In this document: piece by piece, positions 1-41,322 of the stretch
Numbering within the stretch: position 1 is the stretch's first letter
Layout: every line of letters begins with the position of its first letter
Source: Methanosarcina sp. DH2
GTDB lineage: Archaea > Halobacteriota > Methanosarcinia > Methanosarcinales > Methanosarcinaceae
NCBI RefSeq assembly: GCF_020804225.1
Contig: NZ_WJBI01000025.1
Location: forward strand, 3,723 to 45,044
Reading direction: 5' to 3'
Length of the DNA stretch: 41,322 bases
Made by a program: the position numbers and the translations under genes
The notes under the pieces: model-generated
Databases searched by the model: none
What the model was told of the DNA's origin: nothing
The model's input: the letters and a program-made list of their open reading frames with translations, nothing else

Positions 1-195
1 CTGGACACCAAGACCGGAGATTATATTCTGGAATTTCTGGATGGACTGCATGAAAAGGAAGGAAAGACGATTATCATCGTTACCCACGACCTTGAGCTTG
101 TAAAATATGCAACAAGAGTTGTGTACATAAGAGACGGTGAGATCGAAAAAATCGAGGAACGCAAGAAAAATGAACCAGATGAATTGAGGAATTGA
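1..195 (+). CDS. ABC transporter ATP-binding protein, C-terminal end (MacB/LolD type)
   Basis: This is the last 64 codons of an ATPase whose 5' part lies outside the window. The visible residues begin LDTKTG, the end of the Walker B/D-loop region. They continue into IIIVTHD, which carries the conserved H-loop histidine, and then VVYIRDGEIEKI, the usual tail of the LolD/MacB/FtsE family. The stop is 1 base before the next ATG, and the two following genes encode an extracytoplasmic protein and a MacB-type permease. This subunit would energise that permease. Family assignment is firm; the transported substrate is unknown. Confidence 0.9.
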   Translation: MDTKTGDYILEFLDGLHEKEGKTIIIVTHDLELVKYATRVVYIRDGEIEKIEERKKNEPDELRN

Positions 196-196
196 A

Positions 197-1597
197 ATGA
201 AAAAGTTCTCTTTACTAACATTAATACTGTTATTTTCTGCATTTATATGCCTTGGAGCTGGAACAGCACTTGGCGCATCAAACGGAAACATAAACTCTTC
301 ATCCATGCAGGTGAACCTGACTAACCAGAACCCGGACTCTGCTCGCCCCGGAGAACCTGTTGAACTCACTGTCAGCGTACAGAACGTTGGTACAAAGGAT
401 ATAAAGGATATTACTGTCACCGTCAATCCGGAATACCCCTTCACAGAAATTTCAGGACAATCTATTGTAAAAAAGGTCTCCTATCTGAATGCACGGCAGG
501 ATGACAACGAGGGAGGCGTCCTTAAATTCAAGCTTATGACAGATTCCAACGCATCTGCAGGTACGTATGATATTGACATCGTTACTACTTACAAAAGCGG
601 ATCAGGTTCCTCCTCAAGCACGATGACCACTACAAAAACAATCCAGCTCGATGTGAGAGGTAAAGAATACGCTCAGATTGTAACCATAGATAAGGCGAAT
701 ATTGACATAGCAAAGCAAGAGACTCTTGAATTCATCATAACGAATACCGGAACTTCCTCTCTGAAGAACATGGTCGTTTCCTGGAAAGACCCTAAAGGCG
801 TGATCCTCCCGGTATACTCTGACAATACCAAATATATCAAGTATCTGGATGCAGGGGAATCTGTGACCGTTGCTTACTCGGTAATGGCAGATGTAAACGC
901 AGATCCGGGACTTTACACTCTGGATATAAATCTCACTCTGGAAGATTACGAATCAAATGAAAAAATCATTCAGACTACAGCAGGAGTTTTCGTAGGTGGA
1001 GAAACTGACTTTGATGTAGCCTTCTCGGAAAGTGATGCGGGAGAGATTTCTCTTTCAGTTGCAAACGTAGGTAACAACATCGCATATTCAGTAAAAGTAT
1101 CGGTTCCGAAACAGGACAATTACAAAGTGTCAGGAAGTTCCTCAACGATTGTAGGAAACCTTGAGAAAGGAGACTACACAATCGCTTCCTTTGATGTGAC
1201 GAGCATACAGGGTGCCGCAGTGGTTGAAGGTGGTTCAGGAGCACCGGGTACTGCAAAAGCAAGTGCTGAAGGGGGAAATTTAACTGCTGCTTCTGTGGAA
1301 GGCAATCCACTAAAAGTCCAGATTGAATATACTGATGCGAAAGGAGAAAGAATCACGGTGGATAAGGAAGTAGAACTCGAGATTACCGGTGGAAGTATGA
1401 CTGCACAGGCAGGCGGACAAGGTAAACGAAGTGGCATCAGTTCATACCTGCCCTATATTGCTGTAATAGTGTTTGCAGGTGGAGTATTCGTGTACAGGAA
1501 GAAAATACAGGAAAAAATACTGGTAAAGAGAGAGAAAAAATCAGGAGATAAAAAGCCTGAAGAACAGAAATACGGCTGTAAGACACCCAGAGACTGA
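197..1597 (+). CDS. Secreted COG1361-like (CARDB/NEW3-type) protein with C-terminal membrane anchor
   Basis: This 466-aa protein has an N-terminal signal peptide (MKKFSLLTLILLFSAFICLG), several beta-rich modules and a C-terminal transmembrane helix near residues 412-430 (YLPYIAVIVFAGGVFVYRKK) followed by a Lys-rich cytoplasmic tail. The modules resemble CARDB/NEW3 (S-layer-like COG1361) folds: phrases such as EPVELTVSVQNVGTKDIKDI and LEFIITNTGTSSLKNMVVSW recur. The start is supported by GAGGA 6 bases upstream. It lies between the ATPase and the permease genes in one operon, so it is probably the extracytoplasmic partner of the transporter, playing the role of a MacA-like or substrate-presenting subunit. 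That role is inferred from context only. Confidence 0.8.
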   Translation: MKKFSLLTLILLFSAFICLGAGTALGASNGNINSSSMQVNLTNQNPDSARPGEPVELTVSVQNVGTKDIKDITVTVNPEYPFTEISGQSIVKKVSYLNARQDDNEGGVLKFKLMTDSNASAGTYDIDIVTTYKSGSGSSSSTMTTTKTIQLDVRGKEYAQIVTIDKANIDIAKQETLEFIITNTGTSSLKNMVVSWKDPKGVILPVYSDNTKYIKYLDAGESVTVAYSVMADVNADPGLYTLDINLTLEDYESNEKIIQTTAGVFVGGETDFDVAFSESDAGEISLSVANVGNNIAYSVKVSVPKQDNYKVSGSSSTIVGNLEKGDYTIASFDVTSIQGAAVVEGGSGAPGTAKASAEGGNLTAASVEGNPLKVQIEYTDAKGERITVDKEVELEITGGSMTAQAGGQGKRSGISSYLPYIAVIVFAGGVFVYRKKIQEKILVKREKKSGDKKPEEQKYGCKTPRD

Positions 1598-1632
1598 AAA
1601 ATCAACATCCACAGATAACGGAAGGATGCAAG

Positions 1633-2880
1633 ATGAGAAATTCAACCTACCTGAAAATGGGCCTGAACATGCTTCTGCACAGCAAATTGAGAAGCTGGCT
1701 GACCATTATCGGGATAGTTATAGGGATCGGGTCTGTTGTTGGCATCCTCTCTCTCGGGGATGCCATGCAGGAGCAGGTACAGAGCAGGCTTGCCGAGATG
1801 GACCTGACAAAAATAACCATATCTCCAGGATATACTAAAGCATCATCCAATATGCCCGGTCCCGGAGGACCCGGGGGAGGAGGGGGCACGACAACGGATG
1901 TCGAATTGACAGATGATGATATCGATGCACTTCAGGGCCTGGACGGTATACAATATATAGCTGGCCAAATTTCCGGCAGTGAACCGGTGATTTATGCAGC
2001 GCAAAATGCAACCCTCTCAATCACAGGCGTGGACCCTCAGGTCTGGAAGTATATGACTACTCTGGAGACGCAATCAGGAAGATTGCTCGAGCCATCTGAC
2101 AAGTATGCCGCAGTCATAGGAAGTGGCGTTGCCAGTGGAGTTTATGACCAGAATATAGGTGTGAACCAGGTAATAACAATTAACGGTAAAGCAGTGCGCG
2201 TTGTCGGCATTCTTGCAGAAGAAGGAGGAGGGGGAGACAGAAGCATTTACATGCCAATCGATGGGGCAGCAAACCTGCTTGATGATGCAGAAGAAGATGT
2301 TTATGACACCATCACTGTAAAAGCCAAGAGTGAGGATCTGGTTGACGGACTGATAGAAGACATCGAGGATAAGCTCATGGTTTCAAGGCATATTATCCGG
2401 GATGATGACAGGGACTTTTCCGTGACAGCCTCTAAGTCAATGGCTGAGTCCGTCACCGAAATGACAAGTTCGATGACCCTCTTCCTCGGAGCAATTGCAG
2501 CTGTATCCCTCCTTGTAGGAGCTGTGGGTATTGCAAACACTATGTTTACCTCAGTCCTTGAAAAGACCAAGGAGATAGGAACTATGAAAGCCATTGGAGC
2601 GAAAAACAGGGATATCCTTATGATTTTCCTTTTTAACTCTGCAATGGTAGGCCTTGTTGGTGGCATCCTTGGAGTTATGCTGGGAGCCTGTGTTTCAACT
2701 CTATTCCCACTTCTGGGCATGACTATGATGGGAGGGGGAGGCTCTTCAGGCATATCTCTTGCTCCTGACCTTATGGCTTTCGGGCTTATCCTGGCAGTAG
2801 GAATAGGTGTGGCTTCAGGAGTAGTACCGGCCTACAGGGCATCAAAACTGAAACCTGTAGATGCGTTGAGATACGAATAA
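1633..2880 (+). CDS. MacB/FtsX-type ABC transporter permease
   Basis: This 415-aa protein has the MacB_PCD plus FtsX architecture. A first membrane helix lies near residues 17-42 (LTIIGIVIGIGSVVGILSLG), followed by a long extracytoplasmic domain. Three helices sit in the last 140 residues, with the characteristic EKTKEIGTMKAIGAKNRDIL coupling segment and the terminal YRASKLKPVDALRYE. GGAAGG lies 7 bases before the ATG; the overlapping ATG at 1626 opens another frame and is not used. Two Gly-rich loops (near residues 75-90 and 366-374) are distinctive. It works with the ATPase and the COG1361-like protein upstream, probably in export or in handling of lipid or peptide substrates. Substrate unknown. 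Confidence 0.92.
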   Translation: MRNSTYLKMGLNMLLHSKLRSWLTIIGIVIGIGSVVGILSLGDAMQEQVQSRLAEMDLTKITISPGYTKASSNMPGPGGPGGGGGTTTDVELTDDDIDALQGLDGIQYIAGQISGSEPVIYAAQNATLSITGVDPQVWKYMTTLETQSGRLLEPSDKYAAVIGSGVASGVYDQNIGVNQVITINGKAVRVVGILAEEGGGGDRSIYMPIDGAANLLDDAEEDVYDTITVKAKSEDLVDGLIEDIEDKLMVSRHIIRDDDRDFSVTASKSMAESVTEMTSSMTLFLGAIAAVSLLVGAVGIANTMFTSVLEKTKEIGTMKAIGAKNRDILMIFLFNSAMVGLVGGILGVMLGACVSTLFPLLGMTMMGGGGSSGISLAPDLMAFGLILAVGIGVASGVVPAYRASKLKPVDALRYE

Positions 2881-2910
2881 CCGGAAGAAACCGGAAATAA
2901 GTGAATTAAA

Positions 2911-2941
2911 AGAAAGGATAAAACCTTTCTTAATTTTTTTG
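2911..2941 (+). terminator. Hairpin-T terminator after the ABC operon
   Basis: AGAAAGG and CCTTTCT form a perfect 7-bp stem with a 6-base loop, followed by TAATTTTTTT. It lies 30 bases after the permease stop and just before the next gene, so it probably ends the ABC operon transcript. Confidence 0.7.
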
Positions 2942-2969
2942 CCAAGGAAAAAGCAGAGAACGGGATAAA

Positions 2970-3788
2970 ATGAATCTTATTGACCTGGCAGTTCTCCCTG
3001 AAAAAAGAAGAGAAATACTCTTACTTATAGAAAGGAAACCCGGAAGTTTTGAGGAAATTAAAAGTTTACTTGACATAACTTCTGCTTCATTAAGGCTCCA
3101 TATAAATAAACTGTTAGATTCCGGGCTTCTTGAGGAAAAAAGAGGAGAATACAAGTTATCGTGCATGTCGATACCGATAATTGAGAATCTGAAAGGACTG
3201 CTGGACTCACTGGCTTTCTTTGAGGAAAATATGGGTTACTGGAAGAAACATGACCTGACTCCGGTTCCCGACTTTTTATTGAGAAAGCTCGAAGACCTGG
3301 GAAGGTTTGAACTTATTGAATCTGATGCATCACATATGTTCGAAATCCCACAGGTAATTATAGGACATTTAAGGACATCAGGGGAGATTTTTGCTTTTTT
3401 CTCCTGCCTGCATCCGGAAATCCCGCTCCTTTATTCAGGATTTGCGAAAACAGGCTTAAAGCTCTCTTTATGTGTGACAGAACCGATAGCTGAAAGATTA
3501 TTCAATGACTTCCCTATTGAAACAAAAATACTTCTGGAAACTGAAAACACTAAACTGTTTGTTTGCAGCAGGAAAGTAAACCTGCCTGTCTTTATAGTGA
3601 CAGATCGGTTTATGGCAATATTGTTTTTTCAGAATAGCGGGAAACTGAGCATTCAGTTGATAATCTGTTTTGAAGATGGGGCTTTGCATTGGGGAAAAGA
3701 ATTGTACAGATATTATGAGGAGTTTTCGGAATCTTTACGAAGCAGAGACCTGAAAGACTGTGGGAATCTGAAGCCTGCGGAAGTATGA
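2970..3788 (+). CDS. Winged-helix regulator of the FilR1/DUF1724 family
   Basis: This 272-aa protein has an N-terminal ArsR-like winged helix (about residues 1-70: EEIKSLLDITSASLRLHINK is the recognition region). A DUF1724/FilR1-type effector domain follows (IPIIENLKGLLDSLAFFEEN, then HDLTPVPDFLLRKLEDLGRF). This domain order is typical of the multi-copy Methanosarcinales regulators, some of which control methanogenesis genes. It is a separate transcription unit after the ABC terminator. It could regulate the ABC operon or the transglutaminase-like gene downstream, but no operator was recognised. Family call is confident; target is unknown. Confidence 0.88.
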   Translation: MNLIDLAVLPEKRREILLLIERKPGSFEEIKSLLDITSASLRLHINKLLDSGLLEEKRGEYKLSCMSIPIIENLKGLLDSLAFFEENMGYWKKHDLTPVPDFLLRKLEDLGRFELIESDASHMFEIPQVIIGHLRTSGEIFAFFSCLHPEIPLLYSGFAKTGLKLSLCVTEPIAERLFNDFPIETKILLETENTKLFVCSRKVNLPVFIVTDRFMAILFFQNSGKLSIQLIICFEDGALHWGKELYRYYEEFSESLRSRDLKDCGNLKPAEV

Positions 3789-3844
3789 AAAATGAACTTT
3801 ACATGAATAAAGAGGAAAAAATTCAACATAAGAAAATTGAATAG
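3785..3844 (+). CDS. Possible 19-aa leader peptide overlapping the regulator stop (doubtful)
   Basis: An ATG overlaps the TGA of the upstream regulator (ATGA arrangement). It opens a 19-codon, very basic and acidic frame that ends before the transglutaminase-like gene. Nothing but the coupled ATGA supports it. It may be chance. Confidence 0.12.
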   Translation: MKNELYMNKEEKIQHKKIE

Positions 3845-3872
3845 AAAGAAAAGCAGGATGGTAGGTAACAGA

Positions 3873-5024
3873 ATGAAAAAAATTGCTATAATTTTGCTGG
3901 CTGTTTTTATACTGGCAGTATCTGTCTGTGCCTGCGAAAGCCTGGAGGCAGGAAATTCCGGAACTTCCCGGGAAACCTGCTGCATAACCAGTATTTATGA
4001 GACCATTTCCGGGAGTTTCACTTCCAGTGAGCTCATTGCAGACAGTATTACTTCTTACTGTTCATCCATCGAGAGCCGGATTTCGGAAAGTCGGTATCTA
4101 AATTTGATAGATATTTTTGAAAATAAAATTTATGCTGTTGGAAACTGGAATTTGGAGTTCAGCCTGCCTGCCAGGGAAGTAGATATGATGCAAAATAGAC
4201 AACTTATAGTGCAAAATAACCAGCCCGTTTTCAGGAGGGAAAGACCAGAACGGTTGCTTCCTGCTCCTACCAGAGAAGAGCCTGTAAGGAGGGGAATTCC
4301 TGACAGAGATGAATTGAATAATTTCATGGAAGAACAGCCGCTACAACGAAAAAACATAACATCAAATTACCAGACGTATGTCACCCCGGACTCTGAGGCT
4401 GTAAACTCTTACATCGAAGAAAACTGTCTTGATGATAAGTACGGGATTTATAAAGCAGCTCTCTCCTGGACCTGGGTATCAGACGAGACTTTGAATAATG
4501 CAGAAGAAAAGTGGCTTACTCCGACCGAATTCCTGGAAGAAACTCCTGATTATTCCAGCAACCCGGTATATGGCGAACCTGCGAGTGACTGTGAGGAACA
4601 GGCAAATTGCCTGGCTTCCCTTTTGATAGCTTCAGAAGAATACAATGAGAGCACAGTCCGGGTTGCAATAGGAAAAGTCGATTTCGGGGATGTTAGCGGC
4701 GGACACGCCTGGGTAGAGGTTTACGAGGATGGAGAATGGTTCCCCCTTGACCCTACTGACGGACCTTACTATGATGACGAAAGTTCAGAATTGATGTCTG
4801 CGAATGCATCGGAGATTGACTATGAGAAATATAGTAGTAACATATATCCGGCAGTGGAAATCTGGTATTACTATAATAACGAGTATTTCATAGATTCAGG
4901 AACGAAGATTGGAAATGCTCCAGTGTCCTGGAACAAAAAACCGGAGAGCTATCAAAAAACCGGAAAGCTATCAAAAAATATGATCGGGTCGAAAGTGACA
5001 TTTTCGACCCTTATTTCATTTTAA
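3873..5024 (+). CDS. Secreted transglutaminase-like (papain-fold) protein
   Basis: The chosen ATG (AGGT 6 bases upstream) gives 383 aa beginning with a clean signal peptide (MKKIAIILLAVFILAVSVCA). The frame is open further upstream to a TTG at 3837. The C-terminal half carries a transglutaminase-core triad: Cys240 in SDCEEQANCLASLL, His278 in GGHAWVEVYEDG and Asp293 in PLDPTDGP. All three catalytic residues are present, so it could be an active extracytoplasmic protease or transamidase. The middle (about 85-170) is a low-complexity Arg/Pro/Glu-rich linker. Its partner and substrate are unknown. Confidence 0.82.
   Translation: MKKIAIILLAVFILAVSVCACESLEAGNSGTSRETCCITSIYETISGSFTSSELIADSITSYCSSIESRISESRYLNLIDIFENKIYAVGNWNLEFSLPAREVDMMQNRQLIVQNNQPVFRRERPERLLPAPTREEPVRRGIPDRDELNNFMEEQPLQRKNITSNYQTYVTPDSEAVNSYIEENCLDDKYGIYKAALSWTWVSDETLNNAEEKWLTPTEFLEETPDYSSNPVYGEPASDCEEQANCLASLLIASEEYNESTVRVAIGKVDFGDVSGGHAWVEVYEDGEWFPLDPTDGPYYDDESSELMSANASEIDYEKYSSNIYPAVEIWYYYNNEYFIDSGTKIGNAPVSWNKKPESYQKTGKLSKNMIGSKVTFSTLISF
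4986..5010 (+). terminator. Hairpin terminator overlapping the end of the transglutaminase-like gene
   Basis: GGGTCGAAA and TTTCGACCC form a perfect 9-bp stem with a 7-base loop, followed by TTATTTCATTTT. The hairpin lies inside the last dozen codons of the gene. It faces the convergent histidine kinase gene that ends at 5086. Confidence 0.65.
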
Positions 5025-5085
5025 AATTCAATACTGGGATTGAATCTGAGCAAACCGGATACTTCGGATGAAGAAGAATAGGAGC

Positions 5086-7227
5086 TCAGAGTCGTTCACT
5101 CCTGCCGGAAAAGGGGATCGAAAAACCGAAGGTACTCCCTTTTCCGGCTTCACTTTCAAACCAGACGCTTCCGCCGTGGAGATGCACGATTTCTTTTACA
5201 AGGGCAAGACCAAGCCCGGTTCCCTGATATTTTTTAGACGAGGAAGAGTCTATCTGGCTGAAAGGCTTGAAAAGTTTGTCGTGGTCTGCTGCTGCAATGC
5301 CAATTCCTTCATCAGAGACAGCTATCATTATATAGTCATTTCTCTGTGCTGCTTTAACTCTTATACACCCATTTTCATTTGAAAATTTAATTGCATTTGT
5401 CATCAGGTTGCTGAGAACCTGCATGATTCTCTCCCTGTCTGCAGACACTCTGGGCAGGCTAGTTTCAATCTCAAATTTTATATTTATTCCTTTGCTGGCG
5501 GCAAATGGAAACAGCATATCCCGAACTTCAGCAAATGCTTCAGCCAGCCAGAAAGTGCTGTAATGCAGTTCAAAGCTCCCTGCTTCTACCTTAGAGAGAT
5601 CAAGGATCTCATTGATCAGGTTCAGCAGGTGTTTTCCACTGCTTGAAATATTCCCGACAGCTTTGAGCTGTCTTGCATTAAGTTCTCCATAGACTTTCTC
5701 ATACAGAAGGTCGGAGAAGCCTATTATTGAGTTTAGTGGGGTTCTGAGTTCGTGACTCATGTTTGCAAGGAATTCACTCTTGGTATGGTTTGCGACTTCT
5801 GCGTCATGCTTTGCTCTGAAGAGCTCGATTTCATAGTTCTTCCGTTCCGTAATTTCCACACCTGTTTCCAGAATTGCAATGATATCTCCGGTTTCGTCAC
5901 ACACAGGCTTTGACCTGAGAAGCCATGTCTTTCCCTCGGAAGAGGTGAACTCCTGATCAGTCCAGCCGGAAGCCTGTGGATACCGTGGTTTCTGGATAAT
6001 CTCTTTGTCCGCAGCCTTGTGGCAATCAGAAGTCATCTCTTTAACCTTAACCGTTAATAGATCCCTGTTTTTGAGGGCAGCCCGGTTCGCCCAGCGAATA
6101 TTAAAGTTAGGATCCCTGAGCACCACTATTTCTTCAAGGGAATCGAGAATAAACTTTTTTTCATATTCCCTGGACTTAAGTTCCTGCTCAGCAAGTCTGA
6201 TGCTGGAAAGCATTTCATTGATACCTTTTGAAAGCCTGTGGATCTCATCTTCTCCATCGACGTCCAACTGCTTTGAGATATCTTTCTCTCTTTTTACTTT
6301 TTCAAGAAAACTGTCAATAGCAATTAGCCTTGAGACAAGGAGACGATCCAGGCTGAACTTGGTCGCGGTTCCTATAACTATCCCGCTGAGCAGCAGGAAA
6401 CCGTAAATATAAGTCAGAGTCTTTTTGCCCTGTGCGTAGAGGTCACGCGGGTAATCAGCTCTCATAAGGGCTACGGGCTCCCCGGTAGTATCTTTCAGTA
6501 TGAAATACCCGGCCACCCTATCATCTCCAAGAATATTAACAGTATTCCCTTCTCCCCTGAAAGCTTTATTGAATGCATCCTGAAAGTCCGGGGGCATTTC
6601 CTCGTTTAAAGCATAGAGAGATAGGGAAGACTGTGTACGCTCTTCAAGAGAGGCGATGTAAGAGCTGTCAATATACTTTCCAAGAATTAAAGTCCCTGCA
6701 GAAGGACCTTCTTCGAGACTTACAAGGATAGGACGGCAAACGATAAGCATCGGCCCTTCTTCAAGCAGTATGACTCCCTGCATATAATCCGCATTTCCAT
6801 GAGTCGTGAGAAGCCCACTGTTAATCCTCTCCAGAAGCCCTGCAGGAACCGGAACATTTGTCCTGTTTATCAGGTCTACAGACATGGGATAGACCATGAC
6901 TCCAGATTTGTTTACAAAAAGCATAATATTGAGATCCAGGTCATATAGAGTGTTGTCTTCCAGGTTGGACTCTATATATTCAGGATTCAGGGTATTCATG
7001 AATTCGTATGTATCATCCCAGTAAGCCCAGTCTCTTGCAGTTCTGTCAATAGACAGCGTCTCCCAGGCAATTGCCTGTTCGATTTTCTCCGTATTTTTGA
7101 GGGTATCCCGGGTCTCAAGCTTGGAAAAACTGGATAACAGGATGGTATGGGATGCGACTATTAAAAGAACAGTTAATAAAGCAAACATTGTGAAAGTAAC
7201 TACCAATAATTTTTTACTAACATCCAT
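5086..7227 (-). CDS. CHASE4-HAMP-PAS sensor histidine kinase (first paralogue)
   Basis: This is a membrane sensor kinase of 713 aa from the ATG at 7227, which has GGTG about 6 bases upstream. The frame is open to 7401, but the extra residues are not family-like. Order: first membrane helix (about 5-27); extracytoplasmic CHASE4 domain with the ARDWAYWDDTYEFM signature; second helix (LTYIYGFLLLSGIVIG); HAMP; a PAS domain; HisKA with phosphoacceptor His492 in MSHELRTPLNSIIGFSDLL; and HATPase with the N box (NLMTNAIKFSNENG), DEGIGI and GTGLGLALVKEI. No receiver domain is fused and no response regulator is adjacent. It is paralogous to the kinase at 8980-11184. Confidence 0.93.
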   Translation of the reverse strand: MDVSKKLLVVTFTMFALLTVLLIVASHTILLSSFSKLETRDTLKNTEKIEQAIAWETLSIDRTARDWAYWDDTYEFMNTLNPEYIESNLEDNTLYDLDLNIMLFVNKSGVMVYPMSVDLINRTNVPVPAGLLERINSGLLTTHGNADYMQGVILLEEGPMLIVCRPILVSLEEGPSAGTLILGKYIDSSYIASLEERTQSSLSLYALNEEMPPDFQDAFNKAFRGEGNTVNILGDDRVAGYFILKDTTGEPVALMRADYPRDLYAQGKKTLTYIYGFLLLSGIVIGTATKFSLDRLLVSRLIAIDSFLEKVKREKDISKQLDVDGEDEIHRLSKGINEMLSSIRLAEQELKSREYEKKFILDSLEEIVVLRDPNFNIRWANRAALKNRDLLTVKVKEMTSDCHKAADKEIIQKPRYPQASGWTDQEFTSSEGKTWLLRSKPVCDETGDIIAILETGVEITERKNYEIELFRAKHDAEVANHTKSEFLANMSHELRTPLNSIIGFSDLLYEKVYGELNARQLKAVGNISSSGKHLLNLINEILDLSKVEAGSFELHYSTFWLAEAFAEVRDMLFPFAASKGINIKFEIETSLPRVSADRERIMQVLSNLMTNAIKFSNENGCIRVKAAQRNDYIMIAVSDEGIGIAAADHDKLFKPFSQIDSSSSKKYQGTGLGLALVKEIVHLHGGSVWFESEAGKGSTFGFSIPFSGRSERL

Positions 7228-7340
7228 ACACATCACCAACAAACTGCCGGAAGTGAAATCACATACTTGCAACCGTGTAGCATAAAACATAATCCATTCA
7301 AAAGCTAAAGTGCAGATATTTGTTATAAAAATGAAGTGAA

Positions 7341-7354
7341 AAAATATATAAAGG
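7341..7354 (-). promoter_or_regulatory. TATA box for the first histidine kinase
   Basis: Read on the minus strand, CCTTTATATATTTT is a good archaeal TATA element, about 115 bases before the chosen ATG. It predicts a leader of about 90 bases. Confidence 0.5.
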
Positions 7355-7401
7355 TTGCTAAGTAGAGCAGAAATTCCTGTGCAATTAAGGCAGATACTCA
7401 A

Positions 7402-8150
7402 GATCGGTACTCTTGTTGAATTATCAGTACACTTTTTGAACTGATCCCAGAACTCAAACCGAGTCTCTAAATCTTATATTTTGAGAGGTCAATGGAACCT
7501 TTGATAACGAAAACTGATTCTAAAACTGTACTGATTTGAGAGTAAAGTTGTTTTGGAAAAAAATTCATAAAATCATTTTTACACTTCAAGAAGAAGAAAT
7601 ACATATTAGATTCCTGCAGATCTGATTGATAGACCCATAAATTTAAACGAAATTATAAATTAAGTAAAACTTTCCGCCCTGACTGCAGAGTTTTTCGAAA
7701 ATAGACAAAAGCCAATATTGAATTATAATATTATATAAAAAATTAGGATACAGGGCAGAACCCGTAAGAACATTAGTTTTTCGAGCCTGTGCCAAATCTA
7801 TAAATTGCACACCTACGCACGCAAAATCAGAGAAGAAAAGTAGTAAATTACTGTAGAGCTGTCCAGAATAATTTTTTGAGGGCCCTCCGGGCACAGCCAC
7901 ATGTCTCCTGTGTATAACAGTTTTTGCTACTTTCAGATTAAATCATAAAAAATTCAGGTTAGGCTGGTAAATTTTTTATACCAATTACTCTTTTGAAAAC
8001 TATAAAGCTTTTAATATTTTTATTTGTAAGTCAGACTTATTATATAATTATTTAAAGCTGACAAAAAAAGCTTCTAGAGGCATAAATGTAAATATAACTT
8101 AAAAAAAATATAAGCAATATACCCAGTTTTACATAGCCGAGGTTTTTAGA
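7402..8150. other. Gene-poor spacer between the first kinase and the YkgJ-like gene
   Basis: This is AT-rich sequence with no convincing gene. An 85-codon minus-strand frame (7643-7900) has no recognised motif and poor start signals. A GC-rich patch near 7878-7894 (GGGCCCTCCGGGC) is near-palindromic. A TATA-like element (TTATATAATTAT) near 8038-8050 may serve the downstream plus-strand gene. Confidence 0.4.
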
Positions 8151-8885
8151 TTGAGATTTAAAAAAATATCCATGAATATGTACGAGAACTTCCATAAAAT
8201 GTTTAGTGGAAGTAATCAGAATACTTTCAATGTCTGCAAGAAATGTGGAGGAGCTTGCGAGCACAATAAAATAGGAACTTTGCTCCCTGGAGAAAAAGAA
8301 TATATGGCAAAAAAAATGGGTATGAGCGTTTCCGAATTCAAACTAAGGTATCTGGATATTTTGAAAATGGAAGACGGAACTCTTATTCATGTATTAAAGC
8401 TTGGAGAGTTATGTCCTTTCTTGAATAAAGAAACTGAGGTATGTGAATGTCGGGATTTTAAACCTATAATCTGTAAAATTTACCCTGTTGTTTTTACGGT
8501 TGAAGATGGAAAGGTAAACTTTACAATAGACAATTGGTGTCAGTTATCAAGAAAGAAAGTTTGTAGAAACTATTTCAAATCTGCTATCCCCCTTTTGTCC
8601 CGCCTTCCTATCCCGATTGAATGGTTTAGTCATGTGGTAAGCTACGATGACCTTTATTTTGATTATGACCAGTTAAGAAAATGCAGAAAAGGAAAAAGTC
8701 AGTACGCTGTTTTTACTCTGGAAGAACTTTTAAGCCTTCAGAAAGGCCATATGGAAGCGTATAAAGTAGAAACGCATGATATAGAAGCACATAAGAAAGA
8801 AGCAAGTAAGGTAGAAATACATAGGATAAAAGTGGCAGGTTACTGTGTTGATTTCTGTCAGGAAATTGAGGAGCCCATATTTTAA
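8151..8885 (+). CDS. YkgJ/CxxCxxCC-type metal-cluster protein (TTG start)
   Basis: This 244-aa protein belongs to the zinc/iron-chelating YkgJ-like family: Cys29, Cys32 and Cys36 (CKKCGGAC), then Cys88 (GELCPF), Cys98, Cys100 (CEC) and Cys108 (ICKIYP). These cysteines would bind a metal or Fe-S cluster. The TTG start is preferred because GAGGT lies 7 bases before it, whereas the ATG at 8172 has no SD. The tail (about 200-230) has an imperfect repeat of the form KVExHxIExHKxE. It is the only plus-strand gene between two paralogous sensor kinases and could belong to their redox or metal-sensing pathway; that is speculation. The biochemical role of the family is not settled. Confidence 0.82.
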   Translation: MRFKKISMNMYENFHKMFSGSNQNTFNVCKKCGGACEHNKIGTLLPGEKEYMAKKMGMSVSEFKLRYLDILKMEDGTLIHVLKLGELCPFLNKETEVCECRDFKPIICKIYPVVFTVEDGKVNFTIDNWCQLSRKKVCRNYFKSAIPLLSRLPIPIEWFSHVVSYDDLYFDYDQLRKCRKGKSQYAVFTLEELLSLQKGHMEAYKVETHDIEAHKKEASKVEIHRIKVAGYCVDFCQEIEEPIF

Positions 8886-8979
8886 TAAGAGACTGAAAAA
8901 CTTATGGCTTAGGTAAGCCGATATATTCAAACGACTTTTAGTCAGTTGATTCCTTACCCTATTCTTTTTTAAATTTCCT

Positions 8980-11184
8980 TTACAAATCAGGATCTTCAAC
9001 CGTTTCCGTGCCGTTAAGTGACTTTACTTCGCTGTTGTCACTGTCTCTTTCATCTCCATTTATCGGAATTGTAAAGGCAAAGGTACTTCCTTCCCCTATC
9101 TTGCTGCTGAACCAGACAGAGCCGCCGTGAAGGTTAACAATTTGCTTAACCAGTGCAAGTCCCAGCCCCGTTCCCTGGAATTTTTTTGAAGAAAACGGGT
9201 CAACCTGGCTGAACGGCTTGAAGAGTTTATGCTGGTCTTCAGCTTTTATCCCGATTCCATTGTCCTTAACCATTATTTCTACCAGGTCTCCTTTCTTTTT
9301 TGCCTCTACCTTCACAAGTCCACTTTCCTGAGAGAACTTTATAGCATTATCTAACAAGTTATACAGGATCTGAACAAAACGAGCTTCGTCAGCACGGATT
9401 GTGGTAAGGTTTTTATCCACATCGATTTTAATCTCAATCCTTTTCCTGTCTGCAATAGGAGACAGCAGATTTTTTATTGTACTGAGTTTACCGGCAAGCT
9501 CAAATTCTTTATAATCGAGCTCCAGTTTTCCGGCTTCTACTTTAGAAAGGTCGAGAATATCGTTAATCAGATTTAGGAGGTGCTTTCCGCTCCTTGAAAT
9601 ATTCCCTACAGCCTTGATTTGTTTTTCGTTAATTTCCCCGTAAACCTTCTCATACAAAAGGTCTGAGAAGCCTATTATTGAGTTAAGCGGAGTCCTGAGT
9701 TCATGGCTCATATTTGCAAGGAACTCACTCTTGGTACGGTTTGCGACCTCTGCAATCTGTTTCTCATGGAGAAGCTGCTCGGCTTTCTTGCTTTCCGTAA
9801 TGTCTCTGCAAGTTTCCATGACCCCTATAATCTTTCCATTTTCATCAGCCACAGGAATTGCCTGGAAAAACCAGATTCTCCCGTCTTTTGAAGTGAACTC
9901 TCCTGACTTTTTCTCACCTGTCATGAAGACCTGCTCAAGCTGGGGGTACTCAACTAACGGGCTGCTGGTGTCCGGAGTAGCTTTTAGAAAAATCCCGACC
10001 GCCTTTTCAAGGCTCACTTGCATGTGTTTCAGGGCAGCTTTGTTTGCCCATATTATTCTCATTTCAGGGTTCACAAAAACAACAAGTTCATTGAGTGAAT
10101 CAAGCAGGACTTTCTTTTCGCGTTCCTGGGCCTTTAACTCCTGCTCTGCCAGATAGATTTCATTTAGCATCCCGTTTATTTCCCTTGACAGGCGATAGAG
10201 CTCATCATTGTCTTTCAGGGACAAACGTTTGGAAAGGTCTTTTTCCGACCGAACTTTTGTAACGAAATCATCGATTTCTACTAACCTTGAGATAAACAAC
10301 CTGTCAAAAGCAAACTTGACTCCAATACCTGTCAATAGCCCGGTAAAAAGCAAAAACAAATACATATAGTTGAGGGTCCTCTCACCATGCAAATAGAGTT
10401 CTCTGGGAAAATCTGCTCTAACAATCAGGGCAGGCTGGCCCGAAATATCCCTCAATTCAAAATAACCTGCTACTCTATCTTTACTGAGAGGTTCCACAAG
10501 AATCTTATCAGGAGTTTCCGAAAATTTTCGAAACTCTTTCTGAAAATCGGGAGGCATTTCCTGATCGGTCCTATACATAGAAAGGGAAGAACGCGTAACG
10601 TCTTTGAAGGATTCAAGCAGGAAGTTATCAAAAAATCTCCCGAAAATGAGAGTACCCTTCGAAGGTCCTTCGTATTTTGTTGTAAGAATCGGATGGCAGG
10701 CAATAAGCATAGGTCCTTCATCGAGCAAAACAATACCGCTTATTAAGTCATCCTCTCCTTTTGTAAGAAGAGTTCCGTCTTCGATCATTTTCAGAAGCCC
10801 TTGAGGAACCGGCTTTTCTTCCGCAGAATTAACATCCACCGATTTTGCATAGACCAGATCTCCGGAATCATTAACAAAAAGCATTACATTAATCCTAATC
10901 CCTGCAAGTGTCTCATTCTGAAGGTCCACATCAATGTACTGCTGGTTCCCATCTTCGATAAACTGATAGGTATCATCCCAACAAGCCCAGTCCTGGACAA
11001 CATAATTAATATAACCCTGCCGGGCAGAAACCGCGTTTTGAACTCGTTCTACATTCTCTGTTGTATCAACCTGTTCAAGCTCCAAAAAGTTGGATAGCTG
11101 CATGTTATGTGTAAATGTAAATGAGGCTGTAAGCACTGCAAAAATTAAGAGGGTGATTATAAGAACTTTTTCGCTAATATCTAT
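8980..11184 (-). CDS. CHASE4-HAMP-PAS sensor histidine kinase (second paralogue, apparent AUA start)
   Basis: It has the same order as its paralogue at 5086-7227: membrane helix, CHASE4 (VQDWACWDDTYQFIEDGN), second helix (YMYLFLLFTGLLTGIGVKFA), HAMP, PAS, HisKA (His494 in MSHELRTPLNSIIGFSDLL) and HATPase (NLLDNAIKFSQESG, DNGIGI, GTGLGLALVKQI). The first usable GTG (11136) would cut the first membrane helix in half. The full helix (DISEKVLIITLLIFAVL) is encoded upstream in frame and aligns with the paralogue's DVSKKLLVVT, so the paralogue's ATG falls on an ATA at 11182-11184. GGGGG lies 7 bases upstream of this ATA. From ATA the protein has 734 aa; from GTG, 718. Confidence 0.9.
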   Translation of the reverse strand: MDISEKVLIITLLIFAVLTASFTFTHNMQLSNFLELEQVDTTENVERVQNAVSARQGYINYVVQDWACWDDTYQFIEDGNQQYIDVDLQNETLAGIRINVMLFVNDSGDLVYAKSVDVNSAEEKPVPQGLLKMIEDGTLLTKGEDDLISGIVLLDEGPMLIACHPILTTKYEGPSKGTLIFGRFFDNFLLESFKDVTRSSLSMYRTDQEMPPDFQKEFRKFSETPDKILVEPLSKDRVAGYFELRDISGQPALIVRADFPRELYLHGERTLNYMYLFLLFTGLLTGIGVKFAFDRLFISRLVEIDDFVTKVRSEKDLSKRLSLKDNDELYRLSREINGMLNEIYLAEQELKAQEREKKVLLDSLNELVVFVNPEMRIIWANKAALKHMQVSLEKAVGIFLKATPDTSSPLVEYPQLEQVFMTGEKKSGEFTSKDGRIWFFQAIPVADENGKIIGVMETCRDITESKKAEQLLHEKQIAEVANRTKSEFLANMSHELRTPLNSIIGFSDLLYEKVYGEINEKQIKAVGNISRSGKHLLNLINDILDLSKVEAGKLELDYKEFELAGKLSTIKNLLSPIADRKRIEIKIDVDKNLTTIRADEARFVQILYNLLDNAIKFSQESGLVKVEAKKKGDLVEIMVKDNGIGIKAEDQHKLFKPFSQVDPFSSKKFQGTGLGLALVKQIVNLHGGSVWFSSKIGEGSTFAFTIPINGDERDSDNSEVKSLNGTETVEDPDL

Positions 11185-11191
11185 TACGATA

Positions 11192-11196
11192 CCCCC
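11192..11196 (-). promoter_or_regulatory. GGGGG Shine-Dalgarno deciding an AUA start
   Basis: On the minus strand GGGGG is followed by exactly 7 bases (TATCGTA) and then ATA at 11182-11184. An in-frame TAA lies just upstream, and no ATG, GTG or TTG lies between that stop and the ATA. This supports initiation at or near the ATA. Confidence 0.5.
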
Positions 11197-11263
11197 GACT
11201 GCTTAGAAATAAAGAGGAGCTTGAAGGTTATATATATTTAATATTAAAAGAGGAGAAACTATA

Positions 11264-11277
11264 TAAAAGTTAGTAGA
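11264..11277 (-). promoter_or_regulatory. TATA box for the second histidine kinase
   Basis: On the minus strand CTTTTATATAGTTT is a canonical archaeal TATA element about 85 bases before the start region. A second AT-run (AAATATATATAACC) lies nearer the gene, around 11227-11243. Confidence 0.45.
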
Positions 11278-11414
11278 CACCTTAAATAAATTTATATATA
11301 AATATAACGGACTCATTCTATAAAATTAAACAATTTCAGAAAAAAAGTGAGAATGAACTTAAATAATCGGTATCAAAAACTTAAAGTCCATTTCCTTACC
11401 ATTTTTAGACAGGA

Positions 11415-11862
11415 GGTATCAATTTTAAACACTATTTTTTTTCATAGATTCCATCAATCATTTTTCTTGCAGCAAAAATCACTGATCAGCGTAATGATTT
11501 CTAGAATAAACTCTCTTTTAGACTAATCTGCGAAAACCACGCAATAGCTATGGAAACATTAGACGTTGATGGTATGATTAAGAATCATCATCTAGCACAA
11601 TCAATTAATGGTGCATCATGGAATAGCTTTGTAACAAAATTACAGTATAAGGCTGAATGGGATGGAAAAAACATATTAAGGATAGGTAGATTCCATTTGG
11701 ATTCGGTTAAGGTGCAAAACGCCAAAAAATGCTATTTTTTATGCAACATATCAACTAATTCTGTTGGAAAATCGCTATATGTAGTATTCGAAGTTGTGCA
11801 TAAAATTCGTTAACCGATGACAAAAGAAGCATTATTACAAATATATAATCTCAATTGATACC
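11415..11862. repeat. 10-bp inverted repeats flanking the tnpB relic
   Basis: GGTATCAATT at 11415-11424 and AATTGATACC at 11853-11862 are perfect inverted copies bracketing the decayed tnpB. They could be ends of a small mobile element or a chance match; IS200/IS605 elements normally lack terminal inverted repeats. Confidence 0.3.
11475..11813 (+). pseudogene. Decayed IS605-type tnpB (OrfB) fragment
   Basis: The frame reads KITDQRNDF, then a TAG at 11502, then NKLSFRLICENHAIAMETLD, then MIKNHHLAQSINGASWNSF and KLQYKAEWDGKNILRIGRFH. This is the conserved C-terminal half of IS200/IS605 TnpB: the helix before the second catalytic Glu, the E-x-L-x-V segment and the KN-LA-SI--W--F---L-YKAEW block. 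The N-terminal half is missing, an in-frame stop interrupts it, and the zinc-ribbon (PSSKTCS...C..C) is lost after RFH. Codon 11550 ATG opens an 87-aa frame, but this is not an intact nuclease. Confidence 0.8.
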
Positions 11863-12250
11863 AATTTTGAAATTCAGTCCAAAAAATTATGTGCTTATAT
11901 TTTAAGCGCATAATTCAACATTAGGGGACCTTTATGCGTCTAAAAATGCGGAACATAGGTTACTATCACACTTACTCTTTTTCACTCTTTTTCCTATTCT
12001 TTTTCCTTCCTCCGATTCGATTCTCTCACATATTTCTCCGAGAATTGGGAAAGGGTCAAGAATCTTTGTAAGAGTTTTGAAATCAGGGCTAAATCCGTCT
12101 TAGATAAGCATCTGAACTTTATCCAGAGAGACTATACGCAGAATATAGTTTCCGGACCTGCTTGTGAAGGAACCAGAAAGTGTTCCTGTTCTCCACAAAT
12201 ATAGCTGCTTGATTTTACAGTCTCTTTAGAGCACATGCACAAGCTCCTTC
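11863..12250. other. Gene-free spacer after the tnpB relic
   Basis: No convincing frame. A pyrimidine-rich run near 11971-12020 (repeated CTCTTTTTC) could be a T-rich terminator or a degraded element. Confidence 0.4.
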
Positions 12251-12330
12251 GAGCATTCCGCAGGCAATTAGAGCATTCTGAAGGCAATTAGAGTATTCTG
12301 AAGACAATTAGAGCATTCTGAAGGCAATAA
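12251..12330. repeat. 20-bp tandem repeat, 4 copies
   Basis: The unit is GAGCATTCTGAAGGCAATTA, repeated four times in register with 1-3 substitutions per copy. It lies in non-coding sequence between the tnpB relic and the small Cys protein. Confidence 0.9.
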
Positions 12331-12558
12331 TACCTAATACAGGCATATTTCAAATTACAGATACTTCAGGCTTACATTTGTCGTTTAAGTTTTCAAGGCT
12401 AAAGCAGGTTAAATTATATGGAGTTAGCAAAAGCAACAGCTAAGTAAGAGAAGATAGCAGAGGAATCCTTAAAAAGAGATAAGGATAATAATATTAATTT
12501 ACAGCCGTTCCTCAACTTATCCTTCTACAAACCTTCTTTCTATTACAAATCTCTGTAT

Positions 12559-12771
12559 TTACTTATTTTTTAATTTCTCAGGAATCTTTTTATCAGGAGT
12601 AACTCCGTAATATTTTGTCCTTGCCGCTCCCCAGATACAGCCTTTTTTCCCGAATATCTTCAGTTCAAGGTTCTGGATAGATTTGCAGACGCTATTGCCT
12701 GATCTTGCACCCTTGCAGATAATACAGAGTTTTTCACAAAAAACAGGGGGCTTTCCCTTATTTTCAACCAT
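12559..12771 (-). CDS. Small cysteine-rich conserved-looking protein
   Basis: This 70-aa basic protein has a cysteine cluster (FCEKLCIICKGARSGNSVC) and one further Cys in KKGCIWG. The spacing suggests a zinc ribbon or small Fe-S site. GGAGTG lies 5 bases before the ATG, a good ribosome site, and codon use looks normal, which argues for a real gene. No function is recognised. The neighbour on the same strand is a flavin-binding split-barrel protein, with about 125 bases between them, so they could share a transcript. Confidence 0.6.
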   Translation of the reverse strand: MVENKGKPPVFCEKLCIICKGARSGNSVCKSIQNLELKIFGKKGCIWGAARTKYYGVTPDKKIPEKLKNK

Positions 12772-12896
12772 TTCCTCACTCCAGACTACTCACATTCTCC
12801 AGATGCTACACCTGTAATTTCATTGAATACTTATTTACCGGGTGCGGGTGTGAAGAATGTTTTAATAGAACTATTGTATTTCAGGTATATTTCCTG

Positions 12897-13301
12897 TCAC
12901 AGGAGTTTCTTTCCAGCTGCAGGACCGGGAGCACACTGGAAGACATCACTTATGTTGACTTCTATGAGGGTTTTTGCAGGAAGACCTGGCTTTGCAGCAT
13001 TCACAATTGCTTTCATCTTGTCGAATTTTTCACCGGAACCAATAACTGTAGCTTTTCCTTTTATCTGGAAACATCCGCCTGTTTCCGGACCCCAGACATA
13101 GATTGCGACATTTGGATTTTCTTCCAGGTTTGCCAGAGATTTAACCATGAAGTTGTCTGCGATCCAGATAGTCTCATCATCTACGAGCTGGCAGAAGCCT
13201 ATAGGCACTACATTAGGAACTCCCTCTTTTGAAGCCGTTGCAACTGGGAAAATTTTTACCTTTGAAAAAGCAGTTTTCATTTCTTCATTTAACTTTACCA
13301 T
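12897..13301 (-). CDS. Pyridoxamine 5'-phosphate oxidase-like FMN-binding protein
   Basis: This 134-aa split-barrel protein (PNPOx-like fold) has PVATASKEGVPNVVPIGF near the N-terminus and IWIADNFMVKSLANLEENPN in the middle, the FMN-phosphate-binding strand-loop of this fold. It then reads GCFQIKGKATVIGSGEKFD. Members are usually cytosolic homodimeric flavoproteins of uncharted substrate in archaea. GGTGA lies 6 bases before the ATG. The Cys in a C-terminal FQCAPGP and GGC may be redox-active; this is only a possibility. A second, diverged member of the fold is at 15635-16075. Confidence 0.85.
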   Translation of the reverse strand: MVKLNEEMKTAFSKVKIFPVATASKEGVPNVVPIGFCQLVDDETIWIADNFMVKSLANLEENPNVAIYVWGPETGGCFQIKGKATVIGSGEKFDKMKAIVNAAKPGLPAKTLIEVNISDVFQCAPGPAAGKKLL

Positions 13302-13330
13302 AATATTTCACCATCAGGATGATTTGCAGT

Positions 13331-13350
13331 ATAAATTTATATATTTAAGC
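13331..13350 (-). promoter_or_regulatory. TATA box for the FMN-binding protein
   Basis: Read on the minus strand, CTTAAATATATAAATTTATA is a strong TATA region about 35-50 bases before the start at 13301, giving a short leader. Confidence 0.45.
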
Positions 13351-13453
13351 GTTAGAATTCTGTACAAGGGGAGTTCTTTGTGTACTTTAATAACCTTTTA
13401 GAGCTAAAAAAGCTTTACTAAATATTATTTGAACTAAAACAGGGGTAAAATTC

Positions 13454-14074
13454 ATGATAAAAGACATTAGAAGTCTGGGTGAAGAGATACTGGGAAAAAT
13501 CGGTTCTAAAAATAGCTTCAAAAACGAAAATGTTATTAACTGGAAAAACTGGCTGCAATTGTACGATTTCCGTCCTGAGCACACGGATGACCCTTATGCA
13601 TGGCTTACAAATGTGCTTGCACTGAAATCCGTAAATTCGGGGAATTATGGGGTTGGAAGTATAATTGTCGATGCTGAAGGAAAAATTGTTGTTCTCGGGC
13701 ACAACCTTGTGTATTCTCCATCTTTTCGAAGTGACCTGCATGCAGAAATGGTAGCATTAAATTATTTTGAAGAAAAGAATCCTCAAATAACAACCCTGAA
13801 AGGTTATACACTTTATACATCCCTCGAGTCCTGTCCGATGTGCCTGATAAGGCTAATTTCTGCAGGTATTAACAGAGTATTTTATGTTTCTTCTGACCCT
13901 ATGGGAGGAATGACAGATTCAATAGATCTCCTGCCTCCTCTCTGGAAGGAGCTTTCAGAATCACAGATTTTTGCAAAAGCCCACTGCTCCGCAGAACTTT
14001 CAAATGCTGCAACAGGGATAATGCTCATCAATGCAGAGGAACTGCTTGAAGTCCTGAGAAAACGCAGAGAGTAG
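13454..14074 (+). CDS. Cytidine/deoxycytidylate-type deaminase family protein
   Basis: This 206-aa protein has the zinc-dependent deaminase signature: His96-Ala-Glu98 (DLHAEMVALNYF), then Cys127 and Cys130 in SLESCPMCLIRL. His96 and the two Cys would bind zinc and Glu98 would shuttle protons. The central part (NYGVGSIIVDAEGKIVVLGH) is the typical beta-sheet. The N-terminal 50 residues are an extra segment. AGGGGT lies 7 bases before the ATG. The closest types are guanine deaminase, tRNA adenosine deaminase and dCMP deaminase; the substrate cannot be chosen from sequence alone. Confidence 0.88.
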   Translation: MIKDIRSLGEEILGKIGSKNSFKNENVINWKNWLQLYDFRPEHTDDPYAWLTNVLALKSVNSGNYGVGSIIVDAEGKIVVLGHNLVYSPSFRSDLHAEMVALNYFEEKNPQITTLKGYTLYTSLESCPMCLIRLISAGINRVFYVSSDPMGGMTDSIDLLPPLWKELSESQIFAKAHCSAELSNAATGIMLINAEELLEVLRKRRE

Positions 14075-14317
14075 TGATCCTGCACCCGGCAAATGATCAG
14101 GCTAACTACTATTATCCGTTGCTGTATTTTTCCCTAACTATGCTTCTGGTTATCTGAAAGCCAATAAAAATCTGAAGTCAACGGAAACAGCGAACTTTCT
14201 GCCGGATAGGTCTCTCCAGTTGATTATCCAGTTAATTTTCGGGTAAAAAGTTTCTGGTGAAGCAAGGAAAGCTGTTCATATAAAAAGAAAAGTCCTTCGT
14301 GTGACTTAATCAGTAAC
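14075..14317. other. Spacer after the deaminase gene
   Basis: No convincing gene or structure seen. Confidence 0.4.
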
Positions 14318-14446
14318 TTGATAAGAACTATCAAAGATGCTCTGGCAGATAAGCCAGCCCAGATGAGTGATCTGCAGACATTATCTGCAGATGAGCAGAG
14401 CATAAACTATCTCGAAAGAGTTCCCGAAGAGCCTTCAGTCAGATAA
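14318..14446 (+). pseudogene. Possible 42-codon gene remnant
   Basis: From a TTG the frame reads LIRTIKDALADKPAQMSDLQ, then TLSADEQSINYLERVPEEPS, then a TAA. The composition is protein-like, but there is no SD and the open frame upstream is short. It is either a small gene or the 3' end of a lost one. No family recognised. Confidence 0.25.
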
Positions 14447-14629
14447 AAAACGCAACCATCTGGCACTTATCATTTAGCAATATCCGGCAGTTTTTTTAAT
14501 ACAAACTATTTTTTAACAGATGTTTTTTTAAAAAGACTATTATTTCCAAAAACAGATAAGGTTAAATAAAAAGAGCATATAATGTGATATGAAAAATACA
14601 TCATAAAGTATATCTTTTAATTGTATAAT

Positions 14630-14634
14630 GGGGG
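14630..14634 (+). promoter_or_regulatory. GGGGG Shine-Dalgarno deciding an AUU start
   Basis: GGGGG is followed by 7 bases (AAGAAGT) and then ATT AAG AAA at 14642. The only standard in-frame start, TTG at 14621, lies upstream of this element and has no SD of its own. The G-run would fall inside the coding sequence if TTG were used. Confidence 0.5.
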
Positions 14635-14641
14635 AAGAAGT

Positions 14642-15325
14642 ATTAAGAAACTTGGAATTCTTATAGTGTTACTTTTAGCAGGAGTGCTTTTCGTTTCCGG
14701 CTGTGCAGAAGATACTCAGGAAGAGGTTGACACCGAAGAAAGGGTAACTCCGGTAGAAGAAGTCGCTCTAACAGAAGGGACAGAAGAACCTTCAGGTGAA
14801 GATGCAGATGAAGGACTGGTACCCGGTCAGGAAGAAGAATCTTCGATTGGGGGAGAAGAAGGAATAATTCCGGGTGAGGAAGAGCCAAGCATTGGCGACA
14901 ATGAAAGTGGTGCAGAGGACAACCAGACAATTGTTGATGCTGCAGAAGCTGCAGGCTACACTATGTTTGCCTCAGTCGTCAGGGATGCAGGACTTGAGGA
15001 TACCCTGAATGAAGGGACATACACAGTATTTGCCCCTACCAATGAAGCCTTTGACGCCCTTCCGGAAGGTACGCTTGATGACCTCCGTGCGGACGAACAG
15101 GCCCTGAACGATGTGCTGACTTACCATGTAGTGGAGGGAGAATACATGGCATCGGACCTTGAAGACGGGCAGATGCTTACTACTGTGCAAACCGACGAGC
15201 TCCCTGTGGGTATTACAGATGATGAAGTAACAATCGGAAACGCAACTGTTGTCGAACCTGACATTATTGCAAGCAACGGTGTAATCCACGGAATCAATGA
15301 AGTACTGATTCCTTCCGGGTTGTAA
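14642..15325 (+). CDS. Fasciclin (FAS1) domain lipoprotein, apparent AUU start
   Basis: From ATT 14642 the 227-aa product begins (M)KKLGILIVLLLAGVLFVSGC, a textbook lipoprotein signal with the lipobox Cys at position 21. From TTG 14621 seven extra residues (MYNGGRS) would precede it. An acidic Glu/Gly-rich linker (about 22-92, with PGEEEPSIG-like repeats) leads to one FAS1 domain (about 93-225): YTVFAPTNEAFDALPEGTLD, LTYHVVEGEYMASDL and the terminal NGVIHGINEVLIP. FAS1 proteins are surface adhesion or matrix proteins. The acidic linker would hold the domain away from the membrane. It is monocistronic, with a T-rich region after the stop. Confidence 0.9.
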   Translation: MKKLGILIVLLLAGVLFVSGCAEDTQEEVDTEERVTPVEEVALTEGTEEPSGEDADEGLVPGQEEESSIGGEEGIIPGEEEPSIGDNESGAEDNQTIVDAAEAAGYTMFASVVRDAGLEDTLNEGTYTVFAPTNEAFDALPEGTLDDLRADEQALNDVLTYHVVEGEYMASDLEDGQMLTTVQTDELPVGITDDEVTIGNATVVEPDIIASNGVIHGINEVLIPSGL

Positions 15326-15334
15326 AAGCAGAAT

Positions 15335-15420
15335 TAAAAGCTTTTCTTTTTCATCTTTTTTAATTTATTTTTATCTTTTTAATTTTTCTTAATTTCTTTT
15401 CGCTTCTTTATTTTAATTTT
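15335..15420 (+). terminator. T-rich termination region after the fasciclin gene
   Basis: Successive T-runs of 4-6 bases (CTTTTCTTTTTCATCTTTTT onward) follow the stop, typical of archaeal intrinsic termination. Confidence 0.55.
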
Positions 15421-15493
15421 GTGCCTGTCCAGCACAGGCATTTTAAGTTTTAATATTATAGAGTAAAAACGCAATTAAAGGCTAAAGAACGGA

Positions 15494-15554
<61 letters not shown>

Positions 15555-15634
15555 TTAAAAATTGGCTTCTGAATAGAAGAAAAGCTGTGAAGCTTTTCCT
15601 TGAGTCTAATTATCTACCGGATTCTATAGTCTGT

Positions 15635-16075
15635 TCAGAAGTCTACACTTACCCTGTGCCCGAACTCAACACTGTAATCCAGATAATAGACAATTTCGGG
15701 TTCTATTTTTATCATGATAGTATCCGGATCAGGCGGCATATCTGCAGTAATAGGGAATTTGGCTGCCATGATCTCCCCGACTTCCCGCAACTCTTTCTCA
15801 TCGGCAACTATCGATGCCCTGCCTTCTACCTGAAGTGCCTGCATATCAAACCAGTCAGGATCATCTTCATCAACAGTAAATGCTACCTTCGGGTTTTGCA
15901 TGATATTCTGAACCTTTCGGGTGTTTTTATTGGTTGCCAGGTATATGATTTCGTTTTCGGAAACATACGCCATTGTATGTGCCATTGGCCTTCCCTGAGG
16001 GCTTACGGTTGCCAGATTCAGGTAATAGTGATTTGCAAGGTATTCACGAATCTTATCTTTAAGCTCTTCTGTCAT
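15635..16075 (-). CDS. Pyridoxamine 5'-phosphate oxidase-like FMN-binding protein (second)
   Basis: This 146-aa split-barrel flavoprotein has YLNLATVSPQGRPMAHTMAY near the N-terminus, IIYLATNKNTRKVQNIMQNP in the middle and ALQVEGRASIVADEKEL before a helical tail. The RxKxxNxxxNPKVAF pattern is the usual FMN-phosphate site. It differs enough from the gene at 12897-13301 not to be a recent duplicate. GGTGGGGGA lies immediately upstream of the ATG. Substrate unknown. Confidence 0.85.
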   Translation of the reverse strand: MTEELKDKIREYLANHYYLNLATVSPQGRPMAHTMAYVSENEIIYLATNKNTRKVQNIMQNPKVAFTVDEDDPDWFDMQALQVEGRASIVADEKELREVGEIMAAKFPITADMPPDPDTIMIKIEPEIVYYLDYSVEFGHRVSVDF

Positions 16076-16592
16076 ATTCCCCCACCAGATGTTATAACTT
16101 TCAGTCAGACCTCATAAGGAGATCCGGACATTTTACATCGAGCCTTTCCAGATACTATTTCAAGGTATTCTTCAATCAATGCTATGAAGGGAAAAAATCC
16201 ATTATGATCTACTGATATTTGCAGTCTTTTTCCCATACGATTTATAGTGACAAAATTTATAAATCTTACTTATAAATTACGAAACTTGCAAATAAAATAC
16301 GTTTGTATGCAAATTTCCTGCAGGGTTCATCAACGAGATAGGCTTTTGATCTTATCCCATAGGAAATCAGAGGTAATGAACCTTGATTACGCATAATCCG
16401 GAAAAATCCTGGAAAATCCTGGAAAGCAATGATATCCATACTTAAGAAAAAGGCCCTGAAAAGATAGGCAGATGAAAAAACCGGCATTCTCGTTTTTTCC
16501 AGGTAATTGTCAGGAAAAGGAAGAATTGATCTTTCCAGAGCTGGGCGATGAAATCAAAATAAATGAAGCATTAAGTCGAAATAGAAGAAGCA
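16076..16592. other. Spacer with a possible promoter
   Basis: No convincing gene; a 73-codon minus-strand frame at 16266-16487 lacks motifs and an SD. GATTTATAAATTTT on the minus strand near 16252-16266 resembles a TATA box for the FMN protein, but it would give a 160-base leader. GAAGCATTAAG is present twice near 16563-16595. Confidence 0.35.
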
Positions 16593-17585
16593 TTAAGCCT
16601 TTCGCTTCTTCACACATTCTTTGAGTTTTTCTTCAAGCCGGATCCGGGAGATGAAAACCCCGAACTGAGTCGCAATAGTTTCGATAACCGTACGCACACT
16701 ATCCGAAAGCTCATACTCCACCCGTGAGGCAAGATAAAAGGCAGCAATAACCTTCTTTCCGGATCGTACAGGGATTATTGCTGTAGCTCTAAGGTTTTCC
16801 TGCCTGAGTATATCATCTCTTGAGGTAAGAAGAAGGTCTATGTGCTGCTTATAGACAGGCTGCCCTATCATAACGAGCTTGGCGTTTGGAGAATTTACAC
16901 TATAATAGGAGGCGTTCTCGACAAAGGTAGGAGAGAGACCACGATAGATAGCAAGATTCATATCCCCGGTTTCGTCGTCAACCAGATAGATGCCTCCGGC
17001 ATTGATTTCATCAATCTGAAGGCACGAATCAAGCAGCTTATCAAGGGTTTCCTCCAGGTAATTCGAGGTGCTTAGCGCAATTCCAAGGTCTCTCTGGATA
17101 TAAAGCAGTTTTTCTTTTCTTTTTCTTTCGGTAATATCCAGAATTATGCCTTTAAGGTATTTTACGACTCCATTCTCATCGGCTTCGATAAAGGTTCTTT
17201 CCTCAACCCAGCGGGCTTCCCCGGATTTTGTAAGTATCCGGTATTCCTGGGAGAAGTCAACATAATCTTCTTCAATCCTTCTTGAGAGTTCTCTTTCGAC
17301 CCTCTCCAGGTCGTCAGGATGCACAATGTTCCCATAGAGAAGTTTTCCTGACGTGAATTCTTCTACTGTATATCCGAACTGCTTTATGTTCTCAGAGACA
17401 AACTCTGCAGGCCAGTACTTTTCTGGCCGCCACAGGAAAACAGTTACAGGAACTTTATTTATTACTGAGATAAGCTCTTTTGCCATCTCAAGTGCACTGC
17501 ATAATGCTATCTCATTGAGATATTTACAGGATTTTTGCCTGTTATTACTTCCGTTTTTAGCCGAATTCGAAGCCGCTTTAGCCAT
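16593..17585 (-). CDS. PAS-GAF sensory protein without kinase domain
   Basis: This 330-aa soluble protein has a PAS domain (about 43-160), including the PAC signature RILTKSGEARWVEERTFIEA and GIILDITERKRKEKLLY. A GAF domain follows (about 165-320): DEINAGGIYLVDDETGDMNL and RATAIIPVRSGKKVIAAFYL. No HisKA, HATPase or output domain follows, so it is a stand-alone sensor module or has lost its kinase. The start is supported by GGAGA 6 bases upstream. It could act through protein contact with one of the nearby sensor kinases or an orphan kinase elsewhere. Confidence 0.88.
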   Translation of the reverse strand: MAKAASNSAKNGSNNRQKSCKYLNEIALCSALEMAKELISVINKVPVTVFLWRPEKYWPAEFVSENIKQFGYTVEEFTSGKLLYGNIVHPDDLERVERELSRRIEEDYVDFSQEYRILTKSGEARWVEERTFIEADENGVVKYLKGIILDITERKRKEKLLYIQRDLGIALSTSNYLEETLDKLLDSCLQIDEINAGGIYLVDDETGDMNLAIYRGLSPTFVENASYYSVNSPNAKLVMIGQPVYKQHIDLLLTSRDDILRQENLRATAIIPVRSGKKVIAAFYLASRVEYELSDSVRTVIETIATQFGVFISRIRLEEKLKECVKKRKA

Positions 17586-17796
17586 CTTATTCTCCGTACA
17601 GAAACCTTTTACAGGAAGCTATGAGAAATTTTCGCATATTTAGTCTTTTTGCTATAACTACATAGAAACACACAATGAATTAAAAAGATTGTGATTTGAA
17701 CCTTCAGAGATATCACGATGGGAAGGCGTAATAGTGATTAAAAGACGAAATGTCTAAACGTATTAATTAGCAGAAAAAAGGAAAAACCGAGGGAAA

Positions 17797-17807
17797 AATA
17801 TATAAAT
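17797..17807 (+). promoter_or_regulatory. TATA box upstream of the (RVSK)n frame
   Basis: AATATATAAAT preceded by purines (GGGAAA) matches an archaeal BRE/TATA layout. It lies about 50 bases before the GTG at 17850. Confidence 0.4.
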
Positions 17808-17849
17808 CAAACTCAACTCAGATTTCCTTTCAGAAGTTAGAGGATTCAG

Positions 17850-18059
17850 GTGAGAGATATTAAGCGAGTTTCTAAGCGAGTTTCTAAGCGAGTTTCTAAG
17901 CGAGTTTCTAAGCGAGTTTCTAAGCGAGTTTCTAAGCGAGTTTCTAAGTGGGTTTCTAAGCGGGCTTCTAAGTGGGTTTCTAAGCGGGCTTCTAAGTGGG
18001 TTTCTAAGCGGGTTTCTAAGCGGGTTTCTAAGCGAGTTTTTTTACGAATTCTGTTATAG
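17850..18059 (+). CDS. Candidate highly basic (RVSK)n repeat peptide (uncertain)
   Basis: A GTG preceded by AGAGG with 6-base spacing opens a 69-aa frame. It is almost wholly a tandem of RVSK, WVSK or RASK encoded by a 12-bp minisatellite, ending in a hydrophobic RVFLRILL. Because the repeat is 12 bp the frame stays open whatever the copy number. A TATA box, SD and start are all in the right order, which is more than chance repeat sequence usually offers. Still, any 12-bp repeat without stops would give such a frame. Its 3' end overlaps the end of the convergent HEAT gene. If made, it would be an extremely basic peptide suited to binding nucleic acid or membrane. Confidence 0.3.
   Translation: MRDIKRVSKRVSKRVSKRVSKRVSKRVSKRVSKWVSKRASKWVSKRASKWVSKRVSKRVSKRVFLRILL
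17861..18040. repeat. 12-bp minisatellite, 15 copies
   Basis: The unit is TAAGCGAGTTTC. The first seven copies are identical; the middle copies carry G-for-A and G-for-C changes (TAAGTGGGTTTC, TAAGCGGGCTTC) in alternating pairs, and the last copies revert. The last unit supplies the stop codon and final Leu-Ala of the minus-strand HEAT protein. Confidence 0.97.
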
Positions 18060-19242
18060 CTTCGCCTTGCCAGCCGTCTATTATTTCCCGGACAGCCGCA
18101 TCTTTTACAAACTCATCTTTTTCTTTAAGAGCTATCTCCTTAACCAGAGGAAGAGTGCCAGGGTCTGCATGCCAGATTTTTGCAAGTTCCTGAACTGCAG
18201 TAATCCTTACAAAATTATCTTCATCATTTAGCAATCTGTCCCTTACAAGTCCAAGTGTCTCAGGTTTTTCATGCCAGACTTTTGCGAGCTCTTCCATTGA
18301 ATTTTTCCTGACTGAATAATGTTCATCGGAAACAGCTTTTTCCATGATCAATTCAAAAGTTCCAGGCTCTTCAGGCCATAAGGAAGTAAGCAGAGTGACT
18401 GCGGTTCCCCGGACCATATTATCTTCATCGTGAATGCACCTGTCCCGGATAAATTCCAGGATTTCAGGGTCGTTCCGCCAGCCGTTTGCAAGTTCCTGAA
18501 TAGCAGCCCCTCTTACGGAATAATGATCATCCTTTACTGCCCTTTCTTTTATTAAAGGGAGGATATCACCTTTGCAGGGCCATTTCTCTGCCAGTGCCTG
18601 TAAAGCCTCACTCCTTACAGAGTAATGTTCGTCACTCAGGGCTTTATCTCTTACCAACTGAAGAACCTCCGGTTCCTTACTCCAGTATTTTGCAACGCTC
18701 TGGATTGCAACAGCCCTGACAAAACCATCTTTCTCCTCAACAACCCTACGTGTTATAAAATCCAGACTACAGCAATTTTTACCCCAGCACCTGGAAAGTT
18801 CCTGAAGAGCTGTACTTCGGACAAACCTATCTTTTGCGTTCTCAGCCCAATCTCTTAGAAGCTCGAGAATTTCAGGCATATGCTTCCAGTTCTCTGCAAG
18901 TTCCTTTACAGCAGCTCTCCGAACCTCATAATTAATGTCTTCAATAGCCCTTTCCCTGACCAGGTGTAATATTTCGGGCCTTTCCTTCCATGATCTCGCC
19001 AGTTCCTGAAGGACAGTCTTTCGGACTGAGTAATGGCTATCTCTGACAGCTCTTTCTTTTATAAATTCAAAAATATCCTCACTGTCACCACAATTTTTCG
19101 CAAGTATGAGAAGAGCTTCACGTCTAACCGTATAATCCTTATCTTTTACTGCCCGATCTTTAAGCAACTCTAGAGATCTAAAAGAAATTGCCTCTTTTTC
19201 TTCAGAATCTCCAGGGAGACGAGATATAATATTTTCAGGCAT
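18028..19242 (-). CDS. HEAT-repeat protein (PBS-lyase-like repeats)
   Basis: This 404-aa protein is built of about twelve HEAT-like repeats of roughly 31-33 residues. Each follows a pattern like DEHYSVRSEALQALAEKWP followed by a second helix and LxLVRDRAL. No catalytic domain is seen; such proteins act as scaffolds or binding platforms. AGGTGG lies 6 bases before the ATG. Its C-terminus runs into the 12-bp minisatellite, which provides the stop. The very regular spacing (DxxxxVR at each repeat) suggests recent internal duplication. Confidence 0.9.
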   Translation of the reverse strand: MPENIISRLPGDSEEKEAISFRSLELLKDRAVKDKDYTVRREALLILAKNCGDSEDIFEFIKERAVRDSHYSVRKTVLQELARSWKERPEILHLVRERAIEDINYEVRRAAVKELAENWKHMPEILELLRDWAENAKDRFVRSTALQELSRCWGKNCCSLDFITRRVVEEKDGFVRAVAIQSVAKYWSKEPEVLQLVRDKALSDEHYSVRSEALQALAEKWPCKGDILPLIKERAVKDDHYSVRGAAIQELANGWRNDPEILEFIRDRCIHDEDNMVRGTAVTLLTSLWPEEPGTFELIMEKAVSDEHYSVRKNSMEELAKVWHEKPETLGLVRDRLLNDEDNFVRITAVQELAKIWHADPGTLPLVKEIALKEKDEFVKDAAVREIIDGWQGEAITEFVKKLA

Positions 19243-19651
19243 TTCTTTCCACCTACTTATTGTCCACCACTAATTAAATATCTACCAGAATAAGATTGAC
19301 CTAAATAATATATTCACATTTGTTATTTAAATCATACTTAAAAACATTTATAAATTAAATAGTTTACATGCGAAATTTAAATTGACATTAAAGCGTATTC
19401 ATTAGTCTGGTTTGCAGTTGTTTTCAGGTTTAAAAGCAGCAGAGAATATATTTTGTAATCTCAGATGCCAGGAAACTAAAAACCTCAGTTAGCAAGAAAC
19501 TATTTTTGGTTTATTTAAAGCCTTGTTTGAATTAACAAGTCAATCTTAAAGGTCGAGTTAATATATCACCGGAGACATCTTTACAAATATTATTAGCAAA
19601 ACGCATTTTAAGTATCTCTGTTAAAAGATAAAGGCAAGGGGATTTACAAAT
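19243..19651. other. Divergent spacer between HEAT and phosphorylase genes
   Basis: No gene. On the minus strand GAATATATTATTTAGG near 19294-19310 is a TATA candidate for the HEAT gene, about 60 bases upstream. On the plus strand CATTTATAAATTAAA near 19345-19360 may serve the phosphorylase with a long leader of about 270 bases. Confidence 0.4.
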
Positions 19652-21331
19652 ATGGAAGATGGTCTTCAAGGAGTATTGAAAGGGCAAAAAATAGCTTATT
19701 TTTCCATGGAAATAGGGCTTCGCAATGAACTCCCGACATATGCAGGAGGGCTTGGAGTGCTCGCAGGCGATACAATCCGCTCGGCTGCAGATCTCAATGT
19801 TCCGCTTGTGGCAGTAACTCTTGTCAGTAATAAAGGATATTTCAGGCAGAGCCTTGACATCTTCGGGAACCAGACAGAACAAACTGAAGAGTGGGACCCT
19901 TCACATCTGATGATCAGACTCCAGCAGGAAGTCAGCGTAAAAATTCAGGACAGAGAGGTTAAAGTCCAGGCATGGCATTATAATTGCGAAAGCCTGACCG
20001 GGGGCTGCGTACCTATCATTTTTCTCGATACGAATGTAGAGGGGAACTCATGGGAAGACCGCGGGATCACAGATTTCCTTTATGGAGGTGACCATACCTA
20101 CAGGCTCAAGCAGGAAATAGTGCTCGGGATAGGGGGAGTACGCATGCTTAATGCACTTGGCTTTAAGGTCCGAAAATACCATATGAATGAAGGACACTCA
20201 AGCCTCCTTGCTCTGGAGCTTTTAAAATGTAATGGCAAAGAATGTCTTAGAGTAAAGGATCTTTGCATTTTTACCACCCATACTCCGGTAGAAGCAGGGC
20301 ATGATAAGTTCGATTATGGACTTGTTGAAGATCTGATCCGTGATAAGAATGATATCGAAATCCTGAGAAAATATGGAGGATCAGACCGTTTTAATACGAG
20401 TCTTTTTGCTCTCAACCTGTCAGACTATGTCAATGGCGTTACAAAACGGCACAGCCGGGTCTCAAACGAACTTTTTCCAGGGTATTCGATCCAGGCAATA
20501 ACAAATGGTGTACACTCCTATACATGGACCTGCCCTTTTTTCAAGCAGCTTTTTGACCGTTATCTGCCTGGATGGGCAAATGAACCCGAACTCCTAGTAA
20601 GGATAGGGGGAATCCCTGATGATGAAATATGGGAGGCTCGCAGGAAAGCAAAAAAAGCCCTTATAGATGAGGTCAACAGAAGAACAGGGGCAGGTATGGA
20701 CTATGAGACCCTGACCATAGGTTTTGCACGGCGTATGACAGCGTATAAACGAGCAACTTTAATCCTCTCCGATCTTGAAAGGCTCAGAAAGGTAAACAGG
20801 AGGGGAAAGATTCAGCTTATCTTCGCAGGCAAAGCCCATCCGCATGACGAAGCCGGAAAACAGCTCATAAGGGATATTTTCAAAACTATAGAAACACTCC
20901 GGAATGAAATCAAGATCGTTTTTCTGGAGAATTACGATATGGACCTGGCTGCAAAGATGGTTTCCGGAGTCGACCTCTGGCTGAACACCCCAGTTCGCCC
21001 TTATGAAGCCTCTGGCACAAGCGGCATGAAAGCTGCCCATAACGGGGTTGTAAACTTCAGTGTGCTTGACGGCTGGTGGATTGAAGGATGGATCGAAGGG
21101 GTGACTGGCTGGTCCATAGGACCTCAGCCCGAAGAACACCTTACCGTGGAAGAGGCAAGGCTCTCTGAGCTTGACGACCTTTACAACAAACTCTACTACG
21201 TTATAGTCCCTATGTATTACGACCGCAGGGACGAATGGTTTAAACTGATTAACAACTCTATAGGTATGGTTGCCTATTATTTCAATAGCCACAGAATGAT
21301 GAGGCGTTATGTTACTCATGCTTATCTGTGA
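19652..21331 (+). CDS. glgP: Alpha-glucan (glycogen) phosphorylase, short archaeal type
   Basis: This 559-aa GT35 phosphorylase would release glucose-1-phosphate from storage glucan. It has the family N-terminus (IAYFSMEIGLRNELPTYAGG LG region), the KYHMNEGHSSLLALELL segment, FTTHTPVEAGHDKF and the pyridoxal-phosphate site GTSGMKAAHNG with Lys460, followed by NFSVLDGWWIEG. It is shorter than the roughly 800-aa muscle or bacterial type but typical of the compact archaeal/bacterial branch. AGGGGA lies about 9 bases before the ATG. It stands alone, so glycogen genes are elsewhere. Confidence 0.93.
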   Translation: MEDGLQGVLKGQKIAYFSMEIGLRNELPTYAGGLGVLAGDTIRSAADLNVPLVAVTLVSNKGYFRQSLDIFGNQTEQTEEWDPSHLMIRLQQEVSVKIQDREVKVQAWHYNCESLTGGCVPIIFLDTNVEGNSWEDRGITDFLYGGDHTYRLKQEIVLGIGGVRMLNALGFKVRKYHMNEGHSSLLALELLKCNGKECLRVKDLCIFTTHTPVEAGHDKFDYGLVEDLIRDKNDIEILRKYGGSDRFNTSLFALNLSDYVNGVTKRHSRVSNELFPGYSIQAITNGVHSYTWTCPFFKQLFDRYLPGWANEPELLVRIGGIPDDEIWEARRKAKKALIDEVNRRTGAGMDYETLTIGFARRMTAYKRATLILSDLERLRKVNRRGKIQLIFAGKAHPHDEAGKQLIRDIFKTIETLRNEIKIVFLENYDMDLAAKMVSGVDLWLNTPVRPYEASGTSGMKAAHNGVVNFSVLDGWWIEGWIEGVTGWSIGPQPEEHLTVEEARLSELDDLYNKLYYVIVPMYYDRRDEWFKLINNSIGMVAYYFNSHRMMRRYVTHAYL

Positions 21332-21658
21332 ACTTCGGGAACCAGGCTGTCCTGAACCAGGTTAATTTCACTCCAGAAGCAAAACAGAACCGCAGCCAGG
21401 CCATCAGCCTGAAAAATACTTACATCGGCCTGGAAATCACATTTCAATTAATAAATGAGAAAATGCTTACGCCAGCTTGTCTGGCGGCCCTTTCCAACAA
21501 GAAAAAGGAGATAGAGGAAAACGTCTCTTTGTAGAATTTAATTCTTCTTTTAATTGTATCCCTGAAAATCTTTTAGATTATTTTTATTTGCTGGCTTTAC
21601 TTTATCCTTTTTCGCGGGAAAGCCACTCTCCTTCGTCGAGCGTGATACTAGAGAAAAC
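21332..21658. other. Convergent spacer with hairpin
   Basis: A 68-codon plus-strand frame (21328-21534) shows no family and is probably chance. CGCCAG and CTGGCG (21471-21487) form a 6-bp stem with a 5-base loop. CTCTCCTTCGTCGAGCGTGA near 21628-21647 matches, apart from one base, a sequence near 34935-34954. Confidence 0.4.
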
Positions 21659-22840
21659 TTATGCTTTTCCGGATTCTAGCTTTTTAACTTTTTCACGGGC
21701 ACTTTCCGCTTTTGTTTTGAAACCTTTACTATCCCAGAGATCGGCTGCAATTTTAAAAGCATTTTCTGCCCCTCTCAGGTTTCCGAGCTTCAGGAAAACC
21801 TTTCCCTTTTCATACCAGGCGTCGGGATAATCGGGCTTAAGACGGGTTGCCTTCTCAAAAGCGTGCAGAGCTTCTTTTTCCGAACCTGTTTTAAAGAGAA
21901 TTTTCCCCCTGAGCTGCCAGGCTTCGACATTTTCAGGCTGTTTCTCAAGGGCTCTTTTAAAAGCCTGCACAGATTTTTCCTGTTCACCAAGCTTAAGATG
22001 GAGTTTACCTTTTTCAAACAGGGCATCCTGGTCATCAGGGTCTCTTTCCAGGGCTTTTTCAGATTCCTTGAGTTTCTCTTCACACAGACGTATCCGGGAG
22101 AGCACTGCATCCTTGCCTTCCCATGCGTTTTTCTGCACAGGGTTCAGGAGAATCGATTTCTCAAAAGCCTCAAGAGCGTCCCGAAAGCGTTCAAGCTTTG
22201 TTAGAGCAAAACCCACGTTAGTCCAGAGCCCTGCATTATCAGGGCTAATTTTCAAGGCTCTTTCGAATATTTCGAGAGCTTCTTCATAGCGTTTGAGTTT
22301 CAGCAGGGAATTTCCTTTATGAAACAGGGCTGCAAAATCAAGAGGATTTTCTTCAAGCACGCGGTCAAAAGCTTGAAGTGCAAGCTTTAGCCTTCCCTGT
22401 CTGTAGAGAATCACTCCTTCTTCATAAAAGCCTCTCATCCCTGTACTTTCCGGATTTCCTTCTTCCCCCCCACCTTCGGCACTGTCCTTTTCAAGCCCGG
22501 TTTCAGAGAGGTACCTGAACCCTGCTGAATCTTTCTGCTCAGGCCTGGCATCAAGGTATATGAACTCCTCTTTTGGCACGAAGGATTTGCAGATCCATCC
22601 TGACTCAACCTTTCTATTTGTAATGACACAATACTCATTCACGTACTTAGAACAGACTCCGCAGCAGTAGATGTGCCTCTCGAGCCGATATCTGATCTGG
22701 TCAATATCGGTAGTAATGAGTCCCTGGTTCAGCCTGTTTTTGAAGGTCTCGTAAGGGATATTTTTAATTTTGATATAGACTGTTGAAGGAGCCGGAGGGT
22801 CACATTCATAAGGTTTTTCGGTTTGCTTTTTGCGGATCAT
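21659..22840 (-). CDS. Cys-cluster plus TPR-repeat protein
   Basis: This 393-aa soluble protein has an N-terminal cysteine group (Cys59, Cys60, Cys63, Cys71 and Cys84 in YCCGVC, EYC and GWIC), probably a metal site. Seven or so tetratricopeptide repeats follow (about 128-390), for example PLDFAALFHKGNSLLKLKRY and PDNAGLWTNVGFALTKLERF. TPR domains bind proteins. The ATG has no SD. A TATA-like AATAAATAAATT lies about 35 bases upstream, so the mRNA is probably leaderless or nearly so. Confidence 0.9.
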   Translation of the reverse strand: MIRKKQTEKPYECDPPAPSTVYIKIKNIPYETFKNRLNQGLITTDIDQIRYRLERHIYCCGVCSKYVNEYCVITNRKVESGWICKSFVPKEEFIYLDARPEQKDSAGFRYLSETGLEKDSAEGGGEEGNPESTGMRGFYEEGVILYRQGRLKLALQAFDRVLEENPLDFAALFHKGNSLLKLKRYEEALEIFERALKISPDNAGLWTNVGFALTKLERFRDALEAFEKSILLNPVQKNAWEGKDAVLSRIRLCEEKLKESEKALERDPDDQDALFEKGKLHLKLGEQEKSVQAFKRALEKQPENVEAWQLRGKILFKTGSEKEALHAFEKATRLKPDYPDAWYEKGKVFLKLGNLRGAENAFKIAADLWDSKGFKTKAESAREKVKKLESGKA

Positions 22841-22868
22841 AATTTTTGTGGAATGTGGTTTTTGTCAG

Positions 22869-22883
22869 AATTTATTTATTGGA
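22869..22883 (-). promoter_or_regulatory. TATA box for the TPR protein, leaderless arrangement
   Basis: On the minus strand GATTCCAATAAATAAATTC places a TATA element so that transcription would begin within about 10 bases of the ATG at 22840, agreeing with the missing SD. Confidence 0.4.
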
Positions 22884-23001
22884 ATCTGCGTTTTGTAGAA
22901 TCTACAGCCTGTGAAAATTCGGTTTCACAGAAGTTTATCTAAGGTTACCAATGTTTTTGAGCCCTGAGAATATAAACCTTTTTCAAGACTTGTAATCACT
23001 C

Positions 23002-23113
23002 TTTTTACATCCAATCCTTTTTACATCCAATCCTTTTTACATCCAATCCTTTTTACATCTGATCCTTTTTATATCTGATCCTTTTTACATTCGATCCTTT
23101 TTACATCCGATCC
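23002..23113. repeat. 16-bp tandem repeat, 7 copies
   Basis: The unit is TTTTTACATCCAATCC. The first three copies are identical and the rest vary at CCAATCC/CTGATCC/TCGATCC. It lies between the Ig-like gene's 3' end and the TPR gene's promoter. Confidence 0.95.
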
Positions 23114-23232
23114 ACTTTCTTTTACATATTCTATTAAGATTGATGCTCGGTAAAAAAGATATTAAAAAAGAAACTAGCCGGAAATTCTCCGGTTATTAAC
23201 TTAGCAGCCTTCCAGAAACCTGGAACAAAAGG

Positions 23233-24582
23233 TTATGTGGAAGACGTATCTCCGGGTTCTGGGCTGAGGTTAAGCGGATGACTGAAATTCCACCAGCCAC
23301 TTTTGTCGCTTTCCCTGCCTTCCGAACTCATAGCCCAGATCCTCCAGCGGTACTGACCTGTGCCCTCCAGAAATTCAAAAGAGTAGCTTGTTCCGGAAAT
23401 CCCGGAAACTACTCTGGATCCGGAAGTTTCCGAAAGCCACATACCCGTACTTGAATCGTATGAATCTATTTCTACCGTGTAGTTTGCCGCACCCGAAACA
23501 GCTTTCCATTTGAGTACAGCCTGTGCAGTAGAAGTGTCGAATACTTCCCCGCTAGCTGGTGAGACCTGCTCCGGAGTAGAGATAGGAACAGAAGGTGTAA
23601 GCATAGAAGGTTCTTCCACGAATATGACTTTGGTAGCGCTAACACTTCCTTCTTTGTTTGTAGCTGTCAGGGTATAAGTGGTGGTTTCTTCCGGGAATAT
23701 ACGCTGGCTGCCGGTCAGGCCTGCAGTCCCTATCCCAGGTTCTATGGCAATTTCCGTAGCTTTGGAAACACTCCATGTTAAATTGGAACTCTCTCCTTTA
23801 GCAATGACATCAGAATCTGCGTTAAAAGAAACAATTGAAGGTAAATCCTCTGAAGGTAGATCCTCTGAAGGTAGATCCTCTGAAGGCAGATACTCTTTCG
23901 GACCTGATAGATTCTCATTAGAGGGTAAAATGTTCTCTTCTGCAGATGTTAAGTTATCTTTCGGAGGCAGAGGACTTCCTTCAACCGTAACCGTGCAGTA
24001 AGCCGTATCTTCTTTATCGCCATTTGAGGCTGTAAGCTCATATGAAGTAGTATCTGCGGGTGATACGTTCAATGTCCCTGCGGGCTCTACAATTCCGATA
24101 CCGGGCTCTATAGTGACGTTTGAAACTCCGGCAACGTGCCAGCTCAAGACAGAATTTTCTCCTGGCTGAATAGAGTCTGGACTTGCATCAAAAGAACTGA
24201 TAAGCAGATCCTCCTCTTCAACCGTAACCGTACATGTAGCTACTTTTTCTTTCCCTTCATCTGAAGCTATCAGTTTGTAAATTGTTGTTTCAGAAGGAGA
24301 TACGGGAAGTGATCCACTCGAGTTTACGGCTCCGAGATCAGGCTCTATAGTTACATTCGTTGCCCCCGAGACTTCCCAGCTTAGAACGGAAAGCTCTCCG
24401 GGTTCAATAACTTCAGGACCTGCATCAAAAGAATTAATTCCCATAGCTGCTGCAGGAAACAGGGCTTTAAGAGCGAGGGCTATACCTAGGATGGTACCAA
24501 CTAATTTTATAATTTCTGGCAATGAACTCCATAAAGATCTGAAGTGATCCAATGCCGATTTTTTACTGTCCTGTTTATCCAT
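23233..24582 (-). CDS. Membrane-anchored protein with Ig-like repeats and a fibronectin-like end
   Basis: The ATG at 24582 has GGAG 7 bases upstream and gives 449 aa; the TTG at 24606 is less likely. A short cytoplasmic N-terminus is followed by one membrane helix (about 24-42, LVGTILGIALALKALFPAAA). Three Ig-like domains of about 80 residues follow, each of the form SFDAxPxxIxPGExSxLSW, then TNVTIEPxxGxV and SPxxTTxYxLxAS. A (PSEDL)n linker sits between the second and third, and a fibronectin type III-like module lies at about 340-445 (AVSGAANYTVEIDSYDSSTG). Surface location with a binding or adhesive role is likely. Confidence 0.85.
   Translation of the reverse strand: MDKQDSKKSALDHFRSLWSSLPEIIKLVGTILGIALALKALFPAAAMGINSFDAGPEVIEPGELSVLSWEVSGATNVTIEPDLGAVNSSGSLPVSPSETTIYKLIASDEGKEKVATCTVTVEEEDLLISSFDASPDSIQPGENSVLSWHVAGVSNVTIEPGIGIVEPAGTLNVSPADTTSYELTASNGDKEDTAYCTVTVEGSPLPPKDNLTSAEENILPSNENLSGPKEYLPSEDLPSEDLPSEDLPSIVSFNADSDVIAKGESSNLTWSVSKATEIAIEPGIGTAGLTGSQRIFPEETTTYTLTATNKEGSVSATKVIFVEEPSMLTPSVPISTPEQVSPASGEVFDTSTAQAVLKWKAVSGAANYTVEIDSYDSSTGMWLSETSGSRVVSGISGTSYSFEFLEGTGQYRWRIWAMSSEGRESDKSGWWNFSHPLNLSPEPGDTSST
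23840..23899. repeat. 15-bp in-frame repeat inside the Ig-like gene
   Basis: The plus-strand unit GGTAGATCCTCTGAA is present three times plus a diverged fourth. It encodes PSEDL repeats in the linker before the third Ig-like domain. Confidence 0.9.
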
Positions 24583-24606
24583 ATAAAGACTCCGGGCAGC
24601 CTGCAA

Positions 24607-25250
24607 ATCACCACAAAGCAGTCAGTTATTACGAAAAAAATCAATACCGAAAAAAATCAATTTCATCGTTAAAGGAGAATTTGCTTTAGAGTTTTATTCA
24701 AGAATAAAATTCAATCAGAATTTTATGAATAAAATTCAATCAAGATTTTAGGGTTAGTTTGGTTTTCCGTTAACATTTGGGTTTAGATATTCGATATCCC
24801 TTTCGACATCATAACTGATACTCCACAGCATGCAGGTTTTCAAACATTATACATTTTTTACTCCAAAGTAAAGATTATATGCTGTGGTTTAATATTATCA
24901 TATATATTAATTATGGCATATAATTTGAAGAAATAACAAAAGTGTTTCTGAACGAGCTAGGTATTTACACATATTTACATATACCATTTGGGTTACAAAA
25001 ATACCGATAACTTCAGGACGAATTTCAAATGAATAGTAGAAATTCTGGACCTGTTTGAGAGCTGAAAATACGAATTCGCAATACATTTAAAATGGGACTT
25101 CCTGGACAGGCAACTACTAAAAGAGTCAGGGATTTCACTAAAAGGATTATTACACTAATATTTAATACTTATAAAATTAATTAAAGCAATGAATATTTTT
25201 AGTAATTACATTTGGTCAGTATATTTTCTAAAATAAGGGAGGGTAAATTT
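24607..25250. other. Long AT-rich divergent spacer
   Basis: No gene seen. It holds direct copies of GAATAAAATTCAATCA (near 24702 and 24727). A 9-bp inverted repeat, ATTATATGC (24874-24882) and GCATATAAT (24916-24924), is separated by 33 bases. The AT-rich context weakens its significance. Confidence 0.35.
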
Positions 25251-25457
25251 ATGAGTTATAAAAAAACACACGGCGTTCCAGCACTATTCTCTTTTTTCAT
25301 CCCCGGCCTGGGCCAGCTTGTAAAGGAGCAAGTGTCCAAGGCACTTGGTGTCTGGGCAGCCCTGCTAATCAGTGCATTCATGAGCGTAATCGGAATTGGG
25401 TTTTTAATGGGAATGGTTGTCTGGGTCGCGCAGATCTATGATGCTTATAATGCCTGA
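25251..25457 (+). CDS. Small 68-aa membrane protein (first of a pair)
   Basis: It starts at the ATG with GGGAGGG 7 bases upstream; the ORF open to 25212 is not needed. Short hydrophobic segments begin GVPALFSFFIPGLGQLVKEQ. Two helices follow (ALGVWAALLISAFMSVIGIG and FLMGMVVWVAQIYDAYNA). The pattern PxxG-GQ-K and the YDAYNA end resemble TM2-like small membrane proteins. It is closely similar to the 68-aa protein at 27843-28049, on the other side of the M3 peptidase gene. Confidence 0.75.
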   Translation: MSYKKTHGVPALFSFFIPGLGQLVKEQVSKALGVWAALLISAFMSVIGIGFLMGMVVWVAQIYDAYNA

Positions 25458-25519
25458 AAAATCCAATGAGAAACCCATAATGCATAAAAAGCAGGTTAAA
25501 AAGAACTTACCATCGGTGT

Positions 25520-25534
25520 TTATCAAATTGGTAG
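25520..25534. promoter_or_regulatory. Isolated TATCAA-type half site
   Basis: TTATCAAATTGGTAG is a single unit resembling the palindromic end of the four arrays near the Fic gene. It lies between the small membrane protein and the M3 peptidase 3' end. Confidence 0.3.
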
Positions 25535-25600
25535 AAAATAATAGTCAGAGCCTATCATCCCGGAAAGACCCTGAGTGATATTAAGGGTTCATATAAAGGT

Positions 25601-27580
25601 TTATACGGCAGAATCAGATTTATTTCCATTTATCTCTTTTTCTAGCTTATTCAATCCCTGAATCCTCAACTTCACGATATCCACGGCGTCCTCAAAGAGC
25701 TGCCTGTTGATCTCGATCCCGAAGTATTTTTTGAGTTTTTCTTCAGGAGGCATTGTCGAACCTGCAGAGAGGTAGGCAATGTAATTTTTGTTGAAGGCCT
25801 CTGGCTTTTCTTTATATTGTTTGAAGAGGGCGAGAGTTATTGCCTTTGAAATAGCGTAGTTGAAAGTATAGTAGTTATTTGTCAGGTAAATGTGGTTAAT
25901 ATAGGTCCATTCCGCAGAGTCTTCTTTGTAATATTCAATGGATTCGCTCCTGTATTCTTTAGAGATGTCTGTCCAGAGGGCATTGAGCTCAGTTCCGCTG
26001 ACATTCCCGTTTTCAGCGCAGAGCTGGTGTGCTTTATACTCGAATTCCGCAATCATAGGCTGACGGGTAAAATAGTTCTGGTATTCCCCTATATGCTGGG
26101 CAAGCACTGCAACTGCTGTTTCTTTATCGGAATTTTCGACCACATAATCAACGAAGAGTTCTTCGTTGAAAGTGGAAGGGATCTCCATTTCGTAAATCTG
26201 ACCTGCGCAGTAGAGATAATCCACTGAGTTACCCATTAAATAGAAATTAATTCCATGTCCAAGTTCATGAGTGAGGGTCTTCTGGTCACTGATAATGCCA
26301 TTATAGTTCATAAAGATCAGAGCTGGAGACTTCAGGGCATAAAGTCCGTAACAGTATCCCCCTGGCTGTTTTCCATGTTCGGGATCAGGATATACGTCTA
26401 TGAAATTTCCGGTTACCATTTTCAAAAAAATCTCGTTGAAACAGGAATCCATTCCGGAATAAGATTTCTGGACCTCCTGCAAAGCATCTGTGTAGGTGTA
26501 ATCTTTACCGGATTGATCCGTCAACTGCAGCAGAAGGTCGTATGGACTGAGAGTTTCAAGCCCGAGTTTTTTCCTTCTGAACTCGTTATAATCCTCAAAT
26601 ATATCTTTTCTTTCCTTAAAAACCGTATTCATGTCGTCAACCTGGTTTTTAGTGAGATAAAGGCCATACAGGCTGGATTCGTAAGAATCCGTGTAGTTCA
26701 GCTCACTTGCAGCAAGGTCGTCAAGCCGGGCTTTTTTAGAATAGAGAGAAGCCATTGAACCGGATTCGTTTATCAGGTGGTAAAACCTCTGGTCATAACA
26801 TCTTTTCCTGTTTTCCCGGCTCTGGTCTGTTGAGAGCAGAGTATTGTAGGACTGAGAATTTACCTGGAACTCTTCCCCGCTCTCAAGAGTTATGTTTCCT
26901 GCCATTGTGACTTTATTGGTGATTTCGGAAAGAGCCTCAGTTTCCAGTTTCATGCGTTGATTTTCGAGATCTGCAAGATATACAGCCTGGGCTTCATTCA
27001 TTGGCCTATGCTCTATAAATCTCATATAGGTTGCTTCAAGGTAAGCCCGATATACCTCAAGTCCGGGCTCTTCGGAAAAGAGCCTATCCCACTCCTCTTT
27101 ACTGAGCGAGGTCAATTTTACGGTTGCAAATGCACTGACCTTTCTATGTTCTGTAACCAGGTCCTGAGATTCTGCAAGAAGAGAGTTAAAAAACTGGTCA
27201 TTCACATTTTTACTGAGCTGAGTATACGCGTAAATATAGAGGACGTCAACAGATCTTGAAAACTCCTTTTCAGCTTCCAGATAATCCAGTAAAACCGACC
27301 CGGGAAGGTTCTCAAACTCCGGACGGAAAGTCTGGTTTATTTCCTCGGATCTCTTTTTCAATGCCCCAAGCTTTTCCAGGGCATCTCCTCTGCTGCTGAA
27401 AAGATAAGAATCATCCCATTCCGTGGTAACCTCATCGAGATTAATCTCTTTAAACATGTTATTCTCACCTGTGTTTCCAGAAGATTTCTTTACTTTATCT
27501 GAAGCATCACGCCCTGAAAAGATTGCAAAAAGCAATAATAGTTCGAGAGAACTGAGCCGTTTAACTAACTTTTGTCCCAT
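25601..27580 (-). CDS. M3-family oligoendopeptidase (PepF-like)
   Basis: This 659-aa zinc metallopeptidase would cleave oligopeptides. The HExxH site is His438-Glu439 and His442 in THELGHGINFYLMG, with a conserved Glu-rich segment (EIPSTFNEELFVDYV) downstream supplying the third ligand. The helical N-terminal M3B domain (about 60-260) is intact. Two starts look usable. ATG 27580 (AGGGGT region upstream) adds a hydrophobic segment (LSSLELLLLFAIFSG) that could act as a signal or anchor. ATG 27457 (Met42, AGGTGAG 6 bases upstream) gives a plain cytosolic enzyme of 618 aa. It is flanked by two near-identical small membrane proteins. Confidence 0.9.
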   Translation of the reverse strand: MGQKLVKRLSSLELLLLFAIFSGRDASDKVKKSSGNTGENNMFKEINLDEVTTEWDDSYLFSSRGDALEKLGALKKRSEEINQTFRPEFENLPGSVLLDYLEAEKEFSRSVDVLYIYAYTQLSKNVNDQFFNSLLAESQDLVTEHRKVSAFATVKLTSLSKEEWDRLFSEEPGLEVYRAYLEATYMRFIEHRPMNEAQAVYLADLENQRMKLETEALSEITNKVTMAGNITLESGEEFQVNSQSYNTLLSTDQSRENRKRCYDQRFYHLINESGSMASLYSKKARLDDLAASELNYTDSYESSLYGLYLTKNQVDDMNTVFKERKDIFEDYNEFRRKKLGLETLSPYDLLLQLTDQSGKDYTYTDALQEVQKSYSGMDSCFNEIFLKMVTGNFIDVYPDPEHGKQPGGYCYGLYALKSPALIFMNYNGIISDQKTLTHELGHGINFYLMGNSVDYLYCAGQIYEMEIPSTFNEELFVDYVVENSDKETAVAVLAQHIGEYQNYFTRQPMIAEFEYKAHQLCAENGNVSGTELNALWTDISKEYRSESIEYYKEDSAEWTYINHIYLTNNYYTFNYAISKAITLALFKQYKEKPEAFNKNYIAYLSAGSTMPPEEKLKKYFGIEINRQLFEDAVDIVKLRIQGLNKLEKEINGNKSDSAV

Positions 27581-27842
27581 AAACCTACCCCTTGATCACT
27601 ATTAAATTGTGATTGAGAACGTAACACATATAACTGAGAATATATTAGGACTGATTCATATTAACCTAATGTCCCGAAAAGTGTTCGAAAATGCAATCAA
27701 AAATCTCAACTTCATAATTCATGCCTACTGAGTACAGGTTAGGATGTCAATATAAAGGAAAAAGACTTATCAAGATCGAATTGTTTATATTCTCCTCTTA
27801 TTAGATGTTAAAAAGGTAAGTTCTTAAAAAAAGGTAAGTCTT

Positions 27843-28049
27843 ATGGATTGCAGAAGAACACATGGAGTTCCAGCCCTATTTTCTTTTTTCATCCCAGGTC
27901 TGGGCCAGCTTGTAAAGGGACATATTTTCAAGGCACTGGGCATCTGGATAGCTCTTATGATCACCGGGACCATGCACATTATCGGGACTGGAATTTCAAT
28001 ATGGCTGATTATATGGATCTGGCAGATATATGATGCCTATAATGCCTGA
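27843..28049 (+). CDS. Small 68-aa membrane protein (second of a pair)
   Basis: It starts MDCRRTHGVPALFSFFIPGL and continues GQLVKGHIFKALGIWIALMI to the same YDAYNA C-terminus as the protein at 25251-25457; most substitutions lie in the second half. AAGGTA lies 6 bases before the ATG. Being duplicated on both sides of the M3 gene suggests a local duplication. Possible roles are small membrane adaptors or assembly factors; no evidence decides. Confidence 0.75.
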   Translation: MDCRRTHGVPALFSFFIPGLGQLVKGHIFKALGIWIALMITGTMHIIGTGISIWLIIWIWQIYDAYNA

Positions 28050-28240
28050 ATAAAGAGGAGTAAGAGAAATCTGAAGAGGATAAAAATAAATGTATAGTAA
28101 AGTAACTTACTCAGCAATACATCAACTCTTTCTGAGATTAAAGATGAGACTAAAGAATCCAACACTATTTTTTGTTTATTCTCTGAAATATTCTTACTGG
28201 TTGATGCCGGGCCGTAAAACTAAGATTTTGCTATAAACAT

Positions 28241-28275
28241 CTATCAATATCTATCAAAATTTATCAAATTGATAG
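28241..28275. promoter_or_regulatory. TATCAA array 1 (upstream of Fic)
   Basis: Three 10-bp units (CTATCAATAT, CTATCAAAAT, TTATCAAATT) are followed by GATAG, so the last unit forms a palindrome TATCAAATTGATA. The 10-bp spacing puts every TATCAA on the same face of the helix. Confidence 0.7.
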
Positions 28276-28303
28276 AAAAAAGAAGAAAATGAATAAAAAA
28301 CGT

Positions 28304-28315
28304 CATCAATTGATG
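28304..28315. promoter_or_regulatory. 12-bp palindrome between the arrays
   Basis: CATCAATTGATG is a perfect palindrome sharing the ATCAA core with the arrays. Confidence 0.4.
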
Positions 28316-28344
28316 CTGCTAATATCTAGAGATATAATTGAGAA

Positions 28345-28379
28345 CTATCAATATCTATCAAAAAGTATCAAATTGATAG
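28345..28379. promoter_or_regulatory. TATCAA array 2 (upstream of Fic)
   Basis: CTATCAATAT, CTATCAAAAA, GTATCAAATT and GATAG: the same 10-bp-phased layout as array 1, starting 104 bases downstream of it. Confidence 0.7.
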
Positions 28380-28399
28380 AAAGAAATATAGGAAATAAA

Positions 28400-28434
28400 C
28401 TATCAATATCTATCAAAATCAATCAAATTGATAG
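28400..28434. promoter_or_regulatory. TATCAA array 3 (21 bases before the Fic ATG)
   Basis: CTATCAATAT, CTATCAAAAT, CAATCAAATT and GATAG. It ends 21 bases before the Fic start codon, a position from which a bound protein would block transcription or translation initiation. Confidence 0.7.
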
Positions 28435-28455
28435 AAAGATATAGAAAATGATAAT

Positions 28456-29757
28456 ATGAAACTCCCAGAAGTCCCCGAATTTTCAAAAGAGGCCCTCGAA
28501 GAAGCTGGAAAGTTTCTGCATGATCGCCAAATTGCAGAGTTAGCTCACAGATACAATGAGAGGTATCTGCACTGGGAGGAGTTAAAACATAGGAAACTTC
28601 CCCTAGACCCTGTTATTGTATGGAATCTGATGAAAGTATCCAGAGAGTTAAAAGCAAAAACCCTGGAATTTGGGGACTGGGTTTTCAAATATGTTTTAAT
28701 AGATGAATTTCAGGAAAAACTCCATATTCTGGACAAATCAGCAGCAGGAAATCTTATAAGCAGCCTTGAAGCCCTGCAGGACAATAGAAGAAAGTACATT
28801 ATCAGTTCCCTGATGGAAGAAGCAATAGCTTCAAGCCAGATAGAAGGGGCAGCAACTACGAGGGAAGTTGCAAAAAGGATGCTGCAGGAAGACAGGAAGC
28901 CAAAAAATAAAGACGAAAAAATGATTGTAAACAATTACGCTACAGTGAAGCATATCGTGGCTTTAAAAAATGAAACCATTACTCCAAATAAAATTCTTGA
29001 AATCCACAGGATGATCACAACCGGAACACTTGAAAAATCCGAATACGAAGGCAATTTCAGAGAAAATAACGAGATTGCAGTTTATTCACACGACGGGACA
29101 TTACTTCATAAGCCTGTAGAATACCCTGAAATTCCGAAATTAATTGATAAATTATGTGATTTTGCCAGCACCAAGGATGAATATTTCATTCATCCCGTAA
29201 TAAAAGGAATAATCATTCATTTCCTGGTCGGATACATTCACCCATTCAACGATGGCAATGGCCGGACTGCAAGGGCTCTTTTCTACTGGTATCTACTCAA
29301 AAACGATTACTGGCTTTTCGAGTACATGGCAGTCTCAAGAGTAATAAATAACTCGAAAAAGCAGTATAGAAATGCCTACCTTTACACTGAATCCGACAGA
29401 ACCGCGAATGATTCCGGAGACCTCACATACTTTATCAAATACAACCTCGACTGCATCAAAAAAGCCCTTGATGACATCCTCGAATATCTGGAAAGAAAAC
29501 AAAAAGAACAGTTTCAAGCCCTGAAAATCATAACCGAATCCGGGGACCTGACTTTAAGACAGGCAGAAATCTTCAAGCAGTTTTTAAAAGAGCCTGAGAA
29601 ACCCGTCACAATTAAAGAAATAGTGACTACTTACAGCGTGGCGTACGCTACAGCCAGAAGTGATCTGTTCCAGCTTGAAAAATTGGGTTATCTTGAAAAA
29701 AGAAAGGCTGGAAAGGGGTTTATTTTTATATTCAGGAGAGTTGACAGAAATAATTAA
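28456..29757 (+). CDS. Fic/Fido-domain protein, class II auto-inhibited, with C-terminal winged helix
   Basis: This 433-aa protein, likely an AMP-transferase, has an N-terminal Fic_N-like helical domain. The inhibitory motif S-x-x-x-E-G is at Ser126-Gly131 (SSQIEG). The catalytic loop is HPFNDGNGRTAR (His262 to Arg273), with the catalytic His and all phosphate-binding residues present. A winged-helix domain occupies about 360-433 (VTIKEIVTTYSVAYATARSD, then LEKLGYLEKRKAGKGF). The inhibitory glutamate (Glu130) would hold it inactive until released. The winged helix could bind the TATCAA arrays upstream and downstream, giving autoregulation; this is an inference. It is convergent with a phosphatase gene. 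Confidence 0.92.
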   Translation: MKLPEVPEFSKEALEEAGKFLHDRQIAELAHRYNERYLHWEELKHRKLPLDPVIVWNLMKVSRELKAKTLEFGDWVFKYVLIDEFQEKLHILDKSAAGNLISSLEALQDNRRKYIISSLMEEAIASSQIEGAATTREVAKRMLQEDRKPKNKDEKMIVNNYATVKHIVALKNETITPNKILEIHRMITTGTLEKSEYEGNFRENNEIAVYSHDGTLLHKPVEYPEIPKLIDKLCDFASTKDEYFIHPVIKGIIIHFLVGYIHPFNDGNGRTARALFYWYLLKNDYWLFEYMAVSRVINNSKKQYRNAYLYTESDRTANDSGDLTYFIKYNLDCIKKALDDILEYLERKQKEQFQALKIITESGDLTLRQAEIFKQFLKEPEKPVTIKEIVTTYSVAYATARSDLFQLEKLGYLEKRKAGKGFIFIFRRVDRNN

Positions 29758-29816
29758 TTCTTCCTCTTTCGGATGCTCACTATAATCTCAACATCATAAT
29801 CTGTAAAAATATATTC

Positions 29817-29851
29817 CAATCAATTTCTATCAAAATCTATCAAATTGATGG
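29817..29851. promoter_or_regulatory. TATCAA array 4 (downstream of Fic)
   Basis: CAATCAATTT, CTATCAAAAT, CTATCAAATT and GATGG: the same design, 60 bases after the Fic stop and on the same orientation as the three upstream copies. Confidence 0.65.
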
Positions 29852-29968
29852 GAAAGATAACAATTGACTGAAGAATATAATTGACTGAAGAACAGGATAC
29901 AAAAAAGAAGAACATCCTTCTAATTCCTGCTAACTTAAAAGATTACCAAAAGAATTTATAATGTTTTG

Positions 29969-30490
29969 TCAGTATTTTCTTACCATTTCCTCCTGCCATT
30001 CTGTTTCCGGCCACCCTCCAAAGCCTCTCAACATATTTATTTCGTCAAGATAATCCAGTATCTCATCTGCCGAAAAACCAATGTCCCTGAGTACGCATCC
30101 GAGGACTGTTCCTGTTCTGCCTATCCCTCCCATGCAATGGACAACAATACCTTCTCCTTCATCCATTTTTCTTCTTATCACATGAGTTGCCTGTCTGATA
30201 AGACGTTCCTCTCTTTCAGGATCTTCCGGATCATAACCGTAATAAAGATCCTCCAGTTCTGCAGAGAACAGTACTTTGAGAGGATAGGGATTGTAATGAA
30301 CCTCTGGATCGCTAAGACAGACTATGTTTGAAAATCCAGCTTCACCAATTTTCTCCCATGGTGTGGACTTTCCGGGACGAGACATACCGGCGAGAAGTAC
30401 GGGCTCCTTGAGCACGGTATAGAAATGTAGTGGAATTCGGATACCTTCTATTAGAGGCATCTCCCTTGGATTCAACAAAGAGGGCATCAT
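29969..30490 (-). CDS. Dual-specificity/tyrosine phosphatase family protein
   Basis: This 173-aa protein has the C-x5-R phosphatase loop HCMGGIGRTG: nucleophile Cys119 and phosphate-binding Arg125. Asp87 or Asp90 in YYGYDPEDPE could be the general acid, but this needs checking. The usual 170-aa dual-specificity fold is complete. The ATG has no SD. TATA-like ATTTATATC elements lie about 25 and 35 bases upstream, so the transcript is nearly leaderless. It is convergent with the Fic gene, with the fourth TATCAA array between them; whether it opposes Fic modification is unknown. Confidence 0.88.
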   Translation of the reverse strand: MMPSLLNPREMPLIEGIRIPLHFYTVLKEPVLLAGMSRPGKSTPWEKIGEAGFSNIVCLSDPEVHYNPYPLKVLFSAELEDLYYGYDPEDPEREERLIRQATHVIRRKMDEGEGIVVHCMGGIGRTGTVLGCVLRDIGFSADEILDYLDEINMLRGFGGWPETEWQEEMVRKY

Positions 30491-30705
30491 GCTAAGAGTA
30501 TGAGAAGCAGGAGATATAAATTAGATATAAATTTTCATTAGCGAACCTGTTGAAAAGGTTACTTTATTGATTGCACACGCTGAAAATAATTATTCAGTAA
30601 AAATGAATCAAGCGGCATTACAACTTTACTATTTATCATTCTGGTTGCGACTATGAATTAAGAGACTACAAACCTTTTCAATTCCGGCTAAACTTGCCAC
30701 AACCA

Positions 30706-30732
30706 CAAACTATATAATTAGGCAAGCCCTAA
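30706..30732 (+). promoter_or_regulatory. TATA box with overlapping TTAGG-N5-CCTAA operator candidate
   Basis: CAAACTATATAATTA is a TATA element about 35 bases before the MarR start. Immediately after it, TTAGG CAAGC CCTAA (30718-30732) is a perfect 5-bp inverted repeat lying in the promoter-start region. A MarR dimer bound there would block its own transcription. Confidence 0.5.
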
Positions 30733-30752
30733 CTAACAACCCTGATCTAGAT

Positions 30753-31172
30753 ATGACGGCGAAAAAAGAGCATTTGTTCATAGTCTTTAAAAACCTGATC
30801 AAAATCAAAAGCGAGTGCTCTTGTGAGATCTTCTCTGAGTGCGGGGTATCGGATATCACTGTGAAGCAGATCGGATATCTGAAAGTCATTGATGAACATG
30901 GGGAAGTAACGTTCAGCAGGCTTGCGAAAATCACCAGAAATTCAAAACCCACCATCACAGAGATGGTCAACAGATTTGTTAGAATGGAGTACGTGTACAG
31001 AGAAAAGTCCTCTGAGGACGGCAGGATCTTTTATATTCGCCTGACCGAAAAAGGGCAGAGACTAGCCCGTGCCGAAGAGAGCGCTTTGTTGAGGGTTATT
31101 GAAAAAATGGCAGATTCGCTGGATGAAAAAGAGATTGAGACTCTGATCAAGCTTCTGGAAAAGGTAAGATAA
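30753..31172 (+). CDS. MarR-family transcriptional regulator
   Basis: This 139-aa winged-helix protein has VSDITVKQIGYLKVIDEHGE then VTFSRLAKITRNSKPTITEM (recognition helix) and the beta-wing EKSSEDGRIFYIRLTEKGQ. Helical dimerisation ends complete the MarR fold. No SD precedes the ATG and the TATA box is about 35 bases upstream, indicating a near-leaderless mRNA. The neighbour lon lies 145 bases downstream on the same strand, so MarR may sense a stress ligand and control itself and possibly lon. Confidence 0.9.
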   Translation: MTAKKEHLFIVFKNLIKIKSECSCEIFSECGVSDITVKQIGYLKVIDEHGEVTFSRLAKITRNSKPTITEMVNRFVRMEYVYREKSSEDGRIFYIRLTEKGQRLARAEESALLRVIEKMADSLDEKEIETLIKLLEKVR

Positions 31173-31316
31173 TTTTTTTGTCCTGCCAGATAGTTAGGTT
31201 AATTCAAACTAATGATTCGCGATAACCGATATAACTGAAACGACAAAAACAACTGACAATAACCGAAACTACTGAGACAACCAAGACAAGACTTCATAAT
31301 ATTGAGACGATTGACA

Positions 31317-33704
31317 ATGTATTCAGAACAAACCGATAATAACGTAGAAAGCCTCGTAATGCCGCTCTTTGAGATAGTGGTTTACCCGAAAAGCAGGGCA
31401 AAATTCCTGGCTGACAAAGTCACAGGAGAAATACTGTTAGCTGAGATGAAAAATGCCGAGTCCGTATATGCCGTCGGGCTGACAGTAAAGAGCGGTACGA
31501 AACCTTCGGACTTATCAGAAGATGATCTGTATAAAACAGGCAACCTGCTTAAAATCGCATATGTGCAGCCTGCTGATGACGGATATCTGGTTATTGCGAG
31601 GGCTGTCCAGAGGATAGAGGCAGTATCTCTGTACCGGAAGGATGGATTGTTCTACGCCACATATAAGCCTGTTTTTGATCTCCAGGACCTCGATGAAGAT
31701 ATCCGGACAGAAATGATGGAGAACATGAAAAAGGCAATTCAGGATATAAGCAGCCGCTTCCAGGGCGCTGAGCAGTTTACGCGACCAATCGAGAAAATGG
31801 ATTCCATTGACCAGATAATGGGATTTGTCATGCCCTTCATGCCGGTAAAACTTGCAGAAAAGCAGGACCTGCTGGAAATTATTTCTGTCCGTGAACGGTA
31901 TCTTACATTTTTTGAAATCCTGATGAGACAGAAAGAAAATGTCAATCTCCAGATGGAAATGGCAAAAAAAGTTACCGATAAGATAAGCAAGTCGAACAGA
32001 GAAGCCATGCTGCGAGAGCAGCTGAAGATAATTCAGGAAGAGCTCAACGGTGGTGACGATGCTGCTTCAGGTGAGAAAGGATACCTGGAAAGAATAGAAA
32101 GTTCAAAGATGCCTGATGAAGTTCGAAAAAAGGCATTGTCAGAGTTGAAGAAACTCGAAACCGGAGGCAGCCATAATCCCGAAAGCTCTGTTATCAGAAA
32201 TTATCTGGACCTCATGCTCGACCTTCCGTGGGTAACGGAAGAGAAAAAGAGCATCGATATTGCCGAAGCCCGCCAGGTACTTGAAAGCAACCATAACGGA
32301 CTTGAAAAGGTTAAAGAAAGGATAATCCAGCATCTTGCCGTAATGAAATTAAAAAAGGAGAAACAGGGCTCAATTTTACTCCTTACAGGGCCTCCAGGCA
32401 CTGGGAAAACAAGCCTCGGAAAAAGTATTGCGGAAGCTCTTGGCAGGCAGTATGTCCGGGTCAGTTTTGGAGGTGTCAAGGATGAAGCAGAGATCAGAGG
32501 GCACAGAAGGACATACGTAGGGGCTCTGCCCGGAAGAATTATTCAGGGCATGAGAAAAGCAGGCACGAAAAACCCTGTCTTCATTCTAGATGAAATCGAT
32601 AAGCTTTCAGCTTCCTACTCCGGAGATCCGTCAAGCGCCCTTCTTGAAGTCCTTGACCCCGAGCAGAACAACAGTTTCTCAGACCACTATCTGGAAGTCC
32701 CGTATGACCTGTCTGAAGTGTTTTTCATAGCTACTGCCAATACCATGGCAAGTATCCCCTGGCCGCTTCTTGACAGAATGGAAGTAATTGAGATCTCGGG
32801 CTATACCAAAAACGAGAAGCTTGCAATTGCAAAAGACCACCTGCTGCCCTTTATACTGGAAGAGCACGGCCTTGATGCCGACAAACTCAAAATTGAAGAT
32901 GAGGCCCTGAAGGTAATCATCGACAAATATACGCGTGAAGCAGGAGTCCGCGGACTTAAAAAGCAGCTTGCAAAGACTGCAAGGTTCATATCCGAAAAGA
33001 TCGTGTCAGGAAAGACTGACCTTCCTTATGTGGTCAAAGCGGACATGCTCAAAGAGGTCCTCGGAAAAGAGGTAATCAGGCAGGAGGAAGCCAGAGAAGA
33101 AAACGTACCTGGTGTGGTAACCGGACTTGCATGGACCCCTGTAGGAGGAGATATTCTCTTCATAGAAGGCACGTTTATGCCCGGAAGCGGAAAGCTTACG
33201 CTCACAGGTCAACTTGGGGATGTAATGAAAGAATCTGCACAGATCTCTTTGAGCCTGGTCAGATCAAGGCTTGCAAACACTGCAGATAGCTTTGACTTCA
33301 TTAAAAGAGATATCCATATCCATGTACCCTCAGGTGCAACCCCGAAAGACGGACCGTCAGCAGGTGTGACCCTTTTCACTGCTCTGACATCTTTGATTAC
33401 TGGCAAAGCAGTTGACCCAAAGATTGCCATGACAGGAGAGATCACCTTGAGTGGAGCGGTAATGCCTGTAGGCGGCATAAAAGAGAAAGTTCTGGCAGCC
33501 CACAGAGCAGGTATAAAGAAGGTGATCCTGCCAAAAGAAAACGAAAGGGATCTTGAGGATGTGCCTGAAGAAGTCAGAAACGAACTTAAATTTGTTCCTG
33601 TAAAGACCATTGAAGAAGTCTTAAAAGAAGCACTTGACCTTGATCTGCCAAGGCCGGTGATGTCATATGCAGAAAATTGTTTTGCGCCTGCACAAAACAT
33701 TTAA
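31317..33704 (+). CDS. lon: Bacterial-type ATP-dependent protease Lon (LonA)
   Basis: From ATG 31317 the protein has 795 aa; a TTG at 31302 would add five residues. Order: LAN substrate-binding domain (about 10-200, VMPLFEIVVYPKSRAKFLAD); coiled-coil; AAA+ with Walker A (LLTGPPGTGKTSLGKS, about 360) and Walker B (PVFILDEIDKL); the GYTKNEKLAIAKDHLLP sensor region; and the Ser-Lys protease with PKDGPSAGVT (Ser near 685) and GGIKEKVLAAHRAGIKKVIL (catalytic Lys near 727). The N-terminal LAN domain and lack of membrane helices make it LonA (bacterial cytosolic) and not the membrane-bound archaeal LonB, suggesting acquisition from bacteria. It degrades damaged and regulatory proteins. Confidence 0.95.
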   Translation: MYSEQTDNNVESLVMPLFEIVVYPKSRAKFLADKVTGEILLAEMKNAESVYAVGLTVKSGTKPSDLSEDDLYKTGNLLKIAYVQPADDGYLVIARAVQRIEAVSLYRKDGLFYATYKPVFDLQDLDEDIRTEMMENMKKAIQDISSRFQGAEQFTRPIEKMDSIDQIMGFVMPFMPVKLAEKQDLLEIISVRERYLTFFEILMRQKENVNLQMEMAKKVTDKISKSNREAMLREQLKIIQEELNGGDDAASGEKGYLERIESSKMPDEVRKKALSELKKLETGGSHNPESSVIRNYLDLMLDLPWVTEEKKSIDIAEARQVLESNHNGLEKVKERIIQHLAVMKLKKEKQGSILLLTGPPGTGKTSLGKSIAEALGRQYVRVSFGGVKDEAEIRGHRRTYVGALPGRIIQGMRKAGTKNPVFILDEIDKLSASYSGDPSSALLEVLDPEQNNSFSDHYLEVPYDLSEVFFIATANTMASIPWPLLDRMEVIEISGYTKNEKLAIAKDHLLPFILEEHGLDADKLKIEDEALKVIIDKYTREAGVRGLKKQLAKTARFISEKIVSGKTDLPYVVKADMLKEVLGKEVIRQEEAREENVPGVVTGLAWTPVGGDILFIEGTFMPGSGKLTLTGQLGDVMKESAQISLSLVRSRLANTADSFDFIKRDIHIHVPSGATPKDGPSAGVTLFTALTSLITGKAVDPKIAMTGEITLSGAVMPVGGIKEKVLAAHRAGIKKVILPKENERDLEDVPEEVRNELKFVPVKTIEEVLKEALDLDLPRPVMSYAENCFAPAQNI

Positions 33705-34054
33705 ACACCAACAGGCACAGGGTGGGATTACGCCTGCAAGAACCGTAACTACCCACTCCTGATTTATTTTTACTTAAATATCAGGAAAATCCTACTTTAA
33801 TTAGCTTAAAATTACTTGTTTTTATTAAGTTCAGGAAAAAACTGATTGTTTACGAAAATCATACCCTTTAAGTAATAATTATATGAACTTATAGTTCCGG
33901 ATTCCTTTTTTATAATTGATATAGATTTAAAATACTTATTATGATATTGATTAACCGATTTAGACTGCCCGGTCAATCCTGTTTATCAAATGTCCTTAAG
34001 AAGTATAATAAAGAAAATTGCAGTATGACAGTTAATTCTAATAAATCCTGAGAG
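33705..34054. other. Spacer after lon
   Basis: AT-rich; no gene seen. No confident terminator, though several short T-runs follow the stop. Confidence 0.35.
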
Positions 34055-34134
34055 ATTGAAAATAAGAGGAATTGAAAATAAGAGGAATTGAAAATAAGAG
34101 GAATTGAAAATAAGAGGAATTGAAAACAGGGGGT
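34055..34134 (+). repeat. 16-bp tandem repeat merging into the flavodoxin gene leader
   Basis: Four perfect copies of ATTGAAAATAAGAGGA (34055-34118) are followed by a diverged fifth, ATTGAAAACAGGGGGT. The fifth supplies the Shine-Dalgarno for the gene at 34141. Each of the four upstream copies carries AGAGGA, an SD-like core. Confidence 0.95.
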
Positions 34135-34140
34135 AAAATC

Positions 34141-34809
34141 ATGAAAATAGTAGCAATAAACGGAAGTCCTCGAAAGAAATGGAATACAGCGACCCTGCTT
34201 GAGAAAGCTCTTGAAGGTGCAGCCTCAGAGGGTGCGGAAACTGAAATAATCCATCTTTATGATCTCAATTTCAAGGGATGTATAAGTTGCTTTGCCTGTA
34301 AACTAAAAGATGGAAAAAGCTATGGAAAATGTGCGGTAAAGGATGAACTGACACCTGTGCTGGAGAAGTTAAAAGATGCCGATGCAGTAATCCTTGGATC
34401 GCCCATTTATCTTGGAAACTCTACAGGCGAGATGAGGTCGTTCATGGAACGCTATGTATTTCCGTATCTTGTTTACTCCAATGACATACCCTCGCTCTAT
34501 CCGAAAAATATCCCTGTTGGTTTTATCTACACGATGGGGATAAATGAAGAATACTTCGATATGTTTGGGCTCAAGAAAACTGTTGAATTAAATGAAAATC
34601 TTGCAAAGAGAATCTTCGGATATTCCGAATCACTATGCAGCACCGATACCTATCAGTTCGATGATTATTCAAAGTATGTTGCCGATAGATTTGATCCCGA
34701 GGAGAAGGCAAAGAGACGAAAAGAAGTTTTCCCGCAGGACTGTCAGAAGGCCTTTGAGATGGGAGCTAGGTTCGTAAAGCGACAAAAAACTCTGGAAACA
34801 CGGGAATAA
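34141..34809 (+). CDS. Flavodoxin/NADPH-dependent FMN reductase-family protein with Cys motif
   Basis: The ATG has AGGGGG 7 bases upstream and gives 222 aa. The flavodoxin fold is seen in MKIVAINGSPRKKWNTATLL, which is the FMN-phosphate loop. GSPIYLGNSTGEMRSFMERY is the second FMN-contact region. Cys47, Cys50, Cys53 and Cys64 (CISCFAC and GKC) are reminiscent of iron-sulfur flavoproteins, though the last spacing is longer than in the classic Isf. It probably passes electrons from a ferredoxin or NADPH; the partner is not seen nearby. Confidence 0.88.
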   Translation: MKIVAINGSPRKKWNTATLLEKALEGAASEGAETEIIHLYDLNFKGCISCFACKLKDGKSYGKCAVKDELTPVLEKLKDADAVILGSPIYLGNSTGEMRSFMERYVFPYLVYSNDIPSLYPKNIPVGFIYTMGINEEYFDMFGLKKTVELNENLAKRIFGYSESLCSTDTYQFDDYSKYVADRFDPEEKAKRRKEVFPQDCQKAFEMGARFVKRQKTLETRE

Positions 34810-34846
34810 AAGCAATAAATTTAAGCTACAGAATAGTTCCTAATAT

Positions 34847-34925
34847 TGCCTTTTTTCACAGCTTTTACTTTTTAACCTTTGTCTCTTTGCTCACTTTCTT
34901 TTCTCTTCTTTTCCTCTTTTTATTC
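34847..34925 (+). terminator. Pyrimidine/T-rich termination region
   Basis: Repeated T-runs (CCTTTTTTCACAGCTTTTAC onward to CTCTTTTTATTC) follow the flavodoxin-family stop and would terminate transcription in archaea. Confidence 0.5.
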
Positions 34926-34927
34926 AA

Positions 34928-34954
34928 AAGACCGCTCTCCTTCGTAGAGCGTGA
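34928..34954. repeat. Hairpin element shared with 21628-21647
   Basis: CGCTCTCCTTCGTAGAGCG forms a 6-bp stem (CGCTCT/AGAGCG) with a 7-base loop. It is a near match to a sequence near 21628, and a related inverted sequence (AGCGAAACGAAGTGGAGCG) lies near 35035. It may be a dispersed short repeat. Confidence 0.5.
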
Positions 34955-35075
34955 CAAACATGGTTCAGTATAGCGAATAATGTTTTTTGGGTCAGGAGTA
35001 TTTGTGACTTAAAACCATAAATTAGTCCTCTTGAGCGAAACGAAGTGGAGCGAAAAGGACCGCGTACTCCCGAGG

Positions 35076-35166
35076 CGCAATTCGGGCGAGACGCAATTCG
35101 GGCGAGACGCAATTCGGGCGAGGCACAATTCGGGCGAGACGCAATTCGGGCGAGGCGTAATTCGGG
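35076..35166. repeat. 16-bp tandem repeat, nearly six copies
   Basis: The unit is CGCAATTCGGGCGAGA. Copies 3 and 5 end in GG, copy 4 begins CACA and the last is truncated after ATTCGGG. It lies 30 bases downstream of the interrupted gene's end. Confidence 0.95.
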
Positions 35167-35198
35167 AAGCAAAGAAATTGTTTAAATGTTGACCTGTT

Positions 35199-36134
35199 TC
35201 ACCACACCCGTGAAGAGCTATGAAAAAATTCAAAGCTGTCCACCGCTGCACGAGAAAGCCCCAGTTCTTCAAACATATCCCTGAAAACCGCCCGGTATTT
35301 CTCTTCAGGTATCGATTCCCCACTGCTTCCTGCATGCATTACGATTTCAAGCCTGACTTTTCCTGAGGCATCGAGTTCAACTATGTACCTGTTTCCCTCA
35401 TCAATAGTCACTGCCTTTGCCTGTGGGATGAAGTATTTTATGGAGCCCAACCGTTTCCCGTTCTTTAAAAAGACTTCTGTAGGGTATGCATTAAAACCCA
35501 AACCGGATTCGTAACTGGAATCATCACTGTTTTCCATAAGATAGGCATATACAGCCGGGAAATCCGGAGATTCGTTCACCTGTATTTCAGCGTCCCATGT
35601 ATGGTTTTGTGCGGCTTTTTTCAGAGCCTCAAGATAATTTTACGAAGCTTTTTCGTCCAGCCCGAAGAGGAGCCCAAATTTATCAATCATCCAGGAGTCA
35701 TCTGGAAATTCCAATAGCTGTAAGGGAGAATCGGGGTCGGAGTGACTGAAATTCGAGATGGCCACACAGGTTCCGGTCCCTGCTTCAGGTCCTTCTTCAC
35801 ATGTGAAGACCATAAGCTCGGAGTTCTCGTTATAGTTAAGCCTTATATTTTGCACAAGGGCATCACTTCCGAAGCTTTCCCGTACCTCCGGGACATCTCC
35901 GGGATCAAAACCCAGAAAGTTTCCGGGCCAGGGCCAGGAACCTTCTACCTTATAACCAGCTTTCTCCGCTTTCGTAAGTGCGGAACTGTAATCAAGAGAC
36001 CCGATATCAACTTCCTCGGAATAGTACCAGGAACTGTCAAAAAACATATAAATAGCAAAAGGGCCGAAAAAATACAGTACAAAAAGAAGGGGAAGGAGCA
36101 ATAAAAATATCAGTATGGCTTTTTGCTTATTCAT
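35199..36134 (-). pseudogene. Membrane-anchored protein gene split by an in-frame TAA
   Basis: Two minus-strand frames, 35640-36134 (164 aa) and 35199-35579 (126 aa), are the same reading frame, separated only by the TAA at 35640-35642. The upstream part begins with a membrane anchor (MNKQKAILIFLLLLPLLFVL). After the stop the frame continues N-Y-L-E-A-L-K-K-A-A-Q-N-H-T-W before the GTG at 35579, with no SD there. Reading through would give one 311-residue protein with a helical linker. TAA, not TAG, rules out pyrrolysine. No family is recognised. A decayed partial copy of the first half lies near 36632-36745. Confidence 0.7.
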
Positions 36135-36509
36135 GAAACTCTCAACCCTGTCTCAACCCTGCGAAATGCATCACTAAACTGGAGACTCTGTCAGTATTAT
36201 GAATGAAATCTCAAATCGTAACTAAAAAAGGATTAATAAATCGGAGCTTTTCACAACATTATATTAAACATACTAACTTAATAAATAGGTTATATTTCTT
36301 TTGGAGCCTGTTTGAAAAACTTTTATTATTAGAGAAAAAGCGTAGGTCAGCAGACTAAAACATCCAGATTGGAAACTTTCTCCCGTTTTACATTTTATTT
36401 AGCAGATCATATGTATCATCCCGGATTGGAATTGTCTTTGTATCCATGTATCTGTGTATGTATACATAGAAATAGAGTTTTATCGTTTGTCCGGTGTTCA
36501 AGCGGTCCC
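36135..36509. other. AT-rich spacer
   Basis: No gene seen. A TATA-like run lies near 36285-36300. Confidence 0.35.
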
Positions 36510-36750
36510 AATTTCCCTCTTCTGCAGGATAAACCATACTGCAAGTACCAGAGCACCACAACCCAGAGCAATTGCCCCGAGCACAGGATCATTATCTGCC
36601 CTTCCCATTCAATAGATAAAAGCACATTTTAACAGCTCCAGGGTTCGGTTCCTGTTTCCGGGCCTTCCTCACATATCCATAAGCTCGGAATTTCCTTCAT
36701 AGTAAGAACGGTAGAAAATACCTTTTAGAAAATGCCCTTGTCACTGAGTA
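36510..36750 (-). pseudogene. Composite relic: MFS pump 3' end joined to a fragment of the TAA-split gene
   Basis: 36510-36630 matches the 3' end of the MFS transporter (near 38255-38350), including the shared 20-mer AGAGCAATTGCCCCGAGCAC; the minus-strand reading echoes LSLEW and the terminal hydrophobic run. Directly after it, 36632-36745 matches the inside of the gene at 35640-36134 (shared TTCCTGTTTC-type and CATAAGCTCGGA stretches, with ELM in common), but with a stop after MDM. Both relics are minus-strand and abut, so two neighbour-gene copies were once joined here. Confidence 0.7.
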
Positions 36751-36924
36751 CTTGAGAGGGGGTTTAGAGAAACTTATATATATCATTATATAGGAAATAG
36801 GATTCTGTATTCCTTCAATATGGGGGTATATTAGAGCAAGTGTTTAACAAAAAAAATACTGCAACAATGTAGTTTTGAAGCTGTATTTATGATGAAAATC
36901 GGGCTGGACGCGCAAAAAATTAGG

Positions 36925-36946
36925 GCTTTGCTATATCTGGCAAAGC
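36925..36946. promoter_or_regulatory. Perfect 7-bp inverted repeat upstream of the frameshifted gene
   Basis: GCTTTGC and GCAAAGC are separated by 8 bases. The element lies 40 bases before the ATG at 36987 and could be an operator or leader hairpin. Confidence 0.4.
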
Positions 36947-36986
36947 AAAGAAGCCATATTCATTTTTTAATCAGGAATGGTATACA

Positions 36987-37924
36987 ATGTTAACTGTTGA
37001 AACAAGCGGGATCAAAGGGATAGCTAGCTTTACCACATATGATGATGGGGAACTGAAGGAGTGTAAGCTTAAAGATTACAATTTGATTAGCACAAAATAT
37101 GGCGATTTTGTTCCGCAATATGGAAGTCCTGGAGTTAGAAGTAAGCAATTAAAAGTTTTGTATTTCCATAAAAGCGGGAAAATTAAAAGCATTTCTTTAG
37201 AGCAGCAAACTGAAATAAGCACATCAATAGGAATATTCCCGGCTGAACTGGTAACTTTTTTTGAAGATGGTTCGATAAATAGTTTGTCCCCTTTAAACGG
37301 GCAAATTAGCGGTTTCTGGTCGGAAGAAGAAGAAGGTGCCCTAACGCAGAAATATGATTTTACATTTCCGTTTGGCAACTTCAGTACAAAGATAATCGGT
37401 TTGCGCTTTTATCCGGATGGAAAAGTCAGGAGCCTGATTCTATGGCCTACCGAAAGAATCACAATTGACACCCCTGCAGGAAAGATCCTGATAGAACAGG
37501 ATTTAAGCTTTTTGAAGATGGCGGCATAGAATCCGCAGAACCGGCAGTTCCAGTCCCTGTTGAGACTCCAATTGGTCCGATAAATGCATATGATGCTAAT
37601 GCATTGGGTATCGATGCGGATAAAAACTCCCTGAGCTTTGACAGAACCGGCAGGTTAACTTCTCTTGCTACTTTTGATCTCATTATGGTCAGAAAAAGTA
37701 ACGGCGAAAAGAAGGTCATTTTTCCAAAGCTAAAACCAGGCCTGATGGAAGAATATGAGAAAGTGCCGATTAAACTGCTCTTTGGTGAGGATTCCGTAGC
37801 CATTGATGACGGTACGCGAGCAACCGATTACAGAGTCTCTGAATGTACATTCAAAATCACAGGTGGCAACTATACGGAAGCAACAATCTGTGGTGATTGT
37901 TCCAAATGTAAGGGTTGTATGTAA
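36987..37924 (+). pseudogene. YwqK/MORN-like repeat protein, frameshifted at a T-tract
   Basis: The first frame ends at 37529 after ILIEQDLSFLKMAA. The next frame continues GFKLFEDGGIESAEP and runs to 37924. Adding one T to the TTTTT at 37509-37513 gives DLSFFEDGGIESAEP, which matches the protein's own earlier repeat TFFEDGSINSLSP. The restored 312-residue protein has repeats of the form (L/F)-(Y/F)-x-x-x-G-x-I/V-x-S-I/L (YFHKSGKIKSISLE, RFYPDGKVRSLILW) and a Cys-rich end (ICGDCSKCKGCM). The repeats resemble the YwqK/MORN-variant type. Sequencing error in the T-run must be excluded. Confidence 0.75.
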
Positions 37925-37980
37925 CCTGACTACAACTGCATTTACCGCATGTGCAACAAATAGTTCTGTAAATATACTCA

Positions 37981-38008
37981 CCCAGCTTTAGAATCTGGGA
38001 CTTTTTGT
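37981..38008 (+). terminator. Hairpin-T terminator after the frameshifted gene
   Basis: CCCAG and CTGGG form a 5-bp stem with a 9-base loop, followed by ACTTTTTG. Confidence 0.5.
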
Positions 38009-38220
38009 TCAAAAATTGACGCACTATACCCGATGTAATTCCAGATAACAAATCTGGAAGAGTATAGATTTATTGTGGAAAATCCAGGGTAGTTATCAAC
38101 TCTCCAGGGAATCCCCCGGGAAGCTGAAAAGCACCGCTCGTTTGGGAATTGTTTATTCAGATATCCGGTACAGGGGAATCTGTTCTATTCTGAAGTTTTT
38201 GCACGGCTGGTCCAATAAAT

Positions 38221-39435
38221 TCAAGCGGCTCCTCCTATACCCTTTCGCTGCAAAACAGCCCATGCGCCCAGAACCAGAGCTCCGCAGCCTAGAGCAATTG
38301 CCCCGAGCACAGGGACCTTATCCGCCCACTCAAGGGAGATAAACCACATTCCTACAGCTCCGAGAGTAAAGTAACTGAAAATCAGCAGGGAAGAAGCCGA
38401 GCCTGCATCCCGGTCGACCTGTTCAAGTACAAGGTTGTTGCTCGGGGGGCGACTCAGACCCAGGGAAAATGTGATCAGGAACATCGGGAGCGCAAAGCTC
38501 CAGGGACCGTGCTGTCCGGTGAGAAGAAGAAAAACTCCTCCCAGGAAGATTCCTGCAAACCCAGCCGTCATCAGATGCCTTGAACTGATGCTTCTTGTCA
38601 ACCGTAGGCAGGAGAAAGAACCGACCATCAGGGCCATGGCGTTGAAGGCAAAGAAGTAGCTGTATTTCTGCTCAGTCATACCAAACCCGTTAATGTAGAT
38701 ATCAGAAGAGCCCGCAATGAAGCTGTACAGGGGGAAAAGGCTGGCTGACATGACAAGAACCATAACAATATAGGAAGGATTGAGTAGCAGCCTGCCGTAG
38801 GTGTGCATCATCCGGGACAGAGGAACATCTGATACCCGAGGAAGCGTCTCCGGAAAACGGAGTACACCGAGAATCCCTATTACTCCCATGACTGCCTGAA
38901 TGAAGAAGATCCAGGGCCAGGAGAAATCTGCAAGGATCCAGCCGCCAATCACGGGAGCAATCATAGGGGCAAGAGCCATTATAACCGCTATGTAGGCAAG
39001 AATCCTTTCCCTCTCCTGTCCGGAGAAAATGTCTTTGGTCATAGCCATAGAGATAGATGAACTGGCAGCAGCTCCTGCAGCTTGGAGTATACGCAAGCCT
39101 ATCAGTATAGGAGCACTGGACGCAAAGGCACAGAGCAAGCTTGCCACTATGTAAACTGCAAGCCCGAAAAGAAGAGGGCGACGGCGGCCAAACCTATCGG
39201 AAATAGGGCCGTAGAAGAGAAGGAAAAACCCATAGGTAACGAAAAAGCAGACCAGAATTAGATTGATCACGGATAGGGGTTGATTCCAGATTTTGGCAAG
39301 AGAAGGAACCGCAGGCAGGATCATATCTGTTGACAGCGCGGGAAAGGCGGTTAGAAGGGCAAGCAGCGGCAAGGTCCCTTTCAAATTTCGCTTTAAATTT
39401 TCATTGGAATTATTTGTTTTTTGTTGGAAAGTCAT
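38221..39435 (-). CDS. Bcr/CflA-type MFS multidrug efflux transporter
   Basis: This 404-aa protein with 12 predicted membrane helices belongs to the drug:H+ antiporter DHA1/Bcr-CflA family. Features are ALSTDMILPAVPSLAKIW at the first loop, YGPISDRFGRRRPLLFGLAV (motif A, between helices 2 and 3) and LRILQAAGAAASSSISMAM. GWILADFSWPWIFFIQAVMG is the antiporter signature region. AAGGA lies 7 bases before the ATG. The 3' end has a decayed duplicate at 36510-36630. It would export small hydrophobic drugs; the natural substrate is unknown. Confidence 0.92.
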   Translation of the reverse strand: MTFQQKTNNSNENLKRNLKGTLPLLALLTAFPALSTDMILPAVPSLAKIWNQPLSVINLILVCFFVTYGFFLLFYGPISDRFGRRRPLLFGLAVYIVASLLCAFASSAPILIGLRILQAAGAAASSSISMAMTKDIFSGQERERILAYIAVIMALAPMIAPVIGGWILADFSWPWIFFIQAVMGVIGILGVLRFPETLPRVSDVPLSRMMHTYGRLLLNPSYIVMVLVMSASLFPLYSFIAGSSDIYINGFGMTEQKYSYFFAFNAMALMVGSFSCLRLTRSISSRHLMTAGFAGIFLGGVFLLLTGQHGPWSFALPMFLITFSLGLSRPPSNNLVLEQVDRDAGSASSLLIFSYFTLGAVGMWFISLEWADKVPVLGAIALGCGALVLGAWAVLQRKGIGGAA

Positions 39436-39543
39436 AGCATGATCCTTTTTTAATTTTTACCATTAGTGGTTTTTGTTAGATGGTTATTAATTGGGTAAAT
39501 AGTTACATGTGTAACTAACCAGAATGATTATCGAAGGAATCGA

Positions 39544-39558
39544 GTCCTATATAACGGT
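39544..39558 (+). promoter_or_regulatory. TATA box for the alpha/beta hydrolase
   Basis: TCCTATATAACGG is a TATA element about 100 bases before the ATG at 39655 and 50 before the TTG at 39604. Confidence 0.4.
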
Positions 39559-39654
39559 TACGAAAGTAAAGATCAGAACAAATAAATATGGAAACAAATA
39601 GATTTGAAAACCAATTTTCTTTTAAATCAAAGAAGCTTTAGACCTTATATAAGC

Positions 39655-40443
39655 ATGGAAAATCTGAGAAAATACGGAAACCCGCCCTTTACTGCAGCCG
39701 TTGTCCACGGCGGACCCGGTGCTCCCGGTGAAATGGCCCCTGTTGCCAGGGAACTATCCAGCAGTAGGGGAGTCCTTGAACCTTTCCAGACTAAAGCAAC
39801 TCTTGAAGGTCAGGTAGATGAGCTAAGAGATATTTTGGAAGAGCATGGGGCTCTGCCTGTAACCCTGATAGGGTTTTCCTGGGGTGCAATGCTCAGTTTT
39901 ATTTTCACAGCCCTCAACCCTCAGTTCGTAAAAAAACTAATCCTAATAGGAAGCGGCCCCTATGAAGAAAAGTACGCTGCAAGCATAATGAGTACACGGG
40001 TAAGCCGGCTCGTAAAAGAAGATTGGGAAAACTTCCTCTTCCTTACAGAAACCCTTAATGATTCCTCAGCTAAAAACAGGGATGAAGCCCTGTGCAGCTT
40101 TGGAAAGTTGATGTCGAAAGCAGATGCTTATGATCCTCTCCCACATGAAGAAGAACTGCTCGAATGCAACTGCGAAATCTTCAAGGGCGTGTGGGAAGAA
40201 GCCAGCGAATTGAGGAGCAGCGGCAAGCTTCTGGAATTGGGAACGAAAATCACGTGCCCCGTAGTTGCAATTCATGGAAATTACGACCCCCACCCCTACG
40301 AAGGAGTAAGAGGACCCCTGTCAGGAGTTTTGAATGATTTCAGGTTCGTTTTGCTGGAAAAATGTGGGCATAAACCATGGATTGAGAGAGAAGCGAAAGA
40401 GAGATTTTATAACTTATTAAAGAAAGAAATTTGTAACTATTAA
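39655..40443 (+). CDS. Alpha/beta hydrolase
   Basis: From ATG 39655 the protein has 262 aa (MENLRKYGNPPFTAAVVHGG); a TTG at 39604 would add 17 residues of no clear family match. The oxyanion region is HGGPGAPGEM, the nucleophile elbow is GFSWGAM (Ser75), and the later acid and His are in IHGNYDPHPYEG and CGHKPWIERE. These make a complete Ser-His-Asp triad. No SD precedes the ATG. Esterase, lipase or peptidase activity cannot be chosen from sequence. It stands alone, downstream of the MFS pump and divergent to it. Confidence 0.85.
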   Translation: MENLRKYGNPPFTAAVVHGGPGAPGEMAPVARELSSSRGVLEPFQTKATLEGQVDELRDILEEHGALPVTLIGFSWGAMLSFIFTALNPQFVKKLILIGSGPYEEKYAASIMSTRVSRLVKEDWENFLFLTETLNDSSAKNRDEALCSFGKLMSKADAYDPLPHEEELLECNCEIFKGVWEEASELRSSGKLLELGTKITCPVVAIHGNYDPHPYEGVRGPLSGVLNDFRFVLLEKCGHKPWIEREAKERFYNLLKKEICNY

Positions 40444-40487
40444 GGATATAGCTAGCAACTCTCACTTGAGCGCCGCTGTAATACTCT

Positions 40488-40932
40488 CTAAACAGGCAAA
40501 TCATTCTTTCTAATTGTAGAAATGTAAACTCTCATCCTGCAGAAAGTTTGCTCTCCTTGTATAGTTCTGAAAGTTCCCGATATTTTCTGCTGTAGTTTCA
40601 TCATCCTGATGTCTCTTTCTGCCTGGTTATTCTCAAATGGAACTTTCAAATCTGTCAAGAATCTCAGAATTTTTTCTTTGTGTTCTATAAACCTATCCAG
40701 TATATTCCTTGCTATCCAGTATATTCCTTGCTTTGGTTTTTGGATTCTTACCACGTTTTCCTTGCTTTTCAGGGTTTAGAGACTGTGCAAGAGTTGTCCC
40801 TGGATTACCATCTTGACCTCCACGTTTCTTGCCACTCTTTTTACGGTGACTCCTGGGATTAGGTTTCTCTTTGAAAAAATCAGTAGAAGGGAGGAGACTG
40901 CTATTACGACTGTTTTGATTTAAGCGAGATTC
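40488..40932 (-). mobile_element. Internally deleted IS66-family transposase relic
   Basis: Minus-strand reading gives the N-terminal IS66 pattern (NQNSRNSSLLPSTDFFKEKP, then RSHRKKSGKKRGGQDGNPGT) and then the C-terminal pattern (LRFLTDLKVPFENNQAERDI, then RMMKLQQKISGTFRTIQGEQ). The middle, including the first acidic catalytic residues, is missing, with a join near 40790. A 19-bp duplication at 40693-40730 shifts the frame between the halves; removing it restores continuity through KARNILDRFIEHKEK. The product is dead. The C-terminal 88-codon frame is all that remains open. Confidence 0.88.
40693..40730. repeat. 19-bp direct tandem duplication inside the IS66 relic
   Basis: CTATCCAGTATATTCCTTG is repeated exactly twice head-to-tail. 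Its length is not a multiple of three, so it is the frameshift in the relic. Confidence 0.95.
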
Positions 40933-41110
40933 CTAAGGATATCAACCTTTCAGTGAGTTCTTTTCAGTGAGTTCTTTAATTTAAGATTCAAGAATAACAA
41001 TGTAGGCAATAACTTCAGGGTTTGAAGCACATAAAGCAAGAATTACTTCACGTTTCACAAATGAAAAAAAAATCATTTTATATCTAATTTTTCCTTGAAA
41101 AGAGGAAAAA
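40933..41110. other. Spacer with a short duplicated sequence
   Basis: TCAGTGAGTTCTTT occurs twice in tandem near 40951-40978. The remainder is AT-rich, with no gene seen. Confidence 0.5.
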
Positions 41111-41150
41111 TTGGGTAGCCTTCATAGGGCTACCTGAATAGTTGCTATTC
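41090..41150 (-). terminator. Terminator region of the cdhE transcript
   Basis: Read on the minus strand, a GGTAGCC/GGCTACC hairpin (7-bp stem, 41114-41134) is followed by AATTTTTCCTCTTTTC. A second 6-bp hairpin, GAATAG/CTATTC (41136-41150), precedes it. Confidence 0.65.
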
Positions 41151-41164
41151 AAATTGCGTTCCGA

Positions 41165-41322
41165 TTATTGTTTTGGGGGCCAGTTCTTCTCGATCCAGCC
41201 TGGGATACGGCCGGAGTCCATTGGGCCAACCTTTACATTTGCACCAAGCGTATCTTCGAGGTCACCCTGCAGACGGGCTGCAAGACCTGGAATGATAAGG
41301 GTTTTGTGGTTTGTGTCTGTCT
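41165..41322 (-). CDS. cdhE: Probable ACDS corrinoid-iron-sulfur gamma subunit (CdhE), C-terminal end
   Basis: The 3' 51 codons read TDTNHKTLIIPGLAARLQGD, then LEDTLGANVKVGPMDSGRIP, then GWIEKNWPPKQ and stop. The IIPGxxARLxGxLE...VGPxxxxxIP pattern is that of the large (gamma) corrinoid protein subunit of acetyl-CoA decarbonylase/synthase, which carries methyl groups during aceticlastic methanogenesis. The rest of the gene, and the cdh operon expected upstream, lies beyond the window. Only the tail is visible, so subunit identity is likely and not certain. Confidence 0.75.
   Translation of the reverse strand, partial: TDTNHKTLIIPGLAARLQGDLEDTLGANVKVGPMDSGRIPGWIEKNWPPKQ

What the first reader, a model, noticed from the sequence alone, without database searches (positions are those of the whole stretch)
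28241..29851. Fic gene embedded in four copies of a 10-bp-phased TATCAA operator-like array
Three arrays upstream and one downstream each hold three TATCAA units at exactly 10-bp spacing and end in a palindrome (TATCAAATTGATA type); the last upstream array ends 21 bases before the ATG. The Fic protein itself has a C-terminal winged helix. Helical phasing suggests cooperative protein binding on one DNA face, and the downstream copy would allow looping around the gene. Autoregulation by the Fic protein is an inference. A loose half site is also present at 25520.
Basis: partly seen in the sequence, partly recalled or inferred. Interest (0 to 1): 0.8.

Follow-up and report, generated by a model that had tools for sequence, protein, structure and literature searches.

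The report
Self-regulating Fic enzyme with operator arrays
A toxin-like enzyme gene in a methane-producing archaeon is flanked by repeated DNA binding sites that its own DNA-binding tail almost certainly reads, and the site sequence changes in step with that tail across archaea and bacteria, which makes it possible to work out how these enzymes recognise DNA and keep themselves in check.

Summary
The arrays are real: four in the window, about 0.1 expected by chance. The core of each is a 23-bp palindrome, TATCAA-N11-TTGATA. One extra half-site lies one helical turn upstream and another sits inside the palindrome.

Across 31 Methanosarcina genomes the core occurs 26 times: 23 beside this fic gene and 3 at places where fic appears to have been lost. 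The own genome has three exact copies, all at fic. Where fic sits in a different neighbourhood (G007, G031) the arrays go with it.

Fic orthologs from other archaeal families and from bacteria have the same architecture with other half-sites: TATCAA, TACCAA, TACTAA, TGTAAA. The half-site tracks the start of the protein's own recognition helix: Y-A/G reads TATCAA, Y-D reads TACCAA (archaea and one Hymenobacter), Y-Q/E reads TACTAA. Residue 398 ranks first of 421 columns. A rule fixed beforehand was right in 24 of 26 new, mostly related, cases.

Best reading: a class II Fic AMPylase, SoFic/CccR-like, that binds these arrays through its winged helix and represses itself. CccR of Yersinia is the experimental precedent. 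New are the phased archaeal operators, their family-wide conservation and the site-helix code. Looping is untested; nothing has been assayed.

The parts
28242..28275 (+). operator array 1; core palindrome 28252-28274
   Evidence: 3 perfect direct units + perfect inverted unit
28346..28379 (+). operator array 2; core palindrome 28356-28378; followed by a TATA-like AAATATAGG (inferred promoter)
   Evidence: (aligned block conserved in 7 Methanosarcina genomes)
28401..28434 (+). operator array 3; core palindrome 28411-28433; third unit AATCAA; ends 21 bp before the ATG
28456..29757 (+). fic gene, 433 aa, class II Fic protein with C-terminal winged helix
   Evidence: Pfam Fic 4.2e-19; PADLOC SoFic profile 3.7e-47; AF2 model mean pLDDT 80; orthologs in 11 of 37 genus/family genomes at E<1e-150
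28831..28848 (+). inhibitory-helix motif SSQIEG (residues 126-131)
   Evidence: S126, S127, E130, G131 invariant in A1; matches the class II motif [ST]xxxE[GN]
29239..29274 (+). Fic catalytic motif HPFNDGNGRTAR (residues 262-273)
   Evidence: all but N265 invariant in A1
29545..29739 (+). C-terminal winged helix (about residues 364-428)
   Evidence: helices 367-378, 386-393, 397-409 and wing strands 413-418, 421-426; weak HTH_DeoR and SoFic-like_C matches
29644..29682 (+). recognition helix, residues 397-409; Y397 and A398 are the specificity positions
   Evidence: residue 398 ranks 1st of 421 columns for information on the half-site; 396, 402, 397, 405 rank 12, 18, 21, 22
29818..29851 (+). 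downstream operator array, first unit AATCAA, inverted arm TTGATGG; 60 bp after the stop codon
   Evidence: downstream arrays also in G006, G008, G012, G014, G031, weak in G004 and G007
25521..25534 (+). lone 13-bp palindrome TATCAAATTGGTA(G), possible relic; not counted as an operator
   Evidence: one mismatch; no phased units upstream

Best explanation
The gene encodes a class II Fic protein (predicted AMPylase held off by its own inhibitory helix) that carries its own transcription regulator as a C-terminal winged helix. A dimer binds the 23-bp palindrome TATCAA-N11-TTGATA, with the start of the recognition helix (Y397, A398) reading the half-site. Further protomers add on the same DNA face one helical turn away. 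Occupied arrays 1-3 cover the promoter, so the protein represses its own gene and keeps a potentially toxic or defensive enzyme low. Shown by computation: array structure, exclusive linkage to fic, conservation across archaea and bacteria, concordance of half-site and helix. Inferred: binding, dimer use, repression rather than activation, enzymatic activity, defence role.
For: Arrays far above chance. Core sites in 31 Methanosarcina genomes: 26, all at fic or at fic-less fic-type neighbourhoods; backwards control 0. Arrays go with fic when its neighbours differ (L105, L089). Best upstream palindrome scores 18 or more in 56% of 118 orthologs versus 1.4% of shuffles. Same architecture with TACCAA, TACTAA and TGTAAA half-sites in other archaeal families and bacteria. 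Helix and half-site agree in all main classes: YA/YG 19 TATCAA (2 exceptions), YD 19 of 19 TACCAA, YQ/YE 56 of 56 TACTAA; residue 398 is the top column. Rule fixed, then 24 of 26 right. Both TACCAA origins have D (archaea, Hymenobacter L112). Extra half-site at 10 or 11 bp upstream in 63 of 84 archaeal operators. Precedent: CccR, a class II Fic with C-terminal HTH, represses its own promoter through inverted repeats (PMC9755527).
Against: No binding or expression data. Independent changes of half-site are few (at least 5 on the tree), so pairwise tests cannot reach significance; many rows are close relatives, including most of the 26 test cases; other clade-marking columns (e.g. residue 85) score nearly as high. 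The L307/L308/L384/L385 clade has YATAR without a TATCAA palindrome. Half-sites of about 15 rows were set by eye. Sign of regulation is not decided by sequence.
Confidence: 0.85

Rival explanations
1. Another DNA-binding protein of the cell (a global or local regulator) binds the arrays, and fic is only its target.
For: Solo arrays persist in genomes that lack fic (G005, G022, G023, G029, G030). A MarR gene lies 1 kb downstream in the window.
Against: No regulon: core sites are absent elsewhere in the genomes. Arrays go with fic to loci without the window's neighbours (L089, L091-L100, L105). The half-site changes with the Fic recognition helix. Solo arrays fit recombination scars.
Confidence: 0.07
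2. The protein activates rather than represses its own gene, or switches between both, since in several families the operator lies just upstream of the TATA box.
For: Operators directly before a TATA-like box, e.g. L091 and L275.
Against: In Methanosarcina array 3 and in the Methanosarcinaceae TACCAA group a second operator lies over the expected start site; CccR represses.
Confidence: 0.12
3. The arrays are mainly recombination or mobility sequences (a cassette flanked by direct repeats), with no regulatory role.
For: G030 carries one array whose left flank matches that of upstream array 1 and whose right flank matches, at 94%, the base after the downstream array of G004, as expected from recombination between arrays. 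An array in G012:C158 has grown to a dozen tandem 10-bp units.
Against: Both arms of the palindrome change together across families, the site sits at the promoter, and bacterial relatives have only upstream sites.
Confidence: 0.04

Closest known systems
CccR of Yersinia pseudotuberculosis (PMC9755527; a Fic protein with C-terminal HTH)
   Same: Class II Fic protein with N-terminal inhibitory motif and C-terminal HTH; binds inverted repeats near its own promoter and represses itself; dimer needed for binding.
   Different: Operator AGATAATCAT-N26-ATGATAATCT, one site, wide spacer, no phased direct units; 380 aa versus 433 aa; CccR is a T6SS-delivered effector, for which nothing here gives evidence.
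SoFic (Shewanella SO_4266, 3eqx; E. coli Sofic anti-phage protein, PMC12249575)
   Same: Fic core plus C-terminal winged helix; PADLOC SoFic profile matches at 3.7e-47; SoFic structures rank among the best fold matches.
   Different: Far below NCBI's SoFic equivalog cut-off (57 vs 550 bits); about 20% identity; longer N-terminal part; no operator described for SoFic in the papers read.
Phd-Doc and FicT-FicA toxin-antitoxin modules
   Same: Fic-fold toxin under autoregulation.
   Different: Inhibition and DNA binding sit on a separate antitoxin there; here both are in one protein.

Membership tests
Fic AMPylase | catalytic motif HPFx[DE]GN[GK]R | tested here: met
   HPFNDGNGRTAR, residues 262-273, conserved in A1
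Fic AMPylase | AMP transfer to a target protein | not testable with these tools
   needs biochemistry
Class II Fic | inhibitory motif [ST]xxxE[GN] N-terminal to the Fic motif in the same chain | tested here: met
   SSQIEG, residues 126-131
SoFic (NCBIfam NF046030 equivalog) | score above curated cut-off | tested here: not met
   57.4 bits against 550
SoFic as an anti-phage system (PADLOC) | match to the SoFic profile | tested here: inconclusive
   159.5 bits, E 3.7e-47; the tool shows no cut-off
SoFic as an anti-phage system (PADLOC) | protection against virus infection | not testable with these tools
   needs infection assays
CccR-type self-repressing Fic | C-terminal HTH domain | tested here: met
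CccR-type self-repressing Fic | inverted repeats upstream of the own gene | tested here: met
   sequence and spacing differ from CccR's
CccR-type self-repressing Fic | direct binding and repression | not testable with these tools
   covariation is indirect evidence
CccR-type self-repressing Fic | secretion by a type VI system | not tested
   no T6SS search was made
Two-gene toxin-antitoxin module | separate antitoxin gene beside the toxin | tested here: inconclusive
   only a 26-aa same-strand ORF downstream; the upstream neighbour 27843-28049 looks like a membrane protein; no systematic search in relatives

The most novel reading that the evidence does not exclude
The many half-sites per locus (about 16 here) do more than repress: DNA itself holds the Fic enzyme in a bound, inactive or sequestered state, and loss of that binding, for example when a virus disturbs the chromosome or ATP changes the C-terminal domain, releases active AMPylase. 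The array would then act as a DNA antitoxin and sensor of a SoFic-like defence protein. Sofic's C-terminal domain is reported to move on ATP binding (PMC12249575), which would be the coupling.
Probability: 0.1. Interest if true: 0.85.

Novelty: new variant of a known kind. Interest (0 to 1): 0.66.

Why it matters
Fic proteins with DNA-binding tails are common (SoFic-type systems are reported in 31% of near-complete archaeal genomes, PMC12988326), yet only one operator, that of CccR, turned up in the papers searched. Here a family-wide operator and a simple helix-to-half-site relation give a way to predict the operator of such a protein from its sequence, and single-residue swaps would test it directly. 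It also links a predicted defence enzyme to a dedicated self-control with no sign of a wider regulon in Methanosarcina.

Tried and rejected
Plain length scan of inverted repeats was blurred by nested palindromes and replaced by a centre-based score. Viral contigs with A2 gave distant relatives whose operators could not be assigned. Idea that the 13-bp palindrome or the three-unit row is the core: rejected, since the third unit is poorly kept outside Methanosarcina (38 of 84 archaeal, few bacterial) while the 23-bp palindrome is general. Wider regulon: rejected for Methanosarcina. Paralogous Fic (about 27% identity, e.g. G000:C7) has no such arrays. Looping by the downstream copy: not excluded, no evidence.

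Full report
Observation. The window holds four arrays (28242-28275, 28346-28379, 28401-28434, 29818-29851), each with three TATCAA-type units at 10-bp steps and an inverted arm. Shuffles give 0.10 matches for the loose pattern; the 25-bp core CTATCAA-N11-TTGATAG with up to 2 mismatches is found 4 times, 0.27 expected. A few units carry one mismatch. The coordinates and the 21-base gap to the ATG are right.

Protein. The ORF 28456-29757 has the Fic motif HPFNDGNGRTAR and, N-terminal to it, the class II inhibitory motif SSQIEG, both kept in 16 orthologs. The predicted model (mean pLDDT 80, pTM 0.79) ends in three helices and a two-stranded wing; the recognition helix is residues 397-409. Best fold matches are Fic proteins, among them SoFic and 7xux. 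PADLOC's SoFic profile matches at 3.7e-47 but NCBI's SoFic equivalog cut-off is far from met, so I call it SoFic-like, not SoFic.

Linkage. The full three-unit pattern occurs in 21 of 60 searched genomes, all in the same family, never read backwards. Full or broken fic orthologs and arrays go together. The exact 25-bp core in 31 Methanosarcina genomes: 26 sites, 23 beside fic; the others are G029 (between the dsp and htm27 neighbours, fic absent), G026 (2 kb from dsp, fic absent) and G007:C11 (5 kb from marR-lon, while G007's fic sits on another contig with its own arrays). By base composition I estimate about one chance site in these roughly 127 Mb. In the own genome all three exact cores are at fic. 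In G007 and G031, and in the more distant L091-L100, fic has its operators but none of the window's other genes tested nearby. G031's contig begins at the fic start codon, so only its downstream array can be seen.

Conservation with change. Orthologs of 42-52% identity in other families of the order have the same layout with TACCAA, TACTAA or ATTACTA half-sites. A wider set from archaea, bacteria (Hymenobacter, Marinobacter, Dechloromonas, Planctomycetota, Frankiaceae and others) and viral contigs also shows upstream palindromes: score 18 or more in 56% of 118 upstream regions against 1.4% of shuffles. The shared core is a palindrome of 23 bp outer length in 82 of 84 archaeal operators, and 23 or 24 bp in 14 of 15 bacterial ones. 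A further half-site lies 10 or 11 bp upstream in 63 of 84 archaeal and 7 of 15 bacterial operators, against about 0-2% at most other distances, and an inverted copy downstream in only 10 of 63. So the phasing is one helical turn and is one-sided.

Who binds. The half-site follows the first residues of the Fic protein's own recognition helix: YA or YG with TATCAA (19 rows, 2 exceptions with TATTAA), YD with TACCAA (19 of 19), YQ or YE with TACTAA (56 of 56); with an aliphatic residue in place of Y the second base is G (TGTAAA, TGCTAA, TGTCAA; 5 rows). Of 421 alignment columns residue 398 carries the most information on the half-site; four more helix positions are in the top 22. A tree built without the winged helix needs at least 5 changes of half-site class; TACCAA arose at least twice, in archaea and in Hymenobacter, each time with D at 398; all independent pairs agree (2 of 2, 1 of 1, 3 of 3), too few for significance. 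A rule written down before new data were fetched was right in 24 of 26 cases after removing duplicates; most of these are related to earlier rows, and both misses are one clade.

How it works. Dimeric binding to the palindrome with added protomers on the same face is inferred from site geometry. Repression is inferred from operator position (array 3 lies where transcription from the TATA-like element after array 2 would start; in the TACCAA group of the family two operators flank the TATA-like box) and from CccR, where binding, footprint and self-repression were measured (PMC9755527). Papers searched showed no other described operator for a Fic-winged-helix protein; subscription journals are largely not held.

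Scars. In G030 the single array has on its left the flank of upstream array 1 and on its right, from the next base, sequence 94% identical to that after the downstream array of G004: the product expected if recombination between the arrays removed fic. This explains solo arrays without invoking another binding protein. G012:C242 keeps the last 20 codons of a fic beside its array, and G011 and G019 have broken fic genes.

Limits. No assay was made; half-sites of about 15 rows were set by eye; start codons were chosen by rule; independent events are few.

Noticed in passing
25251-25457 and 27843-28049: Two paralogous 68-aa predicted membrane proteins; the first is followed by the lone TATCAAATTGGTAG at 25521, the second by the fic arrays, which hints at a duplicated segment.
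   Followed up: partly
L082 (G030:C26) around 8001; L396 (G029): Solo operator arrays at fic-less loci; the G030 one fits exact recombination between upstream and downstream arrays; G029 has three tandem copies of an array-plus-spacer unit.
   Followed up: yes
L088 (G012:C158) up to 8034: One array has expanded to about a dozen tandem TATCAGAATC units.
   Followed up: no
17861-18039, 23001-23113, 35071-35166: Near-perfect tandem repeats of 12, 16 and 16 bp in the window; the last encodes a repeated peptide in an ORF that is probably not a gene.
   Followed up: no
L307, L308, L384, L385: Fic clade with YATAR helix whose site reads TATTAA or TGTTAA, or was not found, instead of TATCAA.
   Followed up: partly
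L112 (Hymenobacter rubidus): Operator with four half-sites arranged symmetrically (two direct, two inverted), unlike the one-sided archaeal form.
   Followed up: no
40488-40754: ORF that looks like the C-terminal part of an IS66-type transposase (from memory, not searched).
   Followed up: no
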